Assembly (NCBI GenBank): GCA_001769835.1
Contig: MEPR01000037.1
Location: 1-61,898, forward strand
Reading direction: 5' to 3'
From: Bdellovibrionales bacterium GWB1_55_8
GTDB lineage: Bacteria > Bdellovibrionota > UBA1018
Length of the DNA stretch: 61,898 nucleotides
The first letter of the stretch is position 1. Every line of letters begins with the position of its first letter. This document shows positions 1 through 61,898 of this stretch, one piece after another. The position numbers were made by a program, and so were the translations under genes. The notes below the pieces were generated by a model. It saw only the letters and a program-made list of their open reading frames with translations, had not been told where the DNA came from and made no database searches.

Positions 1-225
<225 letters not shown>

Positions 226-263
226 TCAGACAATAACTCAGACTTCACGTGTGAGCTAGTGGG

Positions 264-1640
264 CTATTTCGGTCCTCTTCCGGTCCTCTCCCGATGTTCC
301 GGAAGCAGGCTCGGCATATCCGGCGCGACGCCGGTACGCTTTCTCTCCTTCATGTGGATATGGTAGGCGGGGCCGTAGTCGCCCTGAGTGGCGCCTTCAT
401 GAACATGAACGTAGCCCACGAATCCGGCGGAGATGGTCAGCTGCGCGAGCCAGAGTGCCCCCAGGGCCGCACGCCATTTGTTACGCAGGCTTTCCGGGCC
501 GGAAAGGGCCATTCGCGAGAGCCAGACGTATTCCAGCGGAAAGGTGATGCACATGTAATAGCGGCGGATATTCACGCCCGTCAGCGTTAAAAGGACACCG
601 AATCCCCAGAGAGATGAGTTCTGCACGAAAGCGGTCTGCGACCCTCTTCCAACTGAAGTGTCAATCAACTCCGGCAGTCCTCCATGAACTTTTTTGAGCC
701 CCCTTCCGATTCCTTTGGCCAAGACGGAAATCGAAACAAGCAGCGCGAGCAGGTGAGCGGCTCCGATCAGGAATGTAGGCTGGCCTGCGATGATCGGGTA
801 GCGAATAAAGTCACTGATCTGCGCGATTTGGGATTGGCCCCGCAGGAGCCCCAGCGGGTTTCCGAGCGTGAGGCCGGTAGGATCCGTGATCCAGAAGACC
901 CAGAATTTGAGTTGAAGCATCTGGGAAAGTGATGCGGACGCCTGACCCTGCAGGGGGGCGCTGAGAATGTGAAGGAACCAGGGAATGAGCGGCAGTGCGC
1001 CCAAGACGGAGCCAAAAAACCACCCTTTCCAGTGCACCTGACGGCGGCCGAAGAACAAGGTCCAGAGCACCAGTGCCAGAGCGAAGAAGAAACCCGCCAT
1101 GTGGATCTGGCCCAGCCAGGCTCCGATGAGACCCCAGAAAAAAGCTCCCCAAGCCGTGTGCCGTCGCCACCAGCCCATGAGCGTGGCCATGGTGAAAGCA
1201 GGCAGGAAAGGCTGAGGCCAGAGTTTTCTTTGATACAGGATGAGAAACGGATTTACGCAGGCAAAAACGAATGCCCAGAGCCAGGGCTCTCGTTCCTCGC
1301 GATCGCGTATGAAGCGGAACGCAAAAGGAATAATCAGTCCCACTCCGAGCATCGCAAACAGCCGAACAGCCGTGGCGAGCCCTGTGGGAGTCGTGATCCC
1401 GAAAATCTTCGCAAGTGCGATGAATACCCAGACGCTCATACCTGGATTGCGCCAGTAAACGCCAGAGGGCATCCCAACCCAAGGCCAGCTGGTCATGTCG
1501 CCCGCAAGCTGGGTTTGGATGAAATTGTATTCCTCGTCTTCCTTGTACTCCATGTCCTCGGGGTAAAGCAGTCGGAGGGTCAGTCCGCAGAAGAATGAGA
1601 ACAGGAGAAGCCATTTCCAATGCCGGGCAAAAGTCTTCAT
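264..1640 (-). CDS. GT39/ArnT-like polytopic membrane glycosyltransferase
   Basis: A protein of 458 residues with about ten hydrophobic segments and the layout of GT-C glycosyltransferases. These use polyprenyl-phosphate sugars as donors and work on the outer face of the inner membrane. After the first membrane segment comes an acidic loop, EDEEYNF (D35, E36, E37), in the place where PMT/ArnT-family enzymes carry catalytic acidic residues. The ATG overlaps the stop of the upstream triple-fusion gene (ATGA) and has a strong AAGGAGGT ribosome site just before it, so the start is secure. It is the last gene of the metH operon. The acceptor is not readable from sequence. Because the two genes before it also look like dolichyl/polyprenyl-phosphate sugar enzymes, a shared glycolipid or protein-glycan pathway is my inference. 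Confidence 0.75.
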   Translation of the reverse strand: MKTFARHWKWLLLFSFFCGLTLRLLYPEDMEYKEDEEYNFIQTQLAGDMTSWPWVGMPSGVYWRNPGMSVWVFIALAKIFGITTPTGLATAVRLFAMLGVGLIIPFAFRFIRDREEREPWLWAFVFACVNPFLILYQRKLWPQPFLPAFTMATLMGWWRRHTAWGAFFWGLIGAWLGQIHMAGFFFALALVLWTLFFGRRQVHWKGWFFGSVLGALPLIPWFLHILSAPLQGQASASLSQMLQLKFWVFWITDPTGLTLGNPLGLLRGQSQIAQISDFIRYPIIAGQPTFLIGAAHLLALLVSISVLAKGIGRGLKKVHGGLPELIDTSVGRGSQTAFVQNSSLWGFGVLLTLTGVNIRRYYMCITFPLEYVWLSRMALSGPESLRNKWRAALGALWLAQLTISAGFVGYVHVHEGATQGDYGPAYHIHMKERKRTGVAPDMPSLLPEHRERTGRGPK

Positions 1641-4459
1641 GAGCGACCTCCTTGCTGCGTTCCCGTCGAAAACTTCGCAAGCTGGCGAAAAGTCAGAAAC
1701 TCCGTCACCCGTCCCGTCACGTAATCATCGGGGTTTTCAAAGAGGTCTCCGTCGACCCAGGAAGCCGGATGAGTGATGACTTCAGTTCCGGGTATCGCGC
1801 GGGCAAGTTTCCTCGCGAGCCCGGGAGGGTCCTGGAAATCACCAGAGAGAGGGTAAAGGAAAGGGGAGAATTCCAGGCCCAAAGAACGGAAGCTGCCTCT
1901 GGAGAGCCAGGAAAGAATCAACAGAGGAAATTTGGAGGAGGCACAGAGCTTCCAGTCATGAGGTAAACGAGTGCCTTCAATTCCGACTTGTTTCATGTCA
2001 TCTGCGATGCAATTCAGCAAACCGGGGATGACATGAACGTGATGATGTCCGTCCAGATAAACGGGCCGGACACCGGCGGCGGCAAGCTTTTCGAGCTGCG
2101 CTCGAAATTCAGCACGTATATATTCCTGAAGCCGGCGTTTTCTTCCGGGAAGAAACCAGTTCAGAAGAAGCACGAACGGGGTGGGATATCGCTTTCCATA
2201 AGTCAGATTGAAATGTATGCCGAGCCCGACGTTTGGGAGTTCGAGAAGATCCTTCAGCTGAAATGAGAGATAACGTGCATCGGCCATCAGAGAAACCCGG
2301 CTGATGACTCCGCGCTTCGCCAGTTCAAGAATTCCGGCGTTCACCGCCGGCGACATTCCCCAATCGTCCGCGCTGACCGCGAGGTCAGCGAAGTTGACAG
2401 CGGAGCCCCGATAGAGTCCGAGCCCTTTTCTCCTCATGAGCGCGGGCATACCGAAGCTAATGGACAAGGTTTCGTGGATCATTCGGTTGATCGGTTTTTC
2501 CTGAGACAGGTGAATGGTCACCGGCAGTTCCGTTTCCTTGAGCTCCTCTGCCCGGGTCACAAGACAAACCTCGAGGTCAAACAGAAATCCGTTGGTGCTC
2601 TGCTGCGAGAAAATCGCGATCGCCGCGCGCCTTGTGAGTGCCAGAGTTCCGGAGTGAGTGTCGGTCGTTTTGATTCCAAGCAGAGCTCTTACCAGGCGAT
2701 TAAAGGTGAGCCCCAGGCGATGTCTTCCGTAAACGAGTGAAAGAACGCGTACGGGTATCCGGAACCGCGATTCAGGGTGCCGCCGGTTCGCCCGCACGAT
2801 ATCCAGTTCAGGTTGCGAGGCCAGGCGATCGAGCGCGAGGCGGAAGAACTCAGGAGCACAGGGCTGGTCAAAATGGGCGAAGAGAAGCGTCCTGCCGGAG
2901 GAATGCAGAAAGCCCTGGCGCAAGGCCGCGCCTCTGCCCCAGGCCTGAGGCGTCGGCAGAATGACCGCACTCGGGGGGACGGTATTCGCTTTGAATTGAA
3001 TTTGCCCTGTCATCCGCGCATCAGCAGCGGTCTCAGAATAGGGGACGATCAGAATCTCAAGATCGTTTATCTCGGTCAGTGAATTTCGGACATCCTGCGC
3101 GATCCTCGATGCGTACGAGAGACTCGTAGCAGGGTCAGAGAGCGCACGAAGGGGAAGAGGGAGAATGAAAGAGACCGATCGGGCAGGTGCTTCCGGTTCC
3201 TTCAGCCAGGGACCAGCCGAGGGTGCGCCGAGGATCCCCCGCGTATTCAGAACCCAAGGGGCGGGACGACTTTCATTGAACGCCTGACGAATCACCGCAA
3301 TGAATAGGATGATGGTGCTGAATAATGGAACGGATGCTTTCTGCAGTCCGAAAAAAAGTGTGTCAGGCATCAGGTCTTTGCCTGCCAGTGAAAGCGTCAG
3401 GAAGCCGAATCCGATCGCGAAGGTTGTGAGCTTTGACCTCGGGGAAAGAAAAAGCAAAGCCACCGGAATGCCAAGAGCTGTCAGGGAATACTTGAAGGTT
3501 TCCGGCATGAACCAGAGATAGGCAAAAAGGCCCGTCGAAAAGAAAAGGCCGCGTCCCAGGGCGGTGACAGGTGTCCTCATGGCCCATAAGAGCAGTAGCG
3601 CGAAAACGCCGGAAACAGAGGTCACCAGCCAGACCGCGTTCGCCGCAGCACCGTCCATCCATCCGGCTCCTGCGAGACGAAGCAGCAGGCTTTTCAGCGA
3701 CTGGCTTCCGTAATGGGAAGCATCAAAATAGGCGGAATCAGAACGAACGATGTGGATCCATCCCTTCCAAAGGTCTGAAACGGCCGATGTATCGGCAGCA
3801 AAGGCGATCCAGGCTGCGCTCATGGCAAACAATCCGAGGGCCAGCAGGACGGCAACAATCCAGGCGCGAATGGCCCTTTTCCAGCCATCGAGCGGCAGCA
3901 GCAGGTACTGGATGCCTGGGCCGATTTTCAGAAGCGTCGGAATCGAAAGCCAGGCGGCCGAGCGAGGAGTGTCGCCAGCCATGAACGCGTGAAGGCCTGC
4001 GGCAAAGCCCAGGAACATCAGGCTCGAGATCTGACCGATCGTAAAACTATCGAGGCAGAACCGAAGAATGAAGAGACTTGAGGCCGCAGTGATCCAGTTA
4101 CTGGTGGATCGCGGAGCTCCGGCTGCTTCAAGAGCCCGTCGGATGAAAAGAAAACCTGCCAGAAACCAGCTGTACTGAAAAAGATACCAGACAACGCCCG
4201 CCGTCTGAAACGAGAGCAGCCCGAACGGCAGAAAAAAAGGCAGGGCCAGCGGAGTGTAACGAAAGGGAGACGCCCCGTCCTGAAGTGAATAGATCGCGTC
4301 CCATTCGCCTGCGAGTGCGCGCGTGGCCGCACGATGATAAACCAAAAAATCGGTATAGCCGGTTTTACCGAATACCTTGTATGCGTAAAGCGGCAGAACG
4401 ATGGCCGCGAGAACCAGCGCCAGCCGGATGAAAGCCTTCTGGATACCCGTCCTGTTCAT
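1637..4459 (-). CDS. Triple fusion: GT87-like membrane mannosyltransferase + GT2-like domain + YdjC/ChbG-like deacetylase
   Basis: The start is the ATG at 4459, which overlaps the upstream stop as ATGA behind GGAGGA; an ATG eight codons upstream lacks this. The product has 940 residues. Residues 1-395 are polytopic and carry FRYTPLALPFF (66-76), as in GT87/DUF2029 polyprenyl-phosphate-mannose transferases. Residues 425-690 resemble the GT2 domain of the neighbouring gene (shared YGRHRLGL and IKTTDT), but the DAD metal motif has become AHFD (528-531), so this copy may not transfer sugar. Residues 690-930 match the YdjC/ChbG carbohydrate deacetylase family, with SADDWG (697-701), GIHFNLT (H749), DGHHHVHV (803-810) and ITHPA (H897) as probable metal and catalytic residues. 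The combination suggests one enzyme that adds and then deacetylates an N-acetylated sugar on a lipid carrier; that is inference. Confidence 0.8.
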   Translation of the reverse strand: MNRTGIQKAFIRLALVLAAIVLPLYAYKVFGKTGYTDFLVYHRAATRALAGEWDAIYSLQDGASPFRYTPLALPFFLPFGLLSFQTAGVVWYLFQYSWFLAGFLFIRRALEAAGAPRSTSNWITAASSLFILRFCLDSFTIGQISSLMFLGFAAGLHAFMAGDTPRSAAWLSIPTLLKIGPGIQYLLLPLDGWKRAIRAWIVAVLLALGLFAMSAAWIAFAADTSAVSDLWKGWIHIVRSDSAYFDASHYGSQSLKSLLLRLAGAGWMDGAAANAVWLVTSVSGVFALLLLWAMRTPVTALGRGLFFSTGLFAYLWFMPETFKYSLTALGIPVALLFLSPRSKLTTFAIGFGFLTLSLAGKDLMPDTLFFGLQKASVPLFSTIILFIAVIRQAFNESRPAPWVLNTRGILGAPSAGPWLKEPEAPARSVSFILPLPLRALSDPATSLSYASRIAQDVRNSLTEINDLEILIVPYSETAADARMTGQIQFKANTVPPSAVILPTPQAWGRGAALRQGFLHSSGRTLLFAHFDQPCAPEFFRLALDRLASQPELDIVRANRRHPESRFRIPVRVLSLVYGRHRLGLTFNRLVRALLGIKTTDTHSGTLALTRRAAIAIFSQQSTNGFLFDLEVCLVTRAEELKETELPVTIHLSQEKPINRMIHETLSISFGMPALMRRKGLGLYRGSAVNFADLAVSADDWGMSPAVNAGILELAKRGVISRVSLMADARYLSFQLKDLLELPNVGLGIHFNLTYGKRYPTPFVLLLNWFLPGRKRRLQEYIRAEFRAQLEKLAAAGVRPVYLDGHHHVHVIPGLLNCIADDMKQVGIEGTRLPHDWKLCASSKFPLLILSWLSRGSFRSLGLEFSPFLYPLSGDFQDPPGLARKLARAIPGTEVITHPASWVDGDLFENPDDYVTGRVTEFLTFRQLAKFSTGTQQGGRS

Positions 4460-5952
4460 GGGTTTCCTCCGGCTTTGCGGCAAACGAAAAGGACATCAGA
4501 AAAAAAGCTGCTGCTGCACGGTTCCGAATGGACATCGAAGCCGGCGCTCCTGAAGAGTTCTTCCCATCCGGCACGCGAGCGGAAATGCAATTCAAGTTCA
4601 TTGGCCTGAGTGAAGCCGACCCATGTCGCCAGGCGTTCATAGAGCCTGTTCCAGCGCGCAATAATCGCGGCGAAGCCCTGAGGTGACGGTTCAACCTCAC
4701 GAACCAGAAGGACGCCTTCGTTTTCCAGGTGATCAAAGGCGTCTTTGGCCATTGCGGCCTGCTGAGCGGGTGAAAAATAGTGAAAAACATCGATCATCGA
4801 TATTCCCGTGAACGGGCCCTCCGGCATCGGTGATACGCCACCTACGCGGAACTCGAGATTCAGAAGTCCTGTTGCTGCCGCTTTGGCCTGTGCAATTCGA
4901 CTGGAGTCATGGTCGATCGCGAGAATTCCGCGTTGGGAGGAGCCGAGCGCGCTCCAGATCGAAAGAAGACCATGCCCGCAGCCGAGGTCGAGGATCCGGC
5001 CTTTCCGCGGCAGCCAACTGGCCATCGTGCGGTAGGGGGTGAGCTTCCAGCGAACCCAGAGAAAAAAGCGGGTGCCTAGGTCTGCCCCGGTAAAACGCTC
5101 CACGATCCATTCCCGCTTTTTGTCGCCACGGTAGGCCCCCGCGTGGTGCCGCAATACGATTCGACTGAGCCAGTAGCCCGCGAGCACGGATTGCCTCATC
5201 ACGCGAACGGTGCTTTTCTCGCTTCGGAGAAAGAGTTCCACTGTGAGTTCCTTCTGGCGGAACCCCTGCGCGCTGGCGGTGAGGAAGAACTCGAGATCGA
5301 AGAAAAAGCCCGGACAGATCTGCCTGCGGAACGCCTGATTCGCGAATTCCCGAGTCATGGCTTTGATGCCGGCTTGCGTATCGGTCGTTTTAATCGGCAG
5401 AAGAAAGCGAACGAGGCTGTTGAACCAAAGTCCCAGACGGTGACGGCCGTAGGCTAGTGGAAGTAAAGTGACCGGCACTTCGAACTGGCTGTCGGGCAGA
5501 CGCCGGTTGCCTGTCACAAAATCACAGCCATTGCGGAGATCCACCGCCGCCCGAGTCAAAAAAGAAAGATCGTACGGGAGATCAGCGTCCGTGAAGAATA
5601 TCCAGGCACCTCGTGAGGCCAGAAAACCTGTACGTAAAGCGGCACCTTTTCCGGCGGTGCCCCGATGAGGGCAGACCCGCACATGTGGATGCTTCTTCCG
5701 TATATCCTCGGCGACCTCAATGCTCTGGTCGTTTTCCGATGAGCCTTCTCCAGGATTCGGGATCAGAATCACTTCGTAATCGTCCGGGAACTGCTGATCG
5801 AGATGCCGGCAGGCCTGCCGCACGGTTTCGAGCAGTTCAGAGCCTACGGCACGCGCCGGAATCAGCAAGGTTGCAGCAAGCGCCGGGCCGGCCTCGTCAG
5901 CGTCTCCTCGGTGATCAGCGGGCTTGAGCCCTCGCATCTCACGAATAATCAT
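4456..5952 (-). CDS. Fusion: GT2 (dolichyl-phosphate glucosyltransferase-like) + SAM-dependent methyltransferase
   Basis: A protein of 498 residues. Residues 25-275 are a GT2 glycosyltransferase of the Alg5/DPM1 type: GKGAALRTGF (101-110), then TDADLPY (121-127), which holds an intact DxD metal and nucleotide-sugar motif, then YGRHRLGL (168-175) and IKTTDT (187-192). Residues 300-495 are a class I methyltransferase with motif I LDLGCGHG (321-328) and an acidic IDHD at the end of strand 2. The ATG overlaps the preceding stop (ATGA) behind GGAGG. The GT2 half is a paralogue of the middle domain of the next gene, but this copy keeps its catalytic residues. It probably makes a polyprenyl-phosphate-linked sugar; what the methyltransferase half modifies cannot be read. 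Confidence 0.8.
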   Translation of the reverse strand: MIIREMRGLKPADHRGDADEAGPALAATLLIPARAVGSELLETVRQACRHLDQQFPDDYEVILIPNPGEGSSENDQSIEVAEDIRKKHPHVRVCPHRGTAGKGAALRTGFLASRGAWIFFTDADLPYDLSFLTRAAVDLRNGCDFVTGNRRLPDSQFEVPVTLLPLAYGRHRLGLWFNSLVRFLLPIKTTDTQAGIKAMTREFANQAFRRQICPGFFFDLEFFLTASAQGFRQKELTVELFLRSEKSTVRVMRQSVLAGYWLSRIVLRHHAGAYRGDKKREWIVERFTGADLGTRFFLWVRWKLTPYRTMASWLPRKGRILDLGCGHGLLSIWSALGSSQRGILAIDHDSSRIAQAKAAATGLLNLEFRVGGVSPMPEGPFTGISMIDVFHYFSPAQQAAMAKDAFDHLENEGVLLVREVEPSPQGFAAIIARWNRLYERLATWVGFTQANELELHFRSRAGWEELFRSAGFDVHSEPCSSSFFSDVLFVCRKAGGNP

Positions 5953-7013
5953 CGGCCGCCTCCGATTCGATCATGGACTTCATCGAGGAGGGCCAGCGCA
6001 GCTTCGGCATCTTCAGGCGTGTGGAGAGCCAATCCGCAGGCCGGGGTGAGGAGAGACGTCTCCAGGAGATTCCGAATGCGCTCCGGTTCGTCATGCCAGG
6101 CTTCGTCGAGGCGCTCGCGGAGTTCACGGACCAGATCCTCGGAGCGCAGGGATCGGAGCTGCGAAGTTTGCCCGGTAGGGATCACCCCGAGCGCCAAACG
6201 GCCGCCAGCCGCGAGGAATTTTTCGGCGGACTTCTTGTTTTCTCCTGCCAGGAGGCCTGCCAGGCTCAGGCTCGTGTCGATGGACAGGATGTCGATACCG
6301 AGGCCCAAAACGGCACCCCAGTCGGTGTTGCTGCAGACATGAAGCCCCACCCGGTTGCCTTCTTTTTTCAGAGCCTGGATAAGGAGTTTCAGCTCGCTGA
6401 GTGCAACGACGTGCCTGGGATTCGACAGCGAGAGAGAATACAGGCCGGGCTCATCCAGGAACAAGATGGGCCGCACCCCTGTCTGAGCAAGACGTCGACA
6501 CATCCCGAGTGATCGAGCGAGGATCAGCCGGAAAATCTGTGTATCCAGTCCCGGCAGATCTCCCAGGTCGCATCCCTCCTTGGATCGCAAGGCCCAGCGT
6601 GCGGTCAGAGGACCGGCGATTTGGATTTTGGCTTCCTTCGGGGTTGCGATCTTGCTCTCAGCGAGTTCCCAGACGAACGCCTGCCAGCTGCTGGAAACCG
6701 ATGTGCCTGGTTCAAAGCTTGAAAAGGCAAATGCATCAGAAGGACTCTTGATGAAAGCTTTCTGCAATCTGCGCTCAAGGTCTTGCGCGCGGCTGGCCCA
6801 GATGTCAGGCGCGATCAAACAGGTGCCATCGGATTGGGCCTGGAGCCCGGGAATTCCTTCGAGCGCCTGGGCGAGCATGAATTCCCACGGATTACGGATG
6901 GGAATCTGCGGAAGGAAGGGAATTCCCATGCGAAAGCTGTGGTCGAGCGCCGCGTCCACATTGTGATGAGGAAGGCTGCCGATTCCGGTCGTTCTTCTAG
7001 CGTTGGTCTTCAT
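5949..7013 (-). CDS. Core-MetE/UROD-superfamily zinc methyltransferase
   Basis: A 354-residue TIM-barrel protein of the uroporphyrinogen decarboxylase/MetE superfamily. It begins with TGIGSLPHHNVDAAL and carries the zinc pattern of MetE-type enzymes: LHVCSN (H225, C227), SIDTS (D246, where MetE has Glu) and TPACGL (C326). The ATG at 7013 is preceded by AAGGGGGG and lies inside the end of metH (17-base overlap); an ATG 19 codons further up has no such site. It lacks the N-terminal half of full MetE, so it resembles the short core-MetE proteins that use methylcorrinoid or another methyl donor. Coupling to metH supports a role in homocysteine methylation or corrinoid methyl transfer. A heme pathway HemE is unlikely given the H-x-C...C zinc set. 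Confidence 0.75.
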   Translation of the reverse strand: MKTNARRTTGIGSLPHHNVDAALDHSFRMGIPFLPQIPIRNPWEFMLAQALEGIPGLQAQSDGTCLIAPDIWASRAQDLERRLQKAFIKSPSDAFAFSSFEPGTSVSSSWQAFVWELAESKIATPKEAKIQIAGPLTARWALRSKEGCDLGDLPGLDTQIFRLILARSLGMCRRLAQTGVRPILFLDEPGLYSLSLSNPRHVVALSELKLLIQALKKEGNRVGLHVCSNTDWGAVLGLGIDILSIDTSLSLAGLLAGENKKSAEKFLAAGGRLALGVIPTGQTSQLRSLRSEDLVRELRERLDEAWHDEPERIRNLLETSLLTPACGLALHTPEDAEAALALLDEVHDRIGGGR

Positions 7014-10000
7014 CAGACCCCCCTTGGGTTCCAACGGAAAAATAAACGGCGGCCGGATGATGAAATGCAATACCTGAAACGCTCGATTCCGGATCCATCA
7101 TCATGCCCTCGGTCAGCTGAACGCCGATCTCTTCGGCCCTGAGCGCTTGAAAGAGGATCTGCTGATCATCGAGGCGTGGGCAGGCAGGATAGCCGAAGGA
7201 GTAGCGCTTCCCCCGGTAGCGAGCCTGAAACCGCTCAATTGAGGAGAGTTCGACAGGATCCGGATATCCCCACATGGCGCGCAGCCGCGCGTGAAGCAAC
7301 TCGGCATAACCTTCCGCTAATTCGATGGCGAGAGCCTGCAACACATGAGACCGAAGGTATTCGCCTCGATTTTTCAAGGCCTCCGCGAGTTCTCTGACTC
7401 CGCGCCCCACGGTGACGACAAAGAGCGCGACTGAGTCGGCACTGCCACCCTTGGGCGATACGTAATCCGCGAGGCACAGTCCGTTGTTTCCTGGCTGACG
7501 AGGGAAGCTGAAATTCGCGCAGGTCTTTTCATTTTCATCGAGAAGTTCAATGGAATTGCCTTGGGAAAATGCGCGGAAGAACTGATAGACCGCGGCAGGT
7601 TGAAGGACTTCGGTGTTTCGGAATTCATTCTTGATCACCTCAACCGTGTCCGCCACTTCGAGTGAGCCGGGATCATTGATTTCGAGTTCGTGGCGAATCT
7701 TTGGATCTGAAATGTGAGGAAGGAGTCGCGCGACCGAACCTTTGACTCCGAGATGTCTGCCATAAAGCATCAGAGGATTGATGAATCCCCAGATCTGCTC
7801 AAGAGGCGTGTTTCGAATCAAGTGCCGTTCAAAATCCGGAGGTGAAGGAAGTTCGGGGAGTATCGCGACCGCAGAGGAGCGAATTTGCGATACGGAGGGA
7901 GGAGGGGCGGCTACAGGTCTGCTTTCAGCCAGTTTGGCGCGTCCTTCAGCGAGTTCGCTTCGAAATTTTGCGAATTTTTCCGAATTCACGACGGTTTTCG
8001 CGAGTTCCAGACCGTTCATCGCGTCCGAGGCGTAGGTCACCGTACCGCCTTCGTAGACTTTGGCGATATGACGATCAACATACGATCGTGTGAGCGCCGC
8101 TCCTCCCAGGAGAAGCGGTAACTTGATTCCGGCTTTCGCGAAATCCTCGGCGGTCGCGAGCATCTGGTGCGCGGACTTCACCAGGAGTCCCGAAAGACCG
8201 ATCATGTCCGGCTGGTGCTTGCGAGCCGCTTCAATGAGCTGCTCGGGCGGAACCTTGATGCCGAGGTTGATTACGTCAAATCCGTTGTTCGTCAGAATGA
8301 TTTCGACGAGATTCTTGCCGATGTCATGGACATCGCCCTTCACCGTGGCCAGAAGGACTTTTCCGCGGGATGCGCTCGCGGATTTTTCCATGTAGGGCTC
8401 GAGGTGATTTACCGCGGCTTTCATCACTTCCGCCGACTGAAGCACTTCCGCGACAATCAGCTGGTTCTTATTGAAAAGACGCCCCACTTCGTCCATTCCG
8501 GACATCAGCGGTCCGTTGATGATCTCGAGCGGCTTCATCGATCGAAGAGCCTGATCGAGGTCGGCCTGTAATCCGTCTTTTGCGCCTTCGATGACGTATC
8601 GGGAAAGGCGTTCAAGTAACGGCAGCTGAGCCCTTTGGCTCAAGGGCTCAGGAGTTTTCTTGTTCCGAAAATGCGCTGCGAACGCGGCAACCCGGTCACC
8701 TCCGCCGCGCACGAACAGAAGATTTTCCGAGAGCTGTCGTTCCTTCTCGGGAATGCCCGCATACCGTTCCAGTTTTTCCGAATTGACGATGGCCAGATCC
8801 AGACCGGCTTGCACGCAGTGGTAGAGGAAAACCGAATTCAGTACCTCGCGCCCCGCTTGGGGGAGTCCGAAGCTGACGTTCGAAATGCCGAGGACCGTTC
8901 TGCATCGCGGGAAGGCGGACTTGATGGCGCGAAGGCCTTCGATAGTTTCCACTGCCGAGCCCGTGTATTGAGCGTCTCCTGACGCACAAGGGAAGACCAG
9001 CGGGTCGAAATAGAGGTCTTCGGACGCAAAACCGTATTTCTTCGTAAGGAGGTCATGCGTTCTTTGCGCAATCTCGAGTTTCCGCTGGCGGGTGAGGGCC
9101 ATGCCTTGTTTTGCATCCTCATCGATGGTCCCAACGACCAAGGCGGCGCCGAACCGACGAGCGAGGGGAGCGATCTGGGCAATGCGCTCTTCGCCGTTTT
9201 CCAGATTCACGGAGTTGATGATGGATTTACCCTGGCAGTAGGTCAGAGCGCTGGCGATCACGCCCACATCCGTTGAATCGATCATGATCGGGGCGCGTAC
9301 CTTGCGAACCAGCTGACCCATGAAGCTTCGCATATCCTTAAGCTCGTCACGATCCGGATTGGCTACGCACACGTCAATGATTTGAGCACCGTTACGAACC
9401 TGCACCCGGGCGATCTCGGCCGCTTCCTCGTACTTTTCAGCGGTGATCATCTCCTTGAATTTGCGGCTTCCGATCACGTTCGTTCGTTCACCTACGATAA
9501 TAGGGCGCGTCTCATCCGTGATTTCAAGATAATCGATTCCCGAGAGGCTCGAGCGGCTTGCTGCGGAAAACGTGCGTGGGGTCTGGCCTTTCGCGAGCAT
9601 TGAGAGAGCGCTGATATGTTCGGCGTTCGTGCCGCAGCAGCCTCCCACCAGATTCACCCAGCCGTTATTGATAAACCGCTTCACAATCGCGGACACCATT
9701 TTTGGGGATTCAAGGTAGTTTCCGTTTTCATCAGGCAAGCCCGCATTCGGAACGCATGCGATAGGAAAAGGGCTGAGCGCGGCAAGTGTTCGGAGGTGAT
9801 CGGTCATGAACTCAGGACCAGTCGCGCAGTTCAGGCCGACATAAAGAAGATCAATATGTGACAGGGAGGTGAGGAAAGCGTCCACTGTCTGGCCGGCAAG
9901 CATGGCACCCGTTGCTTCAATGGTCCCCGAGACTGCAATCGGAATCCTTCGAGAGCCTTCGTCAAAGAGGCGTTGGATCCCAAGAAGCGCCGCTTTCACA

Positions 10001-10506
10001 TTCCGGGTGTCCTGACAGGTTTCGAGCAGGAAGTAATCGACGCCGCCCTCCAGAAGAGCCTTTGCGTGATCGTGAAACTGTCTTTCGAGTTCCTCGAATT
10101 CAATTCCACCCGTGACGGAAATGGCTTTCGTCGTAGGTCCGATCGAGCCCGCCACAAAACGGGGCTTTTCGGGCGTGGAGAACTCGTCGGCTGCTTTTCG
10201 GGCCAGCTTCGCGGCAATGCGGTTGATCTCAAAAGCGCGGCTACCCAATCCGTACTCTTCGAGCACCAGGGCAGCGCCGCCAAAGGTGTTGGTTTCAATG
10301 ATATCGCAACCGGCCTCAAGATAGCCTCGGTGAATGGACTCGATCACGTCCGGACGCGTAATCACGAGATATTCATTGCAGCCCTCGAACTCGGGCCCAC
10401 CGAAATCTTTGGCCTTCAGATCACGGGCCTGAATGGCAGTGCCCATCGCCCCATCGAGGACCAGAATGCGTTCTCTGAGGGCGTGAATCAGCAGGTCTGA
10501 GCGCAT
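6997..10506 (-). CDS. metH: Cobalamin-dependent methionine synthase
   Basis: Transfers a methyl group from 5-methyltetrahydrofolate through cobalamin to homocysteine, giving methionine. All four modules are present in 1169 residues (E. coli MetH has 1227): the homocysteine domain with zinc ligands C227 and C290/C291 (GGCCGT), the pterin domain starting at GERTNV (339-344), the B12 domain with DVHDIG (725-730; H727 is the lower cobalt ligand), and the C-terminal activation domain with RGKRYSFGYPACP. I take the ATG at 10506, which has AAAGG upstream, rather than the GTG at 10524, which has no ribosome site. It leads a five-gene overlapping operon. Only 109 bases separate it from the divergent gene, too little for a cobalamin riboswitch. 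A cob(I)alamin adenosyltransferase gene lies about 1 kb away. Confidence 0.97.
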   Translation of the reverse strand: MRSDLLIHALRERILVLDGAMGTAIQARDLKAKDFGGPEFEGCNEYLVITRPDVIESIHRGYLEAGCDIIETNTFGGAALVLEEYGLGSRAFEINRIAAKLARKAADEFSTPEKPRFVAGSIGPTTKAISVTGGIEFEELERQFHDHAKALLEGGVDYFLLETCQDTRNVKAALLGIQRLFDEGSRRIPIAVSGTIEATGAMLAGQTVDAFLTSLSHIDLLYVGLNCATGPEFMTDHLRTLAALSPFPIACVPNAGLPDENGNYLESPKMVSAIVKRFINNGWVNLVGGCCGTNAEHISALSMLAKGQTPRTFSAASRSSLSGIDYLEITDETRPIIVGERTNVIGSRKFKEMITAEKYEEAAEIARVQVRNGAQIIDVCVANPDRDELKDMRSFMGQLVRKVRAPIMIDSTDVGVIASALTYCQGKSIINSVNLENGEERIAQIAPLARRFGAALVVGTIDEDAKQGMALTRQRKLEIAQRTHDLLTKKYGFASEDLYFDPLVFPCASGDAQYTGSAVETIEGLRAIKSAFPRCRTVLGISNVSFGLPQAGREVLNSVFLYHCVQAGLDLAIVNSEKLERYAGIPEKERQLSENLLFVRGGGDRVAAFAAHFRNKKTPEPLSQRAQLPLLERLSRYVIEGAKDGLQADLDQALRSMKPLEIINGPLMSGMDEVGRLFNKNQLIVAEVLQSAEVMKAAVNHLEPYMEKSASASRGKVLLATVKGDVHDIGKNLVEIILTNNGFDVINLGIKVPPEQLIEAARKHQPDMIGLSGLLVKSAHQMLATAEDFAKAGIKLPLLLGGAALTRSYVDRHIAKVYEGGTVTYASDAMNGLELAKTVVNSEKFAKFRSELAEGRAKLAESRPVAAPPPSVSQIRSSAVAILPELPSPPDFERHLIRNTPLEQIWGFINPLMLYGRHLGVKGSVARLLPHISDPKIRHELEINDPGSLEVADTVEVIKNEFRNTEVLQPAAVYQFFRAFSQGNSIELLDENEKTCANFSFPRQPGNNGLCLADYVSPKGGSADSVALFVVTVGRGVRELAEALKNRGEYLRSHVLQALAIELAEGYAELLHARLRAMWGYPDPVELSSIERFQARYRGKRYSFGYPACPRLDDQQILFQALRAEEIGVQLTEGMMMDPESSVSGIAFHHPAAVYFSVGTQGGSDEDQR

Positions 10507-10615
10507 CAAAGAGGAGCCTTTCACAGGGAATAATGGTGAACGTGAATGAGGTCACAAGAAAGCACAAAATCGCTGATGTTATCAACTCTTATTGTCTTTA
10601 TAAGGGGCATGTGAC

Positions 10616-11365
10616 ATGGTGCGTTGCATGCGTCGAAAGCTGAGTCTGTCATTTTTGGGATTACTCTGGTTCAGTAGTTTGCAAACGGGGGCCTTTGCCG
10701 CAGTTCATCTTCCGGGGTTTGTTGAGGGCCTCGAAAAACATCGGGCTCCCACTGCCTATTTGAGAACTTCGCTGGCTGCTTTGGGTTCGTTGCGGTTTCA
10801 AAGGTTTCCGGATGGAATTCTTGCTTCTTATAATCGCCTCACGAACCAGATGACCCTTGATGTCGCCATGAAAAGCACGACGGGAGGCGGACTGAAACCG
10901 CTGAATGAGCTTACCCCGGATCAGATCTCCACCCTTTATCACGAACTTTGGCACTGCTACTTCAGTAAGGTGCTGAGGACCACGGATCCGCTGTATCTGG
11001 ACTGGTTTCGAAGCGCACAATCACTCTATACCCATCACCACCGGGATTTTCATGATGAGGCATTTGCCGAGTTCATCAGCGAGGTGACGGCGGCATATCT
11101 TCAGATGCGGCGCTTGATGGAAGCGCGCGCTCCTGCGGCTCGCGAACGGATGCGCGCGAACGCAACGCTGAAAAAACTTTACGAGGATTCATTTGAATCT
11201 CAAATTGAAGGTTATTATCGGGCTTTTTTGGGTGATTTTGTTTCAAGCGGCGTGAATTTGCCTCACGGCGATCGGCTTTTGATTCTTGAAAATTTACTGG
11301 AAGGCAAGATCCAGAAAGTTTACCTGGACGCTTTTGACGAACGGCAATTTCGTGGCCGGAAATAA
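10616..11365 (+). CDS. Exported HExxH protein, putative zinc metalloprotease
   Basis: A protein of 249 residues with an N-terminal signal peptide (basic start, hydrophobic core, cleavage probably near GAFA-AVHL). It contains YHELWH (H109, E110, H113), a zinc metalloprotease HExxH signature, followed about 35 residues later by DEAFAEFISE, which could supply the third metal ligand. AAGGGG lies 8 bases before the ATG. It is divergent from metH and is followed by a hairpin terminator. The family is not one I can name; the substrate is unknown. An inactive relative cannot be excluded, though the HE..H residues are intact. Confidence 0.7.
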   Translation: MVRCMRRKLSLSFLGLLWFSSLQTGAFAAVHLPGFVEGLEKHRAPTAYLRTSLAALGSLRFQRFPDGILASYNRLTNQMTLDVAMKSTTGGGLKPLNELTPDQISTLYHELWHCYFSKVLRTTDPLYLDWFRSAQSLYTHHHRDFHDEAFAEFISEVTAAYLQMRRLMEARAPAARERMRANATLKKLYEDSFESQIEGYYRAFLGDFVSSGVNLPHGDRLLILENLLEGKIQKVYLDAFDERQFRGRK

Positions 11366-11394
11366 AAAAAGCCGGCTCGCTTTCGCTTACCGGC
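11363..11394. terminator. Bidirectional hairpin terminator between the HExxH gene and tRNA-Gly
   Basis: GCCGG at 11371-11375 pairs with CCGGC at 11390-11394, and the loop region contains GCGAAAGC-type sequence on the minus strand. Read in the minus direction the hairpin is followed by a run of seven T (11370 to 11364), a textbook rho-independent terminator for tRNA-Gly. In the plus direction it closes the HExxH protein gene but is followed only by TATTAAAATT. Confidence 0.8.
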
Positions 11395-11403
11395 TATTAA
11401 AAT

Positions 11404-11480
11404 TGGAGCGGGAAAAGGGGTTCGAACCCTCGACCTCCACGTTGGCAACGTGGCGCTCTAACCAACTGAGCTACTCCCGC
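11404..11480 (-). tRNA. tRNA-Gly (anticodon GCC)
   Basis: A complete cloverleaf of 77 bases with CCA encoded. The 5' acceptor strand GCGGGAG pairs with TTCCCGC, the anticodon stem CCACG/CGTGG closes the loop TTGCCAA (anticodon GCC, reading GGC/GGU), and the T-loop is TTCGAAC. The sequence is close to E. coli tRNA-Gly(GCC). A promoter lies upstream (11500-11528) and a hairpin terminator downstream. Confidence 0.98.
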
Positions 11481-11499
11481 ACCCCTATTTGTGAGACAT

Positions 11500-11528
11500 G
11501 TTTTAACCATGCTCAGCTTGAGCGTCAA
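11500..11528 (-). promoter_or_regulatory. Sigma-70-type promoter of tRNA-Gly
   Basis: On the minus strand TTGACG (11528-11523) and TAAAAC (11505-11500) are separated by exactly 17 bases. The tRNA 5' end follows 19 bases after the -10 box. It lies in the 89-base gap shared with the divergent adenosyltransferase gene. Confidence 0.65.
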
Positions 11529-11569
11529 GAGTTCTTTGATTATGTTGCGATAAACTCTGAGAGGTTCCA

Positions 11570-12118
11570 GTGAAAATTTATACAAAAAAGGGCGATGCGG
11601 GTGAAACGGGCCTCTATGGAGGCCAAAGGGTACCTAAAGACCACCTCCGAATCCGTGCGTACGGCGCCTTGGATGAGCTGAACGCGATATTTGGACTGGT
11701 GCTTTCCGAACCGTCGCTTGCCACAGACCTCAGAGAGCGGCTTCTGCGGATCGAAAATGAACTTTTTCAGCTGGGTTCCGAGCTAGCCACGCCGGCTGAT
11801 AGGAAAGTGCCCACTGAGCTCCTGGAATCTCCGCAAGTGGAGCTCCTGGAGCGTGAAATTGATGAAATGGATGCAGGTCTTCCCCCTTTGACCCATTTTA
11901 TTCTTCCTGGGGGGTCTCGAAGGGGTGCGCTTCTTCATCTGGCCCGTACTACTTCCCGAAGAGTCGAACGTGAGATGATCGCGCTCCACCACGTTGAATC
12001 GCTTCGAGCTGAAGCGCTCCGGTACATGAATCGTTTGAGTGATTACCTTTTTGTCTGTGCCCGGTACCAGAATCAGCTGGACGGGGAACCTGAGACGCCC
12101 TGGCAGGCCCGAAAGTAA
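11570..12118 (+). CDS. PduO-type ATP:cob(I)alamin adenosyltransferase
   Basis: A protein of 182 residues that transfers the 5'-deoxyadenosyl group of ATP to cob(I)alamin to make adenosylcobalamin. Family motifs are the N-terminal ATP loop TKKGDAGETGLYGG, then RAYGALDELNA, LARTTSRRVER and LNRLSDYLFVCAR, all in PduO/MMAB order. Start is GTG at 11570 with GAGAGGT before it. The gene points away from tRNA-Gly and converges on lnt (7-base gap). Together with metH nearby it shows cobalamin use; no corrin biosynthesis genes are visible here. Confidence 0.93.
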   Translation: MKIYTKKGDAGETGLYGGQRVPKDHLRIRAYGALDELNAIFGLVLSEPSLATDLRERLLRIENELFQLGSELATPADRKVPTELLESPQVELLEREIDEMDAGLPPLTHFILPGGSRRGALLHLARTTSRRVEREMIALHHVESLRAEALRYMNRLSDYLFVCARYQNQLDGEPETPWQARK

Positions 12119-12124
12119 CTCAAG

Positions 12125-13813
12125 TCACTCTTTTCTTCGCCAAAGCAGGAATGCACTCCCGAGCAGGCCCAATGCCAGCGCATGCGGTCCGAACCAGTCG
12201 CCCCATTTCAGCATCAAAGTCGAAACCGGCGCGATCAGGGGTACCGAAACGTTCATGATCTCGGGTTCCCCGATGCGGGTCTGATGACTGATCGTCCCGT
12301 CTGGAAGGATCAGTGCGGAGATTCCCGTGTTGGTCGAACGGAGCTGAGGAAGGCGCGTTTCAATACTCCGGAATATCACCAGTGACAGATGCAGCTGGGG
12401 TTCCTGATAAGGCCCGAACCATGAGTCATTGGTGATGTTCAGGATCATCTGGCTACCCATTCTGGCGGCGTCGATGACGTAATTAGGAAAGAGCGCCTCG
12501 TAACAGATGATTGGTCCCGTCTTCAGAACTCGATCCGTGCGATCGGGGTGTTCCGGTGTGGGTGCAAGCGGTACATTGAACACCTCGGGCCCCTCTCCTC
12601 GGCCGAAATTTCCGATTTGCGGGAAGAGATCCTTCAGGAACTGAATATGCTCCATGCCGGGAATGTACTCCCCGAAAAGAAGCAGGATGTTCTTGTGATA
12701 GACCTGCTGGTCCGATGTTTCGCCCTTTTCCAGCTGCACAGGTTGTGGGTGCAGGAAAAATAGCGAATTGAAGTCCTCGCCGCCCATCCGGTCGTACCCG
12801 CCAAAGAGAAGGGGGATCTGACGTTCCTGTACGAAACGTTCAACGAGCTGATCTCGAGCCAGCTCGTCAGGGGTCTGAGGAGTACGGAATGTTGAAGGAT
12901 AGGAGGTTTCAGGCCAGATCACGACATCCGGCTTTCTGTCGCCCGTTGAAAGAGCGTGATCGGACATTCCGAGAAGAGTTCCTACCACTTTCTCTGCCGC
13001 GCTCCGGATCCCTTTTTCAGAGGCGAGCTTTTCGATGTCGCCGATGTTGCCCTGGATCACGGCGGCCTGGAGTTTTTCCACCGGATTCTGAATGATTCCC
13101 TGAAGCGCGGAATAACGGGTTGAGCCGTAAATCCACGCTGAGCCCGATGCAATCGCTGCTACGATCAGGAGGGGGGTTGCTGGTGGCAGTGCTCCGCCGA
13201 ACTGCCAGACTCCGCGTCGACGAGTTTGCTGGAAGTTCAAGGCAAGCCACCAAATGGCGTAGTTCACAAGCAGGACGATGAAAGTCAGGAGGTGAGCCCC
13301 CCCGATATCCGCGGCCTGCCTCAGACGGTGGGCCTGATAAAACGAGTGTCCCAGCGTATCGACGAATAGTTTCGGCAGAATCCAATCGACTCCGGAATAG
13401 GTGAGGGCAAAGAAAGCGCCGGCTGCAAGCATGGTGGGACCGGTCCGTCTCGAGGCATCCAGGCGTTTATGAAAAAACGTGAACGCAGGCGCGAAAATGA
13501 GAAATTGTGGCTGGCAGATCAGGCCGAAAAGCAGCAGTCCGATGATCGCCACGGCCCACGGCAGCCCCGCGAACTGGTGAAGTACGAAGGCGACCCAGCT
13601 GAACCCCCCGAGTGTCATGAGAAAGCTGAGCCAAAGGCCTTGGACGAGAGCTCGGCGTGGTGTGCTGGCGCCGTGTAACACGAAAAACCAGGGGACCAGC
13701 GCAAACCAGATCAGGAAGTACAGGTCGAAAGGTGGAAACGAGAGAACGATGAGCAGAGCAGAAACAATCGTCCGCCAGTCTGGCGCGATTTGCCGGAGCG
13801 AAACTTTTCTCAT
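12125..13813 (-). CDS. lnt: Apolipoprotein N-acyltransferase
   Basis: Adds the third acyl chain to the N-terminal cysteine of lipoproteins at the periplasmic face of the inner membrane. The protein has 562 residues: about seven hydrophobic segments in residues 15-235, then a nitrilase-like domain with the Glu-Lys-Cys triad E302 (IWPETSYP), K374 (YHKNILLLFGEY) and C437 (PIICYEALFP), and a last membrane helix with the cytosolic end LLWRRKE. It fits with the several lipobox lipoproteins in this window. It is 38 bases downstream of the subtilase gene on the same strand, so the two may be co-transcribed. Confidence 0.96.
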   Translation of the reverse strand: MRKVSLRQIAPDWRTIVSALLIVLSFPPFDLYFLIWFALVPWFFVLHGASTPRRALVQGLWLSFLMTLGGFSWVAFVLHQFAGLPWAVAIIGLLLFGLICQPQFLIFAPAFTFFHKRLDASRRTGPTMLAAGAFFALTYSGVDWILPKLFVDTLGHSFYQAHRLRQAADIGGAHLLTFIVLLVNYAIWWLALNFQQTRRRGVWQFGGALPPATPLLIVAAIASGSAWIYGSTRYSALQGIIQNPVEKLQAAVIQGNIGDIEKLASEKGIRSAAEKVVGTLLGMSDHALSTGDRKPDVVIWPETSYPSTFRTPQTPDELARDQLVERFVQERQIPLLFGGYDRMGGEDFNSLFFLHPQPVQLEKGETSDQQVYHKNILLLFGEYIPGMEHIQFLKDLFPQIGNFGRGEGPEVFNVPLAPTPEHPDRTDRVLKTGPIICYEALFPNYVIDAARMGSQMILNITNDSWFGPYQEPQLHLSLVIFRSIETRLPQLRSTNTGISALILPDGTISHQTRIGEPEIMNVSVPLIAPVSTLMLKWGDWFGPHALALGLLGSAFLLWRRKE

Positions 13814-13851
13814 AGGCCGACGATCTTAGACTGAAAGATCCGGGGGATCAA

Positions 13852-14973
13852 TCAATCGGCAAACCCGGGAGCCTCGGTGATCGTGTTCAGGAGAGAAACC
13901 GGGCGTCGAGCGACCAGCTCGCTGGAGGCCCGCTGCGTCGGGCGACCGGGCTTCCGGGTGTTGGCCTCACGCAGAGCCAGGAGAGCTGAGTAAGCATTCA
14001 CACGCCCCCCGGTGGCCAATTTACCTAGAAGCTGCGGCATCGGGTCGACGGAATTCATGATCAGCTCTCGTAGCTGAGGAGGCGTAAGTCCGGGATTTTT
14101 TGAAAGCAGAAGTGCGGCGATTCCGGAAACGAACGCGGTTGCCTGCGATGTTCCAGTCATGGTGCCATATCTTCCACCAGGGAGTGTGCTGTAGATGTTC
14201 TCTCCAGGTGCAGCGACATCGACCTGCCGTTTGCCCCAGTTTGATGAGGGCAGGAGGTTGTTGTTGATGTCTGTCGCAGCGACGGAAATGATGTTCGAAA
14301 GACGATAGGCTGACGGGTAATACGCATTTTCCGTCAAATCGGTGTTCTGGCGTTCGTTGCCTGCGGCGGCAACGAACAGAACTCCCTGGGCTTCGGCGCG
14401 CTTGATCGCAAGGAATTCTTCTTCAGAGAATTCGGGTCCTCCGCCGCTGTAATTGATGATCTTCGCTCCGTGGTCGACCGCATAGGTGATGGCTTTCACC
14501 GTATTGGAGAGGTTCACGGCACCGGAGTTCGTGTCTGAGTAGTATTTCACCGCCATGATCGAAACATTATGGGCAACGCCGCTGACACCGTTTTTCGCGT
14601 CTGACCAGGCACCGATGATGCCGGCCACGTGGGTTCCATGACCATGATCATCCTTGGGGTTAGCTTTGTTATTGACGAAATTCCATCCGTAGACAGGCGT
14701 TCCAGGTGAGCTGGGATCTTTCCAGATGTTTTGTTTCAAATCCTTGTGCTCCGGATCGATCCCGGTATCGATCACGGCAACAATGATGTTTCGATTGCCC
14801 TGTTCAATTTTCCAGGCATCAACCGCCTGAATATGGGATTTCGCTTTCGTGTTGAGCAGCCCCCAGTTCTTGAGGACGGTTTTGGTCTCGGGGACATATC
14901 CGAATACGGTTAGGCTGCTTAAACTGAATCCGGTTACGGATATCGAATACAGCACCCATTTCAACACGCGCAT
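13852..14973 (-). CDS. Exported S8 (subtilisin-like) serine protease
   Basis: A protein of 373 residues with a signal peptide (first 25 residues). The catalytic triad is intact: D69 in VIDTGI, H112 in HGHGTHVAG and S276 in GTSQATA (the common form is GTSMAT). The oxyanion asparagine N206 is in AAAGNE. A short N-terminal stretch between signal and catalytic domain could act as a small inhibitor segment, but it is shorter than a usual I9 domain. It sits upstream of lnt and is divergent from another exported HExxH protein. Function is protein degradation in the envelope or outside; substrates are unknown. Confidence 0.92.
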   Translation of the reverse strand: MRVLKWVLYSISVTGFSLSSLTVFGYVPETKTVLKNWGLLNTKAKSHIQAVDAWKIEQGNRNIIVAVIDTGIDPEHKDLKQNIWKDPSSPGTPVYGWNFVNNKANPKDDHGHGTHVAGIIGAWSDAKNGVSGVAHNVSIMAVKYYSDTNSGAVNLSNTVKAITYAVDHGAKIINYSGGGPEFSEEEFLAIKRAEAQGVLFVAAAGNERQNTDLTENAYYPSAYRLSNIISVAATDINNNLLPSSNWGKRQVDVAAPGENIYSTLPGGRYGTMTGTSQATAFVSGIAALLLSKNPGLTPPQLRELIMNSVDPMPQLLGKLATGGRVNAYSALLALREANTRKPGRPTQRASSELVARRPVSLLNTITEAPGFAD

Positions 14974-15080
14974 AATACCGCCTTCTCAACTTCAACTGAT
15001 GCGTGCCAAACGCAAGTTCGGCATCCACAGAGAGGGAACTGAGCAAGTCGCGTGCCTTCGTTGAGTGGAAATGCAATTAA

Positions 15081-15096
15081 ATTTTACTCGTAAAAT
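15081..15096. promoter_or_regulatory. 16-bp palindrome in the divergent subtilase/HExxH promoter region
   Basis: ATTTTAC and GTAAAAT form perfect 7-base arms around TC, in an AT-rich part of the 231-base gap between two divergent exported-protease genes. TTGACA occurs about 55 bases further on but lacks a good -10 partner. It may be an operator for one or both genes; the evidence is symmetry and position only. Confidence 0.35.
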
Positions 15097-15204
15097 CAGC
15101 TAGTTGAAATTTTAACGGTGTCATTTTCTGTTGAATTGCTGACTAAAGTTTTGACATCTGTGGCCAATAAATTCGTTTAGTCAGGTATTCAGAAAAACCA
15201 GGGA

Positions 15205-16092
15205 ATGTCCGATAGAAACAGTATGGTAAGATCGCTGTTTCTCATCGCTATCCTATTCTTTGCCCTCGGATGGAGGGTTCCGGGGCCGGTGCCCGATGTG
15301 ATGGCCGAAGATCGCATGCAGACCGCGATCGAGGTGCTCGCACGTACAGCCACAGGTCACACCCTGTTAGACAGGGCTGCCGCAAACTGGGGAGTTCGGC
15401 GCAGCGATTTAAAAAAGAAGTTTCGATGGGGAAATGTATCGCGCACGCACGCAGTTCTGACGCGCCGTCTGGATTCAAAAACGGGAAAGGAAATCAGAGA
15501 GCGCGAGATCACGATTTATATTCGAAGAGACGGTTCCCTCGAGGAACTGGTGCTCGACATGGCTCATGAAATGGTCCACGCCATCGCCCGACCGGCATGG
15601 GACCCCTATGACCCGGCGCTCACGGCTGGACGTTACATCTCGGCTGCGATTGAAGGTGAGGGGGGGGAAGTGGACGCGATGGTCACCGAATGTTCGGTGC
15701 ACCGCGAGCTTGAGACTCGAATTCCCCTTTCAAAAAGGTGCTCACGTTATCTTTCCTCAAACGGAGTTCCGGATCGCGCGCGAATCCGGAAGGATTTTTA
15801 TCAGGTCGGAGAATACTCTGCTGATTTGAGCCAACGGCTGGGACGAGATCGCGATCGATTGCCGCTTCTTTCTTCGTCTCCACCTGAACTGCTTTCGTCC
15901 ACCGGGCGGGCCCCTTATCCGGTCGCTCTCTTTGAAGAGTACGAGGAGCTTATGCGCGTGGCTTGCGAGAATTCCCGAAAACGGATTGAGGTGATTTCAA
16001 GTCAGTCGCTGCGTACGCCGGCCTCGATTTCCCATCCTGTTCGCGAAACCACCGAGCAGTTCATCAAAAGCCGCTGCGTTTCTGGAACCTAG
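15205..16092 (+). CDS. Exported HExxH protein, putative metallopeptidase
   Basis: A protein of 295 residues. A hydrophobic signal (residues 9-24) is followed by a mature part with MAHEMVHAI (H121, E122, H125), a zinc-binding HExxH signature, and EGEGGEVDA about 30 residues later as a possible third ligand region. SprT-like and other gluzincin families share this layout, but I cannot assign one. The start is uncertain: AGGGA directly abuts the ATG at 15205, and the next ATG at 15223 has no better site. The C-terminal 60 residues are charged and have no recognisable motif. Confidence 0.65.
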   Translation: MSDRNSMVRSLFLIAILFFALGWRVPGPVPDVMAEDRMQTAIEVLARTATGHTLLDRAAANWGVRRSDLKKKFRWGNVSRTHAVLTRRLDSKTGKEIREREITIYIRRDGSLEELVLDMAHEMVHAIARPAWDPYDPALTAGRYISAAIEGEGGEVDAMVTECSVHRELETRIPLSKRCSRYLSSNGVPDRARIRKDFYQVGEYSADLSQRLGRDRDRLPLLSSSPPELLSSTGRAPYPVALFEEYEELMRVACENSRKRIEVISSQSLRTPASISHPVRETTEQFIKSRCVSGT

Positions 16093-16141
16093 CGGCGAGT
16101 AGGGGCACGTCCGTTGCAATTTCGCCGGGCAGGAGGTGCCT

Positions 16142-16444
16142 ATGAGCATCCTCGGATGGATTGTATTTGGATTTATAGTGGGATTGATCGCCCGGGCTAT
16201 CATGCCTGGAAAAGATGCACTCGGCTTGATTGGCACCACCGCGCTCGGTGTCGTTGGTGCACTCCTTGCCGGCTGGATCGGCCAGGCGTCGGGATGGTAC
16301 CAGGCAGATGAAGGTGCCGGATTCATCTCGGCGACGATCGGTGCAGTGGTCGTTTTGGCGATCTACTATGCGATCACAGGGCGACGTCGGCGACGGCTCG
16401 GCTCGACTACAGGCAGCCGTGATCAAGACCGCCGAGTAGCCTGA
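16142..16444 (+). CDS. GlsB/YeaQ/YmgE family small membrane protein
   Basis: A protein of 100 residues with three hydrophobic segments rich in Gly and Ala (ILGWIVFGFIVGLIAR, then GLIGTTALGVVGALLAGWIG, then a third ending in AIYYAITG) and a basic tail. This is the transglycosylase-associated (GlsB/YeaQ) family; members are often stress-induced but have no firm biochemical role. GGAGG 6 bases before the ATG at 16142 fixes the start; the GTG two codons upstream overlaps that site and is unlikely. Confidence 0.85.
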   Translation: MSILGWIVFGFIVGLIARAIMPGKDALGLIGTTALGVVGALLAGWIGQASGWYQADEGAGFISATIGAVVVLAIYYAITGRRRRRLGSTTGSRDQDRRVA

Positions 16445-16450
16445 TCCGCT

Positions 16451-17098
16451 TTAAAGAGCGAGTCCCAGGGCGTACACCCATACGCCCGGGACAAACTCGA
16501 TTTTTTCAATCTCTTGAAAACCGAGACGTTCATAAAACGGGACTGGCTTGATGCCGCAGAAAACGTGAATGCCTGGGATAGTTCGTTTTCTGAGATCGGC
16601 TGAAAACCTGTCAATCAAAGCGCGTCCCGTTCCTTTGCCGCGAAATTCAGCATCAGCATTGATGTGAAGATGCGCCGGATAGCTGGAAAGAATGGTTTTC
16701 CACGCGCTCTCTGAAAATCTCGCTTCCGGCCAATCATCAAGTCGAAAAGTCCTTTTGAGAAAGCGTTTGGTGTCCGCGTTTGGCGGGAACCGTTTTGAAG
16801 CGATCTTGAGCGCTAATTGTAAATCAAAAAACAGTTTTCTCTTTTTAAGGAGAGCTGTATCCGGGCAACCTGTCAGATAAGCGCAAACATGAGAGCTCTG
16901 CGCAGCTACGTAAGTCCACTCAGGCAGCAGCTTTTGATAGGGACCGACCCACTGCTCGGAAAAGAAACTCCACCGGTCCGCGGCAATGGCCTCGCCGGAG
17001 TTTCCTGTTTTGCAGCAGATATCGCGTATTGCCGGCCAATCGCTGGGCTCGGCTTTCCGGATCAATAGCTGAACGTCATTATTCAGAGTCTTGCTCAT
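16451..17098 (-). CDS. GNAT family N-acetyltransferase
   Basis: A protein of 215 residues. The acetyl-CoA motif A is in the C-terminal half: AHLHINADAEFRGKGTGRAL, with the R-G-K-G-T-G phosphate loop, followed by PVPFYERLGF, the usual motif B. The substrate is unknown. The start lies 20 bases inside the end of the upstream 3D-domain gene, so translation is probably coupled. The two genes do not share an obvious pathway. Confidence 0.85.
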   Translation of the reverse strand: MSKTLNNDVQLLIRKAEPSDWPAIRDICCKTGNSGEAIAADRWSFFSEQWVGPYQKLLPEWTYVAAQSSHVCAYLTGCPDTALLKKRKLFFDLQLALKIASKRFPPNADTKRFLKRTFRLDDWPEARFSESAWKTILSSYPAHLHINADAEFRGKGTGRALIDRFSADLRKRTIPGIHVFCGIKPVPFYERLGFQEIEKIEFVPGVWVYALGLAL

Positions 17099-17738
17099 CG
17101 TCGAATGTCATGAGGTGCTCGACGCAGGAACCGGGGGAAGGCGGGGCGATGAGCCGAATCGTGAGCGGCTTCATGTTCCGGATGCCCTGCTGAACAAGAT
17201 ATTCCGAATTGCGTCTGAGCCCGATGAACAGATCCACGCGGTCTTGTTTGATGGCTCCGCCGACATCTTCCGCACGCCAGATGCCATCGTGAATGGAACC
17301 ATCGGGAAGAACCATTCCAATGGTCTCATCGATCTGAACAATCGACCCGAGGGCGATTTTTTTCGGATCCACGGCAATGCTTTTGAACGGGATGAGGGGA
17401 CAGGAGCCGACGCCCAAACCCCATTCGCTCGAAACCACCCAGTAGCGGATCTCGCCATTGATTCTGCCGGCGTAATTGACGGTACGGCCATCGCGCAGAC
17501 GCCCGGTGCCTTCGATGTCCATCGCTGCACGGAATCGACTCGGTACTTCCGCAAGGACTTTGCCGCTCATAGTGCGAATCACGGTATCAATCGGATCCGA
17601 CGCGTAATCAGATTCTAGGACGACATAATAATTGGTATTTCTGAAAGTCCCGATCAAATCCGAAAATTGTGCGGAAGCAGTCGAAAAAGTGGCAAATGAC
17701 GCTAAAACCAACAGACCCTTCGCCAGAAGCTGTTTCAT
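17079..17738 (-). CDS. Exported 3D-domain (MltA C-terminal-like) protein
   Basis: A protein of 219 residues with a clear signal peptide (cleavage near TASA-QF). Residues 110-180 form a 3D double-psi barrel as in MltA: IAVDPKKIALGS, then HDGIWRAEDVGGAIKQ and RVDLFIGLR, which include the aspartates that name the domain. MltA-type enzymes cut peptidoglycan glycan strands. This protein lacks the larger MltA insertion, so it may be a minimal lytic transglycosylase or only a related fold. GGGGGGGA precedes the ATG. Confidence 0.75.
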   Translation of the reverse strand: MKQLLAKGLLVLASFATFSTASAQFSDLIGTFRNTNYYVVLESDYASDPIDTVIRTMSGKVLAEVPSRFRAAMDIEGTGRLRDGRTVNYAGRINGEIRYWVVSSEWGLGVGSCPLIPFKSIAVDPKKIALGSIVQIDETIGMVLPDGSIHDGIWRAEDVGGAIKQDRVDLFIGLRRNSEYLVQQGIRNMKPLTIRLIAPPSPGSCVEHLMTFDDEQDSE

Positions 17739-17822
17739 GAAATCCCCCCCGGGTTATCTTTAAGAATGCGGAATGCGCGCGATCCTCTATGCAAATGCCC
17801 AACTTGTAAAGGGGGCGAATGC

Positions 17823-17855
17823 AAAAAAGATCTCCTGCGCATATCAGGCTTTTTT
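17823..17855 (-). terminator. Possible terminator of the 106-residue exported protein
   Basis: On the minus strand, just past the TAA, an A-run is followed by CCTG, seven loop bases, CAGG, and then six T. The stem is only four GC-rich pairs, with A/T tracts flanking it, so it is plausible but weak. Confidence 0.4.
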
Positions 17856-18174
17856 AGCGTTTCTGGCAATTCGAGAGCGAATAAACCATTGCCACGGGGC
17901 GTTCACCGTCCTGGTTGAAATAACCGATAGTGCCTAGATAAACCTGAGCCCGGCAAACATAAGTATTTCTGAAGCTCAGCGCGCCCAGGGCGTCGGCAAC
18001 CTGAGGGTTTGCAGGAAGAACGTTGGCGCTATAGGCGCGTTGCAGGCCGACGGCAGTCCAGACGGTCTGGCGATAATCGGTATCGGCTTTGATCGTGATC
18101 TCACGGGTTTCGAGCGCCAAGGCGCTGGATGATAGTGCGAGAACGAAGAGAGCCAAAACGAATTTCGATTTCAT
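17854..18174 (-). CDS. Small exported protein, unknown
   Basis: A protein of 106 residues. The ATG at 18174, with AGGAG five bases before it, fixes the start seven codons inside the longest open frame. A signal peptide ends near SALA-LETRE. The mature part is about 85 residues, with two cysteines (one in TYVCRAQ, one near the C-terminus in LSNCQ) that could form a disulfide. I recognise no family. It is one of a series of short exported orphans on this strand. Confidence 0.7.
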   Translation of the reverse strand: MKSKFVLALFVLALSSSALALETREITIKADTDYRQTVWTAVGLQRAYSANVLPANPQVADALGALSFRNTYVCRAQVYLGTIGYFNQDGERPVAMVYSLSNCQKR

Positions 18175-18341
18175 AAAAACTCCTGCCTTTGGCAAAAAAA
18201 TGATGGATACCGCGGCAAGCAGTAATGGAAGGCAGGCGCTTGGTCAAGACCGGTTCTGGTCTAGTCAAGCTGAGGGGCTTTTGTAGAACTTAGGTTAACA
18301 TAATATCTATTATCAGACGTTTATGGAGCCTCTGTCATCTG

Positions 18342-18494
18342 TTAGTGAGCGCCGCTGTTAGTGCTCGTGTTTTGAACATCGGGCTGCTTCTGCGCGTCGA
18401 TTGCCCTCCGCGAAACATAGCTGACCGCGAGTGCGATCAGAACTCCTAAGATCGCTGTGCCTATGAGTACCTTTTGATCCCGGGCTTTGTTCAT
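18342..18494 (-). CDS. Small single-pass membrane protein, unknown
   Basis: A protein of 50 residues from the ATG at 18494, which is preceded by GGAAGGCGG. It has a short basic N-terminus, one hydrophobic helix (VLIGTAILGVLIALAVSYV) and a polar Ser/Thr/Asn-rich tail. Upstream in-frame ATGs exist but have no ribosome site. Nothing suggests a function. Confidence 0.55.
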   Translation of the reverse strand: MNKARDQKVLIGTAILGVLIALAVSYVSRRAIDAQKQPDVQNTSTNSGAH

Positions 18495-18619
18495 AATAGC
18501 CGCCTTCCCGCCGAACCCATTCCGGCGAACGAATGAAACTTTCAAACAAGTTACCACAAGTCACATGCTGCTTTCCTGTACTTCGCCCCTCTGCATGCCT
18601 CCATCACAATTGTGTTGGT

Positions 18620-18982
18620 CTAATGAGCGCGTCTGAGCAAGAGATACGTCGCGTTCTCATTGTTGGCATTCCGCTGAACAAGCAGCACGTCGCAATTCTT
18701 CAGCATACGCAGCGGCTGTCTCATCTTTTCAAGATGAGGAACGCCATATTCGATGTTCTCTGCAAATTCTCCGAGCGACTGAATTTCATAAGTTTCAGTC
18801 CTTCCTGACAGGAGCAGCGCCAATCCTGCTAGTTTCGCCGTAATTTGTCGTGGACGCGCTCCCGATTCAAACAAGATAGTGGAATCCCAGATGCCTTCCG
18901 TATTGAATTCGGTATGTGAAATATTGTCACGGTTCTTGTTGTACCAACCGATGACCTTCCACAGGCCGTCGAGTTTATTGCG
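18620..18982 (-). pseudogene. Start-less reading frame, probable 5'-truncated remnant of a small exported protein gene
   Basis: The minus frame is open for 120 codons from just after a TAA at 18985-18983 down to a TAG at 18622-18620. It has coding-like composition (LDGLWKVIGWYNKN, later GLALLLSGRTETYEI and LKNCDVLLVQRN), but there is no ATG, GTG or TTG in its first 35 codons. The first possible start is a TTG at codon 36, which has no signal peptide. The neighbours on both sides are short exported proteins, so I read this as a sibling gene that lost its start and signal sequence. An active gene using the internal TTG (84 residues) is the alternative. Confidence 0.45.
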
Positions 18983-19044
18983 TTATTGTCAACACACGGG
19001 GCGCTTATTCGGCGTTGCCTGTCGTCCCCTCTCCCTCAAAACAA

Positions 19045-19551
19045 TTATCTACGAAACGTGAATTGAAAATTATGACTGCCGTTCATAGGGTCCACCAGCC
19101 AGTTTCCGCGTGTAAGTTCGATGGCCAGTTCCTGACGACAGCTCACGGAAAAACCAGAATTCGTACTTTGAACGAGTACGTTCGTCAGGTCTCGAGCGTA
19201 GAACTCTGCGGCCGCGATATCACCCCTGAGAACACATTGATTCGGCAACACGGTCCCATTCCCGCGATATCCGCAGTCGAAGGCATATTCGAAAGTCCGT
19301 TCTGTTGGATACGCGAAGGATCGGCACTTGTTAATTAACACAACACGGGTTTCCCCTGGAATTCCATGCTCTACCTGCACGCGCACCCGGGTGGCTCGAA
19401 TCGAGTGCGTCTCGCCTGCTGCTTCTTGCTTTTGTTGAAAAGAAATGCGGACGCTGATTCCGTCCACGGATTTCAGGTTGAGTGTATCCGCGCTTGCGAT
19501 AGTTCCGGCGAATATCCCGGTAACAGCCATAATGAATTTTAAAAATTTCAT
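19045..19551 (-). CDS. Exported protein, unknown
   Basis: A protein of 168 residues from the ATG at 19551 (AGGAAAGGG upstream). A signal peptide (MKFLKFIMAVTGIFAGTIASA) precedes DTLNL. The mature chain is beta-rich in appearance and has four cysteines (NKCRSF, AFDCGY, NQCVLR, VSCRQE), suggesting two disulfides in the periplasm. The longer open frame upstream has no supporting ribosome site. No family recognised. It is followed on the same strand by the start-less remnant. Confidence 0.7.
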   Translation of the reverse strand: MKFLKFIMAVTGIFAGTIASADTLNLKSVDGISVRISFQQKQEAAGETHSIRATRVRVQVEHGIPGETRVVLINKCRSFAYPTERTFEYAFDCGYRGNGTVLPNQCVLRGDIAAAEFYARDLTNVLVQSTNSGFSVSCRQELAIELTRGNWLVDPMNGSHNFQFTFRR

Positions 19552-19675
19552 GATTTTCCCTTTCCTGCATGCGCTATAGCGCAACCCATCAGAAGAGCAA
19601 CGTGCCGGTGACTGGATGGTGAAAACGCATGACTGTACCGTCGTCGCGCCTGGGTCAGCTCTGGAGTTCATAAAA

Positions 19676-20155
19676 TCAGAGCTTTCGTTTGTAGACGCAC
19701 TTGAACTCTTCATCGCTCCAAATCCCGAGAATGCCGAAAGGGATTTGCGTCAAATCATGTTCAAAAATGATCACGTCAGAATTGGATCGCTTCTGGCGAA
19801 TTCCCGTAAACTCTCGGATGTAGCCCACAATGGTCAGAGGCTCGGTCAGCGAGTCACTGATTTTTCGTTCAGAGAACTGCGTGCAGGAGACTCTGACAGG
19901 GCCGATATCGCCTTGCCTCCTATGGCAGCCTGAGCTTTCCAGGTAGAAACTTTCACGTCCGAACCGGACAGCGCCGGGTTCCACGATGAGTTCCATCTCC
20001 TTGTCGCAATGATATTGAGAGCCTCCTCCGGAGGCTCTCACAAGCGTGTACGTGCCAGGAAATTTTGCCGAGATTCCCAGAGCTTCGGTTGCTTCATTTG
20101 CAAATACCAAAGAACAGGAAAGGAACACCATGCCGAGAAGGAGAATGAGTCGCAT
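19676..20155 (-). CDS. Exported protein, unknown
   Basis: A protein of 159 residues starting at the ATG at 20155; the signal peptide ends near LVFA-NEATE. The mature chain begins like a lipocalin-type small protein (FPGTYTLVRASGG) and has four cysteines (YHCDKE, SSGCHR, VSCTQF, FKCVYK). No good Shine-Dalgarno is visible, and a TTG twelve codons upstream is a less likely start because it would hide the signal peptide. No family assigned. Confidence 0.65.
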   Translation of the reverse strand: MRLILLLGMVFLSCSLVFANEATEALGISAKFPGTYTLVRASGGGSQYHCDKEMELIVEPGAVRFGRESFYLESSGCHRRQGDIGPVRVSCTQFSERKISDSLTEPLTIVGYIREFTGIRQKRSNSDVIIFEHDLTQIPFGILGIWSDEEFKCVYKRKL

Positions 20156-20216
20156 GGGCAGGTTTTTAGTATATTTTGCGCGGTGTGTCAACGGGTGCGG
20201 TTCGGGGCGTGAATCG

Positions 20217-20474
20217 CTACTCGCATAGGGCTCCCCTATTATCGTGCTGTATTTGTTTGCCGCTGCTCTTCGCAGCTACCTTAGCCGATGCTGTGCATTT
20301 GAGTTTCCGAGCACGGCGGGTGCCTTGGATCTTCGGACTGCTTTCCGATTGCAGAACTGCGTCGGATGTTCGATCGAGGATATCATACGCAGACAGCTCT
20401 CCTTCTCTGGGGCCGTGTGCGAAAGCTGTCGCACATCCGAACAGAAGAGCCATTGAAGCGTGTGATATTTTCAT
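20217..20474 (-). CDS. Small exported protein, unknown
   Basis: A protein of 85 residues with a signal peptide (MKISHASMALLFGCATAFA, then HGPREGE). The mature part is 65 residues, basic in its C-terminal half (RRARKLK, then KVAAKSSGK), with two cysteines. AGAGGC lies upstream of the ATG, a modest ribosome site. It lies divergent to the tandem-repeat protein gene across a 323-base gap. Confidence 0.55.
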   Translation of the reverse strand: MKISHASMALLFGCATAFAHGPREGELSAYDILDRTSDAVLQSESSPKIQGTRRARKLKCTASAKVAAKSSGKQIQHDNRGALCE

Positions 20475-20584
20475 TCGTTGCCTCTGACGGAATTCTCTGT
20501 CTAAAGGGACACCCAGTCAATGTCGCTCAAGAAGGCTGCGAACGCGATAAGGTAAAGACCGTCAGTCTCGCAGCATTTTCAATA

Positions 20585-20672
20585 CTCGACCGATCTGAAT
20601 GGCCGAATATAGGTCATTCAGCCTGGGCGAATCGGACTCGACCCATCTGAATGGCTCTTTTTCAGTCATTCA
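20585..20672. repeat. Two 36-bp direct repeats, each containing an inverted repeat, upstream of the tandem-repeat protein gene
   Basis: Copies lie at 20585-20620 and 20637-20672, start to start 52 bases. Both begin CTCGACC(G/C)ATCTGAATGGC and end GTCATTCA; only the middle eight or nine bases differ. Inside each, TGAATG and CATTCA form a perfect inverted repeat (20596-20620 and 20648-20672). The 52-base period is about five helical turns, so both copies face the same side of the DNA. Paired operator sites or paired RNA hairpins are both possible. Confidence 0.6.
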
Positions 20673-20720
20673 TCGGGGCCGAGTGAACTTTAAACGTAAA
20701 AAATGGGGGTCTTTCCTGGC

Positions 20721-20749
20721 TTGACACGTCGTGTCATTTTCGATAAACA
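20721..20749 (+). promoter_or_regulatory. Promoter with a 15-bp palindromic operator over its -35 box
   Basis: TTGACA at 20721-20726 and TAAACA at 20744-20749 are 17 bases apart, giving a sigma-70-type promoter 48 bases before the repeat protein's ATG. The perfect palindrome TGACACGTCGTGTCA (20722-20736, centre T) covers the -35 box, the usual place for a repressor such as a TetR-type dimer. No regulator gene lies next to it. Confidence 0.6.
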
Positions 20750-20797
20750 ACACTCCCCGATCAATCCGATCGGCGTGATGTGCAATGGAGAAGATTC

Positions 20798-21265
20798 ATG
20801 ACCCGTTCCCTTCTGATGCTGATGTCGACTTCGGCCGCGCTGATCATTTCTTCCATCTCATTTGCAGCCTCCACGGCTTGCATCGATAAAGTGCGCTCAG
20901 ATACCGGATACAATAATGAACGTGCCGCCACGGCTTGTGGCAGAGCTTCCGTTGCCTGCATCGATAAAGTGCGCTCCGACACCGGATACAACAACGAACG
21001 TGCCGCCACCGCATGCTCAGCTGGGGCAACTGTTGAGTGCATTGAAAAAATTCGTTCAGATACGGGCTATAACAACGAGCGCGCTGCAAAAGCGTGTGGG
21101 AGAGCAACGGTTAGCTGCATTGAAAAGGTCCGTTCTGATGCGGGCTATAATTATGAACGAGCCGCCACGGCCTGCTCAGGTGGAGCCACCGTTCCATGCA
21201 TCGAAAAAGTTCGTTCAGATGCAGGGTACAATAACGTTCGTGCCGCTGAGGCCTGCTCTGAATAA
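20798..21265 (+). CDS. Exported protein of five tandem 26/27-residue cysteine repeats
   Basis: A protein of 155 residues from the ATG at 20798 (GGAGAAG just upstream; the GTG six codons earlier overlaps that site). A signal peptide of about 24 residues is followed almost entirely by five repeats of C-I-(D/E)-K-V-R-S-D-(T/A)-G-Y-N-N-E-R-A-A-x-A-C. First cysteines are at 28, 54, 81, 107 and 134, so spacing alternates 26, 27, 26, 27. The linkers alternate too (GRA-type, then SAGA/SGGA-type), meaning the array grew by copying a 53-residue double unit. Each repeat has two cysteines 19 residues apart, suited to one disulfide or to metal or heme binding. I know no function for this repeat. The gene has its own promoter with a palindromic operator and upstream repeats. 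Confidence 0.8.
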   Translation: MTRSLLMLMSTSAALIISSISFAASTACIDKVRSDTGYNNERAATACGRASVACIDKVRSDTGYNNERAATACSAGATVECIEKIRSDTGYNNERAAKACGRATVSCIEKVRSDAGYNYERAATACSGGATVPCIEKVRSDAGYNNVRAAEACSE

Positions 21266-21269
21266 ATGA

Positions 21270-21668
21270 TCAGAGCTCTCCCACGCAGCTCTCGAAGTAC
21301 CACTCCGCGAAAGCGAGGCCGCCATGGCTTGGCTCCTCAACAAGGCCCAGGCGTGCACCCATCCCTTTTCGAACCAGAGTATAGGTTTTAAAGTAAGTCC
21401 TTACTTGCAGAAGTCCCTCTGAACGATAAAAGCCACCCGCGAACTCCAGGCTGCCGTCGTCCCTCAATCCATTCCCTTTGATGCCTCTTGACTGGAGGTA
21501 GTCGATGACTCCTTGATCATGAACGATTAAGGAAAAAGCGACATTTCCCCGGCTTTCCCTTGTTTCATGCACGGTGAGCGCACCGTTATTGCAATCAAGC
21601 AGCACGCGATCCTGCGCGAAAGCTGCGTTTGACGTCACCAGCACGACCATCATCAGTAACGTTTTCAT
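21270..21668 (-). CDS. Small exported protein, unknown
   Basis: A protein of 132 residues with a signal peptide ending near AAFA-QDRVLL. The mature part has two cysteines (LLDCNNG near the start and FESCVGEL at the end), which could tie the termini together. No known domain seen. The gene ends 4 bases from the stop of the convergent tandem-repeat protein gene. Confidence 0.65.
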   Translation of the reverse strand: MKTLLMMVVLVTSNAAFAQDRVLLDCNNGALTVHETRESRGNVAFSLIVHDQGVIDYLQSRGIKGNGLRDDGSLEFAGGFYRSEGLLQVRTYFKTYTLVRKGMGARLGLVEEPSHGGLAFAEWYFESCVGEL

Positions 21669-21730
21669 AACAGGGTCCTAGCACTCAGTCTTCCTGACGC
21701 GTGAGTACTAATCGTAATCTAGGAGCCAGG

Positions 21731-22249
21731 TTAGAAGCGGAAACGGTAATTGTACCCGTTTCGGCTTTCCCAGTTTCCGTGGTCATCCAAGGAAACGGCA
21801 ACAGAAACGTCCCAGAAATTGGGCAATCCATCGCTTCCATACGCATACTGCATCAGCTGCGGGTAATCCTGAAAACGGAATACCTGGGTGGCTGCACAGA
21901 GGTACTGAGCATTGCCGCTGGTATCATGTCCGTATCCGGTGCCCGACAGGGATCGGCATTCGTAGTATCTCGCCTTGGCGTACTGGGCTTTCCCGTTGAG
22001 AGAAATCCAAAATCCGATGTTCTTGTTTTCGGGCTCACGGCTGTTTATTTGAACCCACCGGTAGGAAACGCGAAGGCCGCTGCTTGCGATGTTCCAGCAT
22101 TCCCGTTTAGGCGCCTTCTCGGCCGTGACTTGAACCGGGTGGTCGCTTTGAGTTCCAGCCCAAAGCGGCGAGCACCCGGAAGTATCAACCGCGTGTGAAT
22201 TTATCGAAAACGTAAGCACAGTCAGGAAAAAAAGAATGGTGCGTAACAT
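21731..22249 (-). CDS. Exported cysteine-containing protein, unknown
   Basis: A protein of 172 residues with a signal peptide ending near NSHA-VDTSG. The mature chain holds four cysteines (SGCSPL, RECWNI, YYECRSL, YLCAAT) and many aromatic residues (WNIASSG, RWVQINS, GFWISLN), giving the look of a small disulfide-bonded beta protein. No family recognised. It stands alone, 62 bases from the next minus-strand gene. Confidence 0.7.
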   Translation of the reverse strand: MLRTILFFLTVLTFSINSHAVDTSGCSPLWAGTQSDHPVQVTAEKAPKRECWNIASSGLRVSYRWVQINSREPENKNIGFWISLNGKAQYAKARYYECRSLSGTGYGHDTSGNAQYLCAATQVFRFQDYPQLMQYAYGSDGLPNFWDVSVAVSLDDHGNWESRNGYNYRFRF

Positions 22250-22349
22250 ATATGCGCCGAGTCATACCTGCGAGCGTCTCTGTTCACAACTGTTTTACGG
22301 AAAAGATTTTGTCATGCTTCATTAGCTTGATTCCTGCAGCACAGAGCAT

Positions 22350-22802
22350 ATGGCAAACATTCATGCAATCCGAGCAACGGAAAACCGCGACGAAGCGGAG
22401 GTAAGACAGGCGATCGAGGACTTTGCGCAGGCGTTTCGCGCGAAAGACCTGCAAGGTATTCTGTCCTGTTACGCACCTCGCATCGTCGCATTCGATCTCA
22501 TGCCGCCACTGCAGCACTCAGGAATAGCTGCCTGGCGAACTGTCTGGAAAAAAAGTTTACCGATGATGACAGGCGACATCACGTTCGAGTTCAGTGATCT
22601 GAACATCGATGTCAGTGGCAACCTCGCCGTCTGCCATGGGCTGAACCACTTCATGATGAAGAACGGCGAGGCCGTGGATATGTGGATACGCTGGACAGGT
22701 GCTTTTCGTAAGATTGACGGAAAGTGGCTCGTTACACACGAGCACACTTCGGTCCCGTCTGACATGGATAGCGGCAAGGCGTTGATGGATCTCAAGCCAT
22801 AA
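22350..22802 (+). CDS. SnoaL/DUF4440-type NTF2-fold protein
   Basis: A protein of 150 residues with the pattern of SnoaL-like ketosteroid-isomerase-fold proteins: EVRQAIEDFAQAFRAKDLQGILSCYA at the start, MTGDITFEFSDLNID in the middle and WTGAFRKIDGKWLVTHEH near the end. There is no signal peptide, unlike the neighbours. Such proteins are small-molecule-binding or isomerase-like enzymes of very varied use; no substrate can be named. A hairpin follows the stop. Confidence 0.85.
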   Translation: MANIHAIRATENRDEAEVRQAIEDFAQAFRAKDLQGILSCYAPRIVAFDLMPPLQHSGIAAWRTVWKKSLPMMTGDITFEFSDLNIDVSGNLAVCHGLNHFMMKNGEAVDMWIRWTGAFRKIDGKWLVTHEHTSVPSDMDSGKALMDLKP

Positions 22803-22809
22803 CGAAGGT

Positions 22810-22840
22810 AACTCTGCAGGAGTTCAACCCCCGCAGAGTT
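22810..22840. terminator. Hairpin between convergent genes
   Basis: AACTCTGC (22810-22817) and GCAGAGTT (22833-22840) form a perfect 8-base stem with a 15-base loop, placed between the stops of the SnoaL-like gene and the convergent lipoprotein gene. There is no T-run, so termination efficiency is doubtful. Confidence 0.45.
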
Positions 22841-22848
22841 CGGAGCGA

Positions 22849-23349
22849 TTACTGTTTCGGAACCGGGACACAGGCATCCTTCGCAGCGAGTTTTTCCTGC
22901 GCAGCCGGGTTCTGAACGGTAATGGAACCATTTTCCTTGATGACCTGAACGGGCGCATAGGGAGGGTTCTCAAAGAACGCGCGCGCGCCGTTCATGTCCG
23001 GGCTGACGATCGCTGATACAACACTGACCGGGACCGATGTGCCGTTGCTGTATTGTAGCTCCTGACGAGCCTGATTGAACTCGCCTTCCTGGCAAATTCC
23101 ACGAAAGCTCGTTTCGGAAACTGAAATCAACTCACAAAGGAGCGGCGCGCCAGGTGCGCTGGGCGCACTGCTCGGGTTCTGCTCCGGGACGGCGAAACAG
23201 AAGAATTCTTTGGACGACGATTCGGTGGCGGACATCGTCTGTGCGGTCAAAAGGAAATCTCCTGAGTCGCCATTTGCCGCCATGTTCGAAACGTTTCCAC
23301 ATGCGCTGAGCAGTACTGTGGTCGTCAACAACATCACACTGATCTTCAT
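22849..23349 (-). CDS. Lipoprotein, unknown
   Basis: A protein of 166 residues from the ATG at 23349, preceded by GGAGGT. It has a lipoprotein signal with lipobox LLSAC, so the cysteine at about residue 16 is probably acylated. The mature part has a proline/alanine-rich linker (NPSSAPSAPGAPLLC) and ends DACVPVPKQ. No domain recognised. The upstream eleven codons of open frame lack a ribosome site. Confidence 0.7.
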   Translation of the reverse strand: MKISVMLLTTTVLLSACGNVSNMAANGDSGDFLLTAQTMSATESSSKEFFCFAVPEQNPSSAPSAPGAPLLCELISVSETSFRGICQEGEFNQARQELQYSNGTSVPVSVVSAIVSPDMNGARAFFENPPYAPVQVIKENGSITVQNPAAQEKLAAKDACVPVPKQ

Positions 23350-23464
23350 CTGAACCTCCAAATTATTAGTTCCTGTACGCATAGACGTACGGAGCGGTTA
23401 GACGGTTCAAATATTCGTATTTCGGTATCCCTTTCGAAGGCTTACCAGCGAGCCGACAAGTATT

Positions 23465-24730
23465 TCAAATCGCGAAAACGCCGTCCTTGATGACGGGGAA
23501 CGATTTGCCCGAATCATCGTAAGCGGTGACGGAGATTTCCTCCGAACCGATCATGAAATCGGTATGCAGCAAAGACTGATTGCAGCCCATTTCATCCAGT
23601 TCAGCTTCCGTTTTTCCTTCGCTTCCCTGGATCGCTGTTGGGAAGCCGGATCCGAGTGCAATATGACAGGAAGCGTTCTCATCCAGCAGAATGCTATTAA
23701 ATACTTTTCCCGTTTTGAAGATGGCAGACCCGGAATCCACCAGCGCCACTTCGCCGAGAAAACGCGCTTTGGGATCGATTTTCAGGAACTCGTCCAGCAA
23801 GTGGCTGCCGTATTCGGCCCCGTATTCCGTGAGCGCGCCGTCTTTGAAAACCATCCAGGCGCCGCGGATCTGATCGCCGAGAAGATTGACGGGGCGGGTG
23901 ATCCGCACTTTTCCTTCGGTTTTCCGGTAATCCGGACTGGTGAAGACTTCCTCGGTCGGGAGGTTTGCCATAAAATGATGGCCGCTTTTTGAAACCGAGC
24001 CCCCACCGCTCCACCTGGACTTGGTACTCAGGAAGATATTCAGGTCAGTTCCTGGGCCGCTGAAGTGAAGGCGATTCACTTTACGTTCATTGAGAATCTC
24101 GGTCCGGCGTTTCAGGGACGCTGCATGATCCTGCCAAGCCTTCGACGGGTCTTCCTGATCAAGTTTCAGCATCGGCTTCAACACAGCCCAAAGCTCTTCT
24201 TTGGAAGAGAGCCCAACTTGCCTGGCCCAGCCTTCAGTCGCGGCGGGAGCAATGCACCAATGGAGGCCCCGATTCATGATTTCATTTGTCAGGGGTTTTG
24301 CAGCGGTTCTCTGGGCTTTCACGGTAACGGAATTCCGCTTCTGGTCGATTTCCTTGGCGAGATCCGGGTTATCCATTCCCTCGATTCGAAGGAGACACCA
24401 TTTTTCCCGCGCCATTTGCTCAATACTCGCGCGCTTATAATCCGGGACGTAGTCCAGGTGTTCTTCGGGCTGCAAGCGGCTCCGATTCACCTGGCTTTGC
24501 AGATGATGGAGCTCAAATTCCACGAACTTAGCGCCCATTTTATAGGCTTCCGCTTCGATCGCTGTCGCCAGCTCCCAGTGCACGGACTCCCCGCGAATCA
24601 CCAGGCACTGGCCTGGCTGAAGATTGACACCGGTTTTAAGAAGCATCTGTGCGTATTTTGTATTGAACATGAAATCGATATAACTTGCTGAGGCTTCCAT
24701 GTAAACCGGTTGAAAGCCGATTTCAGACAT
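23465..24730 (-). CDS. M29 family metallo-aminopeptidase (AmpS/aminopeptidase T-like)
   Basis: A protein of 421 residues that removes N-terminal amino acids from peptides in the cytoplasm, using a co-catalytic metal pair. M29 landmarks are present in order: NLPTEEVFTSPD (two glutamates), GEVALVD, LDENASCHIALG with its histidine, and LLHTDFMIG near the C-terminus. No signal peptide. The start is 15 bases from the presumed start of the divergent broken btpA-family gene, leaving almost no promoter space, which suggests the promoter lies inside that decaying gene. Confidence 0.92.
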   Translation of the reverse strand: MSEIGFQPVYMEASASYIDFMFNTKYAQMLLKTGVNLQPGQCLVIRGESVHWELATAIEAEAYKMGAKFVEFELHHLQSQVNRSRLQPEEHLDYVPDYKRASIEQMAREKWCLLRIEGMDNPDLAKEIDQKRNSVTVKAQRTAAKPLTNEIMNRGLHWCIAPAATEGWARQVGLSSKEELWAVLKPMLKLDQEDPSKAWQDHAASLKRRTEILNERKVNRLHFSGPGTDLNIFLSTKSRWSGGGSVSKSGHHFMANLPTEEVFTSPDYRKTEGKVRITRPVNLLGDQIRGAWMVFKDGALTEYGAEYGSHLLDEFLKIDPKARFLGEVALVDSGSAIFKTGKVFNSILLDENASCHIALGSGFPTAIQGSEGKTEAELDEMGCNQSLLHTDFMIGSEEISVTAYDDSGKSFPVIKDGVFAI

Positions 24731-24745
24731 GGGATAGGCTTATTT

Positions 24746-25316
24746 ATGCGGAAAAACGCCGGCATTCGCTCGTTTTCAAAGATTCCACGTCTGATCGGCG
24801 TTATTCAGCTTCCCCCGCTCCCGGGTGCACCGGGAGCTTCCGAATCTGCCACCTTCGCGTTGCAGCATGCCGGCGCCTGGGCGGTCAAAGAGGCGACTCA
24901 ACTCGAAAAAGCCGGATTTGAAGGCGTGATGCTTGAAAATTTTGGAGACGTCCCCCTTCTATCGTGACAAAGTTCCGGCAGAGACTGTTGCCGCGCTCGG
25001 GATCATCACAGCTGCCGTACGCGAGGCCATTCGCCTGCCACTCGGCATCAACGTACTTCGAAATGATGCCCGAGCCGCTCTGGCAGTCGCCGCGGTGGCA
25101 GGTTGCCAGTTCATTCGCGTGAATGTCCTCTCAGGCCTGGCCGCGACAGATCAGGGTTGGATCTAAGGTCATGCGGCTGAACTGCTTCGGGAAAGAAATC
25201 GCATTGCCCCGGAAGTTGCCATCCTCGCTGACGCGCATGTGAAGCACGCCAAGACTTTATCGTCTGATTCGATCGAGCTGGCGATCGAAGACCTGAGCCA
25301 GCGAGGGTTTTCATGA
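24746..25316 (+). pseudogene. Broken BtpA-family gene (frameshift, in-frame stop, lost C-terminus)
   Basis: The first frame reads LIGVIQLPPLPGAPGAS and FEGVMLENFGDVPL, the N-terminal signatures of the BtpA family (TIM barrel; named for photosystem I biogenesis but widespread). At the run of five C near 24952-24956 the frame is lost. One C fewer restores FYRDKVPAETVAALG, then LPLGINVLRNDA and FIRVNVLSG. A TAA at 25164-25166 interrupts TDQGWI-stop-GHAAELLRER, the family continues through ILADAHVKHA, and the frame ends at a TGA about 90 residues short of the normal length. Three separate lesions make a functional product unlikely. Sequencing error could explain the homopolymer frameshift but not the rest. 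Confidence 0.85.
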
Positions 25317-25609
25317 CGGCTCCCCTTTTTTACGCACTAAGTAGCAATATCAGTGCCCGCATGAGAGTGGAGATCCCTTGGTAAATTCCGGCAATTTGTT
25401 GAAGTTTTTGGACCGTCGGAATGATCGAGCGTCAGGTTTCAGGGGGTGTTCAGAGATTCTACACTCAGTCCAGCCTCACTCACCGAGTCGCTCGCGCCCG
25501 TGTTGGATTGGACACATCTTTCGAATAGTATGTCGATCGCTGATAATATGCGTATATCTTCATAAATTCCGCCACGTTCGTGGACGAAGATATTCCTGGG
25601 GGATGAATT
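25317..25609. other. Intergenic stretch with no clear feature
   Basis: The 293 bases between the BtpA remnant and the beta-helix lipoprotein gene hold only short, poorly coding frames. I see no convincing promoter pair, repeat or terminator. The GTG start of the next gene has GGGGGA seven bases upstream. Confidence 0.5.
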
Positions 25610-28270
25610 GTGCTGAACGCCACGTACCGGAAGATCTTGATTCTGGCAGTGCTATCGTTGGTGGCGTGCGCATCTGAAGTAGCGATCACTCCGATGGCAA
25701 CGCGAAATCCCGAGGCCCCGTCTCAAGACTCCTCACGGCCCGAGATCTCGGTGTTCTCGCTTCCTCTCAATTCCACTTCAAACATCGTCACAGGGATCAC
25801 TTTTGTTGCGAACGACAATCTTGGGGTGACCGGTTTTTACGTCAGCGAAGATCCGTCTGCGCCAGCAGTCAATGCGAACGTTTGGATGATATCCGCGCCG
25901 GCGAGTCACACTTTCTCGAGTAACGGCTTCAAAACGCTTTTCGCGTGGACCAAGGACTCGGCAGGTAATATTTCCGAACGCGCCGAGGCGAATGTGACCA
26001 TCGCGCTTGCCGGCAATAAGACCTGGTTCATCCGCAGCGACGGCGGGACGAGCGCCCAATGTACCGGTCTGTTCGATGCGCCGTATACAGGAAGCGGTAT
26101 CGAGCAGCCGTGCGCTGTGAACCATCCCTTTTGGTTGTTTCCGCCTCCCGCGAAACCGCCGCTTGTTCAAGGGGGAGATATCGTCGTCATCGGGCCCGGC
26201 GAATACATGATGGGTTCCAATGCCACAACCGCCAGTCCGGAAGATACGGCTCCGAACACGGGACTTTGCGCGAAAAACACGGGCGTTTTCACGTGCATGA
26301 TGGCGGCAATTCCATCGGGGCCTGATGCTGAACATCCAACGACCGTTATAGGAAAAAATGCAGTTTCAAAGAGCACTCCGGCTCCTCAGCTCTGGGGCGC
26401 GGGACGTGTGGATCATGTGCTTGATCTCACGGGAAGCAATAACGTGGTGCTGCAGTATCTTGATCTGACTGATCACGCTGAGTGCGGTTATAACTTCACT
26501 TCGAATCCGGAACTCTTGTGCAACCGTTCGGTGGCGCCCTATGGATACCAGGCGGATTACGCGATTTATGCGAAGGACAGCGCAAACGTTTTATTGAAGG
26601 ACGTGAACATTCACGGCTTTTCAAACGGCGCTCTGCATGCCGGAAGGCTCACTGATTGGACCTTCGATCACGTGACGATGCATGGAAATGCTTTTAACGG
26701 TTGGAACGGGGACATCGGCCATGGCCCTTATGGGTCAGGAACCGATTCCTCGATGCATGGAGCTATCGTTTTCAAGAACAGCAAGGTGAATTACAACGGC
26801 TGCATTGAAAAATATCCGGTGACCGGAAGTTATCCCTTTATTCCTTCTGGCGGTTGCTATGGACAAGGACAGGGGGGCTATGGGGACGGGCTTGGACTGT
26901 ATTTCACCGAGGCTGACTGGGTATTCGAAGATACCGAGGTAATGCACAACACCCAAGACGGCCTGGATCTTCTTTACCACACGGGACAAACGGGAACGGT
27001 CAGGATCAAAAGAAGCCGCTTTGAAGGAAATGCGGGACAACAGCTTAAGGTCGGAGCCCGCACTGAAATCGAAAATACGATCGTTGTCGGAAACTGTAAT
27101 TTCTTCCACAACAATCCCATTGCGATAGAAGCCGGATTTCCAGATTGCCGGGCCGCGGGGACCCCGATCGTCACGACAGGATGGCGCAAGAATCACTTTG
27201 TCACCATGGTCAATTCCACTGTGGTCGGGCCCAATAAGATCTTCATTGAAGCGGGATCAGGCGGGAGCGCTGGAAACGCTCTCGTGACAGGTAATCTCAC
27301 ACCGGTGGCAAGTGCCGCCGCGATCACTGCCGTCAATCAATATGCCATCGACAGCGCGCAGGATGCGATCTGGGTCAGACTCTCGGGGTCGCTTGATCCA
27401 AACTCAACCCAGGTGGTTCCGAGAAAAGGTCCCTCCGACTTTCCTCTGAGCGGCGCATGGGTGCCGGATGGCGCTAATATTTACCGTCTGAACGGGGTCG
27501 GTATATTGACCGCGGGCAATTACAGTTTTGATGGGGTTTTTTATTCGGATGTCTCCGGTGGGAGCGCGAGTGTTGTGACTGACAACCAGTACGCCGTCAA
27601 TCAGGCACAAGACACCCTCTGGTTGAGGTGGGCGGGAAGTCAGGATCCAAACCAGGGACAGGTTGTTCTTCAATGGCATAACTATGGCTCTCGGGTGACG
27701 CTGGGCGGAACGTGGACGCCCCACGGAAGCGGCATCTATTCGCTATCGGGGATCGGAGCACAAACCGGTGGAGTCTACGCGTTCAACAATCTCATCAAAG
27801 CCAATGTCTGTGATGGAAGTGAGAAATTCATCAGCAGGAATAACCTGTTTGTCGGTCTTGAATGGTGGAGCACTTCCATCCAAGCGATCGTTCCTGGAAC
27901 TTATGCCGATACCTTCTATCTCAACGGCTATGACGGCAATGGCAACGGTTCGTGCGCGGCTACTCATCCCGTTCAACATGATCTTCGCGATTCGATCGTT
28001 TTCAACTCGAAATTCAATCTGTGTTCGCCCGCGAACAACGTGATCTGTTTGGATCCGCTGCTGGGAGGAATTCCGCCATTTGCCGGGTACGGCGATATCT
28101 ACACCTACGGAGAGCGATGGGATCTTACGCCTCTTCAGGCAAGCCCTGCTCGGGGCAAGTCTTCGTCACTCCCCGGTGCATCCGTGTGGCAGGATGTCAT
28201 AGTACCCGGGGACGATTTTCTGGGCATGCTCCGGTCCGATTCTTCGACGACCTGGGGTGCAAAGCGCTGA
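25610..28270 (+). CDS. Large exported lipoprotein with Ig-like and parallel beta-helix regions
   Basis: A protein of 886 residues starting at GTG, behind GGGGGA. The signal peptide ends in lipobox LVAC, so it is probably lipid-anchored. Residues 45-135 resemble an Ig-like domain (TGITFVANDNLGVTGFYVSE, then AWTKDSAGNISERAEANVTI). Residues 140-560 have the repetitive short-strand pattern of a right-handed parallel beta-helix, with sequences such as VFEDTEVMHNTQDGLDLL and IENTIVVGNCNFFHNN. Residues 575-650 and 658-727 are an internal duplication (NQYA(I/V)xxAQDxxW, then WxPxGxxIY and LxGxG). Beta-helix proteins of this type are often polysaccharide lyases or surface adhesins; no catalytic residues can be named, so activity stays open. 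Confidence 0.75.
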   Translation: MLNATYRKILILAVLSLVACASEVAITPMATRNPEAPSQDSSRPEISVFSLPLNSTSNIVTGITFVANDNLGVTGFYVSEDPSAPAVNANVWMISAPASHTFSSNGFKTLFAWTKDSAGNISERAEANVTIALAGNKTWFIRSDGGTSAQCTGLFDAPYTGSGIEQPCAVNHPFWLFPPPAKPPLVQGGDIVVIGPGEYMMGSNATTASPEDTAPNTGLCAKNTGVFTCMMAAIPSGPDAEHPTTVIGKNAVSKSTPAPQLWGAGRVDHVLDLTGSNNVVLQYLDLTDHAECGYNFTSNPELLCNRSVAPYGYQADYAIYAKDSANVLLKDVNIHGFSNGALHAGRLTDWTFDHVTMHGNAFNGWNGDIGHGPYGSGTDSSMHGAIVFKNSKVNYNGCIEKYPVTGSYPFIPSGGCYGQGQGGYGDGLGLYFTEADWVFEDTEVMHNTQDGLDLLYHTGQTGTVRIKRSRFEGNAGQQLKVGARTEIENTIVVGNCNFFHNNPIAIEAGFPDCRAAGTPIVTTGWRKNHFVTMVNSTVVGPNKIFIEAGSGGSAGNALVTGNLTPVASAAAITAVNQYAIDSAQDAIWVRLSGSLDPNSTQVVPRKGPSDFPLSGAWVPDGANIYRLNGVGILTAGNYSFDGVFYSDVSGGSASVVTDNQYAVNQAQDTLWLRWAGSQDPNQGQVVLQWHNYGSRVTLGGTWTPHGSGIYSLSGIGAQTGGVYAFNNLIKANVCDGSEKFISRNNLFVGLEWWSTSIQAIVPGTYADTFYLNGYDGNGNGSCAATHPVQHDLRDSIVFNSKFNLCSPANNVICLDPLLGGIPPFAGYGDIYTYGERWDLTPLQASPARGKSSSLPGASVWQDVIVPGDDFLGMLRSDSSTTWGAKR

Positions 28271-28309
28271 TTTGGGCGAACGCGATTGATAATCCGAGCC
28301 GTCCACCGT

Positions 28310-28327
28310 GCCGGGTCACGTCCCGGC
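28310..28327. terminator. GC-rich hairpin at the end of two convergent genes
   Basis: GCCGGG (28310-28315) and CCCGGC (28322-28327) form a perfect 6-base stem around TCACGT. It lies 40 bases after the beta-helix gene's stop and overlaps the last codons and stop of the convergent minus-strand gene. No T-run follows. Confidence 0.35.
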
Positions 28328-28765
28328 TTGAACGTCTATGCAGACGAATGCCTCGTCCTGAATGTTCGCTCCGAAGTATGTTGTGTCATCCGAATGCATG
28401 GGGTCTGAGGTAGATCCGCGGTGAACGCGAACGACGAGATAACGTTTGATGGGAGTTGCTAGATTGCTGAAGAGGATTTCGAATTTGGAATTCGGCGGGA
28501 CTTGGGATTTGAGAAATCTCGTATTGCCGCGATAGCGTTTGAGATAGCCCCTATGAGTCAAATTGCGATCTTGCGCAATTACCTTGAAGGCGTGGTTGTC
28601 TATCCAGATGGAGGAGTCGTTCTTTCCGTCCGTTTCAACCACGAAACTATCTCTCAAGTAGATATTCTTTTTTGCGGCGTGGCAGTCGTATTGGGATTCA
28701 TAGGCCTGAGCGAAAGGGGCTGTCAGGGCGGATAAAAGTAGAATGGCGAGTAGGTTCGTTTTCAT
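28316..28765 (-). CDS. Exported protein, unknown
   Basis: A protein of 149 residues; the ATG at 28765 has GGAG five bases upstream, and a signal peptide ends near FAQA-YESQ. The mature part has two cysteines (QYDCHAA at the start and FVCIDVQ at the end) and a basic centre (HRGYLKRYRGNTRFLK). Like several neighbours it is a single short exported protein. Family unknown. Confidence 0.65.
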   Translation of the reverse strand: MKTNLLAILLLSALTAPFAQAYESQYDCHAAKKNIYLRDSFVVETDGKNDSSIWIDNHAFKVIAQDRNLTHRGYLKRYRGNTRFLKSQVPPNSKFEILFSNLATPIKRYLVVRVHRGSTSDPMHSDDTTYFGANIQDEAFVCIDVQAGT

Positions 28766-28851
28766 TTTAACTCCGTAAAGAATTGATTCCGCCTGTACTA
28801 ACGCGGCGCGTAACACCGGTCAAGTGCATTCCTACTTGGCCGTACGAGCGC

Positions 28852-29451
28852 TCACTGAAGAGCCGGTATCAACTCTGATGGAGCTGGGTTCCAGTCGGTC
28901 ATGCGAAAATAATAATCCCGTAAAGCCCAGAGCAACGGGTGAAAGTTGTACTTGAGCATTTCGGCGTAAGCATCCGCAGGCGTCCAGTTTTGCTGAAATA
29001 CACGATAAAGCCCAACCAGAAGACCGGTGCGGTCTTCGCCATGGCGGCAATGAATGAAAATGGGCCTCAATGCGGGATCTGAGAGATAATCCAGGACCAA
29101 GTGGATGTCCCGATCCTGCGGTGTACTGAAGGATCCCAATGGAACTGAAATGAAGCGAATACCTCGAGCTTCTGCCAATCGGGATTCCCTAAAGATAGGC
29201 CATCCCGAGGTTCTTAGCCCCACCACCGTGCGGACGCCGAGGGCCTTGAGCGCATCGTACCCTGCCTTATCCGGCTGAGCGCCCCGATAGATACCCGGTG
29301 CCACAACATAGAACGCATCGATTGGATTTCCGCCGGTACTGGATGGAACCGTAGGTTCCGACAGGTCGCGGCCGCGCCCGAATCCGGTGAAAACCAGAAG
29401 GCTTGCAAGTAATGCTACGGCGCGAAAGCTTTTTCTGAAATCAGTCCCCAC
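28852..29451 (-). CDS. Exported dual-specificity/tyrosine phosphatase-like protein
   Basis: A protein of 199 residues with an N-terminal hydrophobic signal. The phosphatase loop HCRHGEDRTG (C135, R141) is an intact CX5R site of the kind found in cysteine-based dual-specificity and Siw14-like inositol-pyrophosphate phosphatases. The only usable start is GTG at 29451, because TGA lies two codons upstream; GAGGA directly abuts it, a poor spacing. An exported bacterial enzyme of this class could act on phosphoproteins, inositol phosphates or phosphosugars in the periplasm; the sequence does not decide. Confidence 0.8.
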   Translation of the reverse strand: MGTDFRKSFRAVALLASLLVFTGFGRGRDLSEPTVPSSTGGNPIDAFYVVAPGIYRGAQPDKAGYDALKALGVRTVVGLRTSGWPIFRESRLAEARGIRFISVPLGSFSTPQDRDIHLVLDYLSDPALRPIFIHCRHGEDRTGLLVGLYRVFQQNWTPADAYAEMLKYNFHPLLWALRDYYFRMTDWNPAPSELIPALQ

Positions 29452-29734
29452 TCCTCAGTTCTATTTCAATACCAAACGTTTGATCAACTCTATAACTCTG
29501 CCCCTCAGCGCGCCGAGGATTTACCGCGCATCAAATGAATTCAGGAAATGAGGATTACATCCGTGCTTAAGGATATGCGAAGCTACTGACTCGCGGTGAC
29601 TTTTTAAGTGTTATGCCATGGGAAAGATAGCAGAACTGAGAAACTCGGGTTGAAGGTCATTTTTGACTCGCCAACATGAAAACGACGCTGTTATCACATA
29701 CCCCTTCTTGAAATCTGTGGGCTGGGGGAAATGA

Positions 29735-32464
29735 ATGGATCGAGTGGATCTCACCTCCCTGTTGCTTTCCGTGCAAGCCGCATCGGAAGGGCAACAGGAG
29801 AGTCAATCTGAATCTGACGCACGCACTCAACTTGCTCAGATTCTGGGAAATCCTCGTCCGGAACCCAAGGAAACCCCTGTCAGCTCTGCCAGTAAGGCTC
29901 TCAGTCATGCCTCCCCTACGCTGACCAGCGTCCTTCCCGCCTTGATCGTGCTAAAAACCAGGCTGATCTCGGAACTGGAAAGCAGCCTGAACCGACTGCT
30001 TTCACTCAACCCGAGCCGTCGCGAGGCCGTTGCCCTCTATCTGGACTCGCTCGCCAGGCAGCCCTCGGGACCCAGCACAGCCTCTGCCTCCGGCGATACC
30101 GCAGGCGGGCTACGACGCTGGATCGAAGGCCCCCGTACACCTACTCAGGAAGCAGCGCTGCGCGCCTATCTTGAAGAGCTCGCATTGATCGTGCTCGGTC
30201 AGACCCTGCTTTTAAAGGCCTGGTCTGATCGTGGATTAAGGAACTGGTCACGCAACGACCTTGGAAATCTGAACTGGGCTCTGAGTTCAGCATTGAAACC
30301 TCATGTACCGCTCGACCGCGAAAGCTGGCAGGTGACTCGGCCCAATCTTTACTCCTGGTACGTGCCCGCGCCCGCTCTGCAAGAAGAGCTTTGGGCACAG
30401 CTCCAGACCCACCGCCTCACCGACGAAGGTCCAGGACTCCTGACAACCCTACTTACACCGACCCAGCTCCGATCACGGGAAACCGGTTACGACTCACGTT
30501 TTTTTGAAGCGGTCTGGGCAGCCACCGCTCAGCGCGGATTCAACGTCGACGTGCCTGTCTCCGGCGCGCGTCGAAGACGCTACGCTTTTTGTCCAACCTT
30601 GCGTGAAGGTTCCGTGGTGCGTACAGGCCCTGTCTCGCTTCATTGGATTGGCACTGAGACGTCCAACTATCAGCTCATGGTAGCCGAACTGGCACAGCTC
30701 TGGTGGGGCCCGGCAGCACCTCCACTCTGGACCACTGGAAATGGTCTTGAAACCCACTCCCGTGACCAGTTGGCGCTTGCGCTGAATACGACGAAACCTT
30801 CTCTGGTCTCCCGAATCGGGGAAATGGAAGCTTGCGACCTCGCTTTCGTCTTTGAAGAACGTATTATCCGGTCACAAGGGCGCGACCTTGATTCTCAACG
30901 CCTGAAAGCGCAGTTGGACGAAAGTCCCTACTTCCGCAAGATCCGGCGCCCCACGACAAGTCTTGGAACACTGCAAGCTTGCGTTGCGCTCACAAAACTA
31001 CGTCCGGGCGGGCTTCTTTGGTGGGGACGTGATGAAAGTTTATCGTCAGCCGAAGGAGATGAGGCGCTGGGATTCCTGCTGGAGCGAGGCAGCCTTCTTT
31101 GCGAATGGGATTTTTCGAGCGTGCAGCACAGCCTTCCTTCCAATCTGCCGCTTTTTCCAAAACACCTGTATTTATTCGCAAGAGAAGCGGATATCGAAGT
31201 TCGACTGATGAATCGCCCGCTTCGCTTGAGCATTCACGGGCAGGTACGAAGCCACGTGGAACTTCCACTTCTCCTGAATGATGCTTTGAAGGCAGCTCAA
31301 GCCAACGCGGATACAAGCGCCGTTCGGGGTCATTGGAAAATCCACCCTCATCGCAGCCCTGCGCCTCAGAAAGATTGGGTGGAACGATGGCCCGATCCAG
31401 CCTGCAATTCCACCATCAACGGCCTTGAGGAATTACGCATGTCCTCTCTGCCTCTGGCTCATGCGACTTCCGTGGCTCGTGCGAAGGAAAGCATCTCGAG
31501 CACACCTGAAAGCGAATGGACGGACATCAGAGCGCACTACGCGCTTCTGATTCAAGCCGAAGTGGAAGGTGATCAGCGCCACCTGAAAGTAACCAGGCAT
31601 ACCGGCACAGCCAACGGCAGTGGATTTCTGATCTACGTTCCTGACGAGTCCTGGATAGGCCCGCTCGGAGAATACCTGCAATCCGCCATTGTCAGGGAAT
31701 GGATGGAACATCATGCGGAACGCCGTGGTGCCCGCTGGCACCTCGATGAGCAGACTGTCCGATGGATTCCGGTTCCAAAGTCGCTGTTCAAAGCCCTTGG
31801 GGTCAGCGAAACAGTACAAAATCCTGCTGAAAGCCTGCTGTCTCAGGAATCGCCGAGTTTCGCCGTCCCGCTTCCAGGTGAATGGGAAAAACTCGCTTCA
31901 GAAGTCGCTTACAAAGCCCGCGAGGTCCGCGCTGCGCTCGAGCGCTCGTCGGCCAGCCCGGATGCCCAACGGATTCATGCGTCAATTTATGTCCGTGCCT
32001 CACGAGCCCTTGAAGCCGCCAGAGCAGGGCTGGATCGACTTTCTTCAGTCATCGATTATTCAGGTCGCATCCGATGGCAGGGAATTCTCGACATCCTTCC
32101 GAAATCTGAGCCGATCGCCATCACCTTGCATCCGCAAGTCACTCTGAGAGGAAATCTTCCTCTGCATATTCCGGTCAGCCGGATAGAACGGGTAAAAACC
32201 CCTAGTCCTGGCATTCTTCTGAGTACCGAACTCGGTCTTACAATGCTTTTGGCCTGTGATGACCCCCAGCTTTTGGAAATGATCCTGGAACAGCTGCAAG
32301 GGCATGAGCACGCCACCTGGAGCGAACTGACACAATATCTGCGCGTTCCGAGACGTATGGAGTTTGCCCATGCGACTGCTTCGGACATCCTGCGCTCTCA
32401 TGGAGAACAATCCGGACGAATCCAGGAATTGATCGAGCTCTTATCCGCCTGTCGACTTTTTTGA
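29735..32464 (+). CDS. 909-residue protein of unknown function, possible degenerate DNA-methyltransferase-like fold
   Basis: No signal peptide or membrane segment. GGGGGAA precedes the ATG at 29735. Residues 365-490 follow the order of the catalytic part of N6-adenine methyltransferases: CDLAFVFEE (367-375) where such enzymes have a hydrophobic strand and NPPY, then a Leu-rich helix, LRPGGLLWWG (422-431) matching the K-x-G-G turn, LLERGSLLCEWDF (448-460) and LFPKHLYLFARE (473-484). The NPPY motif itself is absent, so it would be inactive as a methyltransferase. The C-terminal 250 residues include predicted helical coil (AREVRAALERSS, then ASRALEAARAGLDRL) and could be a recognition or scaffold region. 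This assignment is weak. Neighbours give no operon context. Confidence 0.6.
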   Translation: MDRVDLTSLLLSVQAASEGQQESQSESDARTQLAQILGNPRPEPKETPVSSASKALSHASPTLTSVLPALIVLKTRLISELESSLNRLLSLNPSRREAVALYLDSLARQPSGPSTASASGDTAGGLRRWIEGPRTPTQEAALRAYLEELALIVLGQTLLLKAWSDRGLRNWSRNDLGNLNWALSSALKPHVPLDRESWQVTRPNLYSWYVPAPALQEELWAQLQTHRLTDEGPGLLTTLLTPTQLRSRETGYDSRFFEAVWAATAQRGFNVDVPVSGARRRRYAFCPTLREGSVVRTGPVSLHWIGTETSNYQLMVAELAQLWWGPAAPPLWTTGNGLETHSRDQLALALNTTKPSLVSRIGEMEACDLAFVFEERIIRSQGRDLDSQRLKAQLDESPYFRKIRRPTTSLGTLQACVALTKLRPGGLLWWGRDESLSSAEGDEALGFLLERGSLLCEWDFSSVQHSLPSNLPLFPKHLYLFAREADIEVRLMNRPLRLSIHGQVRSHVELPLLLNDALKAAQANADTSAVRGHWKIHPHRSPAPQKDWVERWPDPACNSTINGLEELRMSSLPLAHATSVARAKESISSTPESEWTDIRAHYALLIQAEVEGDQRHLKVTRHTGTANGSGFLIYVPDESWIGPLGEYLQSAIVREWMEHHAERRGARWHLDEQTVRWIPVPKSLFKALGVSETVQNPAESLLSQESPSFAVPLPGEWEKLASEVAYKAREVRAALERSSASPDAQRIHASIYVRASRALEAARAGLDRLSSVIDYSGRIRWQGILDILPKSEPIAITLHPQVTLRGNLPLHIPVSRIERVKTPSPGILLSTELGLTMLLACDDPQLLEMILEQLQGHEHATWSELTQYLRVPRRMEFAHATASDILRSHGEQSGRIQELIELLSACRLF

Positions 32465-32588
32465 CAGCGTCTGTTTGATTTCAGTCCATTCTCAGAAATT
32501 TCCAGTACCCACATCTGAAGCGAATTTAACTCGTGCATTCAGACGTTTACCCTCAGTTTCCGCCGTATTCTCACTGAGTAGCGCATTT

Positions 32589-32604
32589 TGGCACCGCCCC
32601 TGCA
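32589..32604 (+). promoter_or_regulatory. Sigma-54 (RpoN) promoter
   Basis: TGGCACCGCCCCTGCA matches the -24/-12 consensus TGGCACG-N4-TTGCA at nearly every conserved base, with GG and GC exactly 12 apart. The transcript would start near 32615, leaving a leader of about 44 bases before the lipoprotein ATG at 32659. No enhancer-binding activator gene or obvious upstream activator site is visible here. Confidence 0.65.
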
Positions 32605-32658
32605 TTCTGACTCAGACGAGAGAGAACTCAAAAATCGAGAGTTGGAAGCGGAGTGGCT

Positions 32659-33312
32659 ATGAGTACTGTTTTGAGTAAATCCATCGCGAAAATTTATACT
32701 GTCGCCATCGCGTTGATACTCGCTTCGCTGGCGCTTTCCGGTTGCGGAAACAGCCCTCAAGCATCGGTCAGCCCGGCAGGCGTTTCGCAGCAACCGCCGA
32801 ACACGCAGGTGCCGCCAGCGCCTCCCGCGGGGCAACTCCCAAACAGCGACCTGTACCAGATCCCGGCCACCACAACGAGCGCACTTCTCGGGACGTATTC
32901 CGGGACACTTGTGAAACAGGCACCAGACGGTCAGTTGAGCGAGCAGCCGTTTTCGATCGTCCTTCGTACTGTTTCCCTTTCAGCTCAGCAGCCCCCCTAT
33001 GCTGTCGCGCATTTCAATTCCGTCGGCGCATTAGGATCCTTTGCGTTTGATTCGTACTTGAATATCGGTCTTGCCGGTTTCCCTGCCAATGGGGTGACGG
33101 CTTACGGTTTCTCGACCGCGGCTCAAAATATTCCAGAGCTGCTCGACACCCCTTTTACCCTTCATCTGATTTTATCACTCAGAAACGGTCAGTTTGATCC
33201 GACGCAATCCGCGATTTTCATCAAGGATTGTGGGTTTTCCCAAGGTGCTGCCTGCAGTAACTTCGCGCAGGACGTTTGGTTTGGCAGCGATTTGGGAAAG
33301 CAGTCCCTATAA
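32659..33312 (+). CDS. Lipoprotein, unknown, behind a sigma-54 promoter
   Basis: A protein of 217 residues from the ATG at 32659, with GGAAGCGGAG upstream; the GTG two codons earlier overlaps that site. The signal ends in lipobox LSGC. Then comes a Pro/Gln/Ala-rich linker (residues 30-65, for example PPNTQVPPAPPAG) and a compact domain of about 150 residues with two late cysteines (KDCGFSQGAAC). The linker suggests it stands off the membrane. No family recognised. It is monocistronic, ending in a strong hairpin. Confidence 0.75.
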   Translation: MSTVLSKSIAKIYTVAIALILASLALSGCGNSPQASVSPAGVSQQPPNTQVPPAPPAGQLPNSDLYQIPATTTSALLGTYSGTLVKQAPDGQLSEQPFSIVLRTVSLSAQQPPYAVAHFNSVGALGSFAFDSYLNIGLAGFPANGVTAYGFSTAAQNIPELLDTPFTLHLILSLRNGQFDPTQSAIFIKDCGFSQGAACSNFAQDVWFGSDLGKQSL

Positions 33313-33334
33313 CGCCCCCTCCCATACCCCTTCC

Positions 33335-33363
33335 GGGCCCCGCATGATCGGATCGCGGGGCCC
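33335..33363 (+). terminator. Strong hairpin terminator after the sigma-54-driven lipoprotein gene
   Basis: GGGCCCCGC (33335-33343) and GCGGGGCCC (33355-33363) form a perfect 9-base GC-rich stem, with a further GAT/ATC pairing inside the 11-base loop. It is followed by TTCCCTCCTTC, a pyrimidine tract rather than a pure T-run. Confidence 0.65.
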
Positions 33364-33428
33364 TTCCCTCCTTCATTCATTTCGACCTGTCTTCATTTCG
33401 CGATCATGTTCCGGTACACTCATGAAAC

Positions 33429-34145
33429 ATGAGGGAACATCCGTGGCACCTGCCCAGCATCACCGCTAAACACTATCAGCAGTTTCGCGACCTGGCTGAC
33501 CTGCACGACCTTACCCTGTCCTGGCTGCGGGAACTCAGGATGGAGAGGGAATCCTATTTCATGCCCCGCGGGGAAAACCGCCAGATCGCCGAGCACCTCT
33601 GGATGCTTGCGCCGCTTTCAGATACTCGAATCGACCTTCTTCTTGATGACTCTTCTCCGGATGAGCTTCTTTCGAAACTCGAATACACCGTCTGGACCGT
33701 TCAGGCCTGGACGCTTTCAAATCTTCTGGCGCGCACCCCGGAAGGCCCTGCTCGGGCTTCCGTTGAAAGCATTCTGGACCTGACCTCCTGGCGGCAGGGC
33801 CGAAGCGTGGCTGAGAAAAGATGGAAGGGGCTGAGGATTCCACCCGGGCGTGAGTTTCGCGGAATTCTGCTGGCGCTCGCGGATACTCCGTTCGGGTCCA
33901 CCGTTAACGGTGAGCACGTCCTCATCAAACGCTCCGTCCCCGATGAACTTGAAATTGAGTGGCTGAGTTGCCCACATCAGAAATCGTTCCCTGACGTGCT
34001 ACCTGTTTCCGACCGCCTCTGCCATCTTCACTCACATTGGGTGCGCGGCTTCATTTATGCTCTCGACAGCAAGGTTGCCACTTCAGATCGCGTTCCTGGA
34101 ACGCGGTGCTCTCAAAAGTGGTCCAATTCCTCCGCAAGCACCTGA
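33429..34145 (+). CDS. Hypothetical protein, 238 residues
   Basis: A soluble-looking protein with no signal peptide. It has a Trp-rich first half (HLWMLAPLSD, TVWTVQAWTLSNLL) and a second half with WLSCPHQKSFPD and RLCHLHSHWVRGFIYAL, where two cysteines and three histidines could bind a metal or cluster. I do not recognise the family. The last 34 bases overlap the convergent coaB gene, so the final 11 residues are a read-through tail of low information. Confidence 0.65.
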   Translation: MREHPWHLPSITAKHYQQFRDLADLHDLTLSWLRELRMERESYFMPRGENRQIAEHLWMLAPLSDTRIDLLLDDSSPDELLSKLEYTVWTVQAWTLSNLLARTPEGPARASVESILDLTSWRQGRSVAEKRWKGLRIPPGREFRGILLALADTPFGSTVNGEHVLIKRSVPDELEIEWLSCPHQKSFPDVLPVSDRLCHLHSHWVRGFIYALDSKVATSDRVPGTRCSQKWSNSSAST

Positions 34146-34789
34146 GCCAGCCTCAACTGCGAATCCGCATCCACGAGTTCGACGGGGCCCTCTTCCGTCA
34201 CTTTGAACAAAGTGAACTGCCGTCTTTTTTCGCGGATATCGGAGTAGTCATTGTGAACCACATAATCCACTTCGCTCGGTTTGGCGACCGCCTGAATTGC
34301 CAGACGTCGTTCGGCGGCGTTTGAAGTATTCGTCAGTTTGAAGCCGACTACACGAAGTTTTTCAGGTGAATAACTCTTGAGTCGCGCAAGAATTTTGAAA
34401 TTCCGCTTCAAGCGAAGGACGACGTCTCCTGCTCTGGATTCAATCTTCTGAAGAACGCGCGGTACACGCGGCTGCCCGTCAAATTCGACGGAAGCCACTG
34501 AATAATCGCTCACGGCGGCCGCATGAATGACTGCGTGTATCTGGCCGGAGCGAAGCACTGTTCGAATTTTGGAATCGAGGTCGCTGAAATCCGTGTATTC
34601 GATCTCCTCGATTTCCGGAGAAGAGGGGGGCGATGAGGCTCCGATTCCACGCAAGTAGACCACCTGGTGCCCCTTTGAACGGAAGTGGTCCGCGATCAAA
34701 GCGCCAGTACTACCGGTACTGAAATTCGTGATGAAACGAACCTGATCGATGGGCTCTTGCGTGGCTCCGGAGGTGATCAGAACCTTCAT
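34112..34789 (-). CDS. coaB: Phosphopantothenate-cysteine ligase (separate CoaB)
   Basis: Joins 4'-phosphopantothenate and cysteine, a step of coenzyme A synthesis. The 225-residue protein starts ITSGATQEPIDQVRFITNFS, the conserved nucleotide-binding N-terminus, and contains HAAAVSDY and VVGFKLT, all typical of the CoaB half of Dfp. In most bacteria it is fused behind CoaC; here it is a separate gene whose ATG overlaps the coaC stop (ATGA), so both are made together. It converges with and overlaps the 238-residue hypothetical gene. Confidence 0.93.
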   Translation of the reverse strand: MKVLITSGATQEPIDQVRFITNFSTGSTGALIADHFRSKGHQVVYLRGIGASSPPSSPEIEEIEYTDFSDLDSKIRTVLRSGQIHAVIHAAAVSDYSVASVEFDGQPRVPRVLQKIESRAGDVVLRLKRNFKILARLKSYSPEKLRVVGFKLTNTSNAAERRLAIQAVAKPSEVDYVVHNDYSDIREKRRQFTLFKVTEEGPVELVDADSQLRLAQVLAEELDHF

Positions 34790-35325
34790 TGAATCCCCAG
34801 GGCCCCTTGAACTGACCGGTGAATGACGTCGGGATCCAATAACCTGCCAGGGCCGAAGTCACCGCAGGCCTGCCTTCCCTCTTCCGTTTCAAGAACCTGA
34901 ATGCCCCAGCCTTGAAGCTTCCCAAGCGACGCTTGAGTGGCCGGGTGGCGGAACATCTCCTGATTCATGGCCGGGGCGACCAGATAAGGCTTTTTCAGGT
35001 TCCAGGCTAAAAACAGGCTCCCGATTACGTCATCAGCAAGTCCCGTTGCGAGCCGGTTCAAGGTATTGGCGCTAGCGGGGCAAAGCAGTGCGAGATCGGC
35101 CCACTGAGTGAGCCGGATGTGATCAAGCATCCGGCCTTTTTCGTAAGCGTCGGTAAAAACGGGGCGCCCGCTCAGGCCTTCGAGAGTGGCCTCCCCTACA
35201 AATTTCAAAGCTCCTTGAGTACAGGCAACCTGAACTTCATGCCCGTCTTGCACCAGCTTCGACAAGAGGTAGCAAGCTTTGTAACAGGCAATGGATCCGC
35301 TCAGCTGAAACAGAATCTTTTTCAT
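34786..35325 (-). CDS. coaC: Phosphopantothenoylcysteine decarboxylase (separate CoaC)
   Basis: A flavoprotein of 179 residues that decarboxylates phosphopantothenoylcysteine to phosphopantetheine. Landmarks: LSGSIACYKA at the N-terminus, CPASANT, the PAMNQEMFRHP active-site segment and ACGDFGPGRL containing the catalytic cysteine region. The ATG at 35325 has AAGGGGG before it, seven codons inside the longest frame. It is transcribed ahead of coaB with an ATGA overlap; the divergent moeB-like gene starts 89 bases away. Confidence 0.94.
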   Translation of the reverse strand: MKKILFQLSGSIACYKACYLLSKLVQDGHEVQVACTQGALKFVGEATLEGLSGRPVFTDAYEKGRMLDHIRLTQWADLALLCPASANTLNRLATGLADDVIGSLFLAWNLKKPYLVAPAMNQEMFRHPATQASLGKLQGWGIQVLETEEGRQACGDFGPGRLLDPDVIHRSVQGALGIQ

Positions 35326-35414
35326 CAAGCCCCCTTCAACTTCCACATACCTTATGCGTTCCTGCCGGTCGTTTGCAATGAGTTAGCCCCTTCCGCCGAG
35401 GTGCGAGCCCTGAT

Positions 35415-36530
35415 ATGCAGCTGATTATGGTTTCGCCGCGTTACAGTCGTCAGATCTGCCTTCCCGAAATCGGTGAGAAAGGTCAGGAAGTCCTCAAAAA
35501 AAGCCGAGTGCTTGTCATTGGTGCGGGGGGTCTAGGGTCCCCTGCTGCGCTTTACCTCGCCGCTGCGGGCGTGGGCGAACTGGGCCTGATCGACCCGGAT
35601 CGAGTGGATCTGTCCAATCTTCAGAGGCAAATTCTGTTTCGGACGGATCAACAGGGAGCGCTCAAGGTGGACGCGGCCAAAGCAGCACTCGTTGCGCTCA
35701 ATCCCGAAATCAAGATCAAAGCGTGGCCAGAGAAACTCACCCCCGATAACGCCCGGGAAATCGCGGGACATTATGACGTCCTTCTGGATGGAACGGATAA
35801 TTTCCCGTCCAAGTTTTTGATCGGAGATATCGCACAAGCATTGGGCATTCCGCTCATTCATGGAACTGTGACGGGTTTCGAAGGCCGGGTCACTGTTTTT
35901 CCTGGCAAAGACGGTCCTTGCTTTCGCTGTGTCCACCCGAAGATTCCGGAGACCCGAATCGCGAACTGCGCCGAATCTGGGGTGTTGGGAGCAGTTACCG
36001 GGGTGATCGGAAGCATTCAGGCGATCGAAACTATAAAACTGCTTCTTGGAGGAAATTCACGAAGCCTCTCAGGGAGGATGCTGGTTTTCGAGGCATGGCA
36101 GATGGAAGCGCGAGTTTTTGATATTCAACAAAATCCCGATTGTTCGTTCTGCGCTTTGAACAAAACCGCATTTGACCCAAAAAGACCCGAGTATCAGAGC
36201 AAATCCGCGTGTGCGCACAAGTCTCAGGATCATCCGGCGTTCAACTTGTCACCCGAGGATCTCGCGCATATTCCTCATTACGTTCTGGTGGACATTCGTG
36301 AACTGTCTGAATGGGATCAGGGGCGCATTCCAGGCGCCCGTCACTGGCCTCTTGCATCCGTGATCGCGGGCGCCCATGCATTCGAACCCGCCCTTCATTA
36401 CGTACTCTACTGCCGCTCAGGCGTAAGAAGCGCTTCCGCGCTGGAATTTCTCCACGACCAGGGGATCAAAAACGTTTCGCATCTGCGCGAGGGCATCCTG
36501 GGCTGGAGGGGTCCGCTGGATCGCAATTAA
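35415..36530 (+). CDS. MoeB/ThiF-type adenylyltransferase with C-terminal rhodanese domain
   Basis: A protein of 371 residues. The E1-like domain has the ATP-binding GAGGLGSP, the LQRQILF arginine segment, LDGTDNF, the zinc pair CFRC and CSFC, and the catalytic-type cysteine in CAESGVLG. A rhodanese domain follows (about 280-370) with YCRSGVRSA, holding the sulfur-carrying cysteine. This MoeZ/MOCS3-like design adenylates the C-terminal Gly-Gly of a sulfur carrier and then thiocarboxylates it. The moaD gene nearby ends in Gly-Gly and is the likely partner, although ThiS-like carriers are possible. It converges on the molybdenum-cofactor operon with a 3-base gap. Confidence 0.92.
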   Translation: MQLIMVSPRYSRQICLPEIGEKGQEVLKKSRVLVIGAGGLGSPAALYLAAAGVGELGLIDPDRVDLSNLQRQILFRTDQQGALKVDAAKAALVALNPEIKIKAWPEKLTPDNAREIAGHYDVLLDGTDNFPSKFLIGDIAQALGIPLIHGTVTGFEGRVTVFPGKDGPCFRCVHPKIPETRIANCAESGVLGAVTGVIGSIQAIETIKLLLGGNSRSLSGRMLVFEAWQMEARVFDIQQNPDCSFCALNKTAFDPKRPEYQSKSACAHKSQDHPAFNLSPEDLAHIPHYVLVDIRELSEWDQGRIPGARHWPLASVIAGAHAFEPALHYVLYCRSGVRSASALEFLHDQGIKNVSHLREGILGWRGPLDRN

Positions 36531-36533
36531 CCG

Positions 36534-36866
36534 TCAACGCGACCTTTTCCGTGAGAACAAGTCCACATCCAGAATGACACTCAAGTGACCCCGTTCAATC
36601 GGCAGATCGACGGCAATTTCGCTCGCTTCACTTAACCGAAGTTCCTCGAGTGCCACTTTTGTGACCGATAACAAAAACAAACCTGGATGAGATGAAAGAG
36701 AGAGCGAGCTTGCTGAGCTTTCGGGATTCACGCGTACTTCATAGGAAACAAAGTCCCCGTTCGGAAGAGGGGTTTGCGAGCGAACCTGCCCCGACCTGAG
36801 TAAAAGAGATAATTCCTCTTCGCTCAGGCGAAAGCGCATCGAGCCTGGATCCAGACGAATATTCAT
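36534..36866 (-). CDS. DUF7009-like small protein at the tail of the molybdenum-cofactor operon
   Basis: A protein of 110 residues from the ATG at 36866, which overlaps the mobA stop as ATGA with AAGGATGGAAG upstream. It begins MNIRLDPGSMRFRLSEEE, a pattern I associate with the DUF7009 family, and then looks all-beta (SYEVRVNP, LFLLSVTKVAL, LSVILDVDLF). No catalytic residue stands out. Tight coupling to mobA suggests a role with molybdenum cofactor or a molybdoenzyme, but the family also occurs elsewhere, so this is inference. Confidence 0.7.
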   Translation of the reverse strand: MNIRLDPGSMRFRLSEEELSLLLRSGQVRSQTPLPNGDFVSYEVRVNPESSASSLSLSSHPGLFLLSVTKVALEELRLSEASEIAVDLPIERGHLSVILDVDLFSRKRSR

Positions 36867-37537
36867 TTGGTGCTTCCATCCTTTTCGCTTTGAAGGAACT
36901 TCTGCCATTCCTCCGGAGTGTTTACGTTTCTAAAATCTTCCGTGCTGCCTGCTTCTGAGATCGTTTTTGCTGTGATGAACGTTTCGAACTCGCGTAATGA
37001 ACGTTTCTTTGGCTCAAGCTTCGGAAGTTCGTTCTCAAGAAAATTCAAAACTTTCTCAGTAGGCCGGAACACCAGCGGCAAGGCACGGCCATCGAAGTGA
37101 ATGGCATCAGCCGATCCTATCTCCAGGAACAGTTTTGTCAGGGTCGCGGGTTTGATCACGGGCATGTCGATAGGCAGCACAAGAAACAGCCGTTTAATGA
37201 AATCAACTTCCCTGGCCCTATCCCGGTAATACTTCACACAGCTGGCGATCCCACCTAAGGGCCCGAGCTGCGGAACACGATCGGGGACCGATTCGACACT
37301 CGACATTGTCTGGGCCTGACGCCCGGATACAAGAATGACGGAGTCTGGATCGCACACGTTTCTGACAACCTGAACAGCACGCTCAAGAAGCGTCTGCCCC
37401 GCGATTTCCAGGAATGCCTTGTCCGTGCCCATCCGTTCGGAACGGCCTCCCGCGAGGACAATGCCTATTCGTTCAGCTTTCAGCCGCTCCGCGGTCCAAA
37501 ACGGTTCCCTTGAGCCAGGCGCTTTCGCCGTCTTCAT
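36863..37537 (-). CDS. mobA: Molybdenum cofactor guanylyltransferase
   Basis: A protein of 224 residues that attaches GMP to molybdopterin, giving the bis-MGD or MGD cofactor. The nucleotide-binding start IGIVLAGGRSERMGTDKAFL is intact, and LPIDMPVIKP matches the later metal-binding region. I place the start at the ATG at 37537 (GAAGGAAAAC upstream), 65 bases inside moaE in another frame; this gives about 25 extra residues before the usual N-terminus. Its presence predicts DMSO-reductase-family enzymes elsewhere in the genome. Confidence 0.9.
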   Translation of the reverse strand: MKTAKAPGSREPFWTAERLKAERIGIVLAGGRSERMGTDKAFLEIAGQTLLERAVQVVRNVCDPDSVILVSGRQAQTMSSVESVPDRVPQLGPLGGIASCVKYYRDRAREVDFIKRLFLVLPIDMPVIKPATLTKLFLEIGSADAIHFDGRALPLVFRPTEKVLNFLENELPKLEPKKRSLREFETFITAKTISEAGSTEDFRNVNTPEEWQKFLQSEKDGSTK

Positions 37538-37919
37538 AGTTTTCCTTCTTCCAGATCGGAACGCGACGTTTGATCTCTTCGATCGCCTGGCGCGAAGCAC
37601 GATAAGCCTCATCGCGATGAGCGCCGCTCACCGCGATACCGATCGCGATTTCGCCGGTTTTCACGTGCCCTACGCGGTGGGTGATAACAACACGCCCCAC
37701 TGGATGGCTTTGCTCAATCTCACCCGCAATATCCGAAAGCGCCTGCCGGGCGAGTTCCGGATGGACGTCGTAATCGATGGAAATCACCTTTCGTCCCTGG
37801 TGCTCATTCCTCACCGTCCCGAGGAACAGAATGACCGCGCCAAACTCATCGGCACTGACCTGCGCCAGCAAATCGTCGGCCTGAATCGGCTTTTCGGTGA
37901 TGGAAATGGGTCCAATCAT
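37473..37919 (-). CDS. moaE: Molybdopterin synthase catalytic subunit
   Basis: A protein of 148 residues that, with thiocarboxylated MoaD, converts cyclic pyranopterin monophosphate to molybdopterin. Family motifs: GAVILFLGTVRNEHQGR, HRVGHVKTGEIAI and VPIWKKENYEDGESAW with the catalytic lysines. The ATG at 37919 is preceded by GGGGGTGA. It begins eight bases after moaD stops and overlaps mobA at its end. Confidence 0.96.
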   Translation of the reverse strand: MIGPISITEKPIQADDLLAQVSADEFGAVILFLGTVRNEHQGRKVISIDYDVHPELARQALSDIAGEIEQSHPVGRVVITHRVGHVKTGEIAIGIAVSGAHRDEAYRASRQAIEEIKRRVPIWKKENYEDGESAWLKGTVLDRGAAES

Positions 37920-37927
37920 CAGAAAAA

Positions 37928-38197
37928 TCACCCCCCACAAACCGGTGGCAGGAGGCTGAATGTCCCTGTCTCAGGCAAAGTATCCTGATCCGTAAGGAGC
38001 CGTCGCTCATCGGCGATTGCTGAATCAAGCACCAGCGATCGGGCATGGTCACCTTTTTGCGCTCCAATCACCGAAGCCAGATGCGTTCGTAGTTCGGCGA
38101 TGGAAATGGCAGCGGGAATTTCGATGGATATCATCGAATCAGGGCTGCCGTATTCCCGAAGGGCGCCAAATAGTCTGAATTCTCTCATTGTGTTCAT
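37928..38197 (-). CDS. moaD: Molybdopterin synthase sulfur-carrier subunit
   Basis: A ubiquitin-like protein of 89 residues that ends in Cys-Gly-Gly (LLPPVCGG), the tail that is thiocarboxylated by a MoeB-type enzyme. MREFRLFGALREY at the start is the usual first strand. AGGAAA precedes the ATG. It lies 22 bases after moeA and just before moaE, the normal pair order. Confidence 0.95.
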   Translation of the reverse strand: MNTMREFRLFGALREYGSPDSMISIEIPAAISIAELRTHLASVIGAQKGDHARSLVLDSAIADERRLLTDQDTLPETGTFSLLPPVCGG

Positions 38198-38219
38198 CTG
38201 TTTTCCTGTCTTATTCTAA

Positions 38220-39494
38220 TTAACTTTCGATTAGCGCTGAAAACGGGAGTACAGCTACTGATTCGCCCTCTGAGACGCTTCTGCCCTCTTCCGGAAGAAT
38301 GACCCAGGAGTCGGCACGAAGCAGCGGACTCACCTTGAACGAAGCCTGCGCCGGAATCACGTCCACGCGGTTCTCTGCCATCAAGGTGCTCAGCAGGAAT
38401 GTCCGCAGCCCCTCCGGCTTTTTCGCCGGTTGATTGAGGACGCGACGCACCGGCAGTTCGGGGAAACTTCCCATCAGTGCACGAAGGTAGGGCATCACGA
38501 AAAAACGAAAACCGACCGCTGTTGAAACCGGATTACCCGGCAAGCCGAACCAGGCCAACGGCCCTTGCTCACCCAGCGTCGAAAAAAGGATCGGTTTGCC
38601 TGGTCGAGTCGCGGTTTTGTGAAAAACCGGTTGTCCTCCTAATCGCGAAAGAACGTCGGGAATGAAATCATGTCGCCCCATGGATACCGCGCCCGTGGTG
38701 ATCACCACGTCAATGACGCCGTCTTTCACGAGTTTCTGAACCATGGATTCGAGCTTTTCTGGCTCTGAATCGCGAACAATCCCCAAGTAACTCGCTTCAG
38801 CCCCTGCATCCCGAAGCGCCGCAATAAGAAAGGGCGCTGAAGAATTCCGAATCGTCCCTTTCGGCAGCGCCGCCGCTGAGACCTCCATCAGTTCATTTCC
38901 AGTCGAAATCACCGCGACCCGGGGACGTCTGCGAACCAGCACTTCTCCTGCACCGGCTGCTCCCAGTGCGAGCAGGTGTTGAGAATGAATCACAGTCCCC
39001 TGCTGGCAAAGAAGAGCGCCCGCAGCGAAGTCCTCCCCTGCGCGGCGCACGTTTTCACCGCTCGAAACCGCTCGATTGATCTTGATGAGTCGAGGTCGCC
39101 CATCCGCGCTCTTTTCAAGAACCTCAACTTCCTCCACCTTCACCACGGCATCAAAAGGAGCGCCGTCAAACGAAGCGGGAAGCGGTGCTCCTGTCATGAT
39201 CTCCACGCATTCACGCGAATCCGTCCCGGAACCGAGCGTCATCGGCCTATCGCCGGCAGCGATCGATTCCAGAACAGATAAAATAACGGAGCTGTCTGAA
39301 CACTCCACGGAACGAACAGCGAAACCATCCATCGCGGAATTATCAAAGGAGGGCTGCGGCTCGCGACTCCTGACGTTCTCGCGGATGCGGCGTCCGATCG
39401 CGAACTCCAGCGGAATTCTTTCGTCAGGAAGAAGCCGCCTGGCAGCGGCCGCGCTGACCAGCGAGAGCGCTTCCTCGTAAAACATCAGTGCCAT
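38220..39494 (-). CDS. moeA: Molybdopterin molybdenumtransferase
   Basis: Inserts molybdate into adenylylated molybdopterin. The protein has 424 residues with SFDNSAMDGFAVR, VEIMTGAPLP, AVISTGNEL, TTGAVSMGRHDF, TATRPGKPILF and GLPGNPVST, a full set of MoeA motifs, and a beta-rich C-terminal domain IV. GGAGG lies nine bases before the ATG, which shares its A with the stop of the moaC-mogA gene (TGATG). Length is normal for the family. Confidence 0.96.
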   Translation of the reverse strand: MALMFYEEALSLVSAAAARRLLPDERIPLEFAIGRRIRENVRSREPQPSFDNSAMDGFAVRSVECSDSSVILSVLESIAAGDRPMTLGSGTDSRECVEIMTGAPLPASFDGAPFDAVVKVEEVEVLEKSADGRPRLIKINRAVSSGENVRRAGEDFAAGALLCQQGTVIHSQHLLALGAAGAGEVLVRRRPRVAVISTGNELMEVSAAALPKGTIRNSSAPFLIAALRDAGAEASYLGIVRDSEPEKLESMVQKLVKDGVIDVVITTGAVSMGRHDFIPDVLSRLGGQPVFHKTATRPGKPILFSTLGEQGPLAWFGLPGNPVSTAVGFRFFVMPYLRALMGSFPELPVRRVLNQPAKKPEGLRTFLLSTLMAENRVDVIPAQASFKVSPLLRADSWVILPEEGRSVSEGESVAVLPFSALIES

Positions 39495-40546
39495 CAGGAA
39501 TGGCCTCCACCCCGACTCATCTGAAGCAGGTGCGGTATCAGCTTCTGCAGCTGTTCAAGACCTTCCACGACGGCCTTGGGACTACCAGGCAAAAGAATCA
39601 CAAGAGTACGACCCAGGAATGCCCCCTCTGAACGGCTTAGCCATGCCGTTGGGGTATGACGAGATCCTCCAGAGCGAAGAAGCTCACCCACTCCCGGAAT
39701 TTTCCTGAACGGCATCCTCGACCCGACCTGAGCTGCCGCATGAGCGAGCGACTCAGGCGTCACATCGCGTGGGCCAAGCCCCGTCCCGCCGGAAATTACC
39801 AGCACATCCACTCGCGCCGTGCCCGATGTGCGCTCGAGAATGGCATTCGCCAATCCCTCTATTTCGTCCGCAACCACGATACTGCGCGAGACGCTGACAC
39901 CTTTATCCTGAAGCCACCGGACGGCCGTCGGGCCCGATCGATCCTCCGCCAGTCCCTTGGAAACGCGGTCACTGGATGTGATCACCGAAGCCGAAATCCC
40001 GGCCCACTCGTTAACAGCTGAATCGGATTTTTTTTCTTTCGTGAACGGACCGCAAACCGTCTCTTTTCCCGGGTGCGCCCAGACTCCGCTTTTTCCACCC
40101 TCTTTCAATTCAAGATGGAGATCCGAGATCCAAAGCGCCGGATTCACGCCCTTCGTGAGATCATAGACAGATAGAAGCGCCGCCTGCGCTCCGGCCAGTG
40201 CTTCCATTTCCACTCCGGTTTTCGCAGTCGCCACGGCCTCACAGATGGCGCGAAGCGCGAAGTTCTCGGGCTCGAACTCGAAACGAACCAGTACCTGATC
40301 CAGTCCAAGCGGATGACAAAGAGGAATGAATTCCGAAGCCCTCTTCGCCGCCTGAACTCCTGCCACTTCGGCAAGCGCCAGGAGATCGCCTTTGGGCATT
40401 TTTCCGCTTCGAATCCGTGAGTAAGCCTCTTCGCCCACCCAGATTCTTCCGGAGGCCACAGCACGCCGCCGGGTGGGGACTTTTGCCCCGACATCGATCA
40501 TATGGAAGCGGGAGCTACCCGCCGATTCTTGCGAGATCTCGGACAT
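39494..40546 (-). CDS. MoaC-MogA/MoaB fusion protein
   Basis: A protein of 350 residues with two complete molybdenum-cofactor enzymes. Residues about 12-155 are MoaC (cyclic pyranopterin monophosphate synthase): HMIDVGAK, IPLCHPLGLD, TGVEMEALAGAQ and the DLTKG lysine region. Residues about 180-345 are MogA/MoaB (molybdopterin adenylyltransferase): VITSSDRVSKG, the DRSGP aspartate, ISGGTGLGPRDVTPE and LPGSPKAV. The fusion joins the second step of the pathway with the adenylation step that feeds MoeA, the next gene. I choose the ATG at 40546 (AAGGA upstream) over the one at 40564. It overlaps the moaA end. Confidence 0.93.
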   Translation of the reverse strand: MSEISQESAGSSRFHMIDVGAKVPTRRRAVASGRIWVGEEAYSRIRSGKMPKGDLLALAEVAGVQAAKRASEFIPLCHPLGLDQVLVRFEFEPENFALRAICEAVATAKTGVEMEALAGAQAALLSVYDLTKGVNPALWISDLHLELKEGGKSGVWAHPGKETVCGPFTKEKKSDSAVNEWAGISASVITSSDRVSKGLAEDRSGPTAVRWLQDKGVSVSRSIVVADEIEGLANAILERTSGTARVDVLVISGGTGLGPRDVTPESLAHAAAQVGSRMPFRKIPGVGELLRSGGSRHTPTAWLSRSEGAFLGRTLVILLPGSPKAVVEGLEQLQKLIPHLLQMSRGGGHS

Positions 40547-41510
40547 TTCCGAACTTTCCTTCATGCAGTAGATGCCTGCTCGGCTTGCGCCTGAGCAATT
40601 CTTGAATGACTTGCTTCAACTCCTCGCGCTGCGAAGGCTCCTGCAAGAGGCTGCGCAGCGAAAAATCAGAATCGCCAAAAAGACAAAGCCGGAGAGCTCC
40701 TTCACTTGTGATCCGAAGTCTGTTGCAGGTCTCGCAAAAACCGCGACTGTAAGGTGCGATCACTCCGACTCTGCCCAGATGATCCGAATGAGACCATTCC
40801 TGTGCCGGTCCGGACTCAGGAGTTCCGCGCTCGCGCGCCCATCCCAGATCTTCCAGTCTCTTCCGCAAGGAGTCCGATGAGACATGCCGTGACTCGAACA
40901 GATGGCCATTATCTCCCGTGCGCATCAGTTCGATAAAACGGACCGAAATTGGCATTCCCTGAGTCCATTCGATGAAACTTTCGATCTCCGAGTCATTGAT
41001 GTCGCGAAGCAACACCACATTCACCTTCAAACGCTCGAAGCCAAGTTCGAGCGCCCGATCGATGCCAGAGAGCACTTCCGGGAGGCGATCATGACCGGTA
41101 ATCGCATGAAATCGCTCGCGATGAAGACTGTCCACCGATACGTTCAGGGCCGTGACGCCTGCATCACGGAGGTCTTTTCCTAACGCTGCCAGTCGATACC
41201 CGTTTGTTGTCAGCGCGATCTGCCGAATTCCGGGAACCGCACGCACGGCACGAGCGATCTCGACGATATCCGCCCGAACGGTAGGCTCCCCTCCCGTCAG
41301 GCGGACTTTCCTGATCCCGAGTTCCGCGAGTGCTCCAACGAGGTTTGAAATTTCAGGAACGCTCAACTCCGAATGCCGGGCGACGCGAGTGCTCCCGTTC
41401 GGCAGGCAATAAGTGCAATTGAAGTTGCAGCGTTTCGTGACCGAAAGCCTGAGATAACGGAAAGACCGGTCAAACGGGTCTTTTAGCGTTTCCGGTAAGA
41501 TTTCAGACAC
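40515..41510 (-). CDS. moaA: GTP 3',8-cyclase
   Basis: A radical SAM enzyme that starts molybdenum-cofactor synthesis from GTP. The product has 331 residues if started at GTG 41510, which has AAAGGAG five bases upstream; a TTG five codons earlier overlaps that site. Seen are CNFNCTYC (SAM cluster), GGEP, the C-terminal second cluster FCETCNRLRI plus a cysteine 14 residues after the second (LRLCLFG), and the essential C-terminal Gly-Gly (ARIGG). It leads a seven-gene overlapping operon. The leader can pair with the ribosome site (see 41510-41614). Confidence 0.96.
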   Translation of the reverse strand: MSEILPETLKDPFDRSFRYLRLSVTKRCNFNCTYCLPNGSTRVARHSELSVPEISNLVGALAELGIRKVRLTGGEPTVRADIVEIARAVRAVPGIRQIALTTNGYRLAALGKDLRDAGVTALNVSVDSLHRERFHAITGHDRLPEVLSGIDRALELGFERLKVNVVLLRDINDSEIESFIEWTQGMPISVRFIELMRTGDNGHLFESRHVSSDSLRKRLEDLGWARERGTPESGPAQEWSHSDHLGRVGVIAPYSRGFCETCNRLRITSEGALRLCLFGDSDFSLRSLLQEPSQREELKQVIQELLRRKPSRHLLHEGKFGNVRDLARIGG

Positions 41511-41614
41511 AAGGCTCCTTTCCAAGAGTGGGAGATCGGGATGTTTCCATCTCGACCCGGCTGAGGAGCCTTGCGACCCGTCAGCGGCCCGGTCATCCCC
41601 TGAGTCTGTTCAGG
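41510..41614 (-). promoter_or_regulatory. moaA leader RNA with a helix that sequesters the ribosome-binding site
   Basis: On the minus strand CAAGGCTCCT (41573-41564) is perfectly complementary over 10 bases to AGGAGCCTTG (41519-41510), which contains the Shine-Dalgarno and the first base of the GTG start. Between the arms is a second hairpin (41558-41530) capped by a GAAA loop on a GATG/CATC stem. Further upstream CCTGA/TCAGG (41614-41599) makes another hairpin over the stop of the PAP2 gene, and GCTGA at 41585-41581 can pair with TCAGC at 41564-41560, competing at the edge of the main helix. This is the layout of a translational riboswitch, at the position where Moco riboswitches occur. I cannot show a match to the published Moco consensus. 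Confidence 0.6.
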
Positions 41615-42602
41615 ACGAAACGGGCTTCGGAGTATTACTTGCCTTCCGGGCGAAAACCATTTCCACCACCCGGCTGACGACCAGAGCATACAACGAACCA
41701 ATCAGGACATCGAGTACGTAATGATGGTTCAGGTAAACGGCCGAAAAAGACATGATCAGGTAAAAAAACAGGCTGAACTTCCGTGTCGCCCCCATCCGGA
41801 ATGCAAAATAGGCGGCCTGGAACGGATAGGCCACGTGAAGCGACGGGATGGCTCCAAACACATTGGCCGAACGCCCGTAAAAGTTAGCGAACAGATCGGC
41901 GCCAAGCAACGCATCAAAGCGCAGGCAGCCTGCGGCATTCGCCGGTGTATTGAGAATCGCCGGCCCCAGTCCATGTAGCGCCACATACCAGGGCGGAGCA
42001 GCCGGATAAATCAGGTAAGTCAAGTAACCCAGCACGTTCACGAAGTAGAATGCCCACATCACCTGAGGCACCAGTATCTTGAACCTTTCAGCGGGAAGTT
42101 TCGCCGTTCCGGTGCGACTCACCCAGAAAAAGAGATAAGCCGCGATACTGACAAAGATCGGGATGAATGCGAGGTAAAAGAATCCAGTCAGGAGATCCAA
42201 CGCGGGATGAGTGTGCAGTTCAAACCATTGATTCGGAGTGAGCACTCCGGACTCCGTTGGTATCCCGAAAAAACGGAGATCGAAATCGTACGGCTCCTGA
42301 ACATGAATCGTGCTTGATGCGAAGCGGCCATAGAAGCGCATTCCATCGTAAGTCATTGCGGTAAGCAGAAGCGGAAGAATAAATCCCAAAATCCGTCGAG
42401 GCACAGGCCCGCCGTAGCTTCCGACCAGGACAACGCCCGTGATCATCCAATGGTCACTTTTCAATCCACCTAGCGCGCCGAGGACCAGAAGATAAAAAAA
42501 CATCAGCGCAACAGGGAGCACCCGTTGCTTCAGGGTCAGCGACCCCCACCAACTCTGCCATTGAGTCGCATGCTTGCGAATCTCTACCGCAATCGCTTCC
42601 AA
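41610..42602 (-). CDS. Aur1/IPC-synthase-like PAP2 membrane phosphatase/transferase
   Basis: A protein of 330 residues with about six hydrophobic segments. PAP2 motifs lie in the last third: GAIPSLHVAYPF and YLNHHYVLDVLIG, in the form found in inositol phosphorylceramide synthase (Aur1) and related PAP2_3 proteins, with the catalytic histidines present. Such proteins move phospho-headgroups between lipids or dephosphorylate lipid phosphates at the membrane. Sphingolipid or phosphoinositol synthesis cannot be shown from this window; a polyprenyl-pyrophosphate or phosphatidate phosphatase is an alternative. It lies upstream of moaA on the same strand, with a 99-base gap. Confidence 0.8.
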   Translation of the reverse strand: MEAIAVEIRKHATQWQSWWGSLTLKQRVLPVALMFFYLLVLGALGGLKSDHWMITGVVLVGSYGGPVPRRILGFILPLLLTAMTYDGMRFYGRFASSTIHVQEPYDFDLRFFGIPTESGVLTPNQWFELHTHPALDLLTGFFYLAFIPIFVSIAAYLFFWVSRTGTAKLPAERFKILVPQVMWAFYFVNVLGYLTYLIYPAAPPWYVALHGLGPAILNTPANAAGCLRFDALLGADLFANFYGRSANVFGAIPSLHVAYPFQAAYFAFRMGATRKFSLFFYLIMSFSAVYLNHHYVLDVLIGSLYALVVSRVVEMVFARKASNTPKPVSS

Positions 42603-42629
42603 GAAAACCTCCGGCGGCGCTCAGACAGC

Positions 42630-43439
42630 CTAAAAATGCCGCGTGTCGTCTGCGAAAATCTTAACATTAAATCCGGCCGCTCGCACCTGCTCCCCAAATT
42701 CCTCGAGCTCGGTCGCAGGAACCGGCAGGAGACCACTCATAGCCGGCTCTCGTTGGATGGTGGTGATGAAAATCTGAACAGGGGCAACCTGCTTGTAAGC
42801 AGCGAGAAGAGCTTTGCGGTTGCCCTCGGTCCAGCTAGCCAGATTTGGTCTTTCCTCGGCACCCCAGAGCAGGGTCTGAATTCTTGGCGCTTGAAGCAGG
42901 CGTATTCGAACCAGGTGCTGATGAATTCCGCCTATTCGCGCAATCGGCCGATTCAATCGGCGGAACAGATCCTCCTCAGCGCAATCGAGTTTGATCCAGA
43001 CCTCGTCGAGCGAGTCACAAGCAGCGATCAAAGCAGTATTTCCCGGATCGAGTTCCGATCCATTACTCAGAACATTGAAAGTCCATTTGCCTGCCGTTTG
43101 CCTGCGCAAATCGAGAACATCTTGCACTATCTCCGCGAACTCGGGGTGGGACGTCGGCTCCGTATTTCCCGCCATGGTTACCGAATCGAGGTCAGGATGA
43201 GCCTTGAGCGCTTCCCTAACTCCCTTCAGAACTTCGTGCCGAGCAGGGATGCGGAGACCGGAAATCTCCCCTACCCTATGCCCAAAACCGCACTGACAAT
43301 AAACACAGCTCCAGGTGCACGCCTTCTTCTCGGCATCCCCCAGATTGATCCCCAGAGACAAGCCATGCCGTCTGCTGCGGACCGGCCCATAGACGGTCGG
43401 ACAAAAGTCCCGTAATTCAGTTCTTTCAGAGGAACTCAT
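42630..43439 (-). CDS. Radical SAM protein (COG0731-like)
   Basis: A protein of 269 residues. It opens VYGPVRSRRHGLSLGINL, then ACTWSCVYCQCG with the CX3CX2C iron-sulfur site, MAGNTEPTSHPEF and VLSNGS, matching radical SAM proteins of the type often labelled wyosine-synthase-like (COG0731) in bacteria. Substrate is unknown. I choose the ATG at 43439, nine bases after the histidine kinase stop; the longer frame would overlap the kinase by 70 bases. There is no strong ribosome site, so translation is probably coupled to the kinase gene. The last gene of the pair is followed by the PAP2 gene 27 bases on. Confidence 0.85.
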   Translation of the reverse strand: MSSSERTELRDFCPTVYGPVRSRRHGLSLGINLGDAEKKACTWSCVYCQCGFGHRVGEISGLRIPARHEVLKGVREALKAHPDLDSVTMAGNTEPTSHPEFAEIVQDVLDLRRQTAGKWTFNVLSNGSELDPGNTALIAACDSLDEVWIKLDCAEEDLFRRLNRPIARIGGIHQHLVRIRLLQAPRIQTLLWGAEERPNLASWTEGNRKALLAAYKQVAPVQIFITTIQREPAMSGLLPVPATELEEFGEQVRAAGFNVKIFADDTRHF

Positions 43440-43447
43440 GCGGCGCA

Positions 43448-44872
43448 CTATATCGACGGATTCAACGGAAACGAAACGAAAAAACCAACCTGGCCGTTTC
43501 CGAGGGTTTTCGCCCATGCCTGGCCGCCATGAGCTTCCACGATTCCTTTTACGATAAAGAGTCCAAGCCCAGTCCCCTGAAAACGACCCATTTTCGCTTC
43601 CTGACTGCGGTAATAACGTTCGAACAACAAATGCAGCTCGCTTGTATCCAGCTTTTCATCAATGTGGTTGGTGACCTGAAGAACCCCATGAGGTCCGTGC
43701 TGCGACAAAAGCAGGGAAATAGGCGTACCTACAGGGGCATACTTCTGAGCATTCGAGAGCAGGTTCGCCAGTACCTGATCCACTCGCACCGGATCCACCG
43801 CAGCCAGCAATTCCGTTTTCGGCGGTATCCAGTTCAATTCACGATCCCGAAAGTGAGTCTGAGCCCGTTCCGCCGCGCTGCTGACCAACTGAACAAGATC
43901 GAGCTGCTCCGTTCTGACGGTCAGCCGATTTGACGCGATCAGGGAGGCATCAAGCAGATCTCCCACAATCCGGGAAAGGCCCATGCTCGTGTTATGAATC
44001 TGCTTGGCGATGCGCTGAATCCGTTCAGGCGACGTATCCGCTTGAGGGAGTTCCTCAATCATCAATTCTGACGCGAGAGAGACCCCGCTCAAGGACGATT
44101 TGAGGTCGTGCGCCACCAGGGAAATGAACTCCTCACGCATTCGCCCCCAGAGCGAATTGATTCTCGAAATCTCGACAATGAACGCCTGCATCAGCGCTCC
44201 GGCGATCAGGAAAGCTGCAAAAGTCCGGAGCAACACGATTCTGAAACCGAAGAGCTCCTCAAACGAGCCCGCATTCAACACACTGGCGATCGGAATAGGA
44301 GCCGCCGGAACCATGATTCCCGCAGCCAAGGCATACAAACCAAATCCAGCTCCCGCCCAGATGAATCGCCGCCGCAGGCCCCGTTCCAGGCGCCCTGTTT
44401 TGTTTCGCGCCAAGGCTAAAAAACCTGCGCAAGTCAGTGCCGCGCCGGGCAAGCCAAGATGGTAACGGGCTCCGATTTCACGAATAGTAAAGGCAAGTGG
44501 GTGGCCCCAATCATAGGGAGCGGTAAAGATCACTCCGAACCCCCAACACAAACCGAAAAGAACGACACTTCCAAAGCGCGACCAGGCAGGAAAATGTGCA
44601 TACTCGACGAGAAGCTCAAATCCCAATGCAACCAAAGAGACATAGGACAAGGTGATCAGGCAGAGGCTTAATGTAAAAATTGGCCCTAAAGGAGGCCCGT
44701 GGAAAACCTTGGCGATCTCGACCCATTCCGCGGCACCATGCAGAAAACCAAATAAACTGAGAAATATCATGGCCCGCAGAGGCAGGATTCTCACCGTCGT
44801 TCCAGCCTGGAACAAAGCGACCGAGCCAAGCAGAATGAAAGCCAGTCCATAGACCAGAAAAACGTGGATCAT
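43448..44872 (-). CDS. Orphan membrane sensor histidine kinase with altered ATP-lid region
   Basis: A protein of 474 residues. Residues 1-235 have seven to eight membrane segments and no extracytoplasmic sensor domain. The dimerisation helix carries FISLVAHDLKSSLSG (H255). The catalytic domain has the N-box (ANLLSNAQKYAP, N370/N374), an F-box-like LFERYYRSQ and G2 GTGLGL (433-438). The G1 box, normally D-x-G-x-G, reads TNHIDEKLDT (401-410) with no glycine, so ATP binding may be impaired or altered. No response regulator is adjacent; instead the radical SAM gene is translationally coupled behind it. Confidence 0.88.
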   Translation of the reverse strand: MIHVFLVYGLAFILLGSVALFQAGTTVRILPLRAMIFLSLFGFLHGAAEWVEIAKVFHGPPLGPIFTLSLCLITLSYVSLVALGFELLVEYAHFPAWSRFGSVVLFGLCWGFGVIFTAPYDWGHPLAFTIREIGARYHLGLPGAALTCAGFLALARNKTGRLERGLRRRFIWAGAGFGLYALAAGIMVPAAPIPIASVLNAGSFEELFGFRIVLLRTFAAFLIAGALMQAFIVEISRINSLWGRMREEFISLVAHDLKSSLSGVSLASELMIEELPQADTSPERIQRIAKQIHNTSMGLSRIVGDLLDASLIASNRLTVRTEQLDLVQLVSSAAERAQTHFRDRELNWIPPKTELLAAVDPVRVDQVLANLLSNAQKYAPVGTPISLLLSQHGPHGVLQVTNHIDEKLDTSELHLLFERYYRSQEAKMGRFQGTGLGLFIVKGIVEAHGGQAWAKTLGNGQVGFFVSFPLNPSI

Positions 44873-45015
44873 ACGGTATATTTGATCTACGACGGCTGCC
44901 GGGGAATTTCAAGAAACATCAGGAAGTTCGGCAGATTTCCGTTGCGAGAAGGGTGGCCAAACCAGGTGCTTTGGGGTATTTCTGAGGCACACTTATTCCG
45001 TTGGGAGAACTCCAC

Positions 45016-46773
45016 ATGAATATCACTGGAACGCGTATCATGATTCTCGGTGGCCCTGGCCTTGTTGGAATGGCAGTGGCCCGTCGTCTGCTTGTACACA
45101 ATCCGAAGGAACTGATCCTCACCGCTCTCACCCGCCGGGAAGTGGATGAGGCGCTTGTGGAGCTGAAGAACGAGGCTGGTGAAACAAAACTATCCGGACG
45201 CTGGGGTAATATTTTTGTCCGAAGCGAATTCAAAGATCTCCCTCGCAAGGACCTCCTGGGAGATCCTGTTCGCCGGGATCGCTTCATTCTGGATACCCTC
45301 GAGCCCCTTTCTGACGAGATCTGCCGAGCGTCCTTCCTGAACGAGATGATCCGGGAATCCAAACCTCAGGTCGTGATCGACTGTGTCAACACAGCGACTG
45401 GCTTGGCCTATCAGGATGTTTTCGAGGAAAGTCGCCAGACCTATGCCCTTCTCAAAAACTGGAACGAAGCCGACGAGAAAGCACGCGGTGATTTTCAGGC
45501 GCGAGTGGAAACACTGCTCGGGACACAGTACACTCCTCAGCTCATCCGACACATTCAGATTCTTTGGGCGAGTTTGACTGAAAACCAGGTCCACACCTAT
45601 TTGAAAGTCGGAACTACAGGGACAGGCGGCATGGGCCTGAACATTCCCTATACTCATTCCGAAGACAAGCCCTCCCGCGTTCTTCTGGCCAAATCCGCCA
45701 TGGCGGGAGCTCACACCTTGCTCTTGTTCCTACTCGGTCGCACCGCGCGCGAGCATTCGACAAAGCTCGGCTGGTCACCCGATCGAAACATCAAGCCTGA
45801 AGCCCCGGTCATCAAGGAAGTGAAGCCGGCCGCGGCGATTGCCTGGAAAGGCATCACTTACGGCGAAGTCCGCCAAAAAGGGAAACCGGTTGAAATTTTC
45901 GACCTCGACCCTTCCCAGGCGTACGGCATGAAAGACGTTCTTTCACCCGCCAAGCCCGCCTGGAAAAGGCAAGGCAGCGAGGTCCTGAAAGCGCCTTACA
46001 TCGACACCGGTGAAAACGGGATTTTTTCCAGGGGTGAGTTTGAAGCCATTACGGATGAAGGCCAGATGGAGTTCATCACTCCTGAGGAAATCGCGGATGT
46101 GGTGGCGGCCGAGATCATGGGCGGAAACAGCGGTGGCGATATGATCAGCGCGTTTGACAGCGCGATCCTCGGGCCGACCTACCGCGCGGGCTTCCTCCGT
46201 CAGCGCGCAATCGAAGGACTGAGACAGCTGGAGCAGGAAAGCGGAGTTCCGAGCGTTGCGTTCGAAAACCTGGGGCCACCCCGCCTTTCCAAGCTGCTCT
46301 TTGAGCTGCACCTCCTGATGAAGGAACGAGGTCTTCTGAAAGACAACGAACTGGGGGCGTCTGAGCTTTCAAAACGGTGCGAAAACCGCATTCTGGAAGA
46401 CGCGAAGCTCAGGTCACAAATCCTCTCTCTTGGACTCGCCATTGTCCTCCGTGACGGTCGCGTCCTTCGGGGACCGAACATGATCATTCCGACTCGCTGG
46501 GAAATGCCCGCCGATGGGCAGATGACTATGGATCATCTCAATCGGTACTCCCATCAGGGATGGGTCGATCTTCGGGAACCTAACCTCCAGATCTGGGTGG
46601 ACCGCTTAAAAACCCTGCACGATGAGACCATGCGTCCGGAGAACAATCGAAACACGGGCTCGGGGTATGTTCGTAACCGCACTTATTGGGAAACCGTGGA
46701 GAACCAAGGCTCGCTCGGCAGCGTCATCAGCTGGATCTTCCTGCGCGAAGACGGCGAAAGGGTGAAACGTTAG
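45016..46773 (+). CDS. Rossmann-fold (SDR/epimerase-like) protein of the IorAB operon
   Basis: A protein of 585 residues from the ATG at 45016 (GGGAG upstream; the TTG five codons earlier is less likely). The N-terminus RIMILGGPGLVGMAVARRLL is a dinucleotide-binding G-x-G-x-x-G variant (GGPGLVG), and VVIDCVNTATG plus KVGTTGTGGMGLNIPYTHSE fit an SDR/epimerase-like fold. The 300-residue C-terminal part is not recognised. It leads a four-gene operon with iorA directly after its stop. NAD(P)-dependent reduction of an acyl or 2-oxo compound is a guess from context. Confidence 0.7.
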   Translation: MNITGTRIMILGGPGLVGMAVARRLLVHNPKELILTALTRREVDEALVELKNEAGETKLSGRWGNIFVRSEFKDLPRKDLLGDPVRRDRFILDTLEPLSDEICRASFLNEMIRESKPQVVIDCVNTATGLAYQDVFEESRQTYALLKNWNEADEKARGDFQARVETLLGTQYTPQLIRHIQILWASLTENQVHTYLKVGTTGTGGMGLNIPYTHSEDKPSRVLLAKSAMAGAHTLLLFLLGRTAREHSTKLGWSPDRNIKPEAPVIKEVKPAAAIAWKGITYGEVRQKGKPVEIFDLDPSQAYGMKDVLSPAKPAWKRQGSEVLKAPYIDTGENGIFSRGEFEAITDEGQMEFITPEEIADVVAAEIMGGNSGGDMISAFDSAILGPTYRAGFLRQRAIEGLRQLEQESGVPSVAFENLGPPRLSKLLFELHLLMKERGLLKDNELGASELSKRCENRILEDAKLRSQILSLGLAIVLRDGRVLRGPNMIIPTRWEMPADGQMTMDHLNRYSHQGWVDLREPNLQIWVDRLKTLHDETMRPENNRNTGSGYVRNRTYWETVENQGSLGSVISWIFLREDGERVKR

Positions 46774-48372
46774 ATGCACGCGCCGCTTCTTCTGTTGGGA
46801 GATGAGGCAGTGGCGCTCGGCGCGGTTCACGCCGGGATCAGTGCTGCTTACGGTTATCCAGGGACGCCATCGACCGAAATTCTCGAAGTCCTGCTTCGAC
46901 AGGCCAAAGAATCACGCTCACCTCATGTGAGCTGGACCACGAACGAGAAGACAGCGCTTGAACAGGGGCTGGGCACTTCGGTCGTGGGTCGCAGATCGCT
47001 TGTGACAATGAAGCACGTGGGCCTGAATGTAGCGGCTGATCCTTTCATGAGTTCAGCCCTGGTCTCCATTCATGGCGGACTCGTGCTCGTGGTTGCCGAC
47101 GATCCGGGCATGCATAGCTCTCAAAACGAGCAGGACAGCCGGTACTTCGCTGATTTCGCCGGAGTACCTTGCCTGGAACCTGCAGACGCCCAGCAAGCCT
47201 ATGACATGACTCGTGAGGCGTTCGAAATTTCTGAACGCTTTCATCAGCCGGTTCTCATCCGCATTGTTACGCGGGTAGCTCATGGTAAAGGACTTGTAAA
47301 AACGGCGGAAGCACTTCCGGAAAAGCCGCTCCAAAAAGCGCCGGCAGCCGCTCCCTGGATCCTGATCCCGTCCAATGCCCGCAAACAATGGGGCGAACGT
47401 CTCAAGAACAGACCTGAACTTCGTGCTCTGATGGAGTCGCATCCAGTCAACGAACTCAAACTTGAAAACACGAACCGCGAACTGGGCGTCATCACCACCG
47501 GTCTTGCGCTCGCCTATTACCGTGAATGCCAATCCGAGCTCAAGCGCCCTGTTTCACATCTTCATATCGGCGCCTATCCATTCCCCGAACAGAAGATTCG
47601 AGATCTCGCGGCAACCGTAAAGACGCTGATAGTTCTGGAAGAAGGCTATCCGTTCGTGGAGCGCTTCTTACGAGGAGTCATCCCTCCGAATATCGAAATA
47701 GTTGGAAAGATGAGCGGGAGCATTCCTGCTCAGGGAGAACTCACACCCGAGATCGTCCGGAAAACTCTTGGAATCCCCTCAATGCAGGGGCAGAAATTAC
47801 CCGGAGGTCTGAAACTTCCGGGCCGTCCACCGCAACTTTGTCCGGGATGCCCTCACACCGACAGCTTCCATTCCATCAAAGCAGCTCTTGCTTCATTCCA
47901 GCCGCATCTCGTGACATCAGACATCGGATGTTATGCGCTGGGTGCCATGCCCGAGTACAACGCCATTGAAACCTGCGTCTGCATGGGAGCTTCCATTGGA
48001 ATGGCAAAAGGAGCCGCTGATGCAGGACTCCATCCAGTCGTCGCGGTACTGGGAGACAGCACATTCCTCCATTCTGGAATGACGGCGCTTCTCGATGCCG
48101 TAGCCTCCAATACCAATATGACCGTCATGATTCTCGATAACGAGACCGTCGCCATGACCGGCGGACAAACCACCATCGTTCCCTCGCCTCGGCTGAAAGA
48201 CGTTGTCCTGGGGCTGGGCGTTTCCCCCGAACACCTTCACGTGGTCACGACTCATCGGAAATTCATCGAGGAGAACGCGAAGTTGATCCGGCAGGAAGTG
48301 GAACACCCTGGAATTTCCGTCATCATCGCGGTCCGGGAATGCGTCGAAACAGCGAAGAAAAAGAAAACATGA
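46774..48372 (+). CDS. iorA: Indolepyruvate:ferredoxin oxidoreductase alpha subunit lacking the C-terminal ferredoxin domain
   Basis: A protein of 532 residues. With IorB it oxidatively decarboxylates aryl-2-oxoacids to aryl-CoA, reducing ferredoxin. The pyruvate-binding domain has GYPGTPSTEILE, and the thiamine domain has LCPGCPHTDSF, SDIGCYALG and GDSTFLHSG with the metal-binding DNETVAMTGGQ. Archaeal and most bacterial IorA proteins continue for about 100 residues with two 4Fe-4S CxxCxxCxxxC motifs; this one stops at ECVETAKKKKT with none. Electron exit must therefore use another protein or path. It starts directly after the previous stop (AAGGGTG upstream) and overlaps iorB by four bases. 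Confidence 0.92.
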   Translation: MHAPLLLLGDEAVALGAVHAGISAAYGYPGTPSTEILEVLLRQAKESRSPHVSWTTNEKTALEQGLGTSVVGRRSLVTMKHVGLNVAADPFMSSALVSIHGGLVLVVADDPGMHSSQNEQDSRYFADFAGVPCLEPADAQQAYDMTREAFEISERFHQPVLIRIVTRVAHGKGLVKTAEALPEKPLQKAPAAAPWILIPSNARKQWGERLKNRPELRALMESHPVNELKLENTNRELGVITTGLALAYYRECQSELKRPVSHLHIGAYPFPEQKIRDLAATVKTLIVLEEGYPFVERFLRGVIPPNIEIVGKMSGSIPAQGELTPEIVRKTLGIPSMQGQKLPGGLKLPGRPPQLCPGCPHTDSFHSIKAALASFQPHLVTSDIGCYALGAMPEYNAIETCVCMGASIGMAKGAADAGLHPVVAVLGDSTFLHSGMTALLDAVASNTNMTVMILDNETVAMTGGQTTIVPSPRLKDVVLGLGVSPEHLHVVTTHRKFIEENAKLIRQEVEHPGISVIIAVRECVETAKKKKT

Positions 48373-48947
48373 AATACGACATCGTGTTTGCAGGAGTGGG
48401 CGGACAGGGAATCCTTTCAGTCGCGGCGACAATCGCCTCGGCGGCGATTTCGGAGAACCTGCACGTCAAACAATCAGAAGTGCATGGAATGTCCCAACGA
48501 GGGGGCGCCGTCACCGGCACTCTTCGCATTTCTGATTCAGAGATCCATAGTCCACTGGTTCCCCTCGGGACGGCTGACCTGATCCTTTCCATCGAACCCC
48601 TGGAGTCACTCCGGTATCTTGAATATCTATCGCCCGAAGGCCAGCTGGTCACGGCAATCGCCCCGGTGCAGAACATCGGCACGAATTACCCTCTCATGGA
48701 AGAAGTCCTGACCGAAATTCGCAGACTTCCCAACTCCCGCCAGATCGATGCTGAACGCCTGGCACGTGAAGCGGGCTCCACTCGCGCGGCGAACATGGTC
48801 CTCGTTGGAGCGTCCGCAGCAGTACTCCCGCTTCAACCTGAAAGTCTCAGGAATGCCGTCCGAAAGCTCTTTGAACGAAAGGGCTCGTCTATTGTGGAGA
48901 TGAACCTGAAGGCCTTTGAAGCCGGAAGAGCCGCGTACGCCGAATGA
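48369..48947 (+). CDS. iorB: Indolepyruvate:ferredoxin oxidoreductase beta subunit
   Basis: The gamma-type domain of 2-oxoacid oxidoreductases, 192 residues: DIVFAGVGGQGILSVAATIA at the start and VKQSEVHGMSQRGGAV, both diagnostic. It binds coenzyme A and completes the IorAB enzyme. ATG at 48369 overlaps the iorA stop (ATGA), and its own stop overlaps the next start in the same way, so the three products are made in fixed ratio. Confidence 0.95.
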   Translation: MKYDIVFAGVGGQGILSVAATIASAAISENLHVKQSEVHGMSQRGGAVTGTLRISDSEIHSPLVPLGTADLILSIEPLESLRYLEYLSPEGQLVTAIAPVQNIGTNYPLMEEVLTEIRRLPNSRQIDAERLAREAGSTRAANMVLVGASAAVLPLQPESLRNAVRKLFERKGSSIVEMNLKAFEAGRAAYAE

Positions 48948-51238
48948 ACAAGCCAAGTTTCCCGCGCGAACAGATATCCGCAATCCTAGACAAGGTACGA
49001 AAAGAGGGTCGTTCTGATCTTCTTGAAACCGAAGGAATGTCGATTCTGCGGACGCTCGATATCGTGACGCCGGAGTTCTTTTTTGTGCCCGCGAATAAAG
49101 CGGTTGGCGCTCGAATCCAAGCATCAGATTTGACGAACCTCCCCGGCGACAGGGTTGTCGTGAAAGTCATATCCAAAGATATTCAGCACAAGACGGAGCT
49201 TGGGGGCGTCCGCATCGTTTCAAAGTCGCCTGAGGCGGTTTCAGCGGCAATCGCTGAAATGCATGACAGACTTTCGGGTGAATTCGACATCTCTGGGTAC
49301 ACAGTGAACGAGAAGGTCGCTTTTGCGACGACCTTTGGTTCCGAACTTCTTTTGAGCTTCCGGTGGACGGAGGATTTCGGCTCTGTTCTGACCCTGGGAG
49401 CGGGAGGAACCGCTGCCGAATTCCTGGGCGCCGCGTTGAAGCCCGATGAAGCAACCGCCATTTTCAACCCGGAAGAACTTCTCACCTGTGACAGCGAGAT
49501 TTCAGCGCGCCTACGCGCCGTCGCAGCCGTGCGATCAGCTGCGCTTCCACAACGCGGTCAACCTCCGCTTTTGCGCCTTGAGACCATTCAGGACGTAATT
49601 CTGAAACTGGCCCGACTGGCGCAGGAACTCGGCGCTGAGATCGCGGATTTTGAAGTCAATCCGTTCGTCATCACCCCGTCCACGCCAGCAAAACTGGTTG
49701 CACTGGACGCGCTGGTAAAGCTGCGGGACACTGCGTCTCTTCGCGACCGTGCGCCCCGCCCGATCAGAAAACTGAAAAACCTTCTGGAACCCAAATCGCT
49801 TGCGATCATGGGTGTTTCGGAAAAAATGAACCCGGGCCGGATTATTCTGAAGAACATCCTCGCTCAAGGTTACGCCCCGGAAAACGTTTATGTGATCAAG
49901 CCCGGGCTCGATTTACTGGACGGATGTCGCTGCGTACCGGATCTTGCTTCGCTTCCAACGAAAGTTGATCTGCTGATTCTTGCGGTCTCGGCCACCCAGG
50001 CGATTGATGCCTTAGCGCTGGCGGCCGAGCAGGACAAGACTGAAAGCATCGTTCTCATCCCGGGCGGGCTTGAAGAAAAGAAGGGAAACGAAGCTCTTGT
50101 CGGCAGAATGAACGAAAGCCTGGAGCGCTCGCGAAAAACGCCCTCAGGAGGGCCCGTCATCAACGGCGGCAACTGCCTGGGTGTCCGCTCGGTTCCGGGC
50201 AAGATGAACACTCTCTTCATTCCGGAATTCAAGCTCCCACTCGCGAAAGGAAAAGCCGATCCTCTTGCCGTGATCTCCCAAAGCGGCGCTTTCGCAATCT
50301 CACGGCTGAGCAAGCTCGGTTCAGTGAATCCGCGCTATACGCTCTCCATCGGAAACCAGATGGATCTCACGGTAGCCGATTACCTGGATTACCTCAAAAC
50401 AGATCCCGAAATCGAAGTCTTTGCCGTTTATCTTGAAGGGTTCAAACCTCTGGATGGCAAACGGTTCCTGAAAACCGCTCGCGAACTCACCTCTTCGCGG
50501 CGTCCGGTCATTCTTTATTCCGGCGGCAGAACAAAGGCAGGTGCGGCTGCAAGCGCCAGTCACACGGCCTCGATTGCCGGCAACTGGCAAGTCACCCAGC
50601 AACTTTGCCGCTCTGCCGGAATCCTCCTCGCTGAGACGATCGATGAGTTCGAAGACCTGACGCGCGTGTTCCTGAAGCTCCGTGGCACGCAACTCACGAG
50701 CACGCCGTCATCGAGGCGCCTTGGAGCGGGGGTCGCCGCGATTTCAAACGCAGGTTTCGAATGCGTGGGTTTTGCCGACAATCTCGGACATCTTGGACTG
50801 CCACAATTCAGTGATCCCACAGTTCTGAAATTGCATGAGATTCTTGAGCGAGCGCGAATCAACGGCCTGGTCGACGTTCACAATCCAATGGATCTCACGC
50901 CGATGGCAAACGACGAGGTTTATGAGGCCGTCATTCGCGCGACACTGGAAGATGCATCGATCGATTGTGCTGTAGTGGGCTGCGTTCCACTGACCCCCTC
51001 ACTGCAAACCCTTCCGAAGTCAACGCATCATCCTGAAAACATGGACGCGCCTGGCTCGATAGTTCAGCGCCTCATCCATATCCGGGAAACTTCCGTTAAA
51101 CCCTGGGTTGCGGTGATTGATTCCGGCACCGATTATGACCTGATGGCCGAGCGACTTGAAAGAGAAGGCGTCCCTGTGTTTCGAAGTGCAGACCGGGCGC
51201 TGCGTGTTCTCGACCGTTATATCGCCTGGCGCCTTTAG
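48944..51238 (+). CDS. ADP-forming acyl-CoA synthetase (ATP-grasp + CoA-ligase fusion)
   Basis: A protein of 764 residues. Residues 20-270 are the ATP-grasp (beta-type) half: VVVKVISKDIQHKTELGGVR, LLLSFRWTEDFGSVLTLGAGG and DFEVNPFV. Residues 285-760 are the CoA-binding and ligase (alpha-type) half: KSLAIMGVSEKMNPG, INGGNCLGVRS, VISQSGAFAIS and SGGRTKAGAAASASHTAS, whose histidine is the expected phospho-histidine. This is the NDP-forming acetyl/aryl-CoA synthetase family, here in beta-alpha order. It can turn acyl-CoA and ADP plus phosphate into acid and ATP, so it would harvest the thioester made by IorAB. ATGA overlap with iorB. Confidence 0.92.
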   Translation: MNKPSFPREQISAILDKVRKEGRSDLLETEGMSILRTLDIVTPEFFFVPANKAVGARIQASDLTNLPGDRVVVKVISKDIQHKTELGGVRIVSKSPEAVSAAIAEMHDRLSGEFDISGYTVNEKVAFATTFGSELLLSFRWTEDFGSVLTLGAGGTAAEFLGAALKPDEATAIFNPEELLTCDSEISARLRAVAAVRSAALPQRGQPPLLRLETIQDVILKLARLAQELGAEIADFEVNPFVITPSTPAKLVALDALVKLRDTASLRDRAPRPIRKLKNLLEPKSLAIMGVSEKMNPGRIILKNILAQGYAPENVYVIKPGLDLLDGCRCVPDLASLPTKVDLLILAVSATQAIDALALAAEQDKTESIVLIPGGLEEKKGNEALVGRMNESLERSRKTPSGGPVINGGNCLGVRSVPGKMNTLFIPEFKLPLAKGKADPLAVISQSGAFAISRLSKLGSVNPRYTLSIGNQMDLTVADYLDYLKTDPEIEVFAVYLEGFKPLDGKRFLKTARELTSSRRPVILYSGGRTKAGAAASASHTASIAGNWQVTQQLCRSAGILLAETIDEFEDLTRVFLKLRGTQLTSTPSSRRLGAGVAAISNAGFECVGFADNLGHLGLPQFSDPTVLKLHEILERARINGLVDVHNPMDLTPMANDEVYEAVIRATLEDASIDCAVVGCVPLTPSLQTLPKSTHHPENMDAPGSIVQRLIHIRETSVKPWVAVIDSGTDYDLMAERLEREGVPVFRSADRALRVLDRYIAWRL

Positions 51239-51247
51239 CACACAAAA

Positions 51248-51973
51248 TCAACAACTCAACAACTCTCTCACGATTCCACGGGAATAGGCGCTGGCGACCT
51301 CCTGAATAAAGGTCGCGAAATCGACAGGCGACTGTTCATCAGCCGAATCCGAGATCGTACGGATGACAGTGAGCGGGATTCCGTACTCGTGACATACCTG
51401 CGCGACGGCAGCCCCTTCCATCTCGACACAGGCGACTTCAGGAATCCTGGAACGGAGTTCATCCAATTCTGATCTGCAGGCAAAAAATTTATCCCCGCTG
51501 GCAATGGCCCCAGCGACCACCCGCGAATTTGACCCTTCACGGCTTGCAAGAAAACGTGTGGACGCCTGCATGGCTGTTTTCACCCGTACAGGATCCGCCA
51601 GAAAACGGTCCGTACCCAGAAGCGGGATTTCGTGTCGTGCAAAAAGCGGGCGTGCATCCATGTCGTGCTGGTAATAGGCGCTACCAATGACCACATCCCC
51701 AACCCGGAGCGCTGGATCAGCAGCTCCTGCAACACCGGTAAAAAGAATCTCAGTCACCCCGAATTCGATGATCAGATGTGCCGCGGTGGTCGCGGCCGCC
51801 ACCTTCCCGCACCGGGTATAAACCAGAACGACATCGCGATCGCTCATGATCCCCCGATCATAGACTCTCTGGCCACGCTCGATTCGCAGCGTCGATCCCT
51901 GAGTGAAATCCGCCGCCATACCCGCGATTTCCTCGGGCATGGCTCCCATGATGCCGATGATCTGCTTCTTCAT
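51248..51973 (-). CDS. mtnN: 5'-Methylthioadenosine/S-adenosylhomocysteine nucleosidase
   Basis: A protein of 241 residues that cleaves methylthioadenosine and S-adenosylhomocysteine to adenine and the thioribosyl sugar. The start IGIMGAMPEEI, the TGVAGAAD phosphate-region loop, ASGDKFF, CVEMEGAAVAQV and ISDSAD with the catalytic aspartate are all in place. I start at the ATG at 51973. It serves the methyl cycle together with metH elsewhere in the window. It is divergent from the RND exporter gene, only about 40 bases away. Confidence 0.95.
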   Translation of the reverse strand: MKKQIIGIMGAMPEEIAGMAADFTQGSTLRIERGQRVYDRGIMSDRDVVLVYTRCGKVAAATTAAHLIIEFGVTEILFTGVAGAADPALRVGDVVIGSAYYQHDMDARPLFARHEIPLLGTDRFLADPVRVKTAMQASTRFLASREGSNSRVVAGAIASGDKFFACRSELDELRSRIPEVACVEMEGAAVAQVCHEYGIPLTVIRTISDSADEQSPVDFATFIQEVASAYSRGIVRELLSC

Positions 51974-52010
51974 GAATTCAAGAAATAGCACACCTGGCTA
52001 AGAACGCGAA

Positions 52011-54536
52011 ATGCAAGCAGCGCGGCGGGGGTTTTTCGTGATTGAGTCCGTTCTCCGGCTCGTACTCCGCCACTCGCGCATCATAGTGACGATCGGTCTG
52101 ATTCTGGGCACCCTCGGCGGCTATTACACCGTCCAGCTTTATCGGAATCTCAGGCCGGACCTTCAGGAAATGCTTCCAAACCAGGAACGAAGCGTCAAGG
52201 ACCTCGAGGAAATATCAAGTCGGCTTCGTTCAATTGATAATCTGACTGTCCTGGTCTTCACGAAGGATGCGGATGCAGGCCGAAAATTCGTCGACGACCT
52301 GGCAGTGCGACTCTCTCGTGCTCCCAGTAACATCATCGCCGGTATCGAATATCGCATCACGCAAGAGCTCCGATTTTTTTCGCGACGCCGGGCGCTCTAC
52401 ATGGAACTTCGTGATCTCGAAAAAATCAGGAAGTATATCCGCGACCGGATCGACTATGAAACCAATATCAGAAACCCTTTGAATATCTTCAGCGAAATAG
52501 AACTACCCGTTCCAAAGCTCGATTTCCATGCGTTAAGACAGGAATATCAGTCCAGAATCGAAGGGTATACGCGTTTTCCAGAAGGCTACTACGCCACTCC
52601 TGACGGAACAAAACGGGCGATTCTCGTGAATGCGCCAGGCAGAGCCTCTGATATCGGAATGGCTCGAAGACTGAAGAAGACAGTCGACGATGCGATCGTC
52701 GCGATTGATCCCCTCAGCTACGCGCCCGATCTTCGAATTGCGTTCACAGGGGGCGTCCAGAATATCGTTGAGGAACAGGAAGCGCTCGTTCAGGACCTGA
52801 AGCGCTCCATGGTTATAGTCACAGTCATCGTACTCCTGGCCATGCTGCTGTATTTCGGCTCAGCGATGGTCACCTTCGCTCTTCTGAGCAGCGTCATCGT
52901 GGCGACTCTCGTCACATTCGGCATCGCCTATTTCCTGATCGGTTATCTGAATGCAAACTCCGCTTTCCTTGGCAGCATTGTCATTGGAAATGGAATCAAC
53001 TTCGGAATCATCCTCCTGAGCCGGTATCTGGAAAGACGCAGGACCGGTGAATCAGTGAACCAGGCCCTTTGCCGGGGCGCAGGATTGACGGCAACCTCCA
53101 CCTGGACTGCGGCTCTCGCGGCGGGGCTCGCCTATGGCTCGCTCATGGCAACCGATTTCCGGGGTTTTCGGCAATTCGGCATCATCGGCCTGATCGGAAT
53201 GGTCCTGTGCTGGATCAGCGCGTTCACCTTTCTGCCCGCCCTTGTGAGCCTCCTGGATGCGAAAAAGAAGAGGCATCCATTGAAGGTCGTAAAAAAAGCG
53301 GACCCTCAGCCTAACGGCTTTCCAGGATTCCTTGTGCGGTTCGCGCGCCCGCTCTGGATACTGACTCTCGCCGCGACCGCTGTCTCTTTCGTGAGCATTG
53401 CCCTTTGGCCTGCCCCGCTTGATGAAATAATGGAGGCGAACCTTGCAAAACTACGAAGCCGGCGGAGCCTCACTGAAGGCTCGGCGTACTATTCACGTTT
53501 CCAGGACGAGATTTTCCAACGCTATCTTTCGCCCATTGTGATCCTCGCAAGAAACCGCCAGGAGGCCCGACAAATCGCGGGCAAGCTTCGCGACGCGAGC
53601 AAAGACGCGAATAACCTGATTGCATCAGTTCAGACCCTCGATGACTTCATTCCAGACAATCAGTCCAAAAAAATGGCGGTTATTCGCGAGATCAGAAGGC
53701 TGCTTCCGGTCCGAGTTCTCAGCGAACTTCCCGCACAGGAGAGAAAACTCGCACTGGAGCTGATTCAAACGCCGCTTTTTCCAATAAGAAGGAATGACTT
53801 GCCGGCCCTGATACTTGAAAAGTTCACGGAGCGGAATGGCAGCATAGGAAACCTTGTGATCACCGAACCTCCTATTGGCGAAGAAATTCGCAAACGCAAC
53901 AACCTGCTGAGATTCGTACACACACTCAGGGAAATTACGGATTCGGTTTCCCCGGGAGCGCCGGTGGCTGGAACGCTACCGGTTTCAGCTGACACGCTTG
54001 CTTCGATATCCAGGGACGGGCCCAAGGCAACTCTGGTGTCGCTTCTGGCAGTGGTTCTCCTGGTCACTGTTCTGTTCAGGCACATACGGACCATCGGTTC
54101 CGTTCTCTTCGCGCTTGCATTGGGAGGGGTCTGGCTGGTCGCCCTGATCCTGGCTTTCGATATTCGAATCAACTTTTTGAACTTCATCGCGCTTCCCCTC
54201 ACGATCGGATTAGGAGTGGATTACGGAGTCAATGTCTTCCAACGCTACCGCCAGGAAGGACCAGGAAAGATGCCTTTGGCAGTCCGCCAGACAGGAGGAG
54301 CGGTCGCGCTCTGCTCCTTCACCACGATCGTGGGTTATGGCTCCCTGCTGCTGGCGCAGAACCTCGCTTTCGTGAGCTTCGGGGTCCTTGCTATTCTCGG
54401 AGCAATCACCTGCGTAACGGCGGCACTCGTATCCGTCCCTGTCTACCGCATCACAAAAGACCGCAAGCTTCGCGATTCCGGCAAGCGATCCGACACGCAA
54501 GGCGACGCTACGCAGGAGATAAAACGAGCCGGGTAA
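52011..54536 (+). CDS. RND/MMPL-family exporter (HpnN-like)
   Basis: A protein of 841 residues with two copies of the RND half-unit: a first helix (about 20-40), a periplasmic domain, then five or six clustered helices (265-420), repeated at 450-815. LSRYLERRRTG and FQRYRQEG follow the second-helix-type segments of each half, as in MMPL and hopanoid-associated HpnN proteins. Such exporters move lipids or hydrophobic molecules to the outer membrane. No adaptor or outer-membrane channel gene is adjacent. The ATG at 52011 lacks a good ribosome site; a GTG at 52038 behind GGCGGGGG is a fair alternative. Confidence 0.87.
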   Translation: MQAARRGFFVIESVLRLVLRHSRIIVTIGLILGTLGGYYTVQLYRNLRPDLQEMLPNQERSVKDLEEISSRLRSIDNLTVLVFTKDADAGRKFVDDLAVRLSRAPSNIIAGIEYRITQELRFFSRRRALYMELRDLEKIRKYIRDRIDYETNIRNPLNIFSEIELPVPKLDFHALRQEYQSRIEGYTRFPEGYYATPDGTKRAILVNAPGRASDIGMARRLKKTVDDAIVAIDPLSYAPDLRIAFTGGVQNIVEEQEALVQDLKRSMVIVTVIVLLAMLLYFGSAMVTFALLSSVIVATLVTFGIAYFLIGYLNANSAFLGSIVIGNGINFGIILLSRYLERRRTGESVNQALCRGAGLTATSTWTAALAAGLAYGSLMATDFRGFRQFGIIGLIGMVLCWISAFTFLPALVSLLDAKKKRHPLKVVKKADPQPNGFPGFLVRFARPLWILTLAATAVSFVSIALWPAPLDEIMEANLAKLRSRRSLTEGSAYYSRFQDEIFQRYLSPIVILARNRQEARQIAGKLRDASKDANNLIASVQTLDDFIPDNQSKKMAVIREIRRLLPVRVLSELPAQERKLALELIQTPLFPIRRNDLPALILEKFTERNGSIGNLVITEPPIGEEIRKRNNLLRFVHTLREITDSVSPGAPVAGTLPVSADTLASISRDGPKATLVSLLAVVLLVTVLFRHIRTIGSVLFALALGGVWLVALILAFDIRINFLNFIALPLTIGLGVDYGVNVFQRYRQEGPGKMPLAVRQTGGAVALCSFTTIVGYGSLLLAQNLAFVSFGVLAILGAITCVTAALVSVPVYRITKDRKLRDSGKRSDTQGDATQEIKRAG

Positions 54537-54541
54537 GGAAT

Positions 54542-55042
54542 CTAGGCTGCCTTCTCCCCCTTCCGCGTTGCTTCACCGATTTGAATCTGCTTGGAGCGGG
54601 GAGCCTCCACTTTCGGGAGTTCGATCGAAAGCACCCCGTTGTCATAAGTCGCTCGGATATCACCCTCGCGGATGGTACTTGGCAGTGCAAAAGAACGGTA
54701 AAAGCTGCCGTAACTGCGCTCGTAGAAAGACCGAGAGTCCTTTTCTTCCTTCCTCTCCTCTTTTCGCTCCCCTGAAACAACCAGCTGGTTCTCGTTCAAC
54801 TCAATCTTGATGTCTTCCTTCTTGATCCCGGGGAGGTCCAGTTTAAGCAGGAAGCTTTTATCTTTTTCTTCAACGTCACAGGCAGGCGTGAACATGGAAT
54901 TTTCCTGCCCGCCTTGTCTGCCTTCTTCCACAGGGCTTAGGAAATCAGCGAACAGCCGGTCGACACTCCGCTGCAGCCTGGAGATGTCGCGAAACGGGTC
55001 CTGCAGTCCACGACGCCAGAAATCCGGTAAATTTTTTGCCAT
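54542..55042 (-). CDS. Hsp20/alpha-crystallin small heat-shock protein
   Basis: A holdase chaperone of 166 residues. The alpha-crystallin domain (about 50-145) contains LKLDLPGIKKEDIKIEL, ERSYGSFYRSFALP and the strand GVLSIELPK, followed by the C-terminal IQI (I-x-I) motif that locks oligomers. GGAGGACTT precedes the ATG. I looked for a sigma-32 promoter upstream and found no convincing one. Confidence 0.95.
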   Translation of the reverse strand: MAKNLPDFWRRGLQDPFRDISRLQRSVDRLFADFLSPVEEGRQGGQENSMFTPACDVEEKDKSFLLKLDLPGIKKEDIKIELNENQLVVSGERKEERKEEKDSRSFYERSYGSFYRSFALPSTIREGDIRATYDNGVLSIELPKVEAPRSKQIQIGEATRKGEKAA

Positions 55043-55151
55043 AAGTCCTCCTTTTTTAAGTTCAAGAGATTACCTGCAAATCCGGAACATGACTTCAAGT
55101 GGCATCACGGGCGGCCTGATGGAGCGGATTTTTGACAATATAGTAAGAAAT

Positions 55152-55227
55152 TGGCGTCCCCACGGGGATTCGAACCCCGGTTTACGCCGTGAGAGGGCGT
55201 CGTCCTAGGCCTCTAGACGATGGGGAC
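55152..55227 (-). tRNA. tRNA-Glu (anticodon CTC)
   Basis: A complete 76-base cloverleaf with encoded CCA. GTCCCCA pairs with TGGGGAC, the anticodon stem ACGCC/GGCGT closes the loop CTCTCAC (anticodon CTC, reading GAG), and the T-arm is CGGGG/CCCCG around TTCGAAT. The 5' half closely follows E. coli tRNA-Glu, which however has a TTC-type anticodon. A second tRNA-Glu for GAA must exist elsewhere. Confidence 0.97.
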
Positions 55228-55256
55228 GCAGAGGACGGGTCTTCGACCGTCCTGAA

Positions 55257-55285
55257 AATGTATCTCAATCAAAAGCGGAATTCAA
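55257..55285 (-). promoter_or_regulatory. Promoter of tRNA-Glu
   Basis: On the minus strand TTGAAT (55285-55280) and TACATT (55262-55257) are 17 bases apart. The transcript would begin just before a 7-base hairpin (AGGACGG 55232-55238 with CCGTCCT 55247-55253) that lies in the tRNA precursor leader. A perfect TATAAT at 55301-55306 on the plus strand may serve the divergent barrel gene, but its -35 partner is poor. Confidence 0.55.
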
Positions 55286-55410
55286 TCTGCGAAGTCCTTT
55301 TATAATGAGGTCCTCAGCTACGATCTGGCCAGCGGGTCAAAACTCCTACCGTCATTAAACCTATCCTTACAATCCAATAAGTGGAACACTGCCCCTGAGA
55401 TGAAACCGTC

Positions 55411-56130
55411 ATGAACTTTCGTTCAAATAGATTCAAACAGGTCATACCCGCGCTTCTGACGATCATAGGCTCGCCGAGCGCAACCGCATCACCGGATACG
55501 AGCCCGGTGACCAGATGGGTCGGCAATAAAGGTGCGGTTTTTTTTGGGTACTCCGCTGCCTATCATCCACAATTCGCTGGTTCGGATCGCTTCAACACGG
55601 GCAACGTGTCGGTCCTCGAGGGAGGAGTGGAAGCCAAGGATCAGGTCAAGATCGGCCTGCGTTACGCCAAAACAACAGTGCCATCTCTCGAAATTTATGA
55701 CCCGGCAGATTTTCTCACCAGTTATTATCCGAATGCATCCTTGAACGTCATTGGTCTCTTTGTCGGTTTCGATATCCCGCTGAACCAGCCCTATGGAAAG
55801 CTCGGCTTGATTCAACTTTTCCTGCCCATCAACGCGGGGACTGCGCTGGTCTCTGTCGATGCAGGGGACTCCGCATTCAAAGCCGTGAGTCTGGACTCAT
55901 CGCTCGGGCTCGGCGCGCGCATCTATACGGAATCACTTTTTCGAGCCGACATCTCGGCGCTCTATCATTTTGGGTTTCCGCTCACCACCTTCACGGACAT
56001 CGCACCTTCCACTTCTGATACAAAAATTTTCAATTCCGCCGGACAAACGATGAAGGCCGGATTGTCCGGATTCGAGATACGTTTAGGATTCTCCTTCATC
56101 TTTTCCGATTCAGAGGAAAGCAAGCAATGA
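55411..56130 (+). CDS. Putative outer-membrane beta-barrel protein
   Basis: A protein of 239 residues with a signal peptide (cleavage near ATA-SPD). The rest alternates hydrophobic and polar residues in amphipathic strands rich in Gly and aromatics (GAVFFGYSAAYH, VKIGLRYAKTTV, LNVIGLFVGFDIPL, FEIRLGFSFIF), as in small outer-membrane barrels. The C-terminal strand ends FSFIF, with a short polar tail after it. Its stop overlaps the start of the next lipoprotein gene (ATGA), so the two are probably partners. Confidence 0.65.
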   Translation: MNFRSNRFKQVIPALLTIIGSPSATASPDTSPVTRWVGNKGAVFFGYSAAYHPQFAGSDRFNTGNVSVLEGGVEAKDQVKIGLRYAKTTVPSLEIYDPADFLTSYYPNASLNVIGLFVGFDIPLNQPYGKLGLIQLFLPINAGTALVSVDAGDSAFKAVSLDSSLGLGARIYTESLFRADISALYHFGFPLTTFTDIAPSTSDTKIFNSAGQTMKAGLSGFEIRLGFSFIFSDSEESKQ

Positions 56131-57062
56131 AAACTGTAGCCGGATTATCGCCACTGCTACTCTCATTCATCATGTTGTCTTGCTCAGACGTATCGAGCGT
56201 GTCGGAGTCGACTCTAGTCGTACGTGGAAAAGTGATGACCGGAGCACAAACACGGACTCCGGTAGCGGGAGGATTCGTGCGGTTACTCATGCCCCAGGGC
56301 CCAAATGGCACAGGGCGCTTGGTCGGGCTGAGCTTCAGCTCAACGAGCGGGGTTCCCAATAAGGCAGTCACCCACTCCGACGGGAGCTACACTTTCACAA
56401 TAGACGAATCGGCACTGACCCCTACTCGCGAGTACCCACTCTTTCTCGCCGCGAGTGATTCCGCGCAGACCCTGACAATGATCGCCGAGCTCCCCAAGGA
56501 CATTGCGATCCCGCAGGCGCAACTCACCATTGACATCAACCCGACTTCGACGCTGGCCGGTCAATTGATCTGTCCGGGAGGCGTTTCCCCGCCACCGGCG
56601 AATACGTGGTGTTACAGCGATCCGAACACGCCTGCGGCCAGCAGTGCTGCAATGAGGAATCTCATCGACACCGCGCTCGCCGGGAATCTGAGCGGCCTTT
56701 CAACGGGAACACCGCCGGATTGGCAGACGTTTGCGGGAGGATTCTTGAACGATCCCTCGACCTATGAGGAAATCAAAAACGTCCTGACCGGCCAAGGCAT
56801 CACTTGGGGCTCCGCCACCCCCACGACGATCAAGTCAAAGATTGCCACGTTGCCACTCGTAACCCCGCCGGTTCCCGCCGATGCGAACACTCCCGTTTCC
56901 GACAACGACGACGACAGCTGCAGGATCGTCTGGAACTGCAACAATGTTGCGGGCTGCATCACCGTTTACGGAAGCAACACGGGTAGCGCGGCGGAACCGG
57001 ATCTCGCTACGTGCAATGCCGTTTGCGCATCACAGGGTGCCTGCACCTGCCAGGGCTGTTGA
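56127..57062 (+). CDS. Lipoprotein with carboxypeptidase-regulatory-like domain and cysteine-rich C-terminus
   Basis: A protein of 311 residues with lipobox MLSC, so probably lipid-anchored. Residues 30-130 resemble a CarboxypepD_reg-type beta-sandwich (VVRGKVMTGAQTRTPVAGGFVRLL, then HSDGSYTFTIDESAL). The last 45 residues carry nine cysteines (from SCRIVWNCNNVAGC to ACTCQGC), with pairs in the CxC and CxxC style. Such a tail could be disulfide-knotted or bind metal. It is coupled by ATGA overlap to the barrel gene. Function unknown. Confidence 0.7.
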   Translation: MKTVAGLSPLLLSFIMLSCSDVSSVSESTLVVRGKVMTGAQTRTPVAGGFVRLLMPQGPNGTGRLVGLSFSSTSGVPNKAVTHSDGSYTFTIDESALTPTREYPLFLAASDSAQTLTMIAELPKDIAIPQAQLTIDINPTSTLAGQLICPGGVSPPPANTWCYSDPNTPAASSAAMRNLIDTALAGNLSGLSTGTPPDWQTFAGGFLNDPSTYEEIKNVLTGQGITWGSATPTTIKSKIATLPLVTPPVPADANTPVSDNDDDSCRIVWNCNNVAGCITVYGSNTGSAAEPDLATCNAVCASQGACTCQGC

Positions 57063-57158
57063 CAGAAACCTTCTGGCTCAATTCCTCTTTCAAGGGAAGG
57101 AAGGCTGATGCCAAAATTCACAGGCGACATATCGGCATCACGGACGAACTGAAGATGG

Positions 57159-57206
57159 AATAATGCCCGGGTGATATTGACTCTCTAATATCACCCGGGC
57201 ATTATT
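57159..57206. terminator. Perfect 20-bp inverted repeat, probable transcription terminator
   Basis: The arms at 57159-57178 and 57187-57206 are exact reverse complements over 20 bases, around the loop GACTCTCT. It lies 96 bases after the cysteine-rich lipoprotein gene and 17 bases before the DUF2239 start. Downstream is CTTTC rather than a T-run. Its length makes it a very stable hairpin in either direction. Confidence 0.6.
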
Positions 57207-57223
57207 CTTTCAAGAGGTGACCA

Positions 57224-57811
57224 GTGGAAACCGCCAGCACATATACGGCCTTTGAAGGTAACAGGTTGCTTTTGCGAGGTCCGCTCTCGGAAGTCGTGAT
57301 GCAAATAAAGAAACGACTCGGAAAAGCGGAAAACAGCACAATTTTGATTTTCAGCGACGCCACTGGAAAAACGATAGACTTCAACTTTCGTGGCAATGAA
57401 CGGGACGTTCTCAAACGCCTTGAAACTTATGTTTCTGACGAGGCTCCAAAAGTCAGTTACGGCCCGGGGAGACCGAAGCTGGGCGTGGTCTCTCGCGAGG
57501 TCTCTTTATTGCCCCGCCATTGGGAGTGGCTCGCCGCTCAATCGGGCGGCGCATCCGCGACTCTGCGAACCCTGGTTGAAGACGCAAGGAAAAAGTCCTC
57601 AAATACTGGTCACGTCAAGCAGGCTCAAGAACGTACTTACAAATTCATGTCCGCCATGGCCGGAGACTTAGAGGGCTACGAAGAGGCGCTTCGCGCGCTC
57701 TATAAGCGGGAAAAGAAGACTTTCCTCGCTCATATCCGGAATTGGCCTTCCGATGTGAAAGATCACTCAATGGAACTCTCGGAACCGGCATTTGATAACG
57801 ATCGAAGTTGA
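57224..57811 (+). CDS. DUF2239 family protein
   Basis: A protein of 195 residues starting at GTG, with AGAGGTGA five bases upstream. It contains GRPKLGVVSREVSLLPRHWEWL (in parts 98-119), the signature of DUF2239, between an N-terminal beta-like part (TILIFSDATGKTIDFNF) and a helical C-terminus. No biochemical role is known to me for this family. It is cytoplasmic by appearance and monocistronic, placed right after a 20-bp inverted repeat. Confidence 0.85.
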   Translation: METASTYTAFEGNRLLLRGPLSEVVMQIKKRLGKAENSTILIFSDATGKTIDFNFRGNERDVLKRLETYVSDEAPKVSYGPGRPKLGVVSREVSLLPRHWEWLAAQSGGASATLRTLVEDARKKSSNTGHVKQAQERTYKFMSAMAGDLEGYEEALRALYKREKKTFLAHIRNWPSDVKDHSMELSEPAFDNDRS

Positions 57812-57829
57812 CGCCAACCCGCGAACTTC

Positions 57830-58357
57830 TCAATAGCGTTTATAAATCACGGTGAATTCCTGGTTCCGCATTGCGAAGTCCGGATCCTGTTCCCCGACGG
57901 AAATCATGAACAACTGCTCAAACTGATCGCCCTGCGGATTCTGATTATTACTGAACGGATCAAAGGCGCTCAAATCCAGGGCATAGACGGCATTGTTTCC
58001 ACGGCGTCCCACAAGACTCACGCCCCATCGCCCATCCCCGGACGGCGCACCGCCGTCGATCCGATATACGCGAAGACCAAGATACCTGTCGATGTCACTG
58101 AAGCTACGGAAATATTCGGTGACATCCTTTCGATAAACTTCAAAACAGACCAACTTAACCGTCGCACGCTGCCGGGCCCAGCTGTCATAGGAGACAGTAC
58201 CATTGCCCAATGGCGACGCAGGCTCGCACGGTCCGGAGTATCCGCCTCGTTCAATCTGAACAGCAAAGTTTCCGACCCAGATATCATCCGCTTTTGCTGC
58301 TCCGCCCAGAGCCGAGACAAACACCATCAATCCCAGGATACTTGCGAGTCTTTTCAT
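57830..58357 (-). CDS. Exported protein, unknown
   Basis: A protein of 175 residues with a signal peptide ending near GAAKA-DDIWVG. The mature part is beta-rich in appearance with two cysteines (GPCEPA and KLVCFEV), and ends EFTVIYKRY. It resembles in size and design the short exported orphans of 17.8-22.2 kb, but I see no sequence match to them. It converges on the DUF2239 gene. Confidence 0.65.
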   Translation of the reverse strand: MKRLASILGLMVFVSALGGAAKADDIWVGNFAVQIERGGYSGPCEPASPLGNGTVSYDSWARQRATVKLVCFEVYRKDVTEYFRSFSDIDRYLGLRVYRIDGGAPSGDGRWGVSLVGRRGNNAVYALDLSAFDPFSNNQNPQGDQFEQLFMISVGEQDPDFAMRNQEFTVIYKRY

Positions 58358-58487
58358 TTTCGGTCTCCTATGAGTTCAGAGGCGCTTTTACGTCGATGCC
58401 AGGTCGCGCGCCACTAAATCTTGACTGAACAGTTAAAATTCGCCGCCGAATGGTGCCTCAGATGATTTCCGAGTGGAATCTTCGACT

Positions 58488-60050
58488 TTACGCTGTCTTG
58501 CGCACACTGATCGCAATCGGAAGAGTAACCCAGAAGGTGCTGCCCACCCCTACTTTGCTCTCAACGCCTATCTGACCTCCATGCGCCTCCGCGATGGCTT
58601 TCGCGATACTGAGGCCAAGGCCCGCATGCCCCGAGGAGCTCGCTTCAGCTCTCCAGTATCGCTTGAAAAGATGGGGGAAAAGCTCTTCTGATATCCCAGG
58701 CCCGGTATCCGCGACTTCTAAACGAACGAAATCGCCGTTTTCCCGGGCAGATACCGTCACTGAGCCCTTTTCGGGCGTGTATCGAATAGCATTCCCAATC
58801 AGATTCGAAAGGACCTGCTTGATCCTGTTAGAATCGCCCAGGACGGCTTTATCCGGCGCAAGAGAGGAATGGAAGGAGAGGCGTATCGACTTCCTTTCCG
58901 CAAGCGGACGCATCTCAGGCTTCAAGCTGGAAAACACCTCACGAACATCCTGCGGCTTCTTGTCAATCACGAGAGACCCCGCCTCAAACGCCGCAAGATC
59001 TACGATGTCCCTGATCAGGTGCTCCATCCTGCTCGCAGAGGCATTGATCGTCTGAACAAGCGATTTCGCTCTTTCATCGTGGGCGCTGAAGCGTTCAAGC
59101 ACCCGCGCAGCCATTTTGATGGCGCTTAGAGGATTTTTAAGGTCATGCGACACCACCGCCAGCACATGCTCTCGGGCTCGAACTGATCGTTCCAGTTCGA
59201 TCAGGAGTTCACGTCGCTCTCGTTCAGCCAGCGAGCGTTCCGTAATATCTTCAGCGATGCCCAACAGGTACAAAGGCTCTCCTCTATCGCTGATAATCGG
59301 CACCTTTTTCGTATGCAGAACACGTTCACCCTTGTTTCTGGATTTCATGGGTTCTTCGAATATTTCCAAGAGCTTTTTGGAAGTCAGTACCGCGATATCG
59401 TTTGCACGAAATGAATCAGCCTCCTGCTTGGGAAAAAAGTCGTAATCTGTTTTGCCGTACATCTCCGCGCGGGGCCACCCGAAGGTCTCCTCGGCAACGC
59501 GATTAAAAAGAACGAAGCTCAAATCCCTGGCGTCTTTCACAAAAATCATCGCTGGTAGATTTTCTACGATGGCATCGAGCAGGCTTCTTGCGGCTTCCAG
59601 TGCGGTTCGATCACGCGAAATTTGACGAAACGCTTCCCGAAACGAGCTCGCCAAGAGGACATTGATCAACCCCAGTCCTATGAACAAACCCAATCGCAAC
59701 GCGCTTTGTGGCGCCATCGGGAAAAGCTTCCCGATGGGCTCGATAAAAAACACCGCCTGGGCTAATGCAGCGACCACTAAGCTCAACAGGCCGGGCCCCA
59801 AACCTCCCAGCAATGCACATAGAATGAGTCCCCCCAGTGGCAGCGCAAGAACGGTCCCGCCAAGAAACGGAGCGATGATGCCGGTCAAATAGAGGATAAG
59901 CGTAATGACGCCGAGCGGAATGACATATCGTACCGCATCGGAACGAGCCGGTTCGCCCTGGCTTGTCATAGGATCGATGTACCTGATCCAGACCAGCTGA
60001 AACCACGAACGCTTTTTTTCCCCGGACGAAGCCATAGGAGGAAGAGGCAC
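58488..60050 (-). CDS. Sensor histidine kinase: DUF4118 membrane domain + PAS + kinase core
   Basis: A protein of 520 residues. Residues 40-140 hold four membrane helices of the DUF4118 type, also seen in KdpD-like kinases. Residues 155-275 are a PAS domain (LDAIVENLPAMIFVKDARDL to LLGIAEDITER). The phosphoacceptor is H302 in VVSHDLKNPLSAIK. The ATPase part is complete: N-box NLIGNAIRY, G1 DTGPGIS, F-box LFKRYWR and G2 HAGLGLSIAK. No response regulator is next to it. It follows the broken MFS gene on the same strand by 27 bases, so it may once have been co-transcribed with it. The start is uncertain: the GTG has no clear ribosome site. Confidence 0.88.
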   Translation of the reverse strand: MPLPPMASSGEKKRSWFQLVWIRYIDPMTSQGEPARSDAVRYVIPLGVITLILYLTGIIAPFLGGTVLALPLGGLILCALLGGLGPGLLSLVVAALAQAVFFIEPIGKLFPMAPQSALRLGLFIGLGLINVLLASSFREAFRQISRDRTALEAARSLLDAIVENLPAMIFVKDARDLSFVLFNRVAEETFGWPRAEMYGKTDYDFFPKQEADSFRANDIAVLTSKKLLEIFEEPMKSRNKGERVLHTKKVPIISDRGEPLYLLGIAEDITERSLAERERRELLIELERSVRAREHVLAVVSHDLKNPLSAIKMAARVLERFSAHDERAKSLVQTINASASRMEHLIRDIVDLAAFEAGSLVIDKKPQDVREVFSSLKPEMRPLAERKSIRLSFHSSLAPDKAVLGDSNRIKQVLSNLIGNAIRYTPEKGSVTVSARENGDFVRLEVADTGPGISEELFPHLFKRYWRAEASSSGHAGLGLSIAKAIAEAHGGQIGVESKVGVGSTFWVTLPIAISVRKTA

Positions 60051-60077
60051 AGCGAGCGCCTTTCAATGTTTGTACCG

Positions 60078-61207
60078 TCATCGCCTCTCGAACTGCCGAG
60101 GAAGCTGCCAGGCCAAACCGATCCCGATCATTGCAGCAACAATCATGAAGGAAAAAACCGTAAGCATTCCTTGAGATAGCGCCTGAATCAGTACAACACG
60201 ATCATTCCCAAGCAAACCGGATTGAGAAGGATCGAGTAGCCGGTTCACAAGACTCAGCGATGAAGACCTATCAGCAACCGAGATCGGAGCTCTCTGCAGG
60301 TATCCCGATACTGTCGAATTCAGAATGCCACCGAATGCCGCGACACCGACAGAACTACCGAGTGTTCGCATGAAAATATTGTTCGCCGTTGCGACGCCAC
60401 GCTGCTTCCATTCCACTGCCGACTGAATAGTGATGATGTAGGCGTTGGACTGAAATCCAAGCCCCAGTCCCACGACGAAGACAGCGAATCCCAACGCAAA
60501 CGCGGACACCGGAGCAGCCATCAGGACGGCGCTCGCACCAAGAAGAACAATCATCGCGCCAAGAATTGCTGTCTTCCTGTAACCCATGCGCGCCATCATC
60601 GCTCCTGACGCAAAGCTCGCCAGCGGCCAGCCAATGGACATGCCCGCGAGGGTCATTCCTGCAATCAGTACGCTTCGCCCCAAAACACCTTGCACATGCG
60701 TCGGAACCATTGCGCTGTATCCGATGACAATGGCGCCGTTCAGGAAAGATGCAAGCCCCGCAAACAGAATCAGGCGATCCTTGAAAACCCAAAGAGGAAT
60801 AATGGGTTCCGGCACCTTTCCCTCTCTGAGTGCCGAGGAGTCCCAGCTGAGCCAAGGCCATCCGACCCCGCCCTCCAGCAGAATCAACATCAGGACACCT
60901 ACTCCCAAAACCAGCATCGGGGAGCCCAGGTAATCGATGCGCAAGGAAACCAAGTGGGACGTTCAGGAAAAAGATCCAGGGCCAGTGTCCCAAATCAACG
61001 ATAAAAGCCCCCAATGCGGAGCCTGCAATCGCCGAAAACGCAAAAATGCTGCCAATCCAGCCTTGAACTCGATGCCGTTCTTCGGGTTTGTAAAGGTCCC
61101 CGATGATCGTGATGGCGATTGGCTGAACCGACAATGGTCACTTCAATTGCAGTCATGAAAGTAGAAAGCAGAAGTGCGGCCGTAACCCGTCCTCGATGAG
61201 CCTTCAT
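60078..61207 (-). pseudogene. DHA2/EmrB-like MFS transporter gene with two internal deletions
   Basis: Reading minus from 61207, the frame begins RVTAALLLSTFMTAIEVTIVG, the first helix of 14-helix drug/proton antiporters. It then jumps near 61128 into another frame at QPIAITIIGDLYKPEERHRVQG, which normally lies about 80-90 residues later, so helices 2-4 are gone. After FFLNVPLGF the frame shifts again near 60950 into RIDYLGSPMLVLGVG, losing about 20 residues, and then stays open to 60078. The 1130-base length is not a multiple of three. Both junctions are deletions, not single-base slips, so the gene is almost certainly dead. Confidence 0.85.
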
Positions 61208-61294
61208 GAATGAAATTTAACACAATGGATTTAAGCAGCCATTATTTGTTCGGTTCTGCTGGATTACCATTCTGATGAGGCATACGCTTGAATC

Positions 61295-61756
61295 ATGCTT
61301 ACCGATTATGAACTCAATCAGATGAAAGCCCGATCCCAGGATTCTGACGTTGCCCTTCTGATCCAGGAACTCAAGAACATGCAAAGGTACGTCTTCGACT
61401 ACAATAATCAGGTCGAGAAGAAACTGGATCTGCTTGAATCCGACATGCTCCTCCTGGAAGCCGAAAACAAGCGTCTGATAGCTGTGAAAGAAAGTGCCAC
61501 TATCGAACGCGACGCCTGCGTGGGGCTCATCGGTCAGCTAGCCCGCAGTTGTGGCATGAAAGTCGGCGTAGCAGCGGACAATCTGGTGGTCGTCGAACTG
61601 CCCAGTGGTCAGGTTTCATGGCAGTTCAGTGAAACAGAAGCGCACCTTTTCGAAACGCTGCCGCCCTATGAGGGCGATATTCAAGAGATTCCGATTGAAG
61701 AAACCTATTCGCGTGTCATGAACCCGGGTCTTGGATTGTCCCCCATTCAAACCTAG
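61295..61756 (+). CDS. Coiled-coil protein, unknown
   Basis: A protein of 153 residues with no signal peptide. Residues 15-75 form a probable coiled coil (LLIQELKNMQRYVFDYNNQVEKK, in parts, then LLLEAENKRLIAVKES). Residues 88-125 have a compact segment with ELPSGQVSWQFSETEAHLF, a pattern I associate with phage- or bacterium-encoded small proteins of unknown role. The ribosome site is weak (GATGAGG 13 bases upstream). No operon context except a tonB-like start 33 bases later. Confidence 0.6.
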   Translation: MLTDYELNQMKARSQDSDVALLIQELKNMQRYVFDYNNQVEKKLDLLESDMLLLEAENKRLIAVKESATIERDACVGLIGQLARSCGMKVGVAADNLVVVELPSGQVSWQFSETEAHLFETLPPYEGDIQEIPIEETYSRVMNPGLGLSPIQT

Positions 61757-61788
61757 AAATTTGTCCCAATACCGCTTAAGTAGTGCGA

Positions 61789-61898
61789 GTGAAGATTTCG
61801 GTCATTTTTTCGCTTATCGTCCATCTATGCTGCCTGGGGCTTGCGCTCTGGATGGGGTCGCAGAGTCCGCGTCCACCCACGAAACCGACATTCCTCGT
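61789..61898 (+). CDS. TonB-like protein, N-terminal 36 residues (runs off the right edge)
   Basis: From GTG at 61789 the frame is open to the window end. It encodes a short basic start, one hydrophobic helix (VIFSLIVHLCCLGLALWMG) and a Pro-rich stretch (SPRPPTKP), the layout of TonB or TolA N-termini, including the histidine in the membrane helix found in TonB. Only 36 residues are visible, so this is a suggestion. No clear Shine-Dalgarno. Confidence 0.5.
   Translation, partial: MKISVIFSLIVHLCCLGLALWMGSQSPRPPTKPTFL

Follow-up and report, generated by a model that had tools for sequence, protein, structure and literature searches.

A family-wide loss of the DxD motif from the GT2 domain of a GT87-GT2-YdjC fusion protein in Bdellovibrionota, and a candidate lipid-linked amino-sugar pathway

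A degenerate GT2 glycosyltransferase domain, GT2-B, is retained under purifying selection between a GT87 membrane domain and a YdjC-type deacetylase domain in a fusion protein of one Bdellovibrionota family. Its paralogue with an intact DxD motif, GT2-A, is fused to a methyltransferase (MT) domain in the protein encoded directly upstream. The loss of DxD from GT2-B is family-wide and not a matter of chance, an observation stronger than the first-pass annotation of the window could know; the interpretation given there is partly supported, as a conserved degenerate GT2 domain with a putative role. With moderate confidence, we propose that the gene string encodes a membrane pathway that decorates an envelope acceptor with a modified amino sugar via a polyprenyl-phosphate carrier, in which GT2-B is a non-catalytic holder or docking part.

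Gene string and domain composition

The window is the whole stretch of 61,898 nucleotides analyzed, from an uncultured Bdellovibrionota bacterium related to predatory bacteria, and all genes studied lie on its (-) strand (Table 1). The two adjacent fusions read in the first-pass annotation, GT2-MT and GT87-GT2-YdjC (the triple protein), are both present as open frames, and their domains were identified by Pfam, profile searches and model comparison. For the triple gene, ATG 4459 (940 aa) is a likelier start than TTG 4483; it is preceded by GGAGGA and overlaps the GT2-MT stop codon as ATGA. With this start, the last three junctions of the string are four-base ATGA overlaps, which makes translational coupling of the genes probable. 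Promoter and terminator scans returned sites no more numerous than in shuffled sequence.

Table 1. Features of the gene string in the window
Feature	Position	Strand	Basis and remarks
MetH, first gene of string	6997..10524	(-)	Putative product, assigned by sequence
373-aa protein directly upstream of GT2-MT	5949..7070	(-)	Open frame; no Pfam, NCBIfam or PDB match
GT2-MT fusion protein	4456..5952	(-)	498 aa; open frame, Pfam, ATGA overlaps with both neighbours
GT2-A domain	5113..5874	(-)	Pfam PF00535 and profile matches; DPMS/GtrB/ArnC-like, polyprenyl-phosphate sugar transferase type
DAD (DxD) of GT2-A, residues 122-124	5581..5589	(-)	Alignment
SAM-dependent methyltransferase (MT) domain	4459..5097	(-)	Pfam and alignment; conserved DLGCGHGL
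GT87-GT2-YdjC triple fusion	1637..4483	(-)	948 aa from TTG; ATG 4459 likely start
GT87 (GT-C) membrane domain	3263..4435	(-)	Pfam GT87, PimE match of model, alignment
GT2-B, degenerate GT2 domain	2414..3184	(-)	Paralogy, model match, profile-profile; DPMS fold retained
HFD, residues 537-539, in place of GT2-A DAD	2867..2875	(-)	Alignment
YdjC (ChbG/HpnK/NaxD-type) deacetylase domain	1661..2389	(-)	Pfam, alignment, model match
Polytopic membrane protein, last gene	264..1640	(-)	Putatively GT-C/GT39-like, by motif only (KEDEEY near N-terminal helix)

The first gene of the string presumably encodes the cobalamin-dependent methionine synthase MetH, and the 373-aa product that follows is taken to be a MetE/UroD-type methyltransferase. 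The same pair directly upstream of GT2-MT was seen in the window and in loci L039, L042, L087, L088, L089 and L090. One explanation for this placement could be that the pair supplies methionine/SAM for methylation by GT2-MT.

In GT2-MT, Pfam detected GT2 (6.5e-14) and Methyltransf_23 (6.1e-12), and the GT2-A profile matched the Pyrococcus dolichyl-phosphate-mannose-synthase-type enzyme PfDPMS (5e-11), GtrB (9e-10) and ArnC (6e-9). No transmembrane helix was predicted in GT2-MT. The same held for the GT2-MT, GT2-YdjC and GT2-MT-YdjC forms, save for one segment barely above threshold in 1 of 9 proteins tested.

In the triple protein, the gathering scores were exceeded by the GT87 part (PF09594; 4.9e-16, 59.6 bits vs a cut-off of 25) and the YdjC part (PF04794; 5e-34, 118.8 vs 29.7 bits), and GT2-B fell below that of Pfam GT2 (17.8 vs 23.3 bits). 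The NCBIfam models nearest to the YdjC part were chitin disaccharide deacetylase (ChbG; 71.0 bits vs 227) and HpnK (55.5 vs 232.6), both far under cut-off. The motifs DDWG, GxHx[ND] and DGH[HQ]HxH, which hold the metal ligands in ChbG, are intact; DDWG, the GxHx[ND] histidine and the outer His of the third motif are shared by all 17 sequences aligned. The catalytic Asp of GT-C enzymes sits in the first outer loop, and the GT87 domain carries TDF (D45) there, the Asp of this [ST]DF motif again being invariant (17/17). PimE, a GT87 enzyme, likewise has an Asp in its first outer loop (PMC12041525).

AF2 models were built from shallow alignments of 5 and 4 rows, made up of the window and its related loci. 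The 5-row model covers the triple protein (pLDDT 74, pTM 0.49), and its interdomain arrangement is not reliable; in it, residues 11-403 matched PimE (Z 24.7, 350 residues), residues 436-690 matched PfDPMS (Z 21.1, 219 residues, rmsd 2.8) as well as GtrB and ArnC (Z about 17-19), and residues 699-942 matched EF3048 (Z 17.5) and ChbG (Z 17.4). From hydropathy and the positive-inside rule (19 vs 8 basic residues), the GT2-B and YdjC parts are predicted to be cytoplasmic.

The label GT39-like, given to the last gene in the first-pass annotation, could not be confirmed. Pfam, NCBIfam and PDB contained nothing matching its protein, the PDB profile search being empty up to E 10, and its AF2 model (pLDDT 39.6) was too low in confidence to use. 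Of the 35 family genomes, 22 encode the protein, in which a KEDE motif near the N-terminal helix is invariant; it possibly represents an unlisted GT-C family.

Loss of DxD and conservation of GT2-B

That the two GT2 parts are duplicates was borne out by their identity of 36% over 244 residues (E 2e-38) and by the comparison of their family profiles (probability 100, E 4e-65, profile against profile); both profiles match ArnC structures. The motifs YGRHRLGL and IKTTDT are common to the two domains, and TDADLPY of GT2-A is replaced by AHFDQPC in GT2-B. To compare the DxD position, 31 GT2 domains were aligned, 19 from outside the triple clade and 12 of the triple type. Both Asp residues are kept in all 19 relatives, which include GT2-MT, GT2-YdjC, GT2-MT-YdjC, YdjC-adjacent and solo forms, and in this motif GT2-A agrees with the DPMS/ArnC/GtrB-type GT2 enzymes. 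The complete motif is present in 0 of 12 triple-type copies, where the first position is H in four, N in four, P in two and D in two, and the second E in eight, H in two, D in one and V in one, never both Asp. The earlier claim that the second copy had lost its DxD thus holds for the clade as a whole, but the window copy has lost the first Asp only and keeps the second (HFD), where most orthologues have E.

The replacement is itself conserved. The triple-type copies share [HN]xEQP: 11 of 12 have Q as the next residue, and there is an acid (E/D) at the second DxD position in 9 of 12, and S in place of A194 in 11 of 12. Lys197, invariant in all DxD-bearing relatives, is absent from every copy, as is Trp261 (both 0/12), and Gln193 is kept in 1/12. 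Retained residues include Arg150 and Asp191 (11/12 each), Arg170 and Arg182 (10/12 each), Glu221 and Lys246 (12/12 each); by position in the triple protein, residues kept in 12/12 are E638, K663, Y691 and P654. The whole domain is retained in nearly all copies; the entire YGRHRLG segment is missing in L017, the domain is degenerate throughout in L023, and strong degeneration is also seen in L025. Arg150 aligns with Arg117 of PfDPMS, which binds the lipid phosphate, the DxD being the site of metal and sugar contacts (PMC5526996). The remaining kept Arg/Lys residues of GT2-B would belong to the acceptor side.

Conservation across eight genomes was uneven. The donor half of GT2-B (N-terminal) is the least conserved and fastest diverging of all domains, with a mean identity of 32%, against 45% for its acceptor half, 49% for GT87, 50% for YdjC, 56% for MT, and 59% and 67% for the GT2-A halves. 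In the close pair G026/G031, with small counts of 9 non-synonymous changes per GT2-B half, dN/dS values of 0.18 and 0.09 were obtained for the GT2-B halves and about 0.05 for GT2-A. GT2-B is thus under purifying selection. In the tree, the triple-type GT2 domains form one clade (96/90; 100% of bootstrap trees) and GT2-A one group of weaker support (74/79). The order among GT2-A, GT2-YdjC and GT2-B is poorly supported; GT2-B may have originated from a GT2-MT duplication inside the family alone.

Two simple readings were set aside. Descent from an ordinary active GT2 family that never bore DxD, the objection raised in the first-pass annotation, was rejected, as the nearest relatives all have the motif and the triple type is a single clade. 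Plain decay is made unlikely by the low dN/dS together with the conserved new motif. The notion of a possible pseudo-enzyme stands as regards the family-wide loss of DxD, but not in the sense of a merely decaying domain. In DPMS, some activity survives the D89A and D91A mutations (PMC5526996), so the loss of DxD by itself is no proof of inactivity; we infer that GT2-B is inactive, its probable role being non-catalytic, in docking or in binding lipid.

Distribution and linkage of the domains

The survey covered 35 genomes of one Bdellovibrionota family, in which the named public records are Bdellovibrionales/Oligoflexia MAGs. A YdjC domain is found in 15 of them, and all 15 belong to this system. 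The GT87-GT2-YdjC architecture occurs in 13 genomes, in one frame in 11 and cut by contig ends in 2; the other two YdjC genomes have a split copy (G018) and a GT2-YdjC form (G001). As the fusion is a single open frame in 11 independent assemblies, an assembly artefact was rejected as its source. In 12 of 12 loci where the contig reaches, the triple gene is immediately preceded by GT2-MT, which in G002 and G021 consists of two overlapping ORFs. The G018 triple gene (L087:2551-5537) is divided within the GT2 part into two overlapping frames, by a frameshift or a real split. Literature searches on YdjC fused to glycosyltransferases, on inactive GT domains of this kind and on a Bdellovibrio lipid A pathway returned nothing on point.

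Other arrangements of the same domains were found. Active-looking GT2-YdjC fusions are present in G001 (same family), G078 and G286. The G001 protein, with DxD and the single GT2 of its genome, adjoins GT87, as does GT2-YdjC of G286 and a GT2 of G087. Even in G001 the MT family is present, as a stand-alone orthologue on a contig other than that of GT2-YdjC. In G362, from another family of the phylum, the MT orthologue is part of a GT2-MT-YdjC protein of 734 aa, encoded immediately after PseB and PseC (L076:2792-7215), both of which are above the NCBIfam cut-off; to our knowledge, a row of PseB, PseC and a single GT2-MT-YdjC protein has not been described. This suggests that the G362 sugar is a 4-amino-4,6-dideoxy-HexNAc. 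In the window's genome no PseB scores above cut-off, so this sugar cannot be carried over. The recurrent linkage across lineages is our chief ground for placing GT2, MT, YdjC and GT87 in a single pathway. It also bears on the idea that each GT2 copy was fused to a different tailoring domain after the duplication: the duplication and the two fusions stand, but the account is too simple, since the GT2-YdjC and GT2-MT-YdjC proteins indicate tailoring fusions at least partly independent of it.

GT87 and GT39-like genes were also seen in tandem in G020 and G030 (L083:11022-13669, L084:14100-16575) without any YdjC or GT2-MT; those proteins can therefore use another donor.

Proposed pathway and probable role of GT2-B

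In the proposed pathway, the substrates of which we infer, GT2-A, a soluble DPMS/ArnC-type enzyme with intact DxD, would use a nucleotide sugar to load undecaprenyl phosphate with an N-acetylhexosamine at the cytoplasmic face. N-deacetylation of the lipid-linked sugar would then fall to the YdjC domain of the triple protein, and the MT domain would methylate the sugar, either at O or at the N exposed by deacetylation. Once flipped, the sugar would be transferred by the GT87 domain in the periplasm, perhaps with a further transfer by the polytopic GT39-like protein. If GT2-A loads, YdjC deacetylates, MT methylates and GT87 transfers, no catalytic step is left for GT2-B. It most likely would hold the lipid-linked sugar beside YdjC and GT87, pair with soluble GT2-MT so as to bring it to the membrane, or both. 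DPM2/DPM3 tether the soluble DPM1, and GtrB and ArnC are oligomeric; a holding or docking role is suggested by analogy with these systems. A more specific version is offered tentatively and is, in our judgement, rather doubtful: a catalytically dead GT domain would serve family-wide as membrane tether and substrate-holding partner of its soluble active paralogue GT2-MT, passing the sugar on its polyprenyl-phosphate carrier to the deacetylase and GT-C domains fused to it, so that two proteins with five domains form an assembly line that makes a methylated amino sugar. The pseudoglycosyltransferases ValL and VldE are active C-N couplers and differ from the GT2-B case.

The first-pass annotation had proposed a new lipid-linked glycan pathway. 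A lipid-linked sugar with deacetylation and methylation remains our working scheme, but its logic is not new and resembles the NaxD and Arn pathways. FlmF2 and FlmK act with NaxD in the Francisella lipid A galactosamine pathway. NaxD, of the YdjC superfamily, deacetylates Und-P-GalNAc, after which galactosamine is transferred to lipid A (PMC11279074). The FlmF2-NaxD-FlmK system (Francisella; naxD also in Acinetobacter) is like the proposed pathway in having Und-P-HexNAc, deacetylation of the carrier-bound sugar by a YdjC-superfamily enzyme and then a GT-C transferase. However, its enzymes are separate proteins, without a methyltransferase or a degenerate GT2, whereas in the present string a GT87 of PimE fold and YdjC are parts of one protein, separated by a GT2 that lacks DxD. 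By analogy, and from its linkage to GT2 and GT87, the YdjC part may act as a NaxD-type Und-P-HexNAc deacetylase. In the ArnC-ArnD-ArnT system (Und-P-L-Ara4N), GT2 loading is followed by deacylation on the carrier and GT-C transfer; the likeness lies in this step logic and in the match of both GT2 profiles to ArnC structures, but ArnD is of the polysaccharide-deacetylase (NodB) type, not YdjC, and the Arn enzymes are separate proteins, with no methyltransferase known among them. GT2-B resembles DPMS/GtrB in fold, and GT2-A in sequence profile and DxD; in contrast, PNP stands in GT2-A at the place of the DD(G/D)S of DPMS/ArnC, GT2-A is without TM helices, and GT2-B is without DxD. The GT87 domain shares with PimE its fold over 350 residues and the Asp in the first outer loop, although PimE is a stand-alone mannosyltransferase. 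The YdjC domain has the fold and metal-ligand motifs of ChbG/HpnK but is outside the NCBIfam cut-offs and part of a membrane fusion.

GT2-B may instead be active with changed chemistry, [HN]xEQ replacing DxD in metal or diphosphate binding, and make a second lipid-linked sugar so that each GT-C protein has its own donor. The non-random replacement, with its acid in nine copies, Q in 11 and S for A194 in 11, and the residual activity of the PfDPMS DxD mutants (PMC5526996) argue for such an enzyme, as do the retained DPMS fold (Z 21) and the presence of two candidate GT-C partners. We nevertheless consider it unlikely: K197 and Trp261 are lost in 12/12 copies and Gln193 in 11/12, the donor-side half diverges fastest, L017 and L023 are degenerate to the extent noted above, and in the single-GT2 genome G001 the YdjC-fused copy has DxD.

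The poor conservation of the N-terminal half and the strong degeneration in L017, L023 and L025 would also fit an evolutionary leftover, whose role was lost after GT87 fused with an older GT2-YdjC protein and which is now a mere linker between the membrane domain and YdjC. This is improbable in view of the dN/dS of 0.09-0.18 in the close pair, the four residues E638, K663, Y691 and P654 kept in 12/12, and the fact that nearly every copy still has the whole domain; with a conserved motif of its own and low dN/dS, GT2-B is not merely decaying. YdjC enzymes also act on chitooligosaccharides (ChbG) and in hopanoid synthesis (HpnK), and these are the NCBIfam models nearest to the YdjC part. A hopanoid- or chitooligosaccharide-type product in place of an Und-P-linked glycan is, however, very improbable, as both scores are far under cut-off (71 and 55 bits vs 227 and 233), the fused partners are a polyprenyl-phosphate-type GT2 and a GT87, and the solved relative PimE uses a polyprenyl-phosphate sugar.

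The phylum presents a natural experiment in pathway fusion, in which loading, methylation, deacetylation and transfer are encoded in several forms: separate genes, GT2-YdjC, GT2-MT-YdjC, and GT2-MT with GT87-GT2-YdjC, the last with a retained DxD-less GT2. It offers a clear, testable case of a GT domain possibly kept as a scaffold, and it suggests that Bdellovibrionota have an uncharacterised envelope sugar, which may be methylated and carry a positive charge.
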